Shown in pieces: positions 1 to 51,247 of a stretch of 51,247 nt of DNA. The stretch's first letter is position 1. Each line of letters starts with the position of its first letter. This DNA is from Elusimicrobiota bacterium (GTDB lineage Bacteria; Elusimicrobiota; Elusimicrobia; UBA1565; UBA9628). The DNA lies in assembly GCA_016207605.1 (NCBI GenBank), contig JACQPJ010000050.1:1-51247 (forward strand), written 5' to 3'. A program made the position numbers and the translations under genes. Under the pieces are notes generated by a model. The model saw only the letters and a list, made by a program, of their open reading frames with translations. It searched no databases and had not been told where the DNA came from.

Positions 1-54
1 AAGGACTACGCGATGCGGGACGGGGATGTCTGCTTCTTCAAGTTCGCCCCCTAG
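1..54 (+). CDS. ychF: YchF/OLA1-family GTPase/ATPase, C-terminal end (partial)
   Basis: Only the last 17 residues are in the window: KDYAMRDGDVCFFKFAP followed by TAG. This matches the end of the C-terminal TGS-type domain of YchF, where the family normally finishes with a KDY-x-V-x-DGDV-x-x-F-x-F pattern. YchF is a ribosome-associated P-loop NTPase linked to stress responses. The catalytic part lies upstream of the window. The stop codon is the first three bases of a 59-bp repeat found again at 14759, and the reading frame after the stop stays open into the next gene. Confidence 0.8.
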   Translation, partial: KDYAMRDGDVCFFKFAP

Positions 55-110
55 GCCGCGATCCTGCGGACGCGGCACAGATGCGTTGAGGAGAGGCTTA
101 TAGCATCTAG
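52..110 (+). repeat. double stem-loop intergenic repeat, copy 1
   Basis: This element is nearly identical to 14759-14818: the first 34 bases and the last 11 match exactly. Hairpin A is GCCGCG/CGCGGC (55-60 with 71-76), with an inner TCC/GGA. Hairpin B is AGATGC/GCATCT (79-84 with 103-108) around a variable 18-nt loop. The leading TAG is the stop codon of ychF. GAGGAG in the loop may act as the ribosome binding site of the downstream methyltransferase. No T-run follows, so it is not a typical intrinsic terminator. Confidence 0.8.
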
Positions 111-1263
111 GCTCTGCCGCCACTTCGGGACCTGCGGCGGCTGCTCCATCCAGGACCGGCCTTACGAGGTCCAGCTCGCCTACAAGAAGGAAAAGGTCCT
201 GGCCGCCTTGGCGGGCTTGGCGGGCCTGCCGCCCCTGGATGTCCTGGCCGCGCCCCAAATCTGGCATTACCGCAACAAGATGGAGTTCAGCTTCGGCGAC
301 ATATACCCAGCGGATCCGCGACGTTGGCTCAAGCTGGGGATGAAGCCCAAGGGCCGTTGGTACTCCGTTTTTGACCTCGAAGAATGTCATCTCCCCAGCC
401 CCGAGGCCGCGGATCTGCTCCGAGCCGTGCGCGCCTGGGCCGAGGCCGAGAAGGTGCCGCCCTACAACGGGCACAAGAAAGAAGGCGTTTTGCGCCATCT
501 TGTTTTGCGCGAGGCGAAAAATAGGCCGGAGCGGATGGTGATTTTGGTCTGCAATGCGGGCGAGATACCAAAAACGTCTTTTGTGGCGGCCGTACGCTTC
601 AGCTACCCCGCGACCACGATCCTCATTGGCCGCCACGAAGAATATTCCGATGTCGCGGTGTCCAAGTCGTTGGACATACTGTGCGGATCTGGCTGTGTGA
701 CCGAGACCCTGCGCTTCCCGGACGGCGCGCTGGACTACCGCATCTCGCCGCACTCCTTCTTCCAGACCAACACCTCCGGCGCGGAGGTCCTCTACGGCCT
801 CCTGCGTTCCTGGGCGCGCGAGCTCAAGGCTCGCCTGGTCTTGGATCTGTATTGCGGCGGCGGCGGCATCGCGCTCTCCTTGGCCGGGGCGGCGGAGAAG
901 GTGATCGGCGTCGAGTCCAACTCCGCCGCGGTCGCCGACGCCAAGGCCAACGCCGCGCTCAACGGCCTCCCGAACTGCGAGTTCTACGGCGCGCCCGCGG
1001 AGTTCCTCCTGCCCTCCCTGCTCGACATGGGGCCCGACGTCGCGGTCGCCGACCCGCCGCGCGCCGGCCTGCACGCCGCCGCCGTGAAGGCCCTGCTGGA
1101 GTCCCCGCCGCCCGTCTTGTTCTACGTCTCCTGCAACCCTGAGTCCTTGGCCCGCGACCTTAAGACCCTTGAGCCGCGCTACGCCGCCGCGCGCCTGACC
1201 ATGATCGACCTGTTTCCCCACACCGACCATGTCGAAACCGTCGCCTGGCTGGACCGCCGCTGA
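100..1263 (+). CDS. 23S rRNA (uracil-C5)-methyltransferase, RumA/RlmD family
   Basis: A SAM-dependent rRNA or tRNA m5U methyltransferase. The N-terminus carries the iron-sulfur motif C-x5-C-x2-C (codons 115-144, CRHFGTCGGC), and the fourth cysteine is likely in DLEECHLP. The SAM-binding motif is DLYCGGGGIAL, followed by DPPRAG, the catalytic-cysteine motif YVSCNPESLARD and the terminal HVETVAWL. It lacks the TRAM domain of E. coli RumA. The conserved cysteines lie upstream of the first ordinary start codon (TTG 208). In the frame between the ychF stop (54) and codon 115 there is no ATG, GTG or TTG. ATA at 100 lies 6 nt after GAGGAG and is my best start; CTG at 64 is the alternative. The choice among RlmD, RlmC and TrmA cannot be made here. 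Confidence 0.85.
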   Translation: MASRLCRHFGTCGGCSIQDRPYEVQLAYKKEKVLAALAGLAGLPPLDVLAAPQIWHYRNKMEFSFGDIYPADPRRWLKLGMKPKGRWYSVFDLEECHLPSPEAADLLRAVRAWAEAEKVPPYNGHKKEGVLRHLVLREAKNRPERMVILVCNAGEIPKTSFVAAVRFSYPATTILIGRHEEYSDVAVSKSLDILCGSGCVTETLRFPDGALDYRISPHSFFQTNTSGAEVLYGLLRSWARELKARLVLDLYCGGGGIALSLAGAAEKVIGVESNSAAVADAKANAALNGLPNCEFYGAPAEFLLPSLLDMGPDVAVADPPRAGLHAAAVKALLESPPPVLFYVSCNPESLARDLKTLEPRYAAARLTMIDLFPHTDHVETVAWLDRR

Positions 1264-1270
1264 GCGCGGC

Positions 1271-2452
1271 CTACGCCAAGTGGCTCTCCTCGACCGCGGA
1301 GACCGCGGCGCAGGCGAGCACGGCCGCTCCCAGCCCCGCGAAGGTCCAGGTCAGCGAGCGCTCCGCGCCCCAGCCCACGACCAGGTAAAGCGCGGCGACC
1401 GTGATCTGGCGAGCCATGCCGACGGCCGACATCACCGTGGCGCGCTGGGAGCTGGGGATGTGCTTGTGCATGTAGCTGCCGATCAGCGCCGCGCGCGGGA
1501 ATCCCAGTCCCGGCACCAGGACGATCAGGGCGGAGGCCAGGAGCGGGGAGGGCGCCGCGGCCAGGCCCAGATAGGCCAGGCCCGGGATCAGCGCGGTCCA
1601 GGCCAGGCAGCGCCTCGGGCCCCCGAAGGCGCGCTCCACGCCCTCCACGCGCAGCAGGAGGGCGGCCTGAAGCAAAGTCATGCCGGCGGTGACGAAGCCG
1701 AACCAGACCAGGGGCATGCCCAGCTCCCGCAACCGCGGCTGATAGAGCCAGATCATCATGACGCACAGGGCCCGGATCGCGACCGCGTCGAAGGCGAGCG
1801 CGAGCAGGACCGGGTGCCCGGCGAAATAGCGCGCCCCGTCGAGGAGCGTGCGCCAATAGCCGGCGCCGGCCTCCTCGCGCTCGCGCGGCGCCTCGCGCAG
1901 AGAGAGCGCCAGCGGCAGGGCCAGCGCGAACGGGATCAGCCCCAGGGCCAGCGGCGCCCGCAGGCCCCAGTGCGCGGCGACCAGGCTGCCGATGGGCGCG
2001 GCGAGGGCGATGGGCAGGATCATGGCCGCCTCCAGGCGCGTCAGCGCGGTCTTCGCGGCGCGCTCCTGGCCGCCGGCCTTCAGGCTGTCGTAGATCAGCG
2101 CCTCGTCGGCGCCGGAGTCGAAGGCGCAGGCGCAGGCCCACAGGAACTCCGCGAAGAGGAAGTGGGCTAGGCCCCGGTGCGTCAGGTAGTAAGCGGTGGC
2201 GCCGAACAGACAGAGCGTCGCGCAGACGAGCGACGCGCGCCGCCCGAAGCGGTCCGCGAAGGCGCCCGTCGGCATCTCCAGCGCGAAGATCCAGAGCACG
2301 AACCAGGTCTGCAGCCAGAACACCTGCTGGAGCTTAAGTCCGCCCCAATCGGTGAAGAACGGCACCAGCACGCCCGCGAAGAAGTGCAGGTTGGAGAGGA
2401 ACTTCCAGTACAGGACGCGCCGGACGTTCGCGCGCCAGTCTTGCGGGGTCAT
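1271..2452 (-). CDS. MFS transporter
   Basis: A 393-residue integral membrane protein with about 12 hydrophobic segments. After the second segment it carries the typical major facilitator loop motif, seen here as GAFADRFGRR, which supports MFS membership; substrate is unknown. It is convergent with the methyltransferase (7-bp gap) and divergent from the small exported protein at 2483. ATG 2452 is chosen because a TATAGT box ends 7 bases upstream, which suggests a leaderless mRNA, and because the protein then starts just before its first membrane segment. The long upstream extension of the frame crosses the tRNA and is not coding. Confidence 0.85.
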   Translation of the reverse strand: MTPQDWRANVRRVLYWKFLSNLHFFAGVLVPFFTDWGGLKLQQVFWLQTWFVLWIFALEMPTGAFADRFGRRASLVCATLCLFGATAYYLTHRGLAHFLFAEFLWACACAFDSGADEALIYDSLKAGGQERAAKTALTRLEAAMILPIALAAPIGSLVAAHWGLRAPLALGLIPFALALPLALSLREAPREREEAGAGYWRTLLDGARYFAGHPVLLALAFDAVAIRALCVMMIWLYQPRLRELGMPLVWFGFVTAGMTLLQAALLLRVEGVERAFGGPRRCLAWTALIPGLAYLGLAAAPSPLLASALIVLVPGLGFPRAALIGSYMHKHIPSSQRATVMSAVGMARQITVAALYLVVGWGAERSLTWTFAGLGAAVLACAAVSAVEESHLA

Positions 2453-2459
2453 GCCCGGG

Positions 2460-2476
2460 ACTATATCAAGTAGAAT
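2460..2476. promoter_or_regulatory. back-to-back -10 boxes of divergent leaderless genes
   Basis: TATAGT on the minus strand (plus-strand ACTATA, 2460-2465) ends 7 bases before the MFS start at 2452. TAGAAT on the plus strand (2471-2476) ends 6 bases before ATG 2483. The two boxes are only 5 bp apart, so each -35 region would fall around or inside the opposite gene's start. Inferred from spacing only. Confidence 0.5.
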
Positions 2477-2482
2477 ATCCTC

Positions 2483-2872
2483 ATGAAGATCCTCGTCGGA
2501 GCCTTGATCGCGTTGGCGGCCCTGGCCGGCGGCGCTCGGGCGGAACGGGGCCGCTCCCGGTCCCTGGAGGCGGCGTTCGCCCGGACGCGCCGGATCGTGA
2601 AGCGTTCCACCACGACGCAGCGCGCGCCAAAACCTGGGCCTTCCTCTCAGAATCGAGTCCGCGGCGTCGAGGCCGGCGCGCCTCGTCCCGGGAACGCGGA
2701 CATGCGTCCGGGGCGGCCCGCCCCCGCGCCGGCGCCATCCGTCGAGCCCGACGACGATGAGGAGCAAGAACCTCGCTCGCCCGAGGCCGGCGATCCGTCC
2801 CGGGGCCGCGGCCGCTCCTCCGCCGAGCCGGATGCGCCCCGATCTCCCGAGGGCGGCGCGCCCCGCGGCTGA
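2483..2872 (+). CDS. small exported low-complexity protein
   Basis: 129 residues. It begins with a clear signal peptide (MKILVGALIALAALAGGARA, likely cleaved after ARA). The mature part is rich in Arg, Pro, Glu, Ser and Gly, with an acidic patch PDDDEEQEP and no recognisable domain; it is probably disordered and periplasmic or secreted. It is expressed from a promoter that overlaps that of the divergent MFS gene, with no room for a ribosome binding site, so leaderless translation is likely. It could be a lineage-specific protein; the composition partly mirrors the high GC content, so the coding call rests mainly on the signal peptide and promoter. Confidence 0.5.
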   Translation: MKILVGALIALAALAGGARAERGRSRSLEAAFARTRRIVKRSTTTQRAPKPGPSSQNRVRGVEAGAPRPGNADMRPGRPAPAPAPSVEPDDDEEQEPRSPEAGDPSRGRGRSSAEPDAPRSPEGGAPRG

Positions 2873-2896
2873 CGCCCGGACGCAATAAGTTATAAT
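2869..2896 (+). promoter_or_regulatory. tRNA-Arg promoter
   Basis: A consensus -10 TATAAT (2891-2896) is preceded by CTGACG (2869-2874) at 16-bp spacing. The tRNA begins 22 bases after the -10 box, consistent with a short precursor leader. Confidence 0.7.
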
Positions 2897-2918
2897 CGCT
2901 CCTCGGAGGCTTTCCATT

Positions 2919-2990
2919 GCGCTCGTAACACAAAGGATAGTGTCCCGGCCTGCGAAGCCGGGTATCCAGGTTCGATTCCTGGCGAGCGCA
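2919..2990 (+). tRNA. tRNA-Arg (anticodon GCG)
   Basis: A complete 72-nt cloverleaf. The acceptor is GCGCTCG/CGAGCGC, the D-stem ACAC/GTGT with loop AAAGGATA (GG and the A20 arginine identity base present). The anticodon stem is CCGGC/GCCGG with loop CTGCGAA, giving anticodon G34-C35-G36. The variable loop is GTAT, the T-arm CCAGG-TTCGATT-CCTGG and the discriminator A. The 3' CCA is not encoded. CCATT upstream pairs with AATGG at the 3' end, extending the acceptor helix in the precursor. GGAGGCTT occurs directly before (2905-2912) and after (2994-3001) the gene. Most bacteria use ACG (inosine) for this box. Confidence 0.95.
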
Positions 2991-3024
2991 ATGGGAGGCT
3001 TCGCCCCGTGAGCGCGGAGACGCC

Positions 3025-3938
3025 ATGAACCCTGTCTGCTCCCTCGCCGCCCTGGCGTTTCTCGCGCGCGCCGCCGCCGGCCCCCAGAGCATGCCCGCGG
3101 GCGAGTCTTCGCTCTGCCGGCGGGCTTTGCGCCTCCCGCGTCGGTGGCGCTGGCGGGACTCGGCGTCCATCCCCAGGTCCTCAAAATCCTCGTGGACGCG
3201 GAGGGGACGTCGTTGACCGGCGAGCGGCAAGGCGTCGGCGTCTTTCTCTCGGGCCGCCTCGCTCCGCGGGCGCGCGTGGTGCCTTGGCAGGCGGCGCAGG
3301 CTCTGCGCGAGCCGATGCGGCAGGGGGATGACGCCGCCGTCGAAGCCGTCCTCAGGAGCGTGTTTGACGCGGCCGGAGATCCCGATGAGCATGCGCCGAT
3401 CCCGGGCGTGCCTGCCGCTCCGCTGCCCTCGGAGTATCATGATTCCGACCAGACCCTGAGCATGGCATTGGAGGTCGTGAGAGAGCCCGCGGCCGCGCAT
3501 CGGATTGCCCGCGATTTGTATGCGCGGATCATCACGGTGCATGACCAGCGGGGGCTTTCCACGCGGATTTGGCCGTTCCGGCCGTTCGTGGAGGACCCAG
3601 GCCATGTATCCGGGAGGCCACTCGCGCGGTTGGTGCGGCTGCTCACGACCTTCAGCGAACTCCACCTGCGGGAGATTGCGGACCTCGACGCGCGGCTTTT
3701 GGTCGCGGAAGTTCTGTCGCGGCATTACCCGAAGCCGGGGCTGACGGCGCTTGACGCGCCGCCGATGACGTCGGCGCTGGCGCGGGCGCTTCTTCGTCCT
3801 TTGAAGTTGACCGCGCCGGAAGAGGATGCCGCCGCGGCCGCCTTCGAGCGCCTGCTCGGGCCGTTTCGGTTCGTTGCTCCCCAGAGTCGTGATGCATCCG
3901 CGTTGTGGGGATCTGCTGGGCGGCCCCGGGGCGGTTGA
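3025..3938 (+). pseudogene. exported protein of unknown function, frameshifted copy of the next gene
   Basis: ATG 3025 opens a signal peptide (MNPVCSLAALAFLARAAAG) in one frame. The rest of the protein continues in another frame from about 3102 (VFALPAGFAPPASVALAG) to the stop at 3938. A single-base shift between about 3065 and 3110 would join them, so this is either a recent pseudogene or a sequence error. The body resembles the following gene: LREPMRQGDDAAVEAVLRSVFDA aligns with LRKPLRQGDLRAANGLFQKAFDA at 4411 onward (each shown in part), and ADLDARLLVAEVL with SDLDARFLGAAIL. The function is unknown. The frame 3 part alone starts at GTG 3144. Confidence 0.5.
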
Positions 3939-3944
3939 GTTCGC

Positions 3945-4919
3945 GTGCGTCGCTTCAATCGGTTGACGTCTCGCCGCGCGCTGATGGCGGCCGCGGGTCT
4001 TGCGGCCGCGCTGTCCGCGCACGGCGCCCAATCCGTCTCCTTTGAGGTCCCGGCGATCCGGGAGATCGCCGTGATCGGCGACCCCGTCCGCGTGCTGAGT
4101 CCCGATCTGTCCGGGATCATGAGCGGGGACAGCCAGGTCCTTCCGTTGTCCGTGGCAGACCTGATGCCTTTGCCCGGGCCGGTCATGGCGCGGTACGCCG
4201 GTGCCGTGGCCGAGCTCGCGCCGCACGGCCCGCTCATCGTCGCGCACGCCCGCGAGACCAGAGCGGACCGCGGCCGTCTCCTGCTGCTCTCTCAGAGTCC
4301 CCCCGGCGAGGGGGCGGCCGCTTTCATGATCTCGCTGCGGGAGAACCAGCCGGCCGAGCACGGCGCCGCCCTGCCCGCGCGCATCCTCCTCGCGGGCATC
4401 GCCTCCCAATTGCGGAAACCGCTGCGCCAGGGCGACTTGCGGGCGGCCAACGGTTTGTTCCAGAAGGCTTTTGACGCCCAATGCGTTCCAGCCGCGGCGG
4501 AGTGGATTCTGGGATGGCAGTTTCCCATGGCGGGCCCGGAACAAGCGCCCGAGCTCAGGGCGAGGCTCCTGCCAGCCCTGCGCCGGATCATCCCACGCCG
4601 CGTTAGATCCGAGCGGCGACGGGAGGCCGTGGATCTTATCGCCGGCCGCGTCGAGCAGCGGACGGACGCCGGCCGGCCCTGGGCCCTGGACTTCATCGAC
4701 GCTTTTCTTTGGCTCACCGATTGGGGCTTGTCCGACCTGGACGCGCGTTTTCTTGGAGCGGCGATCCTGGCCGAGCGCGCCTTCACGGAGGCGGACTTGG
4801 GTCTGTGGGTGGCTCCGGAGCCGTTCTCTTCCCTGCAAGGCGCGCTGCTGATGGAGGAATATCTTCTGGTCAGCCTCTATGATGGGCGGCGCCGATCCCG
4901 CCGATCGGGCAGACGCTGA
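3945..4919 (+). CDS. exported protein of unknown function, paralogue of the upstream gene
   Basis: 324 residues, starting at GTG 3945 seven bases after the stop of its paralogue, so probably the same transcript. The N-terminus (VRRFNRLTSRRALMAAAG) ends in a hydrophobic signal segment with cleavage likely near AHGAQ. The SRRAL motif is reminiscent of a Tat signal but is not a clear match. The mature protein has no domain I recognise. It shares two blocks with the upstream protein (the LR-K/E-P-RQGD block and the DLDAR-F/L block), so the pair is a tandem duplication. It converges on the membrane protein at 4930. ATG 3984 is an alternative start but would leave a shorter signal peptide. Confidence 0.6.
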   Translation: MRRFNRLTSRRALMAAAGLAAALSAHGAQSVSFEVPAIREIAVIGDPVRVLSPDLSGIMSGDSQVLPLSVADLMPLPGPVMARYAGAVAELAPHGPLIVAHARETRADRGRLLLLSQSPPGEGAAAFMISLRENQPAEHGAALPARILLAGIASQLRKPLRQGDLRAANGLFQKAFDAQCVPAAAEWILGWQFPMAGPEQAPELRARLLPALRRIIPRRVRSERRREAVDLIAGRVEQRTDAGRPWALDFIDAFLWLTDWGLSDLDARFLGAAILAERAFTEADLGLWVAPEPFSSLQGALLMEEYLLVSLYDGRRRSRRSGRR

Positions 4920-4929
4920 GACCGCGCGC

Positions 4930-5250
4930 TCAGGAATCCACTTCTTCCAGCAGTTCGGCCTTGTCGTTGAAGACCAGGAACTGGGCGTTCTCGCCCGCGG
5001 CCTGGGCGCGCTCCTTGTCGGCGTAGGCGGCGTCCACGGCTTCCGGCTGCTTCTCGAAATCCCCTAACGGGCGCAGGCCCTTGTGGTCGCGCCGCGCGGC
5101 GCGGAACCAGCGGCGCTCGAGGGGCCGGCGCGCGAAGAGCTCGGCGACGTCCGGCGGCACGGGGCGGGGCGAGCTGCGCTGGATCCAGCGGATGACGAGC
5201 CAGCCGAGGAGCATCGGCAGGACGATCCAATAGATCAGCGGCATGAACAT
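4930..5250 (-). CDS. small single-pass membrane protein
   Basis: 106 residues starting MFMPLIYWIVLPMLLGWLVI, a single strong N-terminal membrane segment. A basic, charged cytoplasmic tail follows, with FARRPLERRWFRAARRDHKG and a C-terminus ending in FLVFNDKAELLEEVDS. I recognise no family. ATG 5250 and ATG 5244 are both possible starts. It is divergent from the RecQ-like gene, and its 3' end faces the exported paralogue pair with a 10-bp gap. The sequence between it and the helicase gene contains a GGTTGCT/AGCAACC inverted repeat (5251-5281). Confidence 0.65.
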   Translation of the reverse strand: MFMPLIYWIVLPMLLGWLVIRWIQRSSPRPVPPDVAELFARRPLERRWFRAARRDHKGLRPLGDFEKQPEAVDAAYADKERAQAAGENAQFLVFNDKAELLEEVDS

Positions 5251-5351
5251 GGTTGCTTTACCTGCTCCGCATCGAGCAACCATTTCGTCGCTTATGCTCG
5301 GTCATGCCCGGATTCTACTTTTTCCCGGGAACCTTTTCGGGGGTCGCCGCG

Positions 5352-5357
5352 TATACC
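5352..5357 (+). promoter_or_regulatory. -10 box of leaderless RecQ-like gene
   Basis: TATACC ends 4 bases before ATG 5362. No Shine-Dalgarno sequence is present, so the message probably starts at or next to the AUG. A convincing -35 is not visible. Confidence 0.35.
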
Positions 5358-5361
5358 CGGC

Positions 5362-7542
5362 ATGGAGATCGCGCTGGCCGGAACGGGCGTTCCGCTGGAG
5401 GCGGCGCGGCGGGCGGCGCGGGAGGGGCGTCTCGCGGCGGCCGCGGGCTGGGCGCGCTGGACGCTGGAGACGGACGCGCCGCCGGAGCCGGGGAGCTTCG
5501 CCCGGGCCCTGGCTTGGCGCCTGCTGACGCGGGGAACGCTGATGCCCCCCGCGCCCGAGCTGGAGGAGGGTTTGGCTCGCTTTGGGCCGCGGGCCGCGGA
5601 CGCGGCCTCGGCCCTGCATCGCCTGCAGGCGGCTGCGGTGCTGGCTGCCCCCGCGGGCCTTCCCTCGCGGCTGGAGAGCGACCTCCACCGGGCCAAGCTG
5701 TTTTCATGCGAGGAAGCGCGGTGGATCGAGGAGTCCGCGCTGCGGGATTTAGGCGAGCTGTTGGGTCTGCTGCGGCGGATTTATCCGGAAACGGCGGACG
5801 AGCCGCGGGAACCGCTGTTTGTTTCATGGCTGGGAACGAACAAGGCGGGTTGGCGAAACGCGGCGATTGGCGTCGGGCACGGGGGTCAAGTCTTTGACCT
5901 GCGGGTTGCGTCCCCGGCGTTTAATGACGACTTGGCGCTGGAGGCCCTGGCGCGGCGCCTGCGGCTGGCGCCGTCCCTGCGCCCGGGGCAGGCCGAGGGC
6001 GCGGCCGCGCTCCTGTCCGGGCGCGACCTGGTCATGAGCCTGGCAACGGGCGGCGGGAAATCGCTGGCCTTCCAGCTCGCGGCCCTGCTCTCGTCCGGGA
6101 CGGCGCTGGTGGTCGCGCCCCTGCGCGCGCTCCTGCGCGACCAGGCGCGGCGCCTGGCCGAGATCGGCGTGGACCGCGTCGGCCTGCTCTGCGGCGACGA
6201 TCCGGAGTCCACGGCCAAGGGCCTGGCGGAGCTCGCCGCGGGGCGGCTGATCCTGTGCCTGGCCGCGCCGGAGCGCCTGGATTGCGCGGCCTTCCGGGAG
6301 GCCCTGCGCGGCGCCGCGGAAGGCCCCGGGGTGCCGTTCGCGGTCGTCGACGAGTTCCACTGCGCGGCGCGGCGCGGGCACGATTGGCGCCCGGCCTACC
6401 GCGCCCTGGGCGCCCGCTTGCGGGACTGGGCCGGCTCCTCGGGGCGGGCCCCGGCGCTGGCCGCGCTCTCGGGTTCGACTTCCCCTGGGGCATTGGCCGA
6501 GGCCGAGCGCGTCCTCGGGCTGGACCGGCCCGCGCGCGTCGCGAGCGGCGGAGGCCGCGGCAACCTGGCGTTTCGCGTCCGGCGAGACCGCTCGCCGGAT
6601 CGGCTGGAGCGCCTGCGGGCTCTGCTCACGCGGACCCTCCCGGAGGGGCGCTTCGGCCCGGGGATTGTGTTCTGCCCGCGCGTGGACGGGCCGCTGGGCG
6701 CGGCCGCGGCGGCTGAGGCGCTGGCCTGGAGCGAGGGCATCGACGCCGCGGCCTACACCGGGCGGCCGCCGGCCGGCGCCGACCCTGCGGCGTGGGCCGC
6801 GGCCCGGCGCCGCGCGGCCGACGACTTCCTCGCCGGGCGGCGCGGCCTGCTCTGCGCGACGCGGGCCTTCGGGCTGGGGGTGGACCGCGCGGACGTGCAC
6901 TTCACGGTCCACCTGGGCCTGCCCGCCTCGCTGGAAGAGTTCTTCCAGCAGGCCGGGCGCGCGGGCCGCGACGGCCGTCCCGCGGAATGCTGGCTCCTGC
7001 TTCAGGCCCTCTCGGAGCGCCGCGCGGCGCGCTGGGCCGCGGCGCCGATCGAGCGCCTGCGCGCCGAGCTCGACGCCCTGCGGCCGGGGGAGCGCGACGA
7101 CGTCGCGCGCGCCTATGCCCTGCACCTGGCCGCCTTCCCGGGGGAGGAGACGGAGCGCCGGGACGCGGACTTGGTCCTCTCGCTGCTCGGCGACGTCGCC
7201 GAGCCGGGCCCCGCGGAGGTGTCCCTGCCCGGCCAGGACGAGGACGCGCTGGCTCGCGCGTTGGTCCTCTTGGAAGACGCGGGCGTGCTGAGCCTGGAGG
7301 GGCGGCGCGGCGCGGCCTGGCTGGCGCGGCGCCGCGGGGGCTGGACGCCGTCGGCGGCGCGAGAGGCGGCCTTCGCGCGGGTGGAGCGCGACTACCGCGC
7401 CGTGGAGCCGGGCCGGCGCGCCTCGCTGGCGGAGCTCGTGGAACTGGCCTTGGCCAAGGACGCGGGGGCGGCGCTTTCGGCCCGGCTGGGCCGCGATCCT
7501 GTCAGCGGGCCAGGGCTGCGAGCATGTCCTCGACGCGCGTGA
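5362..7542 (+). CDS. RecQ-like ATP-dependent DNA helicase with N-terminal extension
   Basis: 726 residues. The first ~210 residues are an extension I do not recognise. A superfamily 2 helicase core follows: LRPGQAEGAAALLSGRDLV (Q-motif region), Walker A ATGGGKSLAFQ, Walker B VDEFHCAARRGHDWRP (DEFH instead of the usual DEAH/DECH), ALSGST, and motif VI QQAGRAGRDGRP. The RecQ signature FHCAxxWGHDFRP is recognisable in altered form. The expected zinc-binding and HRDC domains are not evident in the ~180 C-terminal residues. It probably unwinds DNA in repair or replication restart. The 3' end overlaps the convergent reductase gene by 41 bp, so the last ~14 codons are antisense to it. Confidence 0.8.
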   Translation: MEIALAGTGVPLEAARRAAREGRLAAAAGWARWTLETDAPPEPGSFARALAWRLLTRGTLMPPAPELEEGLARFGPRAADAASALHRLQAAAVLAAPAGLPSRLESDLHRAKLFSCEEARWIEESALRDLGELLGLLRRIYPETADEPREPLFVSWLGTNKAGWRNAAIGVGHGGQVFDLRVASPAFNDDLALEALARRLRLAPSLRPGQAEGAAALLSGRDLVMSLATGGGKSLAFQLAALLSSGTALVVAPLRALLRDQARRLAEIGVDRVGLLCGDDPESTAKGLAELAAGRLILCLAAPERLDCAAFREALRGAAEGPGVPFAVVDEFHCAARRGHDWRPAYRALGARLRDWAGSSGRAPALAALSGSTSPGALAEAERVLGLDRPARVASGGGRGNLAFRVRRDRSPDRLERLRALLTRTLPEGRFGPGIVFCPRVDGPLGAAAAAEALAWSEGIDAAAYTGRPPAGADPAAWAAARRRAADDFLAGRRGLLCATRAFGLGVDRADVHFTVHLGLPASLEEFFQQAGRAGRDGRPAECWLLLQALSERRAARWAAAPIERLRAELDALRPGERDDVARAYALHLAAFPGEETERRDADLVLSLLGDVAEPGPAEVSLPGQDEDALARALVLLEDAGVLSLEGRRGAAWLARRRGGWTPSAAREAAFARVERDYRAVEPGRRASLAELVELALAKDAGAALSARLGRDPVSGPGLRACPRRA

Positions 7543-8890
7543 ACTTCGCGCGGATTTTCCCGCGCGCGGCCCCGTTGGCGCGCTCAATCTGGTCAAGCTT
7601 GCGCCAGTCGGCAAAGCTGACAGGCTTGGCGCCGCCCTCGGCCAGCCGTTTGGGCGTGGAATCGGCGGCGAGGTCCGCCGCCCCGGTCCCGTTCCCGACT
7701 TTTAGGTCCGCGAGCAGGGACTGAACCGTCGCGGCGGAGTCGGCGCGGTTGGTGCCGATGAGCCCGGAGGGGCCGCGCTTGGCCCAGCCCACGACGTACT
7801 CCCCGGGCAGGGCCGTTCCGCCGGGTGCGGCGAGGACGCGACCGTCCGCGTGCGGTATGTGCCCGGCCCTCTCGTCGAAGGGCACGCCGGGCAGGGGGAC
7901 GCCCCGGTAGCCGACGGAGCGCAGGACCAGGCCCACCGCCAGGGTCTCGAACTCCCCCGTCCCGACGGATTTGACGCGCCCGCGCTCGTCGGCGGCGAGT
8001 CGGTTCTTCTCGACGCGCAGGGCCGCGACCCGTCCGTTCTCCCTGATCACCTCGGCCGGGGAGACGCGAAAGCGCAAGCGCACTTTCCGGGACTTGGAGC
8101 CCTCTCCCAGGCGCGCGCGCGCCTGGATGTAGTCCACTTTTTTCTTCACCACCGGGTCGGCGAGCGCGCCCTGCGAGACCGCGTCCACGACGGCCTCGGC
8201 CCGGTCCGCGACCAGATCCGCGGTCGGCAGCCCGCCGATCTCCTCGATCTCAGCCGGCGAGTAGGCGGCCTCGGCCGGGCCGCGGCGGCCCAGGAGCCAG
8301 ATCGTGCGCACGCGGCTTGCGCGCAGGGCGGCCAGCGCGTCGTCGGCGATGTCGGTGGCGGCCAGCGACTCCGGATCGCAGGAGAGCAGGCGCGTGACGT
8401 CCATGGCCACGTTGCCGATGCCGACGACGGCGGCGGCCTCGCAGGAGAGGTCGAAGGCGCGATCGCGGTGGTCGGGGTGGCCGTTGTACCAGCCCACGAA
8501 TTCGGTGGCCGAGTGGACGCCGGCCGCCTCCTCGCCCGGGACGCCCATATGGCGGTCGCTCTCGCAGCCGACGGCGTAGACGATGAAGCGGTAGCGGGCG
8601 CGCAGGTCGTCGGCGGAGAGGTCGCGGCCGAGCTTGACGTTGCCGAAGAAGCGCACGCGGGGATCGGCGGCGGCCCTCTCGTAGACCGCGGCCACGGACT
8701 TGATCTTCTGGTGGTCGGGCGCCACGCCCCCGCGCACCAGGCCGAAAGGCGTGGGCAGGCGGTCGAAGAGGTCCAGGCGGACGGCCGGGCCCAGGGCCTT
8801 GAGCAGGGCCTCGGCGGCGTAGAAGCCGGACGGCCCGGCCCCGACGATGGCGACGGGGAGGGGGGCGGGGTCGGCGTTCGGCGTGGGCAT
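7502..8890 (-). CDS. ferredoxin/adrenodoxin-type NADP+ reductase (FprA-like)
   Basis: 462 residues. An FAD dinucleotide-binding motif VGAGPSGFYAAE is at the N-terminus, followed by the family signature TPFGLVRGGVAPDH. A second nucleotide-binding motif (VGIGNVAMDVTR) and GWAKRGPSGLIGTNRADS near the end are typical of the FprA/adrenodoxin reductase family, which moves electrons between NADPH and ferredoxins. ATG 8890 starts 20 bases after the stop of the decarboxylase gene, making it the third gene of a likely operon (ugd, decarboxylase, reductase). Its link with sugar metabolism is not obvious; co-transcription may be incidental. Confidence 0.88.
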   Translation of the reverse strand: MPTPNADPAPLPVAIVGAGPSGFYAAEALLKALGPAVRLDLFDRLPTPFGLVRGGVAPDHQKIKSVAAVYERAAADPRVRFFGNVKLGRDLSADDLRARYRFIVYAVGCESDRHMGVPGEEAAGVHSATEFVGWYNGHPDHRDRAFDLSCEAAAVVGIGNVAMDVTRLLSCDPESLAATDIADDALAALRASRVRTIWLLGRRGPAEAAYSPAEIEEIGGLPTADLVADRAEAVVDAVSQGALADPVVKKKVDYIQARARLGEGSKSRKVRLRFRVSPAEVIRENGRVAALRVEKNRLAADERGRVKSVGTGEFETLAVGLVLRSVGYRGVPLPGVPFDERAGHIPHADGRVLAAPGGTALPGEYVVGWAKRGPSGLIGTNRADSAATVQSLLADLKVGNGTGAADLAADSTPKRLAEGGAKPVSFADWRKLDQIERANGAARGKIRAKFTRVEDMLAALAR

Positions 8891-8910
8891 GATGTCGCCC
8901 GGCAGTAAAG

Positions 8911-9857
<947 letters not shown>

Positions 9858-9861
<4 letters not shown>

Positions 9862-11177
9862 GGGCGGCCGACCCCGGCGTAGTCGAAGCCCAGGCCGCGG
9901 GCCTGGGCGGGGTCGAAAAGGTTGCGGCCGTCGAGGAGGACGGCCGTGCGCATCAGGCGCTTGGCGCGCCGCAGGTCCAGGCCCTTGAAGCGGGGCCACT
10001 CGGTGACGACGGCCAGGGCGTCGGCGCCCTTGAGGGCGTCGTACTCGTCGCGCGCGAAGTGGACGCCGGCGAACTCGGGCAGGGCCTTGGCGCGCTCCAT
10101 CGCGACGGGGTCGTAGGCGCGCAGGCGCACGCCCCGGTCCTTGAGCTGGCGGGCCACGTCGAGGGACGGGGCGAAGCGCATGTCGTCGGTGTCGGGCTTG
10201 AAGGTCAGTCCGAGCAGGGCCACGGTCTTGCCCTCCAGGTTCCAGAGCTTCTCCTCGATCTTGCGCGCGATCCAGCCCTTCTGGTGCTCGTTGATCTCCG
10301 CGACGGCCTTGAGCAGCGAGAAGTCGTAGCCCTTCTGCCGGCTGATCCAGTAGAAGGCCTCCAGGTCCTTGGGGAAGCAGAAACCGCCAAAGCCGATGCC
10401 CGCGTTGAGGAAGAGCGGGCCGATGCGCCGGTCCAGCCCCATGCCGCGCGCGACCATGCCCACGTCGGCGCCGACCTTCTCGCAGAGCGCCGAGACGGCG
10501 TTGATGTAGGAAATCTTGGTCGCCAAGAAAGAGTTGGAGGCGTGCTTGATGAGCTCCGCGCTCTTGACGTCGGTGACCAGCACCGGGGCCTTGATCGGCG
10601 CGTAGACCTCCCGCAGGACGGCCTCGGCGCGCGTGGAGGACACGCCCAGCACGATGCGGTCGGGATGGAGGAAGTCGCGCACCGCGGTGCCCTCGGAGAG
10701 GAACTCCGGGTTGGAGGCCACGTCGTAAGGCGTCTCGTCCTTGTTGAAGCGCTGGATCGTGCGCGAGACCCATTCGCCGGTCTCGACCGGGACGGTGGAC
10801 TTGTCCACGATGACCAGATAGCCGTCCATGTGCCTGGCGACCTGCTCGGCCACGGCCTCGACCGCGGAGAGGTCGGCCGAGCCGTCGGGGCGCGGCGGCG
10901 TGCCCACGGCGATGAAGACCACGGAGGCGCGCCGGCCCTTGAACTTCAGACCCTCGGGCACCGACCCGGCGAAGGCCAGGCGGCCGGCTTTGACCACGCG
11001 CTTGAGAATCTCCTCCAGGCCCGGCTCGTGGATGGGGACCTTGCCGGCCTTGAGGGCCTTGAGCTTGCGCGGGTCGGAGTCCACGCAGACCACGCGGTGC
11101 CCTATCTCGGCCAGGCAGGCGCCGGTGACCAGCCCCACGTAGCCGGAGCCGACGACGCAGAGATCGCGAGCTTTCAT
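9858..11177 (-). CDS. ugd: UDP-glucose 6-dehydrogenase
   Basis: 439 residues. An N-terminal Rossmann motif ([20 protein letters not shown]) is followed by the central helical domain and the catalytic cysteine in [11 protein letters not shown]. The C-terminal nucleotide-binding domain has [14 protein letters not shown]. The enzyme oxidises UDP-glucose twice to UDP-glucuronate, which the coupled gene downstream decarboxylates. ATG 11177 is chosen because the Rossmann fold begins right after it; the upstream extension of the frame is not conserved-looking. It is divergent from the 66-residue peptide gene, with a perfect hairpin at 11254-11287 between them. Confidence 0.93.
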
Positions 11178-11250
11178 AGGGAGAAATCGGATTCTTCCAT
11201 ATCCGCGCGGCGCGGGACAAGCCGGAAAGAAAAAACGCGCCCGGTTTGCG

Positions 11251-11290
11251 CTTAGGAGTCGCGTCATATTATTATGACGCGACTCCTTAG
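11251..11290. repeat. long perfect hairpin in divergent intergenic region
   Basis: AGGAGTCGCGTCATA (11254-11268) pairs perfectly with TATGACGCGACTCCT (11273-11287) around loop TTAT; two more outer pairs follow one mismatch. It lies between ugd and the 66-residue peptide gene. There is no T-run; it may be an operator, a transcript stabiliser or a small mobile palindrome. Confidence 0.8.
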
Positions 11291-11291
11291 A

Positions 11292-11329
11292 TCAACCGGT
11301 TGACCTCGATCCTGTTTACGATGTAGCAT
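11292..11329 (+). promoter_or_regulatory. promoter with palindromic operator upstream of the 66-residue peptide gene
   Basis: TTGACC (11300-11305) and TAGCAT (11324-11329) are spaced 18 bp apart and point to the peptide gene. A perfect 12-bp palindrome, TCAACCGGTTGA (11292-11303), overlaps the -35 and looks like a repressor site. Inferred. Confidence 0.45.
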
Positions 11330-11364
11330 GTCGGCGTCGGCGCACGATCCAACAGGGAGGAGAA

Positions 11365-11565
11365 ATGAGCCAGCAGACCATCAAGCAGCTTATCGACCGC
11401 TGGATGAACGACCCGAAATTTCGCTCCGAGGTCCGTCAGGACCCGGAAGGAACGGTCAAGAAGGCCGGCATCCCGCTGAGCGCGGAGGAGCAGGCGGCCT
11501 TCAAGAAGGTTGACTGGTCTCTCCCGGACGAGCAGCTGAAGACGCGCATCAGCAAGATTCCGTAA
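11365..11565 (+). CDS. 66-residue peptide resembling Franean1_4349/LigA-type RiPP leader peptides
   Basis: A strong ribosome binding site (GGGAGGAG) precedes ATG 11365. The sequence MSQQTIKQLIDRWMNDPKFR, then DPEGTVKKAGIPLSAEEQAA, has the pattern of the small helical LigA-like / Franean1_4349 family, in which similar segments serve as leaders of ribosomally made peptides. There is no double-glycine site and no distinct core rich in Cys, Ser or Thr; the tail is VDWSLPDEQLKTRISKIP. No modification enzyme is next to it, so it may instead be a small stand-alone helical protein. The following dehydrogenase gene is in the same frame directly after its TAA. Confidence 0.7.
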   Translation: MSQQTIKQLIDRWMNDPKFRSEVRQDPEGTVKKAGIPLSAEEQAAFKKVDWSLPDEQLKTRISKIP

Positions 11566-11571
11566 GCAGTC

Positions 11572-12873
11572 ATAAACTTCGAGCAAAGACTAAAAACGAA
11601 GTCCGCCCGCGTCGGCGTGGTGGGGCTGGGCTACGTGGGACTGCCGCTGGCCGTGGAGTTCGCGCGCGCGGGGTTGCGCGTGGAGGGCGTCGAGGCCAGT
11701 CCCGCCCGGGCCGCGGCCCTGCGGCACGGGCGCTCCTACATCGAGGACGTGCCCTCCTCCGAGGTGGCCGCGCTCACGCGCGCCCGCCGCCTGACGGTGC
11801 GCGCGGACGGGGCCGGGCTGGGGCGTTGCGACGCCGTGCTCATCTGCGTGCAGACGCCCCTGCGCAAGACCAAGGAGCCGGACCTGGGCCACATCCTGGC
11901 CGCCTGCCGGGCGCTGGCGCCGCGCCTGCGCCGCGGCCAGCTCGTCGTGCTGGAGAGCACGACCTACCCCGGCACCACCGACGAGGTGGTGCGGCCGGCC
12001 CTGGAGGAGTCGGGGCTCAAGGCGGGCAAGGACTTCTTCCTGGCTTTCTCCCCCGAGCGCGTCGACCCCGGCAACGCGCGCTGGAAGATCGCCAACACGC
12101 CCAAGGTGGTGGGGGGGATCAATCCCGCCTCCACGCGCCTGGCGGCCAAGCTCTACGGCGCGATCCTCGCGCGCGTCGTGCCGGTCTCGAGCGCCAAGGC
12201 CGCCGAGCTGGTCAAGCTCCTGGAGAACTCCTTCCGGGCGGTCAACATCGCCTTGGTCAACGAGATGGCGCGCATCTGCCATCGGCTGGGCCTGGACGTC
12301 TGGGAGGTGGTCGGCGCGGCTGCGACCAAGCCCTTCGGCTTCATGCCCTTCTGGCCCGGGCCGGGCATCGGCGGTCACTGCATCCCCAAGGATCCCCAGC
12401 TCCTGAGCTGGCGCATGAAGACGCTCAACTTCGAGGCCCGCTTCATCGAGCTGGCCGCGCGCATCAACGCCGACATGCCGTCCTACACGGTTTCCCGCGT
12501 CGCCGAGTCCCTCAACCGCGGCGGCAAGGCGCTCAAGGGCAGCCGCGTGCTCGTGCTGGGCGTGGCCTACAAGCCCGGCGTCTCCGACTACCGCGAGTCG
12601 CCGGCGCTCGACGTCATGCACCTGCTGGCGGAGGCGGGCGCCAAGGTCGAGTACCACGACCCCTTCGTGCCCCGGGCCGAGGCGGGCGGCCGTTCCTGGT
12701 CCAGCCGCCCGCTCTCGGGCGCCGTTCTGCGCGGCGCGGACCTGGTCGTCATCCTCACCGCCCACCCTCTGGACTACGCGCGCGTCGCGCGCGGGGCCCG
12801 GCGGGTCTTCGACGCCCGCAACGCGGCATCCGGACTCGGCGCGGGGCTTGCGGGAAAGCTGGAAAGGCTCTAA
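11572..12873 (+). CDS. nucleotide-sugar dehydrogenase (UDP-HexNAc 6-dehydrogenase, WbpA/TviB/WecC type)
   Basis: The N-terminal Rossmann motif is RVGVVGLGYVGLPLAVEFA. The catalytic cysteine is in GPGIGGHCIPKDP, and the C-terminal domain has VLGVAYKPGVSDYRESPA. The HCIPKDP context and the C-terminal layout fit dehydrogenases of UDP-N-acetylhexosamines that supply uronic acids to surface polysaccharides. The first ordinary start, GTG 11617, would cut into the first beta strand. The natural N-terminus reads (M)NFEQRLKTKSARVGVVG from ATA 11572, which stands 6 bases after the TAA of the peptide gene, in the same frame. ATA initiation, perhaps by termination-reinitiation, is inferred. Confidence 0.85.
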   Translation: MNFEQRLKTKSARVGVVGLGYVGLPLAVEFARAGLRVEGVEASPARAAALRHGRSYIEDVPSSEVAALTRARRLTVRADGAGLGRCDAVLICVQTPLRKTKEPDLGHILAACRALAPRLRRGQLVVLESTTYPGTTDEVVRPALEESGLKAGKDFFLAFSPERVDPGNARWKIANTPKVVGGINPASTRLAAKLYGAILARVVPVSSAKAAELVKLLENSFRAVNIALVNEMARICHRLGLDVWEVVGAAATKPFGFMPFWPGPGIGGHCIPKDPQLLSWRMKTLNFEARFIELAARINADMPSYTVSRVAESLNRGGKALKGSRVLVLGVAYKPGVSDYRESPALDVMHLLAEAGAKVEYHDPFVPRAEAGGRSWSSRPLSGAVLRGADLVVILTAHPLDYARVARGARRVFDARNAASGLGAGLAGKLERL

Positions 12874-12883
12874 ACTTCGGGGG

Positions 12884-14761
12884 ATGGCCGACCCTCCTCG
12901 TCCCGCCGCTTCCCCCGCGGGCCCCGCCGCGCGCTTCGAGCGCCTCAGCTTGGAGGCCCTCCAGGCCGTCGGCAAGGCCCTGGGCCAGCTCGCGCTCTAC
13001 AAGCCCGACCACCCGGCCGTGGCCGAGACCCTGCAGAAGGCGCTGGACGGCCTGGAAGCCGCCTTGGCCCTGGCGCCGGAGCAGACCTTGGTGGTCGGGC
13101 TGGATCAGTCCAAGCTGCTCGTCAACGGCCGCGTCGCCGCCGACGCCGCGCAGGCCCCCAAGGCGGTCGTCGGGCTCCTCGGACGCTTCAAGCTCTCCAG
13201 CCTCACCTTTTGTGCCGGGCTCGCCCGGCCGGAGCTGGCCGCGCTCTGCGAGCTGGCCGCGTCCCGGGCGGACTCGCCCGCGGCCGCCGACCCCGCGGGC
13301 TTTCTCGCCGCGCGCGGGGTCTCCCGCGTCCTCCTCAACGAGGCCGTCTATCGTCGCGCCAAGCCCGGCGCCGGAGACGGGAGCGGCGGCGGGGACGCCG
13401 GCTCCGCCGCCCGGGAGTCGATCCGCGACATCGACCACGCCATCCAGTCGGGCTCCCTCGAGCGCACGGTGCTGTCTTTGGTCGAGAAGTCGGTCCCGGA
13501 CGCGGCTCTGCGCCGGATGGTGATCGGGCAGGTCCTCGCCCTCCTGGAGAAGGACGTCGCCCGGCACGTCGACGAGGTGACCCGTCCGCTCCAGCGCGAG
13601 AAGAAGGCGCTGGAGAACGAGGGCGCGCGCACCGTCGGCGTGATCCAGAGCATGGCCGAGGGCGTGGTGGTGGTCGACGAGCAGGGCCGCATCCTCATGA
13701 TGAACCCGGCCGCGGAGCAGATCTACGGCGAACCCCTGGCCAAGGCCGCGGGACGGCTCATCACCGAGAAGATCAGCGACCAGTTCGTCGTAACCCTGGC
13801 CGCGGAGCTCCAGACGCCGGCGGACCGGGACATCGCCCCGGACGTCAGGGTCCAGGGCGTTGCCGATACGCGCAAGACCGTCCGGGCCTCCGGCGCCGTG
13901 GTCCAGACCGAGCAGGGCAAGGTCGTCGGCCTCATGACCGCGCTGACGGACGTCGCCAAGCACCGCGAGCTCCAGCGCATGCAGAGGGACTTCGTCGCCC
14001 ACGTGACGCACGAGCTGCGCGCCCCGCTCTCCTCCGTCCGCGCCGCGCTGGAGATCCTCCAGACGGAGTTCCGCTCCAAGCTCGACGAGGACTGGAGCCG
14101 CGTCCTGGACACGGCTCTCAGGAACTCCGACCGCCTGGCCCAGGTGATCAACGGCATCCTGGACTTCTCCAAGATCGAGTCCGGGCAGATGACGGTCCGC
14201 CTCAAGCCGTCCGATCCCGCCGAGATCGCCCGCGAGGCCGCGGACAGCCTCGCGGCGTGGGCGCAGAAAAAGGGCCTGCCCCTGGAGCTGGAGCCTTCCG
14301 CCGGCCTGCCCTTCGTCCAGGCCGACGCGTCGCGCGCCGTCCAGGTGCTGGTCAATCTGCTCTCCAATGCCATCAAGTTCACGCCGTCGGCCGGCCGCGT
14401 CGGGCTGGCGCTTTGCCGGCATGAAGAGGGCGGCGCGGTCTTCGTCCGGTTCACCGTCTCGGACACGGGGCCCGGCGTCGCCCCCGCCGACCAGCCGCGC
14501 GTCTTCGACAAGTTCGTGCAGGCCTCCGCGGGCCTGGCGCACCAGGGCGGCACGGGCCTGGGGCTGTCCATCGCCAAGGCCCTGGTCGAGCTTCAGAATG
14601 GGCGCATCTGGGTCGAGAGCCGTCCCGGCAAGGGCGCCGCGTTCTCCTTCATCCTGCCCGTCTCCACGGCGCAGGTCGTCGAGGTCGCCGCCGTCCGGTC
14701 GCGCCCCTCGACCGCCGGACCGTCCGCGCCGTGGTGGAAGCGCCTCCTCGGCCTCAGCTAG
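12884..14761 (+). CDS. soluble PAS-domain sensor histidine kinase
   Basis: 625 residues without membrane segments. Residues ~20-160 form a helical domain containing LGQLALYKPDHPAV, a pattern I associate with sensory and HD-GYP proteins but cannot name. A PAS domain (GVIQSMAEGVVVVDEQGRIL) is at ~250-350. HisKA follows with the phospho-acceptor in FVAHVTHELRAPLS, then HATPase_c with N-box NLLSNAIKFTP, G1 SDTGPGV and G2 GTGLGLSIAK. It presumably autophosphorylates in response to a cytoplasmic signal. No response regulator is adjacent, so it is an orphan here. ATG 12884 follows GGGGG. Its stop TAG is the first codon of repeat copy 2. Confidence 0.9.
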   Translation: MADPPRPAASPAGPAARFERLSLEALQAVGKALGQLALYKPDHPAVAETLQKALDGLEAALALAPEQTLVVGLDQSKLLVNGRVAADAAQAPKAVVGLLGRFKLSSLTFCAGLARPELAALCELAASRADSPAAADPAGFLAARGVSRVLLNEAVYRRAKPGAGDGSGGGDAGSAARESIRDIDHAIQSGSLERTVLSLVEKSVPDAALRRMVIGQVLALLEKDVARHVDEVTRPLQREKKALENEGARTVGVIQSMAEGVVVVDEQGRILMMNPAAEQIYGEPLAKAAGRLITEKISDQFVVTLAAELQTPADRDIAPDVRVQGVADTRKTVRASGAVVQTEQGKVVGLMTALTDVAKHRELQRMQRDFVAHVTHELRAPLSSVRAALEILQTEFRSKLDEDWSRVLDTALRNSDRLAQVINGILDFSKIESGQMTVRLKPSDPAEIAREAADSLAAWAQKKGLPLELEPSAGLPFVQADASRAVQVLVNLLSNAIKFTPSAGRVGLALCRHEEGGAVFVRFTVSDTGPGVAPADQPRVFDKFVQASAGLAHQGGTGLGLSIAKALVELQNGRIWVESRPGKGAAFSFILPVSTAQVVEVAAVRSRPSTAGPSAPWWKRLLGLS

Positions 14762-14818
14762 GCCGCGATCCTGCGGACGCGGCACAGATGCGCTGAGGAA
14801 AGCCCTGATAGCATCTAG
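14759..14818. repeat. double stem-loop intergenic repeat, copy 2
   Basis: A 60-bp copy of the element at 52-110, with the same hairpin A (GCCGCG/CGCGGC) and hairpin B (AGATGC/GCATCT). Only the hairpin B loop differs. It sits exactly between convergent genes: the leading TAG is the stop of the histidine kinase and the trailing CTA is the reverse-strand stop of comF. Confidence 0.85.
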
Positions 14819-15528
14819 CCTCCGGCCCGCGTGAAGACGTAGCCGCCGACGTCCTTGGCCCCCGCCGCGCGCAGGGCGCGGGCGCACTCCTCGAGGGTCG
14901 TCGCGCTGGCGCAGACGTCGTCAATGAGCAGGAGGCGTCGCCCGCGCGCCCGTTCCCCCAGGCCGTTCTTGACCGCAAACGCGCCGGCCAGCTCCCGTCT
15001 CCGCGCGTCGCGTCCGATCCGCCAGGCCGGGCCCGCGCCGCGGCGGCGCTCCAGCAGGTCCAGGAGCGGAAGGCCGGCCTCAGCCGCGACCTCTCGGCCC
15101 AGTAGCTCCGCCTGGTTGTAGCCGCGCGCCTGCTCGCGACGCGGGTGGAGAGGCACCGCCACCAAGCCGTCGAAGCCGGCCAGCTCCGGGCGCCGCGCCA
15201 GCCCGCGCGACATGGCCCGCCCCGCGGCCCGGGCGGCGCAGCGGAAGCCGCGGAATTTGAAGGCGTGCACCAGCGCGGCTGCCGCGCCCTGGTGCGCGCA
15301 GGCCGCGCGCACCAGGCGGCAGGCGAACAGCCGCCCCGAGCAGGCGCGGCATAAGCTTCGCCCGCCCCCCGGCTGGCCGCCGCAGCGGACGCAGGCCGGC
15401 TCCGGCGGCGGCGCAAGGACCTCCCGCGCGCACAAGGGCCCCTCGTTTCCGAAGGGCAGATCCTCCCCGCAGCGCAGGCAGGCCCGCGGCAGGAGGACGT
15501 GCAGGAGAACTTCGCCCCAGAAGGCCAT
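14815..15528 (-). CDS. comF: ComF-family phosphoribosyltransferase-like protein
   Basis: 237 residues. The N-terminal zinc-finger region has four CxxC-like pairs or half-pairs (CLRCGED, CAREV, CVRCGG, CRACSG). The C-terminal type I phosphoribosyltransferase fold carries the PRPP-binding motif LLLIDDVCASATTLEEC and the ARGYNQAELLGREVA segment typical of ComF/GntX. The family supports DNA uptake in competent bacteria, with the biochemical role still unclear. The start at ATG 15528 gives MAFWGEVLLHVLLPRACLRCG. The stop lies inside the repeat shared with the histidine kinase gene. A long hairpin at 15576 lies upstream, between this gene and the divergent esterase. Confidence 0.9.
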   Translation of the reverse strand: MAFWGEVLLHVLLPRACLRCGEDLPFGNEGPLCAREVLAPPPEPACVRCGGQPGGGRSLCRACSGRLFACRLVRAACAHQGAAAALVHAFKFRGFRCAARAAGRAMSRGLARRPELAGFDGLVAVPLHPRREQARGYNQAELLGREVAAEAGLPLLDLLERRRGAGPAWRIGRDARRRELAGAFAVKNGLGERARGRRLLLIDDVCASATTLEECARALRAAGAKDVGGYVFTRAGG

Positions 15529-15575
15529 GATGGGATACGTCCCAGCCTCCCGAAAAGTTCCCCAAAAAAGATACC

Positions 15576-15608
15576 TTGTATTTTTGAGGTCGGACCTCCA
15601 AAATACAA
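15576..15608. repeat. 33-nt near-perfect hairpin between comF and esterase genes
   Basis: TTGTATTTTTGAGGTC pairs with GACCTCCAAAATACAA around a single G, with one mismatch in 16 pairs. On the minus strand it is followed eight bases later by a T-run, so it could be a terminator for transcripts running leftward or a shared operator of the divergent genes. Confidence 0.65.
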
Positions 15609-15609
15609 C

Positions 15610-16296
15610 GTGGATAAAACGCCGCGGCGGGCGCGTCTGGGGCGTCTCGACGCAATCGAGTTTCCGAACGCCGATCCCGCCGCCTTGACCGTGCTCTGCC
15701 TCCACGGCTACGGAGCCGACGCGCAGGACCTGGCGCCTTTCGCGGCGGCAACCCAGGCCGGACGCCCGCTGCGCTGGATATTCCCCGACGCGCCGCTGAC
15801 GCTGGACTGGGGCGGGCGGGCCTGGTTTCCCATCGACGTCGAGGACTTCGAGCGGCGGCAGGCGGCGGGGGAGCCGCGGGACCTGTCGGGCGGCGAGCCC
15901 GAGGGGCTGGCGGCCGCGCGCGCGGCGCTGGGGACGCTCATCGCCGCGCTCGGCGTCCCCTGGGAGCGGCTCGTTCTCATGGGCTTCTCGCAGGGCGGCA
16001 TGCTGGCGGTGGACGCGGCCCTGCGCGCCCCGCGGCCGCCGGCGGGCGTCGCGATCCTCTCCGGGACGCTCGCGGATCGCGCGTCCGTGCGCGCGCTCGC
16101 GCCGGCCAAGAAGGGCCTGCGCTTCTTCCAAAGCCACGGCTCCGCCGATCCCATCCTGGGATTTCGGGAGGCGCTCGCGCTGGAGGCGGAGCTTAAGTCC
16201 GCCGGCTGGGTCGGGGGCCTGCGCCGCTTCGAGGGCGGGCACGGCGTCCCGCCCGAGGTCCAGGCCGCCCTCGCCGCCTGGCTGAAGGCGCTTTAG
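15610..16296 (+). CDS. alpha/beta-hydrolase, phospholipase/carboxylesterase (YpfH) family
   Basis: About 228 residues from GTG 15610. The oxyanion motif is LCLHGYGADAQDL and the nucleophile serine is in GFSQGGMLAVD. The catalytic aspartate is in SHGSADPILGF and the histidine in FEGGHGVPPEV, a complete Ser-Asp-His triad in the order expected for the family. It probably hydrolyses small esters or acylated proteins in the cytoplasm. The frame is open upstream to 15499, but that stretch is antisense to comF and contains the hairpin, so the GTG start is preferred. Its last 104 bases overlap the tail of the convergent lyase gene. Confidence 0.85.
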   Translation: MDKTPRRARLGRLDAIEFPNADPAALTVLCLHGYGADAQDLAPFAAATQAGRPLRWIFPDAPLTLDWGGRAWFPIDVEDFERRQAAGEPRDLSGGEPEGLAAARAALGTLIAALGVPWERLVLMGFSQGGMLAVDAALRAPRPPAGVAILSGTLADRASVRALAPAKKGLRFFQSHGSADPILGFREALALEAELKSAGWVGGLRRFEGGHGVPPEVQAALAAWLKAL

Positions 16297-17692
16297 GGAC
16301 GGGAGCGAATCTTGCCTGGAAGAAGCGAAGATATTTTGGTTCGTAGACAAATTTCAGCCCGCAAAGGGAGTCCCGTCTTTGGAAGGTCCTCCGCACGCCT
16401 CGGCTGACATAGTCCAGGTGAGTTTGGGTGTAGACCCGGCGGGGCAATGTGAGACGCACCAATTCGAGCTCCGGCGCATGGTCTTGCTTGGTCGCGGCGT
16501 CCCTGCCGGCGGAGACGATCCCGCGCTCCATCGAACGCACTCCGGAGTCCGCGTAAATCGCCGCGGCAAGCGTCTGCGCGGGGAGCAGTTTTTGAGGGAT
16601 ATGGGGCAGGAAAGCTTGGGCGTCTACGAATACCGCATGCCCGCCGCAAGGATGGACCACGGGAATTCCGGCATCCTTAAGGCCGCGCCAAAGGTACTGC
16701 ACCTGGCTGATGCGGTGCGCGATCCAATCATCCCGCTCCACGGACTCCCGGATGCCCTGGGCCAGAGCCTCCAGGTCGCGGCCGGCCAATCCTCCATAAG
16801 TATGCAGGCCTTCGTAGACCACGCATAGATTTTTGGCCTCCTCGTACAAGGAGGCATCGTTCATGGCCAGGAAGCCGCCGATATTGGCGAAAGCGTCTTT
16901 CTTGGCGCTCATCGTGCAAATGTCGGTGAGAGAACACATTTCCCGGAGAATGTCCCGGACGGGTTTCAGGCCGTATCCCGGTTCCCGCTGCTGGATGAAA
17001 TAGGCGTTCTCGACCGCTCGGGCGGCGTCCAAAACCAACGGTATCCCGCGCTTCCTGCAGAACGCGGACACCTGCCTCATGTTCTCCATTGAAACAGGCT
17101 GGCCGCCGGCCATGTTGACCGGAGCGCCTACGGCGACATAGGCGATCTTCGGGGCGCTAACTTTTTTAGTCAGGTTTTCCAACTTTCTCAGATCGATGTT
17201 GCCTTTGAAAGAATCATCGCATTGAGGATCGTAGGCTTCATCCACAATGACGTCGGCGAAGCCCCCCCCGGCCAATTCCTGGTGGAGACGGGTCGTCGTA
17301 AAATACATGTTGCCGGGAACGATGCTCCCGGGCCGGATCAGGCACCTGGAAAGGATGTGCTCCGCTCCGCGTCCCTGGTGCGTCGGGATCACATATCGGT
17401 AGCCGTAGATGGATTGGACGGCTTCCACGAGGCGAAAATAGCTTTGACTGCCGGCGTAGGCCTCGTCCCCCATCATCATGGCGGACCATTGGGCGTCGGA
17501 CATGGCGTTGGTGCCGGAATCCGTCAGTAAATCTATGTAGATGTCCCGGCTTCTCAAAAGAAATGTGTTGTACCCGGCCTCGCGAACGGCTTTTTTTCTT
17601 GCTTCCGGGGGGATGATCCGAAGAGGCTCCACCATCTTGATGCGGTAAGGTTCCGGCAAAAGCTCGCGGCCTTGATGTCTCGCCGGATTCAT
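16193..17692 (-). CDS. tyrosine phenol-lyase-like PLP enzyme
   Basis: A PLP-dependent beta-eliminating lyase of the tryptophanase/tyrosine phenol-lyase family. Visible are the PLP loop THQGRGAEH, the substrate loop MYFTTTRLHQE, DAARAVENAYF, the PLP lysine in TMSAKKDAFANIGG and SGVRSMERG. The residues that separate the two activities, Thr after MYF (Thr124 of Citrobacter lyase; Asp in tryptophanase) and the second Arg in LPRRVY (Arg381), are of the phenol-lyase type. The expected reaction is tyrosine to phenol, pyruvate and ammonia. The start ATG overlaps the TGA of the radical SAM gene (ATGA). The family end, YEPKYLRFFQARF, is followed by an unusual ~35-residue basic tail that overlaps the esterase. 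Confidence 0.88.
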   Translation of the reverse strand: MNPARHQGRELLPEPYRIKMVEPLRIIPPEARKKAVREAGYNTFLLRSRDIYIDLLTDSGTNAMSDAQWSAMMMGDEAYAGSQSYFRLVEAVQSIYGYRYVIPTHQGRGAEHILSRCLIRPGSIVPGNMYFTTTRLHQELAGGGFADVIVDEAYDPQCDDSFKGNIDLRKLENLTKKVSAPKIAYVAVGAPVNMAGGQPVSMENMRQVSAFCRKRGIPLVLDAARAVENAYFIQQREPGYGLKPVRDILREMCSLTDICTMSAKKDAFANIGGFLAMNDASLYEEAKNLCVVYEGLHTYGGLAGRDLEALAQGIRESVERDDWIAHRISQVQYLWRGLKDAGIPVVHPCGGHAVFVDAQAFLPHIPQKLLPAQTLAAAIYADSGVRSMERGIVSAGRDAATKQDHAPELELVRLTLPRRVYTQTHLDYVSRGVRRTFQRRDSLCGLKFVYEPKYLRFFQARFAPVPKAPSARRRGRPGPRAGRRARPRSGAGPRPSRRT

Positions 17693-19668
17693 CGGTAAAG
17701 ATTGAAGAGGGCCAGCCAGATGGCGGCTCGAGGATGCGCAAAAGCCGCGGGCGCGACCAACCGGATCCGCTCGCGGCAGCGCTTCAGGTTCGTAGCAAGT
17801 TTTTTGGCCGCTTCCGGGCACAGCGGAGTCAATTTCGTCAGGTCCAGCACCAGATGCTCCCGGCCGCGCTCCAGCGCCAAGCGAAGCTGGGTGCCCAGCT
17901 CATGCGCTTGGCCGACGCTCAGCGAGCCTTCGGGGCGAACCCAAACGTTCCTTTCAGGCCGCAGCTCGACGGAGACGCAATCCAATCGCCCGCGCAGGCG
18001 CCGCCAGGCCCTGCTCAGCCGCGGGGATTCCGAAGGCATGCGGTAGACATGCCTGACCAGGGCCGGGTGCTGGAAGAGCCCCAGCTTCAATTTGAGGCCC
18101 GTCCAAAGAGCGAGGGCGAGCGCCGCAATGGAATCCAATCGTTCGATCCAGCTCGGCTTTCCGAAATCTTGATGACAGCGCCGCTCAAGATCGGCAATCC
18201 AGCGTCTGACTCCGGAATTCGGCCCCAGGAGCCTCCCGGCCAGAAAGATGGGATACGATTTTCGGATTTGGGACGCGAACCACGACGATTTCTTGCGCAG
18301 GAACGGGTTCGGAGAATTTCTTAATCTGCGCCAGCCCGCGTGATAGGCGTCGATCACGCGAAACAGCGACGGCCCCAAGCGCGCGTAGTCCTCCTCGAAA
18401 CAGCGGTTCTGGGCCGCTTCGATCTCGCCGGGAGCCAGGCGGGGGTGCCGGACCATGGCGGTGAATCCGGAGCATTCGCGGTAGTATTTCTCCCGGTCGT
18501 CGGCTAGGTCCCGGCGCAGAAGGCCTTCCTTCATGATCCTGTCGTAGAATGGCGTTCCCGGCGTAGGGCCATAAATCAGGAATTGAGCCAGGGAGGGCTT
18601 CAGCGCCAGGAGGCCGTCCAGCTCCTGCCGTATGATCTCCTGGTCTTGATACGGAAGGCCCACGATCATGGAGGCCAAAATGGCGACGCCGTGTTCCCGC
18701 AATTCCCGGAACAGCTCTTCGGCGGACCGCCCCTGCTGTTTCGCATAGCCCGAGCGGGAGCCCTCGTAGCCGATCCAGACCCCGTCGATGCCCATTTCCA
18801 GGATTTCCTCGACGCCGTACTGGCTCAGGGCCCGGATGCTGGCGAAGGCGAAGAGGGAGAGGGGCTTGCCGCCTTTCAAGACGCAGTCCCGGAACTCCAT
18901 CGCCCGCGTCTTGTTCAGCAGGAAATCCTCATCCAGGATCGTGAACGCCATGTTTGGATTCACCGCCAGGTAGCGTTCGATCACGTTGTAGATGTCCTTT
19001 CCCGCGGGCAGCAGGCGGATGTGCCTGCGCTTGAAGAAATGGGACGTGCAGCAGAAATCGCAGCCGTTGGGACAGCCGAGCCCGGCGAAGACCATGCCGG
19101 TCTGCGAAACTTCCTTGGAGAATATTTTCAACCGGCTGACGATGAGAGGGTGCCTGTAGGGCATGGGGATCGCCGGTTCTCCAAGGAGCCGGCGCATGAA
19201 GGCGACGCCTTCCTCGCGGCAGACGTGGTCGGCGTAAGGCCTCAGCGCCTCGTCCGAGAGGACGGTTCCGTACCCGCCCAGGACGATCTTGGAGGCGGGC
19301 GAATGCGTCCGGATCAGATCCACGACTTCCTTCATCCGGTGGAACACCGCCAGCAGGAACGAGAGGCAGACGTAGTCGTAGCCCTTCTTGAGCTCCCGTA
19401 TCAGCTCCGCCCGCGACGGGTACTGCAGCACCACGGCGGGAGCCTCCAAATTCTCCGCGATGTAGTCCAGGGAGAAATGGAGGTGCGTGGCCCGCGGGCT
19501 GAAGAGGCCCTGGGCGCGGGTCACCTGCCCGAACAGGAGTTCATAGCCGACGCTCTCGGAATCGCCATGTTGGGGGCCCAACGGCCGGCAGACGCTTGTG
19601 AAAAGAACCTTAGGTTGTCGAGCAATTCCAGGGTTGGCAGGAGGTGCTGTCCCGGGAAAAGCGCCCAT
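17689..19668 (-). CDS. B12-binding-type radical SAM protein with C-terminal STAS-like domain
   Basis: 659 residues from ATG 19668 (GAGGA about 10 bases upstream). Residues ~20-160 look like the cobalamin-binding fold found in many radical SAM enzymes, but the usual DxHxxG motif is not obvious. The iron-sulfur motif is C199-x3-C-x2-C (GLGCPNGCDFCCTS). The radical SAM barrel continues to ~420 with DEDFLLNKTRA and MIVGLPYQDQ. The last ~100 residues (VELRPERNVWVRPEGSLSVG onward) resemble an STAS domain. Such proteins often methylate unactivated carbons or rearrange substrates. The gene is coupled by ATGA to the tyrosine phenol-lyase-like enzyme, implying a common pathway on tyrosine or a related compound. 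Confidence 0.8.
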   Translation of the reverse strand: MGAFPGTAPPANPGIARQPKVLFTSVCRPLGPQHGDSESVGYELLFGQVTRAQGLFSPRATHLHFSLDYIAENLEAPAVVLQYPSRAELIRELKKGYDYVCLSFLLAVFHRMKEVVDLIRTHSPASKIVLGGYGTVLSDEALRPYADHVCREEGVAFMRRLLGEPAIPMPYRHPLIVSRLKIFSKEVSQTGMVFAGLGCPNGCDFCCTSHFFKRRHIRLLPAGKDIYNVIERYLAVNPNMAFTILDEDFLLNKTRAMEFRDCVLKGGKPLSLFAFASIRALSQYGVEEILEMGIDGVWIGYEGSRSGYAKQQGRSAEELFRELREHGVAILASMIVGLPYQDQEIIRQELDGLLALKPSLAQFLIYGPTPGTPFYDRIMKEGLLRRDLADDREKYYRECSGFTAMVRHPRLAPGEIEAAQNRCFEEDYARLGPSLFRVIDAYHAGWRRLRNSPNPFLRKKSSWFASQIRKSYPIFLAGRLLGPNSGVRRWIADLERRCHQDFGKPSWIERLDSIAALALALWTGLKLKLGLFQHPALVRHVYRMPSESPRLSRAWRRLRGRLDCVSVELRPERNVWVRPEGSLSVGQAHELGTQLRLALERGREHLVLDLTKLTPLCPEAAKKLATNLKRCRERIRLVAPAAFAHPRAAIWLALFNLYR

Positions 19669-19712
19669 AGGCGGTGTTTCCTCGCAACAGAACGTCCTCT
19701 TGTGGCGAACGT

Positions 19713-19859
19713 CTATCGCTTCAGTGAAAAGCTGGTGCTTCGGCCGCCGCCCGGATTCTTCACCATGATCCCGTGCTCGATGAGGTTGAAGATGTCGCGC
19801 TGCGAAGCCGTGCTTGAGGACTTCCACTGCGTCTTCTGGGCCGTCGATCCATTATGACA
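19713..19859 (-). pseudogene. C-terminal remnant of a Fic-family protein
   Basis: Directly after the TGA of the AbiEii gene, the same frame stays open for 48 codons and reads ASQRDIFNLIEHGIMVKNPG then GGRSTSFSLKR and a stop. This is the winged-helix C-terminus seen in many Fic (AMPylase) proteins, usually TAxRDLxxLVxxGIL...GGRSTxYxL. No start codon or catalytic HPFxxGNGR motif is present. It is therefore a relic left when the AbiE pair inserted or when the Fic gene was deleted. Confidence 0.6.
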
Positions 19860-20801
19860 TCAGAATTTCGGGGCAAACCCCCGGATTCGACTGATCACGT
19901 TCGCGAAGCTTGGCCGTGGTGGCGTCAGCATGAAGCTCATGACCTCGAATTCTTCCTCAAAGAGCGCGGCCCTTTTCGGGTCCTTGAGCAGGAAAGCCTC
20001 GCGCGACGCGAATTCCTTCGCGTTCGTCGTCTTGAGCTTCTGCGTCTTGTACGTCTCGTAGTCATCCGTGCCGATGAAAGCCTTGACCCTATCCACGTCC
20101 AAGAGCATGTAGAGGTCGTAATAATGCCGCAGGAAATGCCGCGGCCTGTCCCTCTGCGCGTCGTTGCGGTCCCGATGCTGTCGGAAGCGACGGCAGATCG
20201 TCTGAAGCTTATCGACGAAGGTATACTCGGGATTGAAACACTTCACGCCGAGAGCGCGGTTGTCGACCACGTCGCGCTTGGCATCCCGAGCCCTTTCTAA
20301 GGCCCAACTGCTGAAGTCTCGCGGCTCGTTCGGCGCGGTCTTGTCGAATCCCACCTCAAGGAGGACTTCCTTCCTCAGTTCCGGCAATGCCTGGAACAGC
20401 GACTCGTACTTCAAACTGATCCCGCCGTTCTGAGCCTTCGGGTCGTCGAAGTCGCGATTCCGCTCGACCGCGATCCCCGGGATTTCGATCCGCCCGGCGA
20501 GACTGTCGTAGAAACCGAATCGCGCTTTGATATGAGCGGGCTTGTCGCCCTTTAGGTTGAGTTCCGCTGGGGCATCAAAGCGGATGTCGATGTCTTCGGA
20601 AAATCGGTTCACGACGCTCCAGCCTTTCGATAGAGAAGTCCCGCCTTTCATCTCGAATTGGAGCCTCACTCGTTGAAGACCCCAGAGGCAGTGCATGATC
20701 CAGTAGTCTTTCTCAACGACGGCCGGACGCAAGCCCTTCTCCGAGGCGATCAACTCGAAGAGCGTCTTCACGTCGCTTAGCGCATGAAGGAAGTCAGACA
20801 T
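19860..20801 (-). CDS. abiEii: AbiEii-type nucleotidyltransferase toxin
   Basis: 313 residues. The nucleotidyltransferase signature is clear: MKGGTSLSKGWSVVNRFSEDIDI (GGTSL-S-K and SEDIDIRFD). The N-terminal helical segment ending in VVEKDYWI is typical of AbiEii, where the toxin transfers nucleotides (to tRNA or another target) and causes abortive infection. Its start overlaps the end of the antitoxin gene by 8 bases, so the order antitoxin-toxin and the coupling are normal for AbiE. The GC content is visibly lower than in the neighbours, which suggests horizontal acquisition. Confidence 0.88.
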   Translation of the reverse strand: MSDFLHALSDVKTLFELIASEKGLRPAVVEKDYWIMHCLWGLQRVRLQFEMKGGTSLSKGWSVVNRFSEDIDIRFDAPAELNLKGDKPAHIKARFGFYDSLAGRIEIPGIAVERNRDFDDPKAQNGGISLKYESLFQALPELRKEVLLEVGFDKTAPNEPRDFSSWALERARDAKRDVVDNRALGVKCFNPEYTFVDKLQTICRRFRQHRDRNDAQRDRPRHFLRHYYDLYMLLDVDRVKAFIGTDDYETYKTQKLKTTNAKEFASREAFLLKDPKRAALFEEEFEVMSFMLTPPRPSFANVISRIRGFAPKF

Positions 20802-21369
20802 AGGCCTCGCGCAGCACCCGCCTAGCGGCTGGATTGCCGTACAACTTGAGACAATCGGACACCCTGTCGCGGTTGTACTGGCCGAGCCGTGACTTCAGGT
20901 TCCTGAGGACCGCCGAGACATCGTCGGGGAGATCGTTGAGGTGGTTCAGCAAGTCAACGAGGAGATACTCCTTGCTAAGAGCGGCTGGGTACGCCGGAAC
21001 GCGGCGGAACCGGAAATGTTTTCCGCCGAGCTGGAAATCTCCGAAGCGCTTATGATTGTAGACGACGTAGGTGTTGTAGACCTGCGTCAGGCCAAGCCCG
21101 AGGTCGGTAAAGTTATCGTATGAGGTCAGCAAGAAGTCGTCGGTCTTCAGGAAGGCGCGAACGAGTTCTCGATCATCAGGAGGGGCGGCTCCCCAGGTCG
21201 TGTCGCGGGGACGGCAGTAAAGACCGCTCGCGAGCTTGCGGACTTCTCCGCTCGCGACGAGTGTTTTGAGGTCTCGATCCAAGGCAGTCGATAGCCCTTC
21301 CAGGTCAAGACGTCGATAGACCCGGCCTGGCTCCATTGTCTCCTTCAGCTTCGCCGCGTTCTTCATCAT
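20794..21369 (-). CDS. abiEi: AbiEi-type antitoxin/transcriptional regulator
   Basis: 191 residues. The N-terminal winged-helix-like region (MEPGRVYRRLDLEGLSTALD, then LASGEVRKLASGLYCRPRDT approximately) is followed by a C-terminal domain with LLTSYDNFTDLGLGLTQVYN. The fold order and its place upstream of AbiEii identify it as the cognate antitoxin, which normally binds its own promoter. ATG 21369 and ATG 21366 are adjacent. A good promoter ends four bases before the first, giving a leaderless or nearly leaderless transcript. An imperfect AT-rich intergenic stretch upstream would be the operator region. Confidence 0.8.
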   Translation of the reverse strand: MMKNAAKLKETMEPGRVYRRLDLEGLSTALDRDLKTLVASGEVRKLASGLYCRPRDTTWGAAPPDDRELVRAFLKTDDFLLTSYDNFTDLGLGLTQVYNTYVVYNHKRFGDFQLGGKHFRFRRVPAYPAALSKEYLLVDLLNHLNDLPDDVSAVLRNLKSRLGQYNRDRVSDCLKLYGNPAARRVLREAYV

Positions 21370-21373
21370 TCAT

Positions 21374-21402
21374 AGTATAATGGAATTCCCGCTCAATTGC
21401 AA
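21374..21402 (-). promoter_or_regulatory. promoter of the abiE operon
   Basis: On the minus strand TTGCAA (21397-21402) and TATACT (21374-21379) are separated by exactly 17 bp. The -10 box ends four bases before the ATGATG start, so the mRNA is expected to be leaderless. Confidence 0.65.
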
Positions 21403-21598
21403 GTATTTTTAGTCAGTATTCAAGCATTATCTCGGGCGTCCGTCCATTGAGTGCCATTTCGCTTGCTTTTATGTCTATGCTCACCATGCGTAGAATAACC
21501 TCCTTAATCTACGCGCCTAGTTCGGTAGCCTGGCCGGGCTGAGACGAAGGTCCTGGGCCGAGGCCCAGTATTATTTGTCGACGCGCGCCAAGCCGCCG
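21403..21598. other. gene-free stretch with GC hairpin
   Basis: A 196-bp stretch between the abiE promoter and the end of lptG. The only structure I see is CTGGGCC-GA-GGCCCAG (21553-21568) followed on the plus strand by TATTATTT. In that orientation it resembles a weak terminator, but no plus-strand gene ends upstream of it. Confidence 0.4.
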
Positions 21599-22672
21599 CT
21601 ACAGGTCCCAACGGCGCAGGAGCTCGACGGCGAGGAGGGCGAAGACGGCGTTGGCGGCCCAGGCCGCGGCCCAGGGCGGCAGTTGGCCGCCCACGCCCAC
21701 GGCGCGGCCCACCTCCTGCAGCCATAGGTGCGCGAAGGAGATCGCCAGAGCGGCGCAGAAGCTCACGACGCGAGAGGAGCGCCGCAGGCGCAGGGCGATG
21801 GGGATGCCCAGCGCGCAGATCACGACGCTGGCGAAGGGATAGGCGAGCTTGGCCTGGGCCGCCACCTCGTATTCCCGCGGCGAGCCGCCCAAGCGCGCCA
21901 GGCGGCGCGCGTGGGTCCGGAGCTCGCGCAGGGTGAGCTCGTCGGGATTGAGCGGCCGGGGCACCAGGTCGAGGGGGGGGACGTCGAACTCGGAGACGCG
22001 CTCCTCGAAGGGCGTCTCGTCGGTCCGGTCCGGGCCGAAGACCCTCTCCACGCCGCGGTGGAAGACCCAGCGGCGCGCGGCGGTGTCCCATTGCGCGTAA
22101 TCCGCGTCGAGCTGGGAGTCCACCCCCCGCTCCCCCAGGCGCTCCAGGATCGGCCGCTCCATGCGGCCGTCCTTGGGCAGGAAGAGCCAGGCCTGCACGA
22201 AGCGCCCATTGCCGCCGTCCAGGGCGACGTTCTGGTACTTGCTCCATTCCCACTGGGGGTGGACCTTCTCGTGCCAGAGGCGCCGGGAGCGGGCCCAGGC
22301 TGCGGGCATCACGGTCTCCTGCGCGGCGAAGGCGAGCGCCGCCACCCCGAGGGAGCAGCCCAGGACCGGCAGCCAGAACCGCCGCGTCTCCAGGCCGCAG
22401 GCCTGCGAGGCCAGCCATTCCCCGCTCTGCACGAAGCCGCTCACGGCCACGAGGGTGGCCAGGAGCGTGGCCATCGGGATGACGCGCACCGTCCAGTAGG
22501 GGACGCCCAGCCAAAGGCACTTCAGGATGACCCAGAGGGAGGCCGGAGACTTGACCAGGTAGTTCATCTTGTCGAAGGCGTCGCCCAGGAAGATGAGCAG
22601 GGCGAACAGGCCCAGGCCGAAGGCGAAAGGCTTGAGGAAGCGCCCGACCATGTAGCGCGAGAAAATCGTCAT
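21599..22672 (-). CDS. lptG: LPS export permease LptG (YjgP/YjgQ family)
   Basis: 357 residues. It starts MTIFSRYMVGRFLKPFAFGL and has the YjgP/YjgQ layout: about three N-terminal membrane segments, a large periplasmic beta-jellyroll-like domain, and three C-terminal segments (FASVVICALGIPIAL, VVSFCAALAISFAHL, ANAVFALLAVELL). With LptF it would form the transmembrane part of the LptB2FG transporter that extracts lipopolysaccharide from the inner membrane. The start overlaps the stop of lptF (ATGA), showing coupling. The assignment of G rather than F is by gene order only. Confidence 0.85.
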   Translation of the reverse strand: MTIFSRYMVGRFLKPFAFGLGLFALLIFLGDAFDKMNYLVKSPASLWVILKCLWLGVPYWTVRVIPMATLLATLVAVSGFVQSGEWLASQACGLETRRFWLPVLGCSLGVAALAFAAQETVMPAAWARSRRLWHEKVHPQWEWSKYQNVALDGGNGRFVQAWLFLPKDGRMERPILERLGERGVDSQLDADYAQWDTAARRWVFHRGVERVFGPDRTDETPFEERVSEFDVPPLDLVPRPLNPDELTLRELRTHARRLARLGGSPREYEVAAQAKLAYPFASVVICALGIPIALRLRRSSRVVSFCAALAISFAHLWLQEVGRAVGVGGQLPPWAAAWAANAVFALLAVELLRRWDL

Positions 22673-23751
22673 CGGGCGGCCGCCCGGCGCGTCAGCCACG
22701 CGCCCGCCGCCAGCCCCGCCGCGTCGGCCAGCCACGGGGCCGCCGGCGCCAGCAGGTCGCCGCGCCGCCCGACGCCGATGCCGACCACGAGCAGGCCGTA
22801 GAAGGCGAACATGACTCCCAGGCTGGCGGCGAAGTCGGCGCCCCGCGCCCTGCGCCGCAATCCCAGCCCCAGGGGCACGGCCACCCAGCAGAACACGAAG
22901 GGCGACAGCGCGCCCGCCGTGCGCGCGGCCGCCTCCACGACGTACTCCCGGCGGTGGTCGGGGGAGGTCCGCGGGTCGGCGCCGCGGCGGCGCAGTTCGC
23001 GGGTCGTCATCTCCTGGAGATCGGGCTCGCGCGGAGCCGGCGGCGGGGCCAGGGGCAGGAACACGCGGTAGCGCGCGAAGCGCCCCGCGGTGAAGCGCTC
23101 CGGGTCCTTGTTGGGCAGCTGGAGCTGGCCGTCGGCCAGCTCCAGTTCCACGCCGCGGCCGGCGTCGAGCCTGAGACGCCCGGTCTCGGCGTTGACGCGC
23201 ACGCCGTCGGCGCGCCCCGGGCGCACGAGGTAGACGCCCCGGAGCCGGCCGCTCGCGGGGTCGGCCTCGCGCGTGTAGAGGCGCCACGGCCCCAGCGGCG
23301 TGAACGACCGGGGGCGGACCTCGACGCGCGCGAGCTTGCGGGCCGCCTCGCTGGTCCGCTGGCGGAAGGAATGGAAGCCGTCGGGCCCGGCCTTGTGGTT
23401 GACGACGAGCAGGAGCGCCGAGAGCGCCAGCGCCAGCCCGAGGAAGGGACGCGCGATCTCGCGGTGGGAGAAGCCGCCGGCGCGCAGGGCCATGATCTCG
23501 CCCGATTCGGCGAGGTGGCCGAGGGCGGTCATGGTCGCCACCAGATAGGCCATCGGCACGGCTAGGCCGGCGAAGGCGGGGAGCAGGCGCGCGAAGCAGG
23601 CCAGGATCCAGCCGATGGGCAGGCCCTTGAGCATGGCCAGCGTGAAGAGCCGCAGGAACTGGTTCATCAGGAGGACGCCCAGGAACAGGGCGAGCGCCGC
23701 CCCGAAGATCGGGAGGAACTGGCGCAGAAGGTAGCGCGTCAGGATCGACAC
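22669..23751 (-). CDS. lptF: LPS export permease LptF (YjgP/YjgQ family)
   Basis: 360 residues, with the same membrane-periplasm-membrane layout as the downstream gene. The N-terminus is SILTRYLLRQFLPIFGAALA, SGEIMALRAGGFSHREI is a conserved coupling-helix-like segment between membrane spans, and C-terminal segments follow from FVFCWVAVPLGLGL. It pairs with the LptG-like protein. GTG 23751 is the likely start by comparison with the sister protein (M-x-I-x-x-RY). Its Shine-Dalgarno AGGAG touches the GTG, leaving no spacer, so a start at the next ATC or CTG codon is possible. It is divergent from the M20 peptidase gene. Confidence 0.85.
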   Translation of the reverse strand: MSILTRYLLRQFLPIFGAALALFLGVLLMNQFLRLFTLAMLKGLPIGWILACFARLLPAFAGLAVPMAYLVATMTALGHLAESGEIMALRAGGFSHREIARPFLGLALALSALLLVVNHKAGPDGFHSFRQRTSEAARKLARVEVRPRSFTPLGPWRLYTREADPASGRLRGVYLVRPGRADGVRVNAETGRLRLDAGRGVELELADGQLQLPNKDPERFTAGRFARYRVFLPLAPPPAPREPDLQEMTTRELRRRGADPRTSPDHRREYVVEAAARTAGALSPFVFCWVAVPLGLGLRRRARGADFAASLGVMFAFYGLLVVGIGVGRRGDLLAPAAPWLADAAGLAAGAWLTRRAAAR

Positions 23752-23776
23752 CTCCTGCGATTCTACGATTTTTGGC

Positions 23777-23782
23777 TATACT
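23777..23782 (+). promoter_or_regulatory. -10 box upstream of M20 dipeptidase
   Basis: TATACT lies 53 bases upstream of ATG 23836 in the gap between divergent lptF and the dipeptidase gene. The -35 is poorly matched. Confidence 0.35.
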
Positions 23783-23835
23783 ACGCGCCTCGACCGCGCG
23801 GCCGGCTATCTCAAACGAAACGTCAAGGAGTTCCT

Positions 23836-25251
23836 ATGCTCGCTGTAGAACAAGGCCGGGACGCCGCCCGCGCCGCCGCCCGCGCCGGGGACCGGTTCCC
23901 CGAGTTCCTGGAGGACCTCAAGACCCTCGCCCGCATCCCCAGCGTGAGCTTCCCGGGCTTCGACCCGTCCCAGGTCGAGCGCTCGGCCCAGGCCGTGGCC
24001 GCGCTCTGCCGCGCGCGCGGGCTCGAGCACGTGGAGCTCCTGCGCTTGCCCGGGGCCCACCCCTACGTCTACGCGGACTGGCTCCACGCTCCCGGCCGCC
24101 CGACCCTCCTCCTCTACGCTCATCACGACGTCCAGCCCGCGGGCCGCGAGGAGCTCTGGAAGTCCCCGCCTTTCGAGCCGACCGAGCGGGGCGGACGCCT
24201 CTACGGCCGGGGCTGCGCCGACGACAAGGCCGGCGCGGTCGCGCACACCAGCGCGATCGCCGCGTGGCTCAAGACCGCCGGCTCCCTGCCCGTCAACGTC
24301 AAGCTCCTCATCGAGGGCGAGGAGGAGACCGGCTCCGACCATCTCGAGGCGTTCCTGTCCCGCTACGCCTCCAAGGTCATGGCCGACGTCATGGTGCTCA
24401 CCGACACCGGCAACTTCGACCACGAGACCCCCTCCATCACGGTCGCCCTGCGCGGCCTGGCCGCCCTGGACGTGACCGTCCGCTCGATGGACCATCCCCT
24501 GCACTCCGGCATGTGGGGCGGGGCGATCCCCGATCCGGCTCAGGCCCTCGCCAAAATGATCGCGTCCTGCACGGACGCCAAAGGACGCATGACGATCCCC
24601 GGCGTTTATAAAAACATCCGCAAGCCGGCTCAGGACGCCGAGGCGAGCCTCAAGGTTTTGAGATATCCCGAAAAGCTCTTCCGCGCCCAGTCCGGGCTGT
24701 TCCCCTCGTCGCGGCTCATGGCCCCGGCCAAGGACCTTCTGCGCTCCAACTGGTATTGGCCCTCGTTCTCCGTCAACGCGATCCAGGCGTCGTCCAAAAA
24801 GGACTGCGCCAACATCATCAACGACTCGGCCTGGTGCCACATGGGCATTCGCGTGGTCCCGGGCATGGACCCGCAAGAGACGATATCGGCTCTCAAGAAG
24901 CATCTGCAAAAGAACGCGCCTTGGGGCGTTGACGTCGAGTTTTCCAATGAGACGGCCAGTCCGGCCTGGACCACCGACACCGGGGCGCCCGCCTTCACGG
25001 CCGCGCGCCGCGCCTTGGAGAAAGGCTACGGCCGCAGGCCCGTGGACCTGGGCTGCGGCGGCTCGATTCCGTTCGTGGGCCCCTTCGCCAAGGCGCTCCA
25101 CGGCGCCCCGGCCCTCCTCATCGGCGTCGAGGACCCGCTCTCCAATCCGCACTCGGAGAACGAGAGCCTGCACCTGGGCATGTTCCGCAAGGCGATCGCC
25201 TCGGCCGCCTACCTATACGCCGAAGTCGCCGCGCTGCCCAAGGCCAAATAG
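23836..25251 (+). CDS. M20-family metallodipeptidase
   Basis: 471 residues, following AAGGAG seven bases before ATG. The di-zinc site residues are visible: H in LLYAHHDVQP, the bridging D in GRGCADDKAG, E-E in IEGEEETGSDH, D in VLTDTGN, and the late H in NPHSENESLHLG. The length and ADDKAG pattern fit the carnosinase/PepV-like dipeptidase group, so it probably hydrolyses cytoplasmic dipeptides. The insertion between ~190 and 400 is the usual dimerisation (lid) domain, containing SMDHPLHSGMWGG. It has its own promoter and is not in an operon with its neighbours. Confidence 0.9.
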   Translation: MLAVEQGRDAARAAARAGDRFPEFLEDLKTLARIPSVSFPGFDPSQVERSAQAVAALCRARGLEHVELLRLPGAHPYVYADWLHAPGRPTLLLYAHHDVQPAGREELWKSPPFEPTERGGRLYGRGCADDKAGAVAHTSAIAAWLKTAGSLPVNVKLLIEGEEETGSDHLEAFLSRYASKVMADVMVLTDTGNFDHETPSITVALRGLAALDVTVRSMDHPLHSGMWGGAIPDPAQALAKMIASCTDAKGRMTIPGVYKNIRKPAQDAEASLKVLRYPEKLFRAQSGLFPSSRLMAPAKDLLRSNWYWPSFSVNAIQASSKKDCANIINDSAWCHMGIRVVPGMDPQETISALKKHLQKNAPWGVDVEFSNETASPAWTTDTGAPAFTAARRALEKGYGRRPVDLGCGGSIPFVGPFAKALHGAPALLIGVEDPLSNPHSENESLHLGMFRKAIASAAYLYAEVAALPKAK

Positions 25252-25288
25252 CGGCCGTCGCGACAGCTTCCATCGATCGGGAGCTTCG

Positions 25289-25897
25289 CTACGAACTTTT
25301 CTTGCGGGCTTGAGCTTTCTGCACCTGTGCCCAAAGATATTCCCGCGTGGCATCCGGGAGTGTTCTGCCCACCTCGGTTTGTTCCCACATCAAGCCCATT
25401 TCCCGCATTTGCGCCGGCTTTAGTACGGCGCCGGACGTGACTTCGGCTTTGTCGAGACTTAGGAGGACAAACAAATAAAAAACATCGCCCTTCCGATTCA
25501 CGCCGATGGCCATTCTTTGAGGAGCGGGATTGATCGCGAAAATACATGGATTCGAGCGCAATTGCATGAGAGTCGTATTTGCCCGCGGGCGGAAGGTTTC
25601 TGGATAGGCTGAGCAATCTCGTTGTGAAGTGAATGTTTTGAACTGATCGGCAAACCAAATCTCAAGTAAGAAAGGGTTTTTAGCTTTCCTCACGACGATG
25701 GATTTTTTCGGGATCGAGGTGGAATAACTGGCCAGCCTCTTCGCCGCGTCGATCGGCGGCTTTAAGGATGCGGTTTGTTCCGGACTGAAGGGCTGATCGG
25801 CGCGCGAGGAGGCATTCTCATCGGCTCGTGCCGCCCAGGGGGTGCCGATAGACAGCGTCCCGGAAAGGACCGCCAAAGCAATGATTTTAGCTTTCAT
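25289..25897 (-). CDS. exported protein of unknown function
   Basis: 202 residues from ATG 25897 (TGAGG nearby upstream). The signal peptide is MKAKIIALAVLSGTLSIGTP with probable cleavage after ARA. The mature protein contains two cysteines (RDCSAYPE and SNPCIFAINP) that could form a disulfide. The region VNRKGDVFYLFVLLSLDKAE looks beta-rich, and the protein ends in a basic AQVQKAQARKKSS tail. I recognise no family. The base composition is lower in GC than the flanking dipeptidase gene. It lies alone between the dipeptidase and the toxin-antitoxin pair. Confidence 0.65.
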   Translation of the reverse strand: MKAKIIALAVLSGTLSIGTPWAARADENASSRADQPFSPEQTASLKPPIDAAKRLASYSTSIPKKSIVVRKAKNPFLLEIWFADQFKTFTSQRDCSAYPETFRPRANTTLMQLRSNPCIFAINPAPQRMAIGVNRKGDVFYLFVLLSLDKAEVTSGAVLKPAQMREMGLMWEQTEVGRTLPDATREYLWAQVQKAQARKKSS

Positions 25898-25964
25898 GAA
25901 CCTCAGTTTTGCGAGCAGGCTTTGTTTTATCAAGGGCCCTCCAGACCTTCCGGGTTCCCGCAAT

Positions 25965-26372
25965 TCAACGCAAGCTGAACTCCCGCAGGAAGTCGGCGGG
26001 AGAAACGACGCGGACGTCTCCAAATCGGCGGGGGAAATGCCTCAGATTGCCGGTCACCAGGCAAGCAGCTCCTGCGGCGACGGCGCACTCAAGGAACTTA
26101 TCATCCGCCGGATCCGGAGAGACGCGCAGCGGCTCCGCGGGGACGATCTCGACGGCCGACTTCCGAAGGGCCTGCAAGAACGCGTCCACATCGGCCGGCA
26201 AGAATCCGAATTTCCCGCGCGACAGCACACCCTTATACTCATCCAGAACTGCCGGGCTGAGGATGAGCTGGAGTTGACCCTCAAGGGCGGCATCCACAAC
26301 CTCAGCGGGAGCGCCCTCGGGATTGAGCAGCGCCGACACCAAAACGTTGGTGTCCAGGACGACCTTAACCAT
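25965..26372 (-). CDS. PIN-domain toxin (putative toxin-antitoxin PIN family)
   Basis: 135 residues, starting MVKVVLDTNVLVSALLNPEG, the classic first acidic residue of PIN nucleases. Further acidic residues are in DEYKGVLSR, PADDKFLECAVAAGA and the final VTGNLRHFP. The family cleaves RNA, usually specific tRNA or mRNA sites, with bound magnesium. ATG 26372 overlaps the last codons of the upstream antitoxin gene by 8 bases. The subgroup looks like the PIN_3 type rather than classic VapC. Confidence 0.9.
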   Translation of the reverse strand: MVKVVLDTNVLVSALLNPEGAPAEVVDAALEGQLQLILSPAVLDEYKGVLSRGKFGFLPADVDAFLQALRKSAVEIVPAEPLRVSPDPADDKFLECAVAAGAACLVTGNLRHFPRRFGDVRVVSPADFLREFSLR

Positions 26373-26652
26373 GTCTGCGCCTGCGCACTTTCTTGATCTC
26401 CGCCTCAATCTGCTCCGCGGCCATGCGGCTGGTTCCCGCGCGCCTTGCCGCTTCCCGCATTTTTTCCACCGCCGCCTTCAGCCGCGCGCCATTGACGGCG
26501 CGAAGCATGTCCTCGAGCATTGCCTCGTCCGTGGGAACCAAAACCGCCACCGGCTTGCCGCGCTTTGTGACGACGACGTTTTCCTTGTCACCCGCGCGGC
26601 CAAGAATCCCGGCCGCGTTAAGTCGGAAATCCCGTATGCTGGCAAATTGCAT
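26365..26652 (-). CDS. Phd/YefM-type antitoxin
   Basis: 95 residues. The N-terminal half (MQFASIRDFRLNAAGILGRA, then VVVTKRGKPVAVLVP) is the DNA-binding Phd/YefM fold that also regulates the operon. The basic, helical C-terminal half (ARRAGTSRMAAEQIEAEI) would wrap and neutralise the PIN toxin encoded by the overlapping downstream gene. The start is ATG 26652 after GGGGGTGCC. The promoter contains a perfect palindrome, expected for autoregulation. Confidence 0.88.
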   Translation of the reverse strand: MQFASIRDFRLNAAGILGRAGDKENVVVTKRGKPVAVLVPTDEAMLEDMLRAVNGARLKAAVEKMREAARRAGTSRMAAEQIEAEIKKVRRRRHG

Positions 26653-26676
26653 GGCACCCCCTTTATATGTACGTTT

Positions 26677-26705
26677 AGTGTATCATTACGTGCACGTTTT
26701 TTCAA
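26677..26705 (-). promoter_or_regulatory. toxin-antitoxin promoter with palindromic operator
   Basis: On the minus strand TTGAAA (26700-26705) and TACACT (26677-26682) are 17 bp apart. The spacer contains the perfect palindrome ACGTGCACGT (26688-26697), and a related ACGTACAT follows the -10. This is the likely Phd-type antitoxin operator. Confidence 0.6.
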
Positions 26706-26755
26706 GGCCTCGTTGTCAATGGTCTTGCCAAAATCAACCCCATACCTTAAACTGG

Positions 26756-26782
26756 GCCTGCCGTGAACCTGTTCACACAGGC
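26756..26782 (+). promoter_or_regulatory. hairpin directly upstream of M14 peptidase ribosome binding site
   Basis: GTGAAC-CT-GTTCAC is nested inside GCCTG/CAGGC. The structure ends just before the GGAGG of the peptidase gene, so it could be an operator or a translational control hairpin. Confidence 0.4.
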
Positions 26783-26792
26783 AGGAGGCGAC

Positions 26793-27593
26793 ATGAATCG
26801 ATTCTTCTCGACCGTTCTGTGCGCGGCGCTCATCGCCGCCGCGGCGTTTCCTGGGCAGGCAACGCGCTACGACTCCTTTGCGCTCCTGGAGCCGGGATCA
26901 GGATACAAGACGGTCAGGACAATCGCGTCGTCGAAAAAGGGGAGACGCATTGACGCTTACCGCTACGGCACGGGCGAGGAGATCGTCCTCTTCATGGCCG
27001 GCTTTCACGGCGACGAGCCCCAGAGCGTGGACCTGCTGGTGAATTTCTGCAAGTTCCTTTCGACGCATCGGAAGTACTTGGACGGCCGCACCGCGATTGT
27101 CATTCCAGGCGTCAACCCGGATGGGCTGGCCGCTTATACGCGGACGAATTCCAACGGGGTTGATATCAATCGCAACTTCCCAACCGAGAACTGGGAGAAA
27201 AAGTCGCAGAAGCAAGCGGGAAAGGAATGGGGAGGCTCGCAGTCGAAATCGGAATCTGAGACGCAAATGGTGGTGCAGCTACTGAGCGACTACCAGCCCG
27301 CCCGCATCATCTCCGTCCATGCCCCGGCACGCGTCGTGAACTATGACGGGCTCCAATCCAAAGGATTGGCCGTGGCCATGCAGCGTGAGAACCGGTACAC
27401 GCTCACGGATTACATTGGGTATAAAACCCCAGGCTCATTAGGAACCTACGCGGGCAAAGAGCGCAATATCCCAATGGTCACCCTGGAACTGCCCCCGTCG
27501 TCGGACGCGGAGGGCATCTGGAAGCAGAACAAGAAGGCCCTTCTGGCTGCGCTCGTGTTTCCGGACGCTCTGCCGGACGAATCGCATGACTGA
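26793..27593 (+). CDS. exported M14-family zinc carboxypeptidase (MpaA-like)
   Basis: 266 residues from ATG 26793 (GGAGG six bases upstream). The signal peptide is MNRFFSTVLCAALIAAAAFP. Zinc ligands are H and E in GFHGDEPQS and H in IISVHAPAR; the substrate-binding NR pair is in GVDINRNFPT and the catalytic glutamate in VTLELPPS. These match M14 carboxypeptidases, closest to the murein peptide amidase MpaA type that cleaves cell-wall tripeptide bonds. Because it is exported it would act in the periplasm, unlike cytoplasmic E. coli MpaA. It is convergent with the HtrA gene. Confidence 0.82.
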   Translation: MNRFFSTVLCAALIAAAAFPGQATRYDSFALLEPGSGYKTVRTIASSKKGRRIDAYRYGTGEEIVLFMAGFHGDEPQSVDLLVNFCKFLSTHRKYLDGRTAIVIPGVNPDGLAAYTRTNSNGVDINRNFPTENWEKKSQKQAGKEWGGSQSKSESETQMVVQLLSDYQPARIISVHAPARVVNYDGLQSKGLAVAMQRENRYTLTDYIGYKTPGSLGTYAGKERNIPMVTLELPPSSDAEGIWKQNKKALLAALVFPDALPDESHD

Positions 27594-27613
27594 CTTGTGG
27601 ACCGCGCCGGCCG

Positions 27614-28648
27614 CTACTGGATGTTGACCAGGGTCACCGGCAGGGAGAGGGCGCGGCTCCCGCGGCGGATTTTCACGGAGACCGTGTCGCCGGGGTTGTG
27701 GCGGTCCAGGGCGTTGTAGAGGTCGTCGAAGTCCTTGACCTCCCGGCCGTCGATGCCGACGATGACGTCGCCCGCCTCGACGCGGCCGCCGGACAGGCGG
27801 CGCAGGCCGCGCAGACCGGCCTTGGCCGCGGGGCTTCCCGGCTGGACCTTGTTGACCGCGACGCCGTCCTGCTCGCCCAACAGATAGTACTTCTGCCCGG
27901 CGGTCAGGATGCTGATCCCCAGCCCCGGACGGACCACCTTGCCGTACCGGATGAGCTGGGGGACGATGCGCCGGATGAAGGCGACCGGCACGGCGAAGCC
28001 GATGCCGGCGCTGGAGCCCGAGCGGCTGTAGATGACCGTGTTCATGCCGATCAGGCGCCCGCCCGAGTCCAGGAGCGGGCCGCCGGAGTTGCCGGGGTTG
28101 ATCGCGGCGTCGGTCTGGATCATGTCGCGGATGGTCACGCCGGCAATCCCCCGCACCTCGCGCCCAAGCGCCGAGATGACGCCGGTCGTCAGCGTGTGAT
28201 CGAGGCCGAAGGGATTGCCGATGGCCAGCACGGACTGGCCGACTTGGAGAGATTCCGAGGAGCCGATCGCGAGGGGCCTGAGCTTGTCGAGGTTTTTCGA
28301 GACCTTCAAGACCGCGATGTCCTTGGCGGGGTCGGCGCCGATGCGCTCGGCCTCGAGCTGGACCCGGTCGCCGAGGCTGACGAGGAAGACATCCCCGCCC
28401 TGGACCACGTGGAAGTTGGTGACGATGTGCCCGCGGTCGTCCCAGACGAAGCCCGAGCCCGCGCCCTGGGGCACCAGGAATTCGTCCATGTCCTCGGTCT
28501 GCGCCCGGGCGGCGTTGGTGACGAAGACGACGGAGGGCGCGGCCTCCTTGAAGACCCGCATGACGTTCTGCTCTTCGGGCAGGAGCGCGGCGGAGCGGTC
28601 GGGAGCGCCCAGGGCCAGGGCCGCGCAAAGAAGGACACAAGCTCTCAT
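27614..28648 (-). CDS. periplasmic HtrA/DegP-family serine protease
   Basis: 344 residues. The signal peptide is MRACVLLCAALALGAPDRSA. The trypsin-like domain carries H80 (TNFHVV), D110 (AKDIAVL) and S188 (GNSGGP), with GNPFGLDHTLTTG and TDAAINPGNSGG typical of S1C proteases. One PDZ domain (residues ~240-340) contains VNKVQPGSPAAKAGL and AGDVIVGIDGREV. With one PDZ domain it resembles DegS or short DegQ forms, but it lacks a retained membrane anchor. It should degrade or monitor misfolded envelope proteins. The promoter region shared with the divergent methyltransferase contains a palindromic repeat. Confidence 0.92.
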   Translation of the reverse strand: MRACVLLCAALALGAPDRSAALLPEEQNVMRVFKEAAPSVVFVTNAARAQTEDMDEFLVPQGAGSGFVWDDRGHIVTNFHVVQGGDVFLVSLGDRVQLEAERIGADPAKDIAVLKVSKNLDKLRPLAIGSSESLQVGQSVLAIGNPFGLDHTLTTGVISALGREVRGIAGVTIRDMIQTDAAINPGNSGGPLLDSGGRLIGMNTVIYSRSGSSAGIGFAVPVAFIRRIVPQLIRYGKVVRPGLGISILTAGQKYYLLGEQDGVAVNKVQPGSPAAKAGLRGLRRLSGGRVEAGDVIVGIDGREVKDFDDLYNALDRHNPGDTVSVKIRRGSRALSLPVTLVNIQ

Positions 28649-28678
28649 GGCGGGATTTTATACAATCCAAAACATCTG

Positions 28679-28728
28679 AACCACTAAGACACCAAGACAC
28701 AAAAGACGTTCTTAGTGTCTTTGTGGTT
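28679..28728. repeat. palindromic intergenic repeat (CCACTAAGACAC type)
   Basis: AACCACTAAGACAC (28679-28692) is the inverted repeat of GTGTCTTTGTGGTT (28715-28728) with one mismatch. Sequences of this kind (genes flanked by AAGACAC...GTGTCTTTGTGG) recur in intergenic DNA of many unrelated bacteria. It is distinctly AT-rich compared with its surroundings and ends 8 bases before the methyltransferase start. Confidence 0.65.
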
Positions 28729-28736
28729 TAAACTTT

Positions 28737-29729
28737 ATGGCTTCCTCGGCTTCCCGTTTCCGGCCGGAGTTGCGCGCCCCAGGGACGCCCTCGCCGCGCT
28801 GTCCGGCCTGCGGCTCGAGCGAGGCTGAGTCCGAGCCTTCCGTCGAGCCCGGCTTCGCGCTGCTGCGTTGCCGCGACTGCGGCCTGGGCCGCACCTGGCC
28901 GCCGGAGAGCCCGGAGCGCGTCGGCGCCTGGTACCCGGAGCGCTACTACGGCAAGGGCAACGTCCGCTTCAACGCGCTCTTCGAGCGCCTGGTGCGCTGG
29001 TTCCGCCGGCGGCGGGCGCGGGTGCTCCACAACCGCGTGCCGCGCGGGCCGGTCCTGGACGTGGGCTGCGGGCGCGGCCTCCTGCTCTGCTACCTGCGCG
29101 CGTTGGGCTACGAGCCGCGCGGCGTCGAGCTCTCCGAGACCGCAGCCCGCCACGCCCGCGACGTGCTCGGCCTGCCCGTCGCCGTCGAGGACTTCGCGGC
29201 CTCCTCCGGGGACGCGGGGCTCTACCACGCGGTCGTCTTCTGGCATTCCCTGGAGCACTTTCCCGACCCGTTCGCCGCGCTCTCGCGCGCCCATGAGGTC
29301 CTCAAGGCCGGCGGGCTTCTGGCCGTGGCCGTGCCCAACTACGACGGCTGGCAGGCGCGCGCCTTCGGCCGCTGGTGGTTCCATCTGGACGTGCCGCGCC
29401 ACTACTTCCACTTTGGGATGCGGTCCTTGGAGGCGGTCCTGACCCGGCACCGATTCCGCGTGGTCCGGCTCGACCACTTCAGCCTGGAGCAGAACCCCTA
29501 CGGCATCCTGCAAAGCCTCTACAATCGGCTGGGTTTTCGCTTCAACCTGCTCTATTCCCTGCTCAAGGATCGCAGCGCCCGCACCGAGACGGTGCGGCAC
29601 TATCCGTTCCAGACGGCGGCGATCGCCCTGCTCCTGCCCTTTCTCGCGCCGCTGAGCCTCCTGCTGGCCCTCATGGAAACCGCCCTGCGTTCGGGCGGGA
29701 CCATCGAGGTCTACGCGCTCAAGGAATGA
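28737..29729 (+). CDS. class I SAM-dependent methyltransferase with N-terminal zinc ribbon
   Basis: 330 residues. The N-terminal CPACGS...RCRDCG is a four-cysteine zinc ribbon, common in methyltransferases of sugar biosynthesis clusters. The SAM motif is VLDVGCGRGLLL, with the acidic ELSE two strands later and FWHSLEHFPDP as motif for the catalytic region. The C-terminal ~50 residues contain a hydrophobic hairpin (AIALLLPFLAPLSLLLALME), so it may attach to the membrane. It is probably a sugar or lipid-linked glycan methyltransferase. No Shine-Dalgarno is visible. The stop overlaps the start of the next gene (ATGA). Confidence 0.85.
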   Translation: MASSASRFRPELRAPGTPSPRCPACGSSEAESEPSVEPGFALLRCRDCGLGRTWPPESPERVGAWYPERYYGKGNVRFNALFERLVRWFRRRRARVLHNRVPRGPVLDVGCGRGLLLCYLRALGYEPRGVELSETAARHARDVLGLPVAVEDFAASSGDAGLYHAVVFWHSLEHFPDPFAALSRAHEVLKAGGLLAVAVPNYDGWQARAFGRWWFHLDVPRHYFHFGMRSLEAVLTRHRFRVVRLDHFSLEQNPYGILQSLYNRLGFRFNLLYSLLKDRSARTETVRHYPFQTAAIALLLPFLAPLSLLLALMETALRSGGTIEVYALKE

Positions 29730-31195
29730 CGCCCTCGTCCCGCAAGGTCTGGCTGGCGGCCGCCGCGGCCGGCCTTTCCCTCCTGGTTCACGCCAAGGGG
29801 CTGCGCGCGCCCCTGCTCGACTACCACTTCCACCGCCAGGTCAACACCGCAGCCGTCGCCCGCAACTATTGGCGCGAGCGCCGCCCCCTGCTTGAGCCCC
29901 GCATCGACTGGGAGGGCCCCGAGGACCGTCTCGCGGCGACCGAGCTCCCCGTGTACATGTGGCTCTACGGCAAGCTGTGGCCGATCCTCGGTCTCGGGGA
30001 GTCCTGGGGCCGGATTCTTTCGGCCGCCGCCTCGGCGCTGACCGCGCTGTTCCTTTTCTTCCTCTTCGACCGCGAGCTGGGGACCGAGGCCGCCTTCCTC
30101 GGCGCGGGCCTGTTCTCGTTCCTGCCGCTCGAGGTCTATTTCGGCCGCACGGTCCAGCCGGAGGCCGCGGCCCTGCTGGGCGGCGTCGCCGCGCTCTATT
30201 TCTGGGACCGCGCCCTGGAGCGCGGGAGGCCTTGGGGCCCCTGGCTTGCGGCGACGTTCTGCGTCTTCCTTGCCGTGGGCCTCAAGATCGCCTACGCTTA
30301 TCTCTTCGTTCCCCTCGCGGGATTGACGTGGCGCCGCCTGGGACGCGCGTCGTGGTCCGACGGGCGGACCTGGGCGGCGGGGCTGCTCTCGATGGCCGGC
30401 GTCGCGGCCTGGTATCTCTACGCCAGCCAAGGCGTGTACGTCGTGCCCACGCACGCGGGGGAGTTCCTCAACATCCTGGAGTACCGCCGCCTGCCCTACT
30501 TCCTGCAGTTCCTGGTCCTCTCCCGCTTTCTGGAGCTGGTCCTCACCTACGGGGGAGCCGTCCTCTTCTTCTTCGGCGCGCGAGAGGTCCTCCTGCGCCG
30601 CCGCGATGCCTTCTGGATCGCCTGGCTGGGCGGGGCGTTCCTGCACATCCCCGCGCTGGGCGCCTACGGCCATTCCCACGAATACACCGCCCTGCCGCTG
30701 GTCCCCGTCGCCGCAGGACTGATGGGAGAGGGCCTGCGCCTCCTGAAAGCGCGCGCGTCGTCCGTTCCCGCGCCGCGGCGCGCTTGGGCCTTGGCCGGCG
30801 TCGCGCTGCTTGCCCTGGCGGTTCCGGTCCACGCGGCCCTGCGCGTGGGGCATTGGTACCGCCAGGGCTTCGGGTACCTCGCCCGCGCCCGCGAGGCGGC
30901 CGCCGCGGTCAGCGCGCCGGGCGACTTGTTCCACACCGGCTGCCGCGCGCCCTCGGTGGCGCTTTACTACCTTGACCGGCGTGGTTGGTCCAACGAACTG
31001 GAGACGCGGACACCGGCCGACGCCCTGGGCCTCATCGCCGCCAGGGCGCGCCAGGGCGCGCGTTTCCTCGCCGTCGAGAAGACAGGGCTGTTCGCCGATC
31101 CCGGCGGCTCGCTTTGGCGCGCGCTGCGCGCGCGCTCCGCGCCGGCCTGGGACGACGGGGCGCTGGCGATCTTCCCCAGGAGCGTGTCCGAGTAA
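29726..31195 (+). CDS. GT39-like polytopic membrane glycosyltransferase
   Basis: 489 residues with about 10 membrane segments. The first periplasmic loop has HFHRQVNTAAVARNYWRERR, and the next has EVYFGRTVQPEAAALLGG. This architecture is that of ArnT/PMT-type (GT39/GT83, PF13231-like) transferases using polyprenyl-phosphate sugars on the periplasmic side. The sugar and acceptor are unknown. It is coupled to the methyltransferase upstream. The final codons (RSVSE and stop) lie inside the left arm of the large nested palindrome. Confidence 0.75.
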   Translation: MTPSSRKVWLAAAAAGLSLLVHAKGLRAPLLDYHFHRQVNTAAVARNYWRERRPLLEPRIDWEGPEDRLAATELPVYMWLYGKLWPILGLGESWGRILSAAASALTALFLFFLFDRELGTEAAFLGAGLFSFLPLEVYFGRTVQPEAAALLGGVAALYFWDRALERGRPWGPWLAATFCVFLAVGLKIAYAYLFVPLAGLTWRRLGRASWSDGRTWAAGLLSMAGVAAWYLYASQGVYVVPTHAGEFLNILEYRRLPYFLQFLVLSRFLELVLTYGGAVLFFFGAREVLLRRRDAFWIAWLGGAFLHIPALGAYGHSHEYTALPLVPVAAGLMGEGLRLLKARASSVPAPRRAWALAGVALLALAVPVHAALRVGHWYRQGFGYLARAREAAAAVSAPGDLFHTGCRAPSVALYYLDRRGWSNELETRTPADALGLIAARARQGARFLAVEKTGLFADPGGSLWRALRARSAPAWDDGALAIFPRSVSE

Positions 31196-31210
31196 TAGCG
31201 TGGTCCTCGG
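31178..31210 (+). repeat. outer inverted repeat, left arm
   Basis: A 33-base arm that pairs with 31456-31488 with a single G-T type mismatch. It covers the last five codons and the stop of the upstream glycosyltransferase gene and encloses all three hairpins of the array. Confidence 0.9.
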
Positions 31211-31304
31211 AGGAACAGGTTTGAGTGCCGGCAAGGCGCGACGAGCGAGGATAGCATCGCTATCTGAGCGAGGAGCAACGCGGCCGACGCTCAAACCTGT
31301 TCCT
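31211..31304 (+). repeat. conserved-core palindromic element, copy 1
   Basis: Arms AGGAACAGGTTTGAG (31211-31225) and CTCAAACCTGTTCCT (31290-31304) are perfect. Inside is the core GGCGCGACGAGCGAG (31235-31249), an apical stem GATAGC-atc-GCTATC, then TGAGCGAGGAGCAACG (31265-31280). The same core with different stems occurs in two further copies. Confidence 0.9.
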
Positions 31305-31317
31305 CCCTTTCCTACCG

Positions 31318-31348
31318 TGTTTTTCGTCGGCAACGCCGACGAAAAACA
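31318..31348. repeat. 14-bp perfect hairpin between the two palindromic elements
   Basis: TGTTTTTCGTCGGC pairs with GCCGACGAAAAACA around the triloop AAC. CCCTT (31305-31309) and AAGGG (31351-31355) extend the structure. It could be a bidirectional transcription stop between the convergent genes, although the T-run lies inside the stem. Confidence 0.85.
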
Positions 31349-31359
31349 TCAAGGGAAGG

Positions 31360-31456
31360 GTCAAACGCCTTTGACTTCCCGCGTTGTTGCTCGTCGCTTA
31401 CATACCTACCGGTATGCTCGCTCCTCGCGCCTAGCGGGAAGTCAAAGGCGTTTGAC
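31360..31456 (-). repeat. conserved-core palindromic element, copy 2 (inverted)
   Basis: Perfect 23-bp arms occupy 31360-31382 and 31434-31456. In minus-strand orientation the interior is GGCGCGAGGAGCGAG, apical stem CATACC-ggta-GGTATG, then TAAGCGACGAGCAACAACG, matching the core of copies 1 and 3. The arms are unrelated in sequence to those of the other copies. Confidence 0.9.
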
Positions 31457-31488
31457 CGAGGGCCACGCTATTACTCGGACACGCTCCT
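31456..31488 (-). repeat. outer inverted repeat, right arm
   Basis: The reverse complement of 31178-31210 with one mismatch. It contains the last two bases of the TAG stop of the minus-strand glycosyltransferase gene, so both convergent genes finish within the same duplicated sequence. Confidence 0.9.
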
Positions 31489-33631
31489 ACGGCACCGTCA
31501 GGCGCCCGTCCCGGATCGTGAGGCCGGGGACGTCGATGAAGAAGGGCGTCTCCGGGTTCGGGTCCAGGGAGAGCCGCAGCTCCTTGATCGGCCTAAACAG
31601 CGCCGCCGGAAGCGGCGCGTCGGCGTAGCGCGCCGAGATCACGCGCACGCGCAGTCGGCGGGCCGCCGGGTCCAGCTCCAAGGCGGCCTCCGCGGAGACC
31701 GGCCGCCCCCGCCAGCGGCCCGCGGCGCGCACGGTCTTGTCCAGGCGGACCTCGTCGAGCCTCAGGCCCGGCAGGCGCTTCTCCAGGAAGATCTTGAGGT
31801 CGGCGGCGTCCACGCGCAGGCCGGAGACCTTGACTCTCTTCAAGCGCAGGAGGCGCAGGTCTTTCCAGTCGTAGTCGCCCCGGCCTCCCTCGTAGAGCGG
31901 GACGAAGGCGAAGTCCTCCAGTTCCGCCGCGGCTTCGCGCACGGCCAGACCCTTGATCTCCAGCCGGTCGGCCGCCAGCCGGACGTTCGTCCAGGCCGAC
32001 CGCGCCGCATCCCAGGGGCCCAAGGAGACGCGCAGGTCCGTGATCTTCACGCCTCCGGCCTCGGTGTAGGCGTAAGTCAGCGCGCGGCCGGCGACGGGCT
32101 TAGGGCGCGAGCGGCGTTGGCGATAGAGGACGGCGACGCTGCCGTCGGGCAGAGGCCAGCGCGCGGCGGGCTCATAGGCCAGCTGGAACCAGCCGCCCGG
32201 CCGGCGGATTTCCGCGGCGGCCTCCGGGAGGCCGCTGATGACGCTCTCCGGGCCCAGCCGGCCGTCCTTGAGCAGGACGAACTCGGAGAGCTCGCAGAGG
32301 CGGCGGTTGACGCCGCGCAGGCGGGCGTGGGGCAGGCCGAGCAGGCGCTCATGCCAATGGAAGGTGGGGCCGTTGAAGTAGGCGTCGTTGGCCACCAACG
32401 TGACGTTGGTCAGCGGCCGCGAGGGGTCGCGTTCCGCCTCGATGCGCCGCAGGATTTCCGGAATCCTCCAATTCTCGCGCTCCGGAGGGCGGTTGGCCAA
32501 GAACGTGAGGGGCATGAGCGGGGTCTGTAGCCGCAGGGGTCCGATCCAGCCGAAGACGAAGTTGGCGGCCCCGGCAAGCTGGACGGCCGTCGCGCCCCAG
32601 ACCAGCCAGCCCGGCCAGGCGGCCGCGAAGGCGACGCCCAGCGGGATGAGGCCGGGGAGGAGGAAGCGCATTTGGCGGTTGGGCACGATGGTCCAGAACG
32701 CGTAGGAGGTGACGATCCAGGCCGTCAGCAGCCAAACGTCCCCGAAACGGGGCCGGCGCTGGGGCAGCAGGAGGCCGACGAGCCCCAGGCCCCAGAGCAG
32801 GGGGCCCAGGTCCCCGCAGGCCGAGACGAGGTAGGCCGCCCAGGCGCCCGGCTTCCAAAACGGCACCGCGGCGTCGGCGGAGGCCTGCAGAAGCCGCGCG
32901 GGCAGGATCAGGACGTGCGACCAGTACCAGGGGCCGCTCAGGGCCAAGGCCAGCGCGGCCGCGGCCAGCGCCTTCCAGCGCGCGCTGGGGGTCCGCAGGG
33001 CGCGCGCGCCGAGGAGAGCGGCGGGGAGGAAGTAGCTGAAGAAGCTCCACTTGTGCAGCATGCCCGTCGCGAACAGGAGCCCGAAGGCGAGCGAGCCGGG
33101 CCAGAGCGTGAAGCCCTCCGCGGCCAGCAGGGCCCAGTAGGCGGCCGCGGCCCAGGCCGCGACGGAGAGATCGAGCAGCTGGGTGGTGCACAGCTCCTGG
33201 ACGACGGGCGCGGCGCAGAAGGACAGAGCCGCGGCCAGGGCCCGTCCGTCGGGGAGGAAGCGCCGGGCCAGGCCGAAGAGGGAGACGGCCAGGATGGCCA
33301 GGTAGAACCAGTTGTACCGGAGCGCCGCGCGCGCCGGATCGGGCGAGTCGTAGGCGCCGCGCAGGAGCAGGTGATAGGCGGGGGGGAACGGAGGCATGCC
33401 GGGCTTGGGCGCCAGGTACCAGAAGTCGCCCCAGCGTCCGGCGCCGATCGCCTGGCGGTAGTCGAGGGCGATCTCGAGGTGGTCGGCCTGGTCCCAGGAG
33501 GGGGGACGCGTGTCCACGCGGATGAAGTGGCGCAGGAGCAGGCCCTGCAGGACCAGAAATCCCGCCAAGCCGAGCAGGCTCAAGGCCAACGTGAGGCGCG
33601 AACTTCGCGCAGGGGGCTCCGTGTCCTCCAT
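31487..33631 (-). CDS. GT39-like membrane glycosyltransferase fused to a DUF2993/LmeA-like domain
   Basis: 714 residues. The N-terminal ~530 residues form an ArnT/PMT-like transferase: first loop PPSWDQADHLEIALDYRQAI (acidic catalytic pair region), PGMPPFPPAYHLLLRGAYD, and about 10 membrane spans. From ~560 the protein changes to a soluble, beta-rich domain (LTYAYTEAGGVKITDLRVSL, then KVSGLRVDAADLKIFLE and DAPLPAALFRPIKELRLSL) that resembles DUF2993/LmeA lipid-binding proteins. A lipid-binding module attached to a polyprenyl-phosphate-dependent transferase would be mechanistically sensible. ATG 33631 is preferred because ATG 33640 lies inside the TACAAT promoter box. Confidence 0.75.
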   Translation of the reverse strand: MEDTEPPARSSRLTLALSLLGLAGFLVLQGLLLRHFIRVDTRPPSWDQADHLEIALDYRQAIGAGRWGDFWYLAPKPGMPPFPPAYHLLLRGAYDSPDPARAALRYNWFYLAILAVSLFGLARRFLPDGRALAAALSFCAAPVVQELCTTQLLDLSVAAWAAAAYWALLAAEGFTLWPGSLAFGLLFATGMLHKWSFFSYFLPAALLGARALRTPSARWKALAAAALALALSGPWYWSHVLILPARLLQASADAAVPFWKPGAWAAYLVSACGDLGPLLWGLGLVGLLLPQRRPRFGDVWLLTAWIVTSYAFWTIVPNRQMRFLLPGLIPLGVAFAAAWPGWLVWGATAVQLAGAANFVFGWIGPLRLQTPLMPLTFLANRPPERENWRIPEILRRIEAERDPSRPLTNVTLVANDAYFNGPTFHWHERLLGLPHARLRGVNRRLCELSEFVLLKDGRLGPESVISGLPEAAAEIRRPGGWFQLAYEPAARWPLPDGSVAVLYRQRRSRPKPVAGRALTYAYTEAGGVKITDLRVSLGPWDAARSAWTNVRLAADRLEIKGLAVREAAAELEDFAFVPLYEGGRGDYDWKDLRLLRLKRVKVSGLRVDAADLKIFLEKRLPGLRLDEVRLDKTVRAAGRWRGRPVSAEAALELDPAARRLRVRVISARYADAPLPAALFRPIKELRLSLDPNPETPFFIDVPGLTIRDGRLTVP

Positions 33632-33638
33632 GCCGTCC

Positions 33639-33644
33639 ATTGTA
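33639..33644 (-). promoter_or_regulatory. -10 box of leaderless GT39-fusion gene
   Basis: TACAAT on the minus strand ends 7 bases before ATG 33631. It overlaps the alternative ATG at 33640, which decides the start. Confidence 0.45.
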
Positions 33645-33683
33645 TCTAACAAAGGAACGACGGAGCGGGTCTCCGCAATTTTG

Positions 33684-33689
33684 TAGAAT
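33684..33689 (+). promoter_or_regulatory. -10 box of the GDP-mannose-type operon
   Basis: TAGAAT ends 9 bases before ATG 33699, giving a leader of about 2 bases. No Shine-Dalgarno is present. Confidence 0.4.
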
Positions 33690-33698
33690 CCGCGCCGA

Positions 33699-34721
33699 AT
33701 GAAAGCGGCGATCCTCATCGGCGGCCGAGGCACGCGTCTGAGGCCCTTCACCCTGGAGGCGCCCAAGCCCCTCCTGCCCGTGCTCAACCGGCCTTTCCTT
33801 GAATATCAATTCCAGGTCCTGCGGCGGCATGGGGTGCGGGAGGTGGTCCTGTGCGTCTCCTACCGGGCGGAGGCGTTCCACCGCGTCTTCGGCTCCGGAC
33901 GCCGGCTCGGCCTGCGGCTGAGCTACGCGCGCGAGACCCTGCCTTTAGGCACCGGCGGCGCGCTCAAGAACGCGGAGCGCCTGCTGCGCGGGGGGCCTTG
34001 CCTGGTCCTCAACGGGGACGTGCTCAACGCCTTCGACCTCGGCGTCTTCCGGCGCTTCCACCGCGCGCGCCGAGCGGAGATCTCCATCGCGCTGACCCGG
34101 GTCAAGGACCCGACCCTCTACGGCCTCGTCCTGACCGACGAGACGGGCCGCGTGCGGCGCTTCCTGGAGAAGCCCTCCTGGGACGAGGTCGAGAGCAACG
34201 CGGTCAACGCCGGCGCCTATCTGTTCGAGCCCTCGGTCTTCGCGCATATCCCGGCGGGCAAGCCCTACTCGCTCGAGCGCGGGCTCTTCCCCGAGCGTCT
34301 GGCCGCGGGCGCGCGGCTGGGCGGCTGGGTGGCGCCCGGCTACTGGATCGACATCGGCACGGTGGAGAAGTACCTTCAGGTGCACCTCGACATCCTGGAA
34401 GGCCGCACGCCCTTCGCGCCTGGGGCCGGGGCGCGCCCCCTGCGCGGCGCCGACGGCGCGCGCGCGGTCGCGGGGCCGGGCGCGCGCGTGGCGCCCTTCG
34501 CGCGCTTTTCCGGCGCGGTCAGCCTGGGCAGCGGCGTGCGCGTCGGGCGCGGCGCCCAGCTCTCGGACTGCGTGGTGCTCGACGGCGCGGTCCTGGGCGA
34601 CGGCGCGCGGCTGGAGCGCTGCGTGGTGGGTCCGCGCGCGCGCGTGGGCACGCACGCCGCGCTGGGCCCGGGGACGGCGCTGGCGGGCGGCTCGCGCGTG
34701 GGAGACTACAGCCAGCTGTGA
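33699..34721 (+). CDS. sugar-1-phosphate nucleotidyltransferase (mannose-1-P guanylyltransferase-like)
   Basis: 340 residues. The NTP-binding loop is LIGGRGTRLRPFTLEAPKPL, NGDV is the metal-binding motif and FLEKPSWDEV the sugar-phosphate site. After ~250 residues a left-handed beta-helix of hexapeptide repeats follows (GSGVRVGRGAQLSDCVVLDG). The layout is that of eukaryotic-like GMPPB and bacterial ManC/HddC-type enzymes. The adjacent mannose-6-P isomerase-like cupin and phosphomannomutase suggest GDP-mannose or a related GDP-sugar, but UDP- or dTDP-sugar specificity cannot be excluded. Its stop overlaps the next start (GTGA). Confidence 0.85.
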   Translation: MKAAILIGGRGTRLRPFTLEAPKPLLPVLNRPFLEYQFQVLRRHGVREVVLCVSYRAEAFHRVFGSGRRLGLRLSYARETLPLGTGGALKNAERLLRGGPCLVLNGDVLNAFDLGVFRRFHRARRAEISIALTRVKDPTLYGLVLTDETGRVRRFLEKPSWDEVESNAVNAGAYLFEPSVFAHIPAGKPYSLERGLFPERLAAGARLGGWVAPGYWIDIGTVEKYLQVHLDILEGRTPFAPGAGARPLRGADGARAVAGPGARVAPFARFSGAVSLGSGVRVGRGAQLSDCVVLDGAVLGDGARLERCVVGPRARVGTHAALGPGTALAGGSRVGDYSQL

Positions 34722-35062
34722 GCGCCCGGATCGCGGTCGTCGCCAAGCCCTGGGGGCGCGAGCTGATTTTCGCGCGCGCCCCGCGCTACGCCGGCAAGCT
34801 GCTCGTCATCGAGAAGGGCCGGCGCCTGAGCCTGCAGCTCCACCGCCGCAAGCACGAGACGATCTACGTCCTGCGCGGCCGCCTGGCGATCCGGCTCGGG
34901 ACGCGCCGTGTCGTCGCCGGGCCGGGCCGGGCCTTCGCGATCCCTCCGGGGACCGTGCACCGCTTCGAGGCGCCGCGGGGGCGCGTGACGCTGGTCGAGG
35001 TCTCCACGCCGGAGCTCGACGACGTGGTGCGGCTCCAGGACGACTACGGCAGGGGGACCTAA
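34718..35062 (+). CDS. cupin, mannose-6-phosphate isomerase type II-like
   Basis: 114 residues, a single cupin. PWGRELIFARAPRYAGKLLV and LSLQLHRRKHETIYVLRGRL contain the metal-binding His-His-Glu, with a second histidine in PPGTVHRFEAP. This is the C-terminal domain of bifunctional ManC proteins as a stand-alone protein. It would interconvert fructose-6-P and mannose-6-P, feeding the mutase and guanylyltransferase beside it. GTG 34718 overlaps the TGA of the upstream gene, so the two halves of a classical ManC fusion are here separate but coupled genes in reversed fusion order (transferase, then isomerase). Confidence 0.85.
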   Translation: MSARIAVVAKPWGRELIFARAPRYAGKLLVIEKGRRLSLQLHRRKHETIYVLRGRLAIRLGTRRVVAGPGRAFAIPPGTVHRFEAPRGRVTLVEVSTPELDDVVRLQDDYGRGT

Positions 35063-35064
35063 GC

Positions 35065-36489
35065 ATGGAACCGATCAAGTTCGGCACGGACGGCTGGCGC
35101 GGCATGATCGCCCGGGACTTCACCTTCGAGAGCGTGCGGCGCGCCGCCCAGGCCGTCGCCGACTACGTCAAGGACGAGCAGATCAAGGCCGGGCGCAGGA
35201 AGACTCCGTTGTCGGGTCCCATGGTCGTGGGCTACGACCGCCGCTTCCAGTCCGAGGCCTTCGCGCGCGAGATCGTCCAGGTCTTGGAGGCCAACCGCCT
35301 GCGGCCCTTCCTGCTCGCCGAGAGCCTCCCGACGCCGGCCGTGAGCTTCCTGACGCGCAGGCTCGGCGGCGCGGGCGTCATGGTCACGGCCAGCCACAAC
35401 CCGCCCGCCTACAACGGGATCAAGCTCAAGATCGACGGCCGCTCCGCCCCCGAGGGCGCGACCCAGGGGGTCGAGGCCTGGGTCAACCGCACCGCGCCGA
35501 CCCGCGCGCCGGAGATCAAGGTCAAGTCCTTCCGCGACGCGTATCTGCAGTACCTCAAGTCCCGCGCCGACCTCTCCAAGCTCCGCCGGCTCAAGCGGCC
35601 CGTGGTCGTGGACTACATGCACGGGGCGGCTTCGGGCCTGATGGCCGAGTTCCTGCCCGCCCGCTCCCTCGTCGAGGTCCGCGCGGCGCACGACCCGCTC
35701 TTCGGCGGCGTCAACCCAGAGCCCATCGAGGCGAACCTGGGCGCGCTGAGCGAGGCGGTGACGGCGCGCAAGGCCGCCGCCGGCCTGGCGCTTGACGGCG
35801 ACGCCGACCGCTTCGGCCTGGTGGACGAGAACGGGAGCTACCTCACTCCCTGCCAGGTTTTCCCGATGCTCGCGCTCTACCTGATCGAGCGCAGGAAACT
35901 CAAGGGCAAGATCGTGCAGTCCGTTTCGCTGGGCTGCTTGGCCGAGCGCATCGCCAAGGACAAGGGGCTGCCCTTCGAGCAGCTGCCCGTCGGCTTTAAA
36001 TACTCGGCCGAGAAGCTGGCCCGCGGGGAGGCCGTTCTCGCCGGCGAGGAGTCGGGCGGCTACGCCTGGGCCTCCAAGAGCGGCGTGGCCGAGCGCGACG
36101 GCATGCTCACCGCGCTCCTGTTCCTGGAGATGATGGCCGTCACCGGCAAGACCCCTTCCCAGCTCTGGAAGGAGGTCGAGACCCGCTACGGCGCCAGCCA
36201 TTACCGGCGCCTGGACTACCGGATCCACCGTCCCGTCGCGGACAAGGCGCTCTTCACCCAAAAGCTCGTCAAGAAGCTCCCCAAGAAGATCCTCAACCGG
36301 CCCATCGCGGAGCTCATCTCGATCGACGGCCTCAAGATCGTCCTGGAGGGCGGGGCTTGGCTGCTGATGCGGCCCTCGGGCACCGAGCCGCTGATGCGCG
36401 TCTACGCCGAGAGCGCCGCGCCCGAGAGCACGCAGGTCCTGCTCGACCTCGCCAAGAAGTGGGTCGCGCCCAGCCTCGGCGCCCACTAG
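35065..36489 (+). CDS. phosphomannomutase/phosphoglucomutase
   Basis: 474 residues, alpha-D-phosphohexomutase superfamily. The N-terminus is IKFGTDGWRGMIARDFT and the catalytic phosphoserine is in VMVTASHNPPAYNG. The metal-binding loop is LDGDADRFG, the sugar-binding loop GEESGGYA and the phosphate-binding loop RPSGTEPLMRVY. It converts hexose-6-P to hexose-1-P, the step between the isomerase and the nucleotidyltransferase. ATG 35065 follows the isomerase gene by two bases, with AGGGGG just upstream. Confidence 0.92.
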   Translation: MEPIKFGTDGWRGMIARDFTFESVRRAAQAVADYVKDEQIKAGRRKTPLSGPMVVGYDRRFQSEAFAREIVQVLEANRLRPFLLAESLPTPAVSFLTRRLGGAGVMVTASHNPPAYNGIKLKIDGRSAPEGATQGVEAWVNRTAPTRAPEIKVKSFRDAYLQYLKSRADLSKLRRLKRPVVVDYMHGAASGLMAEFLPARSLVEVRAAHDPLFGGVNPEPIEANLGALSEAVTARKAAAGLALDGDADRFGLVDENGSYLTPCQVFPMLALYLIERRKLKGKIVQSVSLGCLAERIAKDKGLPFEQLPVGFKYSAEKLARGEAVLAGEESGGYAWASKSGVAERDGMLTALLFLEMMAVTGKTPSQLWKEVETRYGASHYRRLDYRIHRPVADKALFTQKLVKKLPKKILNRPIAELISIDGLKIVLEGGAWLLMRPSGTEPLMRVYAESAAPESTQVLLDLAKKWVAPSLGAH

Positions 36490-36550
36490 GTGTTATGAAC
36501 CATTCCTCAGCACACCTGTGTCGAGCCCGCAGGGTCGAGGCCTAGACGTT

Positions 36551-37594
36551 ATGGGTCCGCGCAAGGCAATGGTGCTGGCGGCGGGCGCGGGCACGCGCCT
36601 GCGCCCTCTCACCTATGAGATGCCCAAGCCCATGGTCCCGGTCGTCAACCGCCCGGTGATCCACCACGTCCTCGACAACCTGCTCAAGCACGGGGTCGAG
36701 GAGGTCATGGTCAACCTCCACGCCCATCCCGAGCAGGTGCGCGGCTACTGCGGCGACGGCTCGCGCTGGAGCCTGGGACTGCGCTACTCGCTGGAGCCCA
36801 AGCTCATGGGCACCGCCGGCGCCGTCAAGCGCGCGGAAAAATTCTTCCGGGGCGGGCCCTTCTTCGTCATGTCGGGCGACGGGCTTTCGGACATCGACCT
36901 GACGGCGATGCACGCCTTCCACCGCCGCCGCGGCGCCGTCGCCACGATGGCGGTCAAGCGCGTGGACGCGCGCTTCGACTACGGCGTGACGCTCATGGAC
37001 GGCGCCCAGCGCATCAAGGGCTTCCTGGAGAAGCCGTCCTGGGGCGACGTGTTCTCCAACAAGGTCAACACCGGCATCTACCTCTTCGAGCCCGAGGTCC
37101 TCCGCCTGATGCCGTCCGGCCGCCCCTACGACTTCGGCCGCGAGCTCTGGCCCAAGCTGCTCAAGCTGCGCAAGCCCATCTACGCCTATGAGACCGACGC
37201 GTACTGGTGCGACGTGGGCAACCTCTCCGAGTACCGCCGCTGCCAGATCGACTGCCTGGACCGCAAGGCCCTCATCCACATCCCCGGCGCCGAGGTCCGC
37301 CGCGGCGTCTGGATCCAGGAGGGCGCGGTCATCGACCACGAGGCCCGCCTCTCCGCGCCCGTGGTCGTGGGCAAGGGCGTGCGCGTGGCCGCCGGCGCCG
37401 TGGTCGGCCCCTACTCCGTCGTCGGCGACCGCGCCCAGATCGGCGCCGGCGCCCGCCTGGAGCGCTGCATCCTCTTCGAGAACGTGACCGTCGGCTCCGG
37501 GGTGCGCCTGACCAACTGCATCATCGGCCCCAACGGCAACGTCAAGGAGAACATCTCCGTCTTCGAGGCCGCCGTCCTCAACATCCGTCAGTAA
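36551..37594 (+). CDS. second sugar-1-phosphate nucleotidyltransferase with beta-helix domain
   Basis: 347 residues. VLAAGAGTRLRPLTYEMPKP is the NTP-binding loop, MSGDGLSDIDL the metal site (GDG instead of the usual GD-x) and FLEKPSWGDV the sugar site. The C-terminal hexapeptide repeats run from IPGAEVRRGVWIQEGAVIDH. It is a paralogue of the enzyme at 33699 and lies in the same operon after the mutase. It probably makes a second nucleotide sugar, or works with the first on different hexose phosphates. ATG 36551 is chosen because the fold starts immediately after; the upstream frame extension looks non-coding. Confidence 0.85.
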   Translation: MGPRKAMVLAAGAGTRLRPLTYEMPKPMVPVVNRPVIHHVLDNLLKHGVEEVMVNLHAHPEQVRGYCGDGSRWSLGLRYSLEPKLMGTAGAVKRAEKFFRGGPFFVMSGDGLSDIDLTAMHAFHRRRGAVATMAVKRVDARFDYGVTLMDGAQRIKGFLEKPSWGDVFSNKVNTGIYLFEPEVLRLMPSGRPYDFGRELWPKLLKLRKPIYAYETDAYWCDVGNLSEYRRCQIDCLDRKALIHIPGAEVRRGVWIQEGAVIDHEARLSAPVVVGKGVRVAAGAVVGPYSVVGDRAQIGAGARLERCILFENVTVGSGVRLTNCIIGPNGNVKENISVFEAAVLNIRQ

Positions 37595-37663
37595 AACGCA
37601 CAAGAGGGCCGCGCGTTTATGGCCAAAATCGCACGTCCCTTCCTTTTCCTGGAGGGGATTTGG

Positions 37664-37669
37664 CATACT
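37664..37669 (+). promoter_or_regulatory. -10 box of leaderless TraF/PorV-like gene
   Basis: CATACT, preceded by TGG as an extended -10-like context, ends 6 bases before ATG 37676. The mRNA would start at the AUG. Confidence 0.45.
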
Positions 37670-37675
37670 TCCGGC

Positions 37676-39037
37676 ATGAAAAAGATCCTCGCTTTCCTGA
37701 CCGCCGTGGCCGTGGCCGCGCCCGCGGGCGCGCTGGAGTGGACGTCGCTGGGCGCGCGCTCGGTGGGCATGGGCGGCGCGGGCGTGGCGCTGGCCCAGGG
37801 CCCGCTGGCCTCCTACTGGAACCCGGCCGCGCTCGGCCGCGCCACCGAGAACGCCTACGGCGTTCAGATCCCGGTCGTCGCGCACTACGGCGTCACCGGC
37901 TCGGTGGTCGAGGGCGCCAATGACCTCCAGCACTTGAAGGACAGCTGCTCGTCGGGCGCGGCGGACTGCACCCAGGCCAACATTACCGCCGCCCTCGTCA
38001 AGGTCAACGAGCCGGGCAACGGGGCGCGGGTGGACGCGGGCGTCGGCGGGGACTTCAAGATCGGCCGGCTGGCTTTCTTCGCCAACGGCTTGGCGGCCGT
38101 CGGTGCCGTGCCGCAGGCCGACCTGGTCAACACGGCGCCGACGAACTTCGACGGCGTCGGCACGCAGAACGGATCCAAGCTCACCGTCAAGGGCGCGCGC
38201 ATCCTGGAGTTCGGCGCGGGCTACGGCCGTGAGCTCGGGTTTGCGCCGGGGCTGTTCCTGGGCGCGGCCGTCAAGCTCATGAATGCCCAGGTCGGCTACT
38301 CCGACTACGTCATCATCCAAAACAGCAACTCGGACGACTTCATTTCCAGCCTTAAGAACAGCGTCCGGACCAGCGCGAACTTCGGCGTGGACGCCGGTCT
38401 GCTTTGGGACCTGCAGCGCGCCTTCGACGCCCCGCTGCATCCGCGCTTCGGCCTGGTCGGCCGCAACCTCAACAACCCCAAGTTCAGCCAGCCCGACAGC
38501 GCCGTCGCCGCGGGCCTGACCGACAAATTCGCCGTCAACCCGCAGGCGCGCGCGGGCCTCTCGCTGAGCCCCTTCCACTGGTGGAACTTCGCCGCGGACA
38601 TCGACGTCACGCGCAACCTCACCCCGGTGGACAACGTCGCCAGCCGCCAACTCGGCGTCGGCACCGAGATCAACGTCTTCAACCGCTCCTGGATCAACAT
38701 CCCCCTGCGCCTGGGCGCCTCGCGCAACCTGGCCGAGACCGGCTCGGGCACGATGATCAGCGCCGGCGCGGGCCTTAACTTCCTGCACGTCATCGTGGAT
38801 GTTTCCGGCTCGGTCAGCCCCAAGACCGTCTCGGTCCAGAGCCAGGGCAAGACGACCACCGCTCCGCGCGAGGCCTCCGCGGCGCTCCAGCTCAGCTTCC
38901 TCTTCGGGGGCTCCGAGGACGGCGGCCGCCGCGCGTCCGAGGCGGTGCCCGCCGCCCAGGTCGTTCCCGTCGAGCAGATCCGCGCCAACGCCGACAAGGC
39001 CCAGCAGGATCTGGACGCAGAAGCCGCCAAGCCCTAG
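37676..39037 (+). CDS. outer-membrane beta-barrel protein of the TraF/PorV/OmpP1 type
   Basis: 453 residues. The signal peptide is MKKILAFLTAVAVAAPAGAL. The mature N-terminus, SLGARSVGMGGAGVALAQGP then YWNPAALG, is the hallmark shared by PF13729 (TraF-like), PorV/PorQ and OmpP1/FadL barrels. Repeated amphipathic strands follow, and the protein ends in a non-barrel tail. PorV of type IX secretion binds SprA, and a SprA homologue lies 0.8 kb away on the other strand. Which sub-family this belongs to cannot be settled by eye. The last four bases, CTAG, serve as stop codon for both this gene and the convergent CpaB-like gene. Confidence 0.75.
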   Translation: MKKILAFLTAVAVAAPAGALEWTSLGARSVGMGGAGVALAQGPLASYWNPAALGRATENAYGVQIPVVAHYGVTGSVVEGANDLQHLKDSCSSGAADCTQANITAALVKVNEPGNGARVDAGVGGDFKIGRLAFFANGLAAVGAVPQADLVNTAPTNFDGVGTQNGSKLTVKGARILEFGAGYGRELGFAPGLFLGAAVKLMNAQVGYSDYVIIQNSNSDDFISSLKNSVRTSANFGVDAGLLWDLQRAFDAPLHPRFGLVGRNLNNPKFSQPDSAVAAGLTDKFAVNPQARAGLSLSPFHWWNFAADIDVTRNLTPVDNVASRQLGVGTEINVFNRSWINIPLRLGASRNLAETGSGTMISAGAGLNFLHVIVDVSGSVSPKTVSVQSQGKTTTAPREASAALQLSFLFGGSEDGGRRASEAVPAAQVVPVEQIRANADKAQQDLDAEAAKP

Positions 39038-39846
39038 GAGCGCGGCGAACCGCGTTCGGCTGCGGTGCCCAGCCTGCGGCTCATCCTGGCGGGCTCGACG
39101 GGCCGCGTCGCGCGGTCGCCCGGCGCGCGGGCGACGAGGCTGAGGCCGTCCTCCGCGCCGACGGCGCGCGCCAGCGCGGAGGCTTGGCCGGGCGTCAGTT
39201 CCAGCTGGACCGAGGCCCACTCGTCATTGCCTTCCGGGGCGCCGGCGCCCAGGACTAGGACGTCCTGGAGCAGGGTGAGGGCCGTGAGCTCCGCCTTGCC
39301 GGAGGCGCGCGCCGGCTCGCGCGCGGCGATCACGTCCGCGCGGTCGCCCGCGCGCAGGAACTCCGCTTGGTCGGCGTAGACCAGGACGGACAGGCCGCGA
39401 CGGCCGGGACCCAGGACCGGCCCCGGAGGCGCGGCAGCGGCGGGGGCCAGCCCGCGGGCGCCCGCGGGCAATTTATTCAGAAGGACCGGGTCCTCGCGGT
39501 CCGCGGCCAGGGCCGCGTATTGGGCTTCCTCGGGGGAGAGCGCGAGCTGGACCAGCCCCGCGTCCTCGGCCCAGCCCCGGCGCATGCGCAGGACCTCGGC
39601 GCGCGGCGCCAGGATCTCCGGCCGGGCTTCCCGCCGCCCGTCCGGCGGGAGAGTCTCCGCCAAGAGCATCACCTCGACCGCGTCCCCCGGCTCCAGGAAG
39701 CGCGTCTGGCCGCCGTCCACGGCGAGGCTGAACGCGCGCCGTCCCGTCGGCGGCGCGAAGGCCTTTATGCCGGATTCGGGCTTGGGACCGCAGGCGACGA
39801 GCGCTCCAAGGCCGGCCAGCGCGGCCGCGGCGAGTCGTTGTTTCAT
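39034..39846 (-). CDS. CpaB/RcpC-like lipoprotein
   Basis: 270 residues. The N-terminus MKQRLAAAALAGLGALVACG is a lipoprotein signal, with the lipobox ending LVAC. Two copies of an SAF/RcpC-like unit follow: RRAFSLAVDGGQTRFLEPGD with AVEVMLLAE, and RRGLSVLVYADQAEFLRAGD with RADVIAARE. Each is followed by a VQLALSPEEAQYAALA-like segment (the second is VQLELTPGQASALARA), as in CpaB. CpaB is a periplasmic component of Flp/Tad pili. Here no other tad gene is near; instead the gene lies 6 bases downstream of the SprA-like gene and is probably co-transcribed with it. Confidence 0.75.
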   Translation of the reverse strand: MKQRLAAAALAGLGALVACGPKPESGIKAFAPPTGRRAFSLAVDGGQTRFLEPGDAVEVMLLAETLPPDGRREARPEILAPRAEVLRMRRGWAEDAGLVQLALSPEEAQYAALAADREDPVLLNKLPAGARGLAPAAAAPPGPVLGPGRRGLSVLVYADQAEFLRAGDRADVIAAREPARASGKAELTALTLLQDVLVLGAGAPEGNDEWASVQLELTPGQASALARAVGAEDGLSLVARAPGDRATRPVEPARMSRRLGTAAERGSPRS

Positions 39847-39852
39847 GTTTGT

Positions 39853-42800
39853 TTAGAACTGGAAGGTCAGGTTCGTGCCCATCGTGTAGGACAGGAAGCT
39901 TTCCTGGGCGATCCGGCTCCAAAAGCGTTGGGCTGAGCCGTTGAGGGTCATGCGCAGGTTCTTGGCGATCTCGTAATCGGCGCTCGTCCCCAGGGACAGC
40001 AGGCGCGAGTTGCTGGAATCGGTCACCGGCGACCGGCTGAAGGCCATCGAGAGCGTGGTCGTCCAGATCACGCGGTTGGTGAAGAGGAACGGCCGGGCCG
40101 AACCGGGCAGGCGCAGGCCGGACGGCAGGGACAAGTCGGCGCGCGCCAAAAGGCTGGGCGTGACCACGCTCACGTTCTGGCTTTGGACCCCGGAGCCCAG
40201 CGTGGTCACGTCGCTGACGTAGTCCACCTTAGGGGTCAGGCGGAACTTGCGCGCGTCGAAGGTGGCCTGCGCGCTGCCGTCCTCGTGGCGGATGCGCTGG
40301 GTGTTGGCGTCCACCAGCAGGTCGCGGTTCGTATTGATGCGCAGATTGTAGCTCAACGCGACGTCGTATTTGCGCAGGAGGAGGCTGCGCAGATCTCCGC
40401 CGACGGCGTTCTCGACGCTTTGGGAGGCGCCGACGGTCTCGGCCTGCCGCCGCGCGTACTTGAGGTTCATCTGGACGTTGGAGGCCCAGCGCTCGACGTG
40501 CCAGAGCCGCTCGAGCTGGGAGATGCTGGCCACGGCGTCGGGCAGGGTGCGGGAGATCGTCTTGGAGGTCGTCCCCGTCACGTTGGTGCGCTGGACGGCG
40601 AGGATGTAGTTGTTGGAGATGGACAGGGTGCGCCAGGCCGCTTTGCGGCCGGTCAGGGCGTAGCCCTCCAGCGGCGACCAGCGCTGGGTGGAGCTGTAGG
40701 TGTCGCGCAGGGTCTGGTTGGCGAGCTGGGCCGCGGGTCCGCTCGGGCGCAGGGGCGTGCGCAGCCACAGGGCCCGCCGGGTGTCGAGCCCCTTCTCCAC
40801 GTTGCTCCAGACGTCGCCGTCCTGGAGCTGGTAGCCGGAGACCACGTTCAGCGAGCGGAAGAGCTTGGAGCGCGGGACGATCTGTCCGATGTCGAGGGGC
40901 AGGCTCACGGCGCCGTTGGCCATGCGATTGACGGTCTTGATGTCGCCGGGGTTGAAGCTGAAGGTCGACGATTTGACCGTGATGGTCGTCACGGACAGGA
41001 GGTTGTTCTCGATGGCGCTGACCTGGTAGCTGACCTGCGGGTTGAGCCAGGAGGTCAGGCGGTAGTTGGACGCGAAGCCGACCGTCTGCTGGAAAGACTT
41101 GGGGTAGGCGCTGTCCACCTCCGCGCCGCTGGTGAAGTCCTGGCGCTTCTCAGTGGTCTTGGTCATGCTCCAACTGGGGTTGAAGGAGGAGCCGGTCCAG
41201 GGGGCGAAGGTCAGGCGCAGGCCGTAGGAGAGGCCGCGCTCCTGGGTGTTGAAGTCGCCGGGTTGTGACCGGGCGAAAGCGGACTCGAAGCCCACGTCGT
41301 AGCGCGTGAAGCCGTAACTGGCGTCCACGGTGCGCGGCAGCAGCGGCGTGCGCCAGGGCACGCCGTACTGCAGGGCGGTGGTGTAGGCCTGCCGGTCGTC
41401 TCGGCGCGTGAGCAGGTCGTACTCGATGCGGTTGCGCGCGTAGGCCAGGGACACGCGCGGGTAGGCGCCGTAGGAGAGGTTGCCCTGCGCCGCGCCGTTC
41501 CAGGTCGTGACCTTGCCCTGCTGGAGCAGATTGACCAGGTTGGAGAGGCTGCCGGTCTGCACGGTGCTCGGCGTGTCCGTGATCGTGCGGGCGACGTTGA
41601 GGCTCAGCGGGAACCAGGCCAGGCGCGTGAGGTTGAGATAGGCGCTCTGGTCGGTCCGGTCCTGGTTGGAGACGACCGAGGTCGGCGTCTGGAAGTTGCG
41701 GTCCACGGCGCGGTGCTTGAAGCCGAACGTGCCCCAGCCCGGCGCCTCGAAGTCGGCCTGCAGCTTGGCGGCGCTGCCCGTGCGCGCGACCGGCTGGGCC
41801 AGGTGGATCTCGTTGAGGTAGACGGTCCCGCCGACTCCCGAGAGCGCGGCCACGTTCCCCGCGCGGATTCCCGCCGTGAGCGCGGCCACCTGCTGGAGAT
41901 TGGGGCTGCCGCTTGAGACGACGACCGCGCCCGGCGTCTCCGCCTGCCAGGCGCTCATCACCGAGTTTCCCGCCGTGTCCACCTGCTTGACGCGGATCTT
42001 CTTCCAGCCGGTGAAGTTCAGGGGGACCCGCACCTCGAAGAAGTCCGCGTCGTTGCCGGCGCGCAGGAAGAAGGTCGTTCCGTTGTTGAGCGACTGCCCG
42101 TCGGCGTTGCCGAAGACCAGGAAGTTGAGGAAGCGGTGCTGGCTGATGTCGACGGCGCGCGTGAACGCGCGCTTGGTGTAGACCGAGGCGCTGCTGACCA
42201 GGCCGCTGTACTGGAGTTCCAGGGCCTGCTCGGAGAGGTTCGAGGTGTTGTTCTGCCGCTGGAGGCTCGAGAGACTGCCGTAGAGATCGTTGAAGACCTG
42301 GGAGGCCTCGCCTCCCGCGCTGAAGATCGGGGAGTAGGCGGGGTCGTCGACGTTGTTGACGGGCGTGACGAGCAGGGACTCCGAGGCCAGGGCGGCGGCG
42401 GAGGTCGCGGGGTCCCCGGCCCGCCCGCGCTGCCAGGTGTTTCCGATGACGGCGATCTTGGCGAACTTGAGCACGCCGCTGGCGGCTCCGCCCGCCGGCC
42501 GCCGGATGGAGACGCGGATCTGCTTGACGCTGGTCCAAAGGCCGGCGTTGGCCGTGGAGATGTTGAGCGGGATCTGCAGCGTGTGCCACTGCGGGCCGGT
42601 GAAGCTGACCGCCGTGACGGTGCTGTTGGAGGTCGCGTCGTAGAGCTGTCCCGCGGAGGACGAGGTGCAGCTGGCCCCGCCGTTGGCGCAGACGTAGCCG
42701 AAATCGCCGCCGCTTAAGTCCCCGGCGTCCAGGCGGCCGTTGCGGTCCAGGTCCTGGGCGTCGACGATTCCGTTGTCGGCGCCGTAGCGGGCGGAGGAGG

Positions 42801-45468
42801 GGCTGCCGGTCACCTGGTAGATCCAGCCGATGTCCTCGCCGGGGTCGAGCAGGCCGTTGCAGTTGAGGTCCTCGGTCTTGGGCGCGCGGGAAAGGACCTG
42901 GCCGTTGGCGCAGGTCAGCGTCGTTCCCCCGGCGGCGTCGGAGTCCTCGTTGACCGCCCCCAGGTGGAAATTGAGCTGGTTGTTGGAGCCGTCGCCCAGC
43001 ATCGTGATCTGGAGGAGCGAGGCCTGCGAGAGATCCACGCCCGAGATCGAGAAGGGGTAGACGATGGAGACCTCGCTCGTGGCGTTGGCCACGGAGAAGT
43101 TGTAGTTGAAGTCCAGGACCTTCTGCGTGTCCTGGGCGTTGGCCTGGGCGCTGGGGTTGATCTGCAGGACGTTGAAGTCCTCGCTGTTGAGGGTCAGCTG
43201 GTTGGGATCGGCGGGCGCGCCTCCCGGGTTGGAGGCGATCTGCCACTGCGCGGCGAGCAGGGGCGCGGCGGTCTCCTGCTTGATGCCCTCCATGTTGTCG
43301 ATGAGGGCGAACGGGTTGAGGTTGAGGTTCTGGCGGCTCTGCGCGAATTCCGCGGAGAGCGAGGCGACGAGACGCTCGCCGAGCTGGTAGCGCTTGACCT
43401 GCGCGTCGAAGTCGTAGACGAGCAGGCTCTTGGCCAGCTCCGTGATCTGCGGCGTGGTCTGCGACTTGACGCCGGCGTCGTAGAGGATGGTCGAGCCGAG
43501 GGAGACGTGCTCGTTGAACTGGTGCGACACGCGCCCGCCCAGCAGGGTGTCGTTGTTGGCGGCGCCGGCGAAGGGCGCGACCTCGTAGCTGATGTCGATC
43601 TCGGAGCTCGAGGTGATGCGGTCGGGGTTGAAGAAGGTCACGAAGCCCGCGTCGTAGTCGACGAAGTAGTCCACGTTGCGGGCGAGCTTGATCCCGTCGA
43701 GGATGACGATCTCGGACTGTACGACCAGGTTGGGCTCCAGGTTGAAGGTCTTGAACCGGAAGTTGTACTCGACGTGGAGGGTTCTCCGGCCGATGGGCGT
43801 CGGGGCGTAGAGGTCGGGGTCCGGCTCCGTCGGCGAGCTGTTGGACACCGAGAAGGGCCGCAGGAGATTGAAGACGCCGTTCTCGAAGTCCACCTCGATC
43901 GTGTCGGGGTACTTTTGGACGGGGTTGAGGGCCGAACCGACCTCGTCGCGCGTCGTGGGGTCGAGCACGCGCAGGATGAAGTTGCCGCGCCCATTGTCGC
44001 GCACGATCTGCGTCTGGCCGATCGAGTAGTGGGTCTTGAGCTCGCGGTTGAAGCCGGCCTCCGTCGCGGAGGAGACGATGGGCAGGTCTGCGGGCGTCTT
44101 GATGAGCTTGAGCCGGCCGCTGCCGGTGTTGGCCGACTCGGCGGTCGTGGACGCCTGCACGCTGATGTGGTTGCCCAGAGCGTCGATGTAGTCGACGGCC
44201 GCGACGAATTGGGGCTGGAGCGCGTTGCGGAAGAAGACGACGCCCTTGTTGTAGTCGATGGTGTAGTCCTGGCCGGCGACCAGCGTGGTGAAGACGCCGG
44301 TGAAGCTGCTGATCGTCGGGAAGGTCGGGCAGGACGCGTCCTGGCAGAGGATGTCGTCCACGGTCAGGGTCTGCTGGTTGACGTTGAGGGCCACCACGCC
44401 GTTTTCCTGGGTGGCCAGGACCACCCGCTCGGAGCCCGCGCGGATGGGCAGGCGGGCCGCCACGCCGAAAGCCACGTCGTAGTGCTGCCGGCGCAGGTAG
44501 GCCGTGTCCGGGATGTCGATGGAGACGAACTGGCTGTTGCCCAGGAACTGCCGGGACTTGGTCGTGCCCTTGGTGCGCGAGGCGATCGCCGAGAACTGGA
44601 AGCCCTTGTACTTGACGTCGGCGCGGATGCCGAAGAGCTGCTTGTTGTAGGAGACGAACTCGGTCGCGGGCAGGGAGAGGTCGATGTCGCCGAAGGCGAC
44701 GTTCTGGATGGTTTCGTTGGGGTCGCCCTGGTAGACCACCGAGATGTCCTGCTGGTCCTGCTTCGTGTCGTCATAGTCCACGTTCACCGTGATCTTGGGG
44801 CCGACCTTGCCCTGCATGCGCAGTTGGAGCTGCTGGGTGATGTCGATGAGGTTCGTGGTCTTGGGCCGGCCCGTGGCGGTCTGCGAGTTGGCGAAGCGCT
44901 TCTCGGAGAAGCTGAAGCCGATCACCTTGCGTCCCGTGACCGACAGGCTGGTGCCGTAGCTGGGCAGCTCCACCTCCGGCGGCGGCGGCTTGGGCGCGGA
45001 GGTGGAGACCGCCAGCTCCGGCAGGAGGGGCGGCGCCCCGTAGCCCGGCCCCAGCGTGGCGGCCTCGCCGGGGTTCTCGCCGCGGTCCACGGCGTCGCGC
45101 ACGCGCTGGAAGCGCTCGATCGAGTAGCCCGCCGCCGGCGCGGCGGCGGGGGCGGCGGCCTCGGCTCCCAGGACGCGGCCGGCGTCCGCCCGCGGGCGCA
45201 GGAGGAAGGGCGCCGCCGGCGCCGCCGGCAGGACCTGGGCCGGACGAAGAGGCTCCAGGCCGGAGGGCGGCTCCGGGGCGGTCGCAGGCTCCGGCGCGGG
45301 GGCCTGCGTCGGCGCGGGCGCCGCCTGCTCCTCCGGGGGAGGCGCGAAGTCCGGGTCGTAGGGCGCGCTGAGCTGCGCCGCGGCGGGTGAAAAGAAGAGC
45401 CCGGCCAGCAGGGCGAACCCTGCCGCGCCGAGCGCTTTTCGTGCGTCCCCGAGGGGTGGGATTCTCAC
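39853..45468 (-). CDS. SprA/Sov-like giant outer-membrane protein (type IX secretion translocon homologue)
   Basis: 1,871 residues. Signal peptide from GTG 45468, then an Ala/Pro-rich linker to ~115. The segment LQLRMQGKVGPKITVNVDYD, then TIQNVAFGDIDLSLP and QLFGIRADVKYKGFQFSAIA, follows the order of Flavobacterium SprA (IGKIGEKL, IIQKIEAGNVSLPL, SLFGIKTEL). A mid-protein block WHTLQIPLN...VKQIRVSI...IAVIGNTWQRG matches the SprA repeat ending in GNRW. Two calcium-loop-like stretches (DLNCNGLLDPGEDIG, DLDRNGRLDAGDLSG) lie near 880-920. The rest is beta-strand-rich to a terminal aromatic residue (LTFQF), as in outer-membrane barrels. It is shorter than SprA (~2,400). Confidence 0.85.
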   Translation of the reverse strand: MRIPPLGDARKALGAAGFALLAGLFFSPAAAQLSAPYDPDFAPPPEEQAAPAPTQAPAPEPATAPEPPSGLEPLRPAQVLPAAPAAPFLLRPRADAGRVLGAEAAAPAAAPAAGYSIERFQRVRDAVDRGENPGEAATLGPGYGAPPLLPELAVSTSAPKPPPPEVELPSYGTSLSVTGRKVIGFSFSEKRFANSQTATGRPKTTNLIDITQQLQLRMQGKVGPKITVNVDYDDTKQDQQDISVVYQGDPNETIQNVAFGDIDLSLPATEFVSYNKQLFGIRADVKYKGFQFSAIASRTKGTTKSRQFLGNSQFVSIDIPDTAYLRRQHYDVAFGVAARLPIRAGSERVVLATQENGVVALNVNQQTLTVDDILCQDASCPTFPTISSFTGVFTTLVAGQDYTIDYNKGVVFFRNALQPQFVAAVDYIDALGNHISVQASTTAESANTGSGRLKLIKTPADLPIVSSATEAGFNRELKTHYSIGQTQIVRDNGRGNFILRVLDPTTRDEVGSALNPVQKYPDTIEVDFENGVFNLLRPFSVSNSSPTEPDPDLYAPTPIGRRTLHVEYNFRFKTFNLEPNLVVQSEIVILDGIKLARNVDYFVDYDAGFVTFFNPDRITSSSEIDISYEVAPFAGAANNDTLLGGRVSHQFNEHVSLGSTILYDAGVKSQTTPQITELAKSLLVYDFDAQVKRYQLGERLVASLSAEFAQSRQNLNLNPFALIDNMEGIKQETAAPLLAAQWQIASNPGGAPADPNQLTLNSEDFNVLQINPSAQANAQDTQKVLDFNYNFSVANATSEVSIVYPFSISGVDLSQASLLQITMLGDGSNNQLNFHLGAVNEDSDAAGGTTLTCANGQVLSRAPKTEDLNCNGLLDPGEDIGWIYQVTGSPSSARYGADNGIVDAQDLDRNGRLDAGDLSGGDFGYVCANGGASCTSSSAGQLYDATSNSTVTAVSFTGPQWHTLQIPLNISTANAGLWTSVKQIRVSIRRPAGGAASGVLKFAKIAVIGNTWQRGRAGDPATSAAALASESLLVTPVNNVDDPAYSPIFSAGGEASQVFNDLYGSLSSLQRQNNTSNLSEQALELQYSGLVSSASVYTKRAFTRAVDISQHRFLNFLVFGNADGQSLNNGTTFFLRAGNDADFFEVRVPLNFTGWKKIRVKQVDTAGNSVMSAWQAETPGAVVVSSGSPNLQQVAALTAGIRAGNVAALSGVGGTVYLNEIHLAQPVARTGSAAKLQADFEAPGWGTFGFKHRAVDRNFQTPTSVVSNQDRTDQSAYLNLTRLAWFPLSLNVARTITDTPSTVQTGSLSNLVNLLQQGKVTTWNGAAQGNLSYGAYPRVSLAYARNRIEYDLLTRRDDRQAYTTALQYGVPWRTPLLPRTVDASYGFTRYDVGFESAFARSQPGDFNTQERGLSYGLRLTFAPWTGSSFNPSWSMTKTTEKRQDFTSGAEVDSAYPKSFQQTVGFASNYRLTSWLNPQVSYQVSAIENNLLSVTTITVKSSTFSFNPGDIKTVNRMANGAVSLPLDIGQIVPRSKLFRSLNVVSGYQLQDGDVWSNVEKGLDTRRALWLRTPLRPSGPAAQLANQTLRDTYSSTQRWSPLEGYALTGRKAAWRTLSISNNYILAVQRTNVTGTTSKTISRTLPDAVASISQLERLWHVERWASNVQMNLKYARRQAETVGASQSVENAVGGDLRSLLLRKYDVALSYNLRINTNRDLLVDANTQRIRHEDGSAQATFDARKFRLTPKVDYVSDVTTLGSGVQSQNVSVVTPSLLARADLSLPSGLRLPGSARPFLFTNRVIWTTTLSMAFSRSPVTDSSNSRLLSLGTSADYEIAKNLRMTLNGSAQRFWSRIAQESFLSYTMGTNLTFQF

Positions 45469-45533
45469 GCGCGTCCCGCGCGTCTTACCTTATTATGCGC
45501 GCGCGAGACGTCCGGAGTATATGCGGGACCCTG

Positions 45534-46643
45534 TTACAGCGTCAAGTACGCGGACTCGTATTCCGCGACCATCCGGGCGACGGTGAAGCGCTCGGCGACC
45601 GAGGCCTTGGCGGCGGCGCCCAGGGCGGCGCGGCGGTCGGGATCGGCGGCGAGGGCGGACAAGACGCGCGCCAGGAGCTCGGGCCGCTCCGGCGGGACCA
45701 ACAGCCCGTCGCGGCCGCCGGTTACGGCCTCCGGGACGCCGTCCACGTCGGAGGCCACGACGGGCAGGCCCGCCGCCATGGCCTCGAGCAGGGCGTTGGG
45801 CAGGCCTTCCCAGAGGGACGGCAGCGCGTAGACGTCGAAGGCGGACAGCCAGGAGGGCATGTCGCCGCGCTCCCCCAGCAGGCGCGCCGAGCCCTCCAGG
45901 CCGTCGTCGCGGATGAGGGCCTCCAGCCGCCTTCTGTCCGGGCCGTCGCCGAGGATCGCGCAGCGCAGGGTCGAGCCTTTGAGCCGCGCCATGGCCGCAA
46001 GCAGCGTCGCAAAGCCCTTCTGGCGGTCCAGGCGGCCAGCCGCGCCGACCACCACGTCCGCGGCGCCAAAGCCCATCTCGCGGCGCTTCTCCGCGCGCTC
46101 GGCGGCGTCCGGCGGGGCCCCGGCCTCCACGCCGTTGAGGATGACCGCGGTCTTGGCGGGCGCGTAGCGCTGGCGCTCCAGGAGGAAGCGGCGGCTGGCC
46201 TCGCACTCGGCGATGAGCAGGTCGTCGCGATCCTTGAGCGCGCGGTCAATGAGCAGCGTCGGCCAGGAGCGGGAGCGATAGTTGACGCGCGGCGAGCTGA
46301 CGAGCTTGACCGGGAAGGGGAGGCGCGGCTTGGCCAGGCGCGCGAGCTGGATGGCCTGGTACAGGAAGGCGTGGACGAGCGCCGGCCGGCGGCGGGCGAT
46401 GACCGCGCCCAGGCGGCGCGCGTCCGCCGGGCGCGGCAGGCCGCGAAGGCCCAGCGACTCCACGGGGATGCCCTGGTCGCGCAGGCGCCGGGCGAAGGGC
46501 CCCTCGGGCTTGAGGCTGACGACGCCCGCGACGTCGAAGCGGCTGCGGTCGAGGCGGGAGGCGAGCGTGAAGAGGGTCTTTTCCGCGCCGCCGATCGTGG
46601 TCGAGGTGCCGACGAAGAGGACGCGGATCGAGGAAGGGCTCAT
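45534..46643 (-). CDS. family 4 glycosyltransferase
   Basis: 369 residues, GT-B fold. The N-terminal VGTSTTIGGAEKTLFTLASR is the usual GGAE start. The C-terminal donor domain has VVGAAGRLDRQKGF and the EX7E motif in SLWEGLPNALLEAMAAGLPV. It adds a sugar to a lipid-linked or surface glycan in the cytoplasm. ATG 46643 lies 5 bases after the stop of the DegT gene; the bases between share ATAGCATCTAG with the double stem-loop repeat. It is the last gene of a likely four-gene unit (sugar transferase, aminotransferase, this gene; the NYN gene is separate). Confidence 0.9.
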   Translation of the reverse strand: MSPSSIRVLFVGTSTTIGGAEKTLFTLASRLDRSRFDVAGVVSLKPEGPFARRLRDQGIPVESLGLRGLPRPADARRLGAVIARRRPALVHAFLYQAIQLARLAKPRLPFPVKLVSSPRVNYRSRSWPTLLIDRALKDRDDLLIAECEASRRFLLERQRYAPAKTAVILNGVEAGAPPDAAERAEKRREMGFGAADVVVGAAGRLDRQKGFATLLAAMARLKGSTLRCAILGDGPDRRRLEALIRDDGLEGSARLLGERGDMPSWLSAFDVYALPSLWEGLPNALLEAMAAGLPVVASDVDGVPEAVTGGRDGLLVPPERPELLARVLSALAADPDRRAALGAAAKASVAERFTVARMVAEYESAYLTL

Positions 46644-46648
46644 AGCAT

Positions 46649-47764
46649 CTAGAAGAACGCGCGCACGGCCTTGACCACCCGGCCGGCGTCGGCGTCGGAC
46701 AGTTCCGGGTATAGGGGCAGGGAGAGAACTTCGGCGCAGGCGCGTTCGGCGACGGGGCACTGGCCTGCCTTGCCCTTTCGTCCGGCGTAGGCGGGTTGGA
46801 GATGGGCGGGAATGGGATAGTAGACCCCGCTGGCTATGCCGCGGCGCTTGAGGTGCTCGGCCAGGGCGTCGCGGCGCCCGCAGCGCACGGTGAAGAGGTG
46901 GAAGACGGGCTCGGTCCCGCCGCTTCCCAGCGGCGGGAGCTTGAGCGGCAGGCCCTTGAGCGCGTCGTGATAGAGCTTGGCCAGCCGCCGGCGCGCTTGG
47001 GTCCAGGCGCCCAGGCGGCCCAGCTTGACGCGCAGGACCGCGGCCTGGAGCTCGTCGAGGCGCGAATTATGCCCGACCTGAATATGGCGGTAGGCGTCGC
47101 CCGGCTTGCGTCCGCAGTTGCGCAACACGATCAGTTTGTCGCGCGTGGCCATGTCGTTCGTCGTCAGAGCCCCCGCGTCTCCGGCCGCGCCGAGATTTTT
47201 TGTCGGATAGAAGCTGAACGCTCCCGCATTGCCCATCGTTCCGGTCCCGCGGCCTTTGTAGGACGCCAGATGCGACTGGGCGCAATCCTCGATCACCGCC
47301 AGGTTTTTGGCCTTCGCCAATTTCAAGATCGGGTCCATGTCCGCCGGCTGGCCGAAAATGTGGACGGGGATGATCGCCTTGGTCTTAGGCCCGGCGAGCG
47401 CGGCCGCCTTTTGCGGATCCAGCGTCAGCGTCCGGTCGTCCACGTCGCAGAACACGGGCTTGGCGCCGAGGACCGAGACGGCGGAGGCCGTGGCGTGGAA
47501 GGTGAAGGCCGGCACGATCACCTCGTCGCCGGGGCCCGCGCCCGCCGCCTCCAGCGCCAGCTCCAGCGCCGAGGTGCCCGAGTCCGTGCCCAGGGCGAAG
47601 CGCGCGCCGACCGCGGCCGCGAACTCAAGCTCGAAGGCCTCGTGCTCGGGGCCCAGGATGAAGGCGCCGCCGTCGATCACGCGCCCCGCGGCGGCCTTGA
47701 GCTCCTCGGCCAGAGCGGCGTTCTGGGCCCGCACCGAAAGCAGAGGGATGACGTCCGCGGCCAT
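46649..47764 (-). CDS. DegT/DnrJ/EryC1-family sugar aminotransferase
   Basis: 371 residues. Start MAADVIPLLSVRAQNAALAE, PLP site LGTDSGTSALELAL, VIEDCAQSHLASYKGRGTGT, and the catalytic lysine in SFYPTKNLGAAGDAGAL. Such enzymes transaminate keto-sugar nucleotides to amino sugars for surface polysaccharides. ATG 47764 shares its A with the TGA of the sugar transferase gene (TGATG), so translation is coupled. A substrate made by the nucleotide-sugar dehydrogenase at 11572 is possible (3-keto route) but not shown. Confidence 0.92.
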   Translation of the reverse strand: MAADVIPLLSVRAQNAALAEELKAAAGRVIDGGAFILGPEHEAFELEFAAAVGARFALGTDSGTSALELALEAAGAGPGDEVIVPAFTFHATASAVSVLGAKPVFCDVDDRTLTLDPQKAAALAGPKTKAIIPVHIFGQPADMDPILKLAKAKNLAVIEDCAQSHLASYKGRGTGTMGNAGAFSFYPTKNLGAAGDAGALTTNDMATRDKLIVLRNCGRKPGDAYRHIQVGHNSRLDELQAAVLRVKLGRLGAWTQARRRLAKLYHDALKGLPLKLPPLGSGGTEPVFHLFTVRCGRRDALAEHLKRRGIASGVYYPIPAHLQPAYAGRKGKAGQCPVAERACAEVLSLPLYPELSDADAGRVVKAVRAFF

Positions 47765-49233
47765 CAGTAGGCCCCCGAGCCGAAGATCATCACGAAGGGG
47801 GTCTTCAAGATGATCTCCAGATCCAGGCCCAGGGACCAGCGCTCGATGTAGTAGAGGTCCAGGGAAAAACGCTGCTCGCTGGACACGTCCGATCGTCCCG
47901 ACACCTGCCACAGCCCGGTGATCCCGGGCAGGACGTTGAGGCGCTTCTTGGCGGTCGCGCCGAAGTCCTGCTCCAGGGCGGCCATTTCGCCCGTCGCGAC
48001 GGCCAGCGGCCGCGGCCCCACCACGCTCATCTCGCCCTTGAGCACGTTCAGGAATTGGGGAAACTCATCGAGCGAGAAACGCCGCAAGAAACGGCCCAGG
48101 CGCGTCACGCGCGGGTCGCTCTTGGCTTTGAAGAAGGCGCCCGCGTGGTCGTTGAGGCCGCGGACGTCGGCCAGCCGCTTCTCCGCGTCGGCGATCATGG
48201 TGCGGAACTTGTAGGCCGAGAAGACCCGGCCCCTGCGGCCCAGGCGCTTCTGGGTGAAGAGCACGGGGCCCTTCGAGTCGAGCTTGATGAGCAGGCAGAC
48301 CGCGGCCCAGGCGGGCAAGGTGGCCAGCAGGAAGAGCGCGCAGAAGGCCAGGTCGAAGGCGCGCTTGGCCGCGAAGTTGGCGGGGGATAGGGAGGCGTGC
48401 TGGACGCGATAGGCCGGCACTCCCAGGTGATGGTCCATCATCACCTCGCCCATGCGCAGCTCCAGGAGGTCGGGGATCATGGCCAAGCGCACCCCCCGCG
48501 CCTCGCAGGCCTCGGCCGCGGCCAGCGCCCGCTCGTGGGGCTCGCGCCCGCGCAGCAAAATCGCCTCGCGGAAGGACTTCGAGTCGAGGACGCGCTCGAG
48601 CTCCTCCAGCGGCGGCAGCGCGGAAAGCTCGCGCACCTCCGCGCCCGGATGCCGGGCCAATATGCGCTCGCGCAGCATCGCGACGACAGGCCCCGCGCCC
48701 ACGAGCAGCACGGACCGAGCCGTTTCCAGCCGCGCCAACCGATCGTCGAGCCAAAGCGTGAACGTCTGGCTGAGGCTCAGCAGAACCAAGGAAAATGGAA
48801 AAACCCCGGCCAACATAAGGCGGGAATACGCCAGCCGCTCGTAAAGAAATGCGGCCGAGAGCGTAACGAGCGTTCCAAGAATGCATGCCTTGGAAATTTG
48901 CACGAAGCGGTCCGCCGCCCCCAGCCACGCCGCGCCGTAGAGCCGTCCGAGGTATAAAAGGGCCAGCCAGATCGGCACCGCCGCCTTGACCAAGCCCGCG
49001 TACGCCGCCCACTCCACAGGGTCGCCCGATAGGGGAACGCGGGCGATCGCCCATCCCCACTCGAAGCGCGCCCAAAACGCCAGCCGATAAGCCGCCGCCA
49101 CCGCGGCGCCGTCGAGAAGTATATGGCAGGCGGCACGCAGCCCATGCCGCAGCCAGGGAGGCAGCCCGCCCGCAGCCGGCGGGCGGCTCACGTCGCCGTC
49201 ATTCTGTCGTCGGTGAGGCGTCCGCAGGGCCAT
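47764..49233 (-). CDS. polyprenyl-phosphate glycosylphosphotransferase (bacterial sugar transferase, WbaP type)
   Basis: 489 residues. Four to five N-terminal membrane segments are followed by a Rossmann-like CoA_binding_3 region (ARSVLLVGAGPVVAMLRERI). The C-terminal catalytic domain begins with the re-entrant helix KRAFDLAFCALFLLATLPAW and contains YKFRTM, DEFPQFLNVLKGEMSVVGPR and LPGITGLWQVSGRSD. It transfers a sugar-1-phosphate to undecaprenyl phosphate, the first step of exopolysaccharide or O-unit assembly. ATG 49233 lies 9 bases after a TATAAT box and begins the operon. Confidence 0.93.
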   Translation of the reverse strand: MALRTPHRRQNDGDVSRPPAAGGLPPWLRHGLRAACHILLDGAAVAAAYRLAFWARFEWGWAIARVPLSGDPVEWAAYAGLVKAAVPIWLALLYLGRLYGAAWLGAADRFVQISKACILGTLVTLSAAFLYERLAYSRLMLAGVFPFSLVLLSLSQTFTLWLDDRLARLETARSVLLVGAGPVVAMLRERILARHPGAEVRELSALPPLEELERVLDSKSFREAILLRGREPHERALAAAEACEARGVRLAMIPDLLELRMGEVMMDHHLGVPAYRVQHASLSPANFAAKRAFDLAFCALFLLATLPAWAAVCLLIKLDSKGPVLFTQKRLGRRGRVFSAYKFRTMIADAEKRLADVRGLNDHAGAFFKAKSDPRVTRLGRFLRRFSLDEFPQFLNVLKGEMSVVGPRPLAVATGEMAALEQDFGATAKKRLNVLPGITGLWQVSGRSDVSSEQRFSLDLYYIERWSLGLDLEIILKTPFVMIFGSGAY

Positions 49234-49242
49234 TCCGACGAA

Positions 49243-49248
49243 ATTATA
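49243..49248 (-). promoter_or_regulatory. -10 box of the sugar transferase operon
   Basis: A consensus TATAAT on the minus strand ends 9 bases before ATG 49233, so the leader would be about 2 bases. No convincing -35 at the usual distance. Confidence 0.45.
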
Positions 49249-49288
49249 CTTTCTCCGCGAAGGGAATGCTTCACGCGGTCATTGTCGC

Positions 49289-49846
49289 CTAGATTTTCCG
49301 GATTTTATCCACAAGTTCTTTGGTTATTTGAGTGCGTTCATCGCATGCCGCGAAGAGGTCTCGATGCGCCGGATTTTGCGGGCCCCCATGATAGAGATGA
49401 ATCAGCACGCCGTTATCCTTTGCAACGCTGACAGCCGGAAGGAAGTCGCTATCCCCGGCAATAAGGATCGCTTTTGCAATCTGAGCGCGAGCGCTGAGAT
49501 TCACCAAATCAACTCCCAGCATAAGGTCGGCCCGTTTCTGTTGAAAGCCGATTTTTGAACAGTATAAGCAAGCTCTCTTAGCAAGACGGCCAAGACGAAT
49601 CTCAAAACGAGGAAGCTTCTTGAGCGCGGCATAAAACGCATCGGCGTCCGCCTTGCGAGCGGACTCTTCTTTCGTGGGCGGATTGCTCTGGTAGGGAGGG
49701 CAATTGTAGTAATAAGATCGAAGCAGGTTGGAACCAACGGCAAGCTCTGCGGCGAGCTTGCCAAAATCAACGGCAATCCCGGGGAAATCCTTTTTTAAGA
49801 CGTTGGAAAGATACCCCGCGTCGATAAAAATGGCGGATCGTTCCAT
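49289..49846 (-). CDS. NYN-domain protein (LabA/DUF88 family)
   Basis: 185 residues. The NYN (PIN-like nuclease) core is visible: MERSAIFIDAGYLSNVLKKD (first aspartate), LMLGVDLVNLSARAQIAKAI (central aspartate) and LIAGDSDFLPAVSVAKDNG (GDSDF). The family includes RNA-binding or RNA-cleaving proteins such as LabA. Cysteines in ACLYCSKIG are notable. GGAGGA nine bases upstream fixes ATG 49846. It has its own consensus promoter and a leader of about 105 bases. Codon use is less GC-rich than in its neighbours. Confidence 0.88.
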   Translation of the reverse strand: MERSAIFIDAGYLSNVLKKDFPGIAVDFGKLAAELAVGSNLLRSYYYNCPPYQSNPPTKEESARKADADAFYAALKKLPRFEIRLGRLAKRACLYCSKIGFQQKRADLMLGVDLVNLSARAQIAKAILIAGDSDFLPAVSVAKDNGVLIHLYHGGPQNPAHRDLFAACDERTQITKELVDKIRKI

Positions 49847-49868
49847 GTCGATGATTCCTCCGAGGCCC

Positions 49869-49887
49869 AAAAAAAGAGGCCCGCCTC
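49869..49887 (-). terminator. possible attenuator in the leader of the NYN gene
   Basis: On the minus strand, GAGG-CGGG-CCTC is followed by seven T residues, 20 bases before the ribosome binding site. A second GGGCCTC overlaps the region next to the ribosome binding site and could pair with the same GAGG, giving an alternative fold. The stem is short, so this is tentative. Confidence 0.35.
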
Positions 49888-49958
49888 ATCGCGGACCCCA
49901 AATATCAGCCCTACGTCCTTATGCCTTGCGGCAGAACGCAGGGGAGTATGTTGAGTCC

Positions 49959-49987
49959 AGTTTAACAGGTATACCCCCACATGTCAA
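49959..49987 (-). promoter_or_regulatory. promoter of the NYN gene
   Basis: TTGACA (49982-49987) and TAAACT (49959-49964) on the minus strand are exactly 17 bp apart, one of the best sigma-70-like promoters in the window. Confidence 0.7.
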
Positions 49988-50028
49988 CATAATTTTGATT
50001 TTGCATTTAAGACGCGGGAGAACGCATC

Positions 50029-51126
50029 TTAGGCGGCGTAAAGACGGGAAAGTTCCGCGATCATTCGGCCGCGGGAGAAGTCGCGGCGGACGCGGTCGCG
50101 GGCGGCGGCGCCCAGGCGGCGACGGAGGCTTGCGTCGTCGGTGAGAAGCTGGCAGCGCTCCAGCAGTTCGACTTCCGATTTGACCAGGAAACCGGTGATC
50201 CCGTCCTGGACGGCGTCGCGGTTGCCGGGGACGTCGGAGGCGACGACAGGCAGGCCGGCGGCCATGGCCTCGAGGACGGCGTTGGGCAGGCCCTCCCAGC
50301 GGGAGTAGTGGACGAAGACGTCGAGGCCGCGCAGGCGCTCGCGGGCCTGCTCGGTCGGGAGCCAGCCGGTGACCTCGGCCTTGGCGCCGAGATTCATGTC
50401 GAGGAGGCGTCTTTTAAGCCGCGCCTCGTCCTCGCCGCCGCCGATCCAGAGTCCGCGCAGGCCGTCGCGGGAGTCGGTCAGGCGCTGGACCAGGAGGACC
50501 CAGGCGTCGGGGTCGCGGGCGTAGGAGACGCGGCCGCAGGAGCCGACGATCAGGCCGTCGTGGGGCAGGGGCCCGGGAAAATCGCCCAGGTAGGCGTCGC
50601 AGACCGTATGGACGGGGCGGCGGGCGAGCCGGGCGGCGAGCGCGGCCTCGCTGGGCGAGACGGCGACGATTTCCCCGATCCGGGACAGCGCGATCTCAGC
50701 CGCGCGGTAGAGCGCGCGGGAGGCCGCCGAGCGGTCCCCCATCTGGAAGGCGTAGCCGCGCGGGCTGTAGAAGACGCGGGGCACGCCCGCCAGGGCCGCT
50801 GCGGCGCGGGCCAAGGCACCGGCCTTCGAGGAGTGCGCGTGGACCGCGTTGGGGCGGCGTTCTATGAAGATGCGCCGCAGGATTTGGAGAGCTTTGACGT
50901 CCCGGCCGGGCGAGATCTCGCGCGTCATCTCGGGGACGTGGTAGGCGAAGCGCGCGCCGGGGCACTTGGCGCGGTAGTCCTCGGGCGTTCCGGAGCGGAC
51001 CGCGTAGACGAGGGAGACCTCGAAGCGCTCCGGGTCCAGGCCGTTGCAGATGGCGGCGACCTGCTCGCCCGTGCCCCCGGGCCCGCCGCACTCGACGACC
51101 TGGAAGACCTTAGGGGTTGCAATCAA
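50029..51126 (-). CDS. family 4 glycosyltransferase
   Basis: 365 residues, GT-B fold. VVECGGPGGTGEQVAAICNG resembles the acceptor-side loop of WcaA/EpsF-like enzymes. HAHSSKAGALARAAAALAGV is typical of GT4 (the H-S-SKAG-L-R-A motif), and the EX7E region is SRWEGLPNAVLEAMAAGLPV. It is similar in its C-terminal half to the enzyme at 45534. It acts on cytoplasmic lipid-linked or free glycan. TTG 51126 is the only start that keeps the first beta strand (VFQVVECGG). A TATTAT box abuts it, so the true promoter must lie further upstream. The palindromic element copy 3 lies 16 bp upstream. Confidence 0.88.
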   Translation of the reverse strand: MIATPKVFQVVECGGPGGTGEQVAAICNGLDPERFEVSLVYAVRSGTPEDYRAKCPGARFAYHVPEMTREISPGRDVKALQILRRIFIERRPNAVHAHSSKAGALARAAAALAGVPRVFYSPRGYAFQMGDRSAASRALYRAAEIALSRIGEIVAVSPSEAALAARLARRPVHTVCDAYLGDFPGPLPHDGLIVGSCGRVSYARDPDAWVLLVQRLTDSRDGLRGLWIGGGEDEARLKRRLLDMNLGAKAEVTGWLPTEQARERLRGLDVFVHYSRWEGLPNAVLEAMAAGLPVVASDVPGNRDAVQDGITGFLVKSEVELLERCQLLTDDASLRRRLGAAARDRVRRDFSRGRMIAELSRLYAA

Positions 51127-51142
51127 ATAATATGACCGTTTT

Positions 51143-51243
51143 GGCGACCCGAGTCTGTGGCGATTTCGAGGCGCGACGAGGGAGCATAGCCGGAGGCTAT
51201 GTGACCGAGGAGCAACGAAGAAATAGACCAGAATCGGGTCGCC
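51143..51243 (+). repeat. conserved-core palindromic element, copy 3
   Basis: Arms GGCGACCCGAGTCTG (51143-51157) and CAGAATCGGGTCGCC (51229-51243) pair with one mismatch. The core is GAGGCGCGACGAGGGAG (51168-51184), apical stem CATAGCC-gga-GGCTATG, then TGACCGAGGAGCAACG (51202-51217). It is the same core as in the pair at 31.2-31.5 kb with entirely different arms. Confidence 0.9.
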
Positions 51244-51247
51244 CCAT

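Follow-up and report, generated by a model that had tools for sequence, protein, structure and literature searches.

The 311-bp nested palindrome at positions 31178-31488 of the window, the whole 51,247-nucleotide contig of an Elusimicrobiota bacterium analyzed here, is a member of a family of small non-coding mobile elements that had not been catalogued before. The family is dispersed and has been mobile recently; its members bear terminal inverted repeats, use C-TA-G or C-TWA-G as targets and duplicate TWA. Insertion is often at gene ends, and in the window the target was the stop-codon overlap of two convergent genes. The locus, together with a second element at the end of the window, comprises the following features.

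29375-31195, + strand: convergent gene on the upstream side, encoding a PMT_2-type membrane protein; the element contains its last codons and stop
31178-31210, unstranded: left terminal inverted repeat, 33 bp; the upstream gene gains its new TAA stop (31193-31195) here
31211-31303, + strand: hairpin 1
31235-31281, + strand: G.A core of hairpin 1, with tandem G.A pairs on the + strand
31304-31359, unstranded: middle hairpin, 15 + 9 pairs in the fold; its presence varies among other family members
31360-31455, - strand: hairpin 2, with the core in inverted orientation
31386-31431, - strand: G.A core of hairpin 2, with tandem G.A pairs on the - strand
31456-31488, unstranded: right terminal inverted repeat, 33 bp, with one wobble against the left arm
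31487-33787, - strand: convergent gene on the downstream side, conserved in congeners and without a Pfam match; the right end of the element is overlapped by its stop
51113-51247, unstranded: second element, truncated at the contig end; its terminal repeat, AGGGGTTGCAATCAAATAATATGACC, differs from that of the first

An outer inverted repeat of 33 bp with one mismatch, closing over three hairpins, had been described in an earlier note on this DNA and is present as described; the mismatch is a T.G wobble, and the two arms form the longest inverted repeat in the window. All three hairpins were recovered, with two corrections. The middle one is longer in the fold than the 14 bp given. The seemingly unpaired centers of hairpins 1 and 2 hold related, oppositely oriented cores, paired via tandem G.A mismatches. 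The comparison with shuffled sequences that the earlier note had proposed gave a far stronger fold for the native sequence, with a DNA fold of -127.9 kcal/mol for the window element versus -55.5 +/- 3.8 for the shuffles (z -19.0), and -127.5 kcal/mol (z -18.3) for the bare element alone.

The three-hairpin plan, for which no element class had been known to the earlier note, is not unique to the window. A second intact 311-bp copy (94%) is located in the same genome at C42:10633-10943, a third copy (78%) was found in the congener G001, and a differently ended relative with the same plan occurs in G042. Approximately 100 relatives of 160-390 bp with one to three hairpins were collected from other Elusimicrobiota, Acidobacteria, Myxococcales, Gemmatimonadetes and more. 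The relatives search gave matches in 20 of its 58 genomes (the window's own genome counted among the 58). In about 45 elements from the class the terminal repeats span ~24-40 bp, and most of these elements measure 238-390 bp; the terminal inverted repeats are mostly 32-36 bp long and often perfect. Elements in other phyla are mostly single-hairpin and ~150-215 bp in length. A degenerate core pattern matched at least 114 stretches in named genomes, and the record titles among the matches listed include Elusimicrobia, Acidobacteria, Myxococcales, Gemmatimonadetes, Deltaproteobacteria/Thermodesulfobacteriota, Proteobacteria, PVC and Clostridia; since these records come from metagenome bins, isolated odd titles may be binning errors. 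The phages, plasmids and viral contigs searched contained no elements, and the papers listed as matching the core sequence were all unrelated.

A second family with other terminal repeats was detected on several contigs, including the window's own end. Other contigs of the same genome also end inside second-family elements. Elements coincide with contig ends in draft assemblies, which they appear to break.

The conserved heart of the family is a hairpin of roughly 46 nt, in which the apparent mismatches are tandem G.A pairs. On one strand the core forms a helix that alternates tandem A.G/G.A pairs with Watson-Crick pairs; in two-core elements the G.A form appears in the left core when the + strand is read and in the right core when the - strand is read, and this inverted arrangement leaves each strand with one well-folding hairpin. 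Several comparisons show that the predicted core structure has been kept through compensatory change across phyla. The core pattern left two position pairs free as C or G on either side, and these S-S positions are Watson-Crick in 48 and 53 of the 55 distinct cores. The window copy and that of G001 are separated by 20 double Watson-Crick changes. In a cross-phylum alignment of 26 elements from several phyla, 92.3% of the cells are paired, both sides have changed in 14 of 20 pairs, and the covariation score is 0.401, versus 0.134 +/- 0.015 for shuffled alignments and <0.07 for slid partners. The G.A positions are nearly invariant in 62 Elusimicrobiota cores, which were picked by a scan that itself favors G.A pairs there. 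A symmetric double-stranded protein site was rejected as the sole explanation of the core because the A.G/G.A positions break the two-fold symmetry while the neighboring pairs covary. With RNA parameters the G.A strand folds in the covarying register at -18 to -21 kcal/mol, compared with -11 to -13 for the other strand; DNA energy parameters applied to the isolated core did not recover this register, so the DNA form of the core fold is a prediction.

Mobility of the family is documented by its target sites. The duplications among readable ends are TTA/TTA (19) and TAA/TAA (19), against 2 elements with palindromic TAA/TTA, and 26 elements are set between CTA and TAG, the remaining ends being imperfect or not cleanly parsed by the script; these counts fit the targets C-TWA-G, with TWA duplicated, and C-TA-G. 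Copies within one genome can be 95-99.7% identical, which points to recent movement. In several congeners (L389, L390, L392, L395) the genes that flank the window element abut without it and share a CTAG or CTAA stop overlap, and thus the empty site is seen directly. The window element itself is flanked by CCAG and CTAC, with no clean duplication, and the upstream gene now stops at the TAA inside the element. Of the three origins that the earlier note had offered, a transposition product is the one supported, by the dispersed copies, terminal inverted repeats, target duplications and empty sites; a replication or segregation structure is not supported, given the many copies per genome in ordinary intergenic sites.

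The elements are probably transposable but non-autonomous, with a putative mobility enzyme reading the G.A hairpin as a single strand, and we hold this explanation with moderate confidence. An enzyme acting in trans would mobilize them by recognizing the single-stranded core hairpin, tandem G.A pairs included, as suggested by the covariation. The inverted arrangement of two-core elements would offer one recognizable hairpin on each strand, as in REPINs, and the terminal repeats would determine where the element ends and which target it enters. Palindromic stop overlaps would tolerate an insertion, since both stops would be restored by the duplicated target or by a TAA/TAG of the element itself. 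The use of stop codons shared by convergent genes as an insertion site shows a low-cost way into dense genomes. More tentatively, the G.A-paired single-strand hairpin could be the hallmark of a class of mobile elements that occurs in at least half a dozen phyla and depends on an enzyme belonging to neither the known Y1 nor the known insertion-sequence transposases, although we regard this extension as doubtful. REP and MITE families tend to occur in few species. A structured core that is kept across phyla in chromosomes and has recently moved, without an identifiable mover, turns the search for the enzyme into a concrete, testable question.

No enzyme mobilizing the elements was identified among the families and genomes searched. 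Ordinary MITEs, in which a DDE transposase binds the double-stranded terminal repeats while the hairpins are passengers whose palindromy is maintained by template switching or repair, are an unlikely alternative. Terminal repeats and 2-4 bp duplications at YTAR sites fit such DDE-moved elements equally well, which counts against the explanation preferred here, and an ISAzo13 copy in G063 combines a TAA duplication with ends of a similar style. On the other hand, passive hairpin repair would erase the G.A pairs, yet these are nearly invariant. In addition, no longer element with the same ends was found among the matches listed in the genomes searched, where end pairs occur only at short spacing. 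Four DDE families tried as movers were rejected, being absent from all or most of the carriers tested: PF01609 is missing from G000, G019, G020 and G023, PF07592 from 19 of 21 genomes, PF13359 from 15 of 15, and PF13546 from 14 of 15, all within the limits set by draft genomes (the window's own genome is 75% complete). An autonomous partner may reside outside the searched genomes or belong to a family beyond these four, such as IS630 (PF13358). Like the bacterial MITEs Nezha, ERIC and Correia, the elements are non-coding, have terminal inverted repeats and a short target-site duplication, and may give structured transcripts. In contrast to these MITEs, they have a conserved internal G.A hairpin common to elements with unlike ends, and no matching insertion sequence was found for them. 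The elements fit the structural features of a MITE except for the matching autonomous element.

A role at the RNA level, whereby structured RNA formed at the 3' end of each gene would stabilize or end transcripts or itself be recognized, appears improbable. This role would agree with the better fold of the G.A strand under RNA than under DNA parameters, and with the genomic setting, which by crude ORF calls, and with some two-hairpin elements entered twice, is convergent for 23 elements versus divergent for 12. By the same crude calls the G.A strand at tandem genes is sense in 23 cases and antisense in 20; this lack of a sense-strand bias argues for a role at the DNA level without proving it. 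No intrinsic terminator was found, and Rfam 15 gave no match above the gathering score, a weak sX8 match falling below the threshold. The strong bidirectional transcription barrier proposed in the earlier note is conceivable as a side effect of the structure, but the lack of an intrinsic terminator and of a strand bias speaks against it.

By working principle, the closest known systems are REPINs and MITEs, neither of which is matched fully. In REP/REPIN (BIME) systems with the transposase TnpAREP (RAYT), small extragenic palindromes at 3' ends form inverted pairs with one functional hairpin per strand and conserved mismatches inside the stem (PMC8266576), and all these traits have counterparts in our elements, the strand-specific hairpin with conserved stem mismatches as a predicted structure. 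As a precedent for the proposed recognition, the conserved stem mismatches of E. coli REPs are required by TnpAREP, which binds the single-stranded REP and not its complement (PMC8266576). The differences are that the elements reach 160-390 bp, carry long terminal repeats and target duplications, and have a core conserved across phyla. They also lack the GTAG tag at the hairpin foot, their ends being mostly CTAG, CTTA(G) or CTAA(G), and in the genomes tested there is no consistent genomic Y1 transposase gene flanked by elements; because these two defining features were not found, we did not file the elements as REPINs.

That the elements are true REPINs mobilized by a REP-associated Y1 transposase is accordingly very improbable, despite the two inverted structured hairpins. 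Target duplications, moreover, would not be expected from Y1 transposition. A promising case was G019, where both Y1 transposase genes (L284, L285) lie directly downstream of an element. Nevertheless, these are the only two of roughly 80 Y1 loci that carry a G.A element, and one of them has orthologs in genomes that yielded no element as well. Y1 genes are missing from several element-rich genomes and rarely adjoin elements, and G060, with ~43 elements, has no Y1 candidate at all. In G033 an ortholog adjoins a palindrome that lacks the core. REP-associated Y1 transposases were rejected as movers on the strength of this coreless palindrome and of the other Y1 loci without elements.

Two further kinds of repeat were compared. 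REPs have been described as small, 20-40 bp, with CGTC-REPs tagged by CGTC at one end (PMC3733652). Such CGTC-tagged REPs (PMC3733652) resemble our elements as palindromic repeats without a dedicated transposase, whereas ours greatly exceed them in size, bear terminal repeats and differ in the core; CGTC is found within the complement of the core and not as a terminal tag. Quadruplexes of AGCGA-rich DNA have been reported for four AGCGA tracts (PMC5442326); the core of the second family (L008, L009) has four such tracts, whereas core 1 of the window has only two.

An assembly artefact or chance palindrome, which a single window of a draft assembly might have suggested, can be dismissed, as intact independent copies exist both on C42 of the same genome and in a second assembly, G001, and empty sites occur in congeners.

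Several minor observations concern derived or neighboring repeats. L062 and L045 are single-hairpin elements that look like products of recombination at the inverted cores, one arm apparently derived from hairpin 1 and the other from hairpin 2. L011 (G000:C56:6017-6042) is a lone 26-bp terminal repeat right after a TAG stop that runs into the start region of the next gene, and is possibly the remnant of an element. A separate repeat of 43-45 bp starting with CTAGGCC is present in the window at 51-95, 14758-14802 and 36503-36545 (inverted), the copies being 96% and 84% alike. The copy at 36503 is immediately behind the stop of a gene, and a similar sequence adjoins the element in C37.
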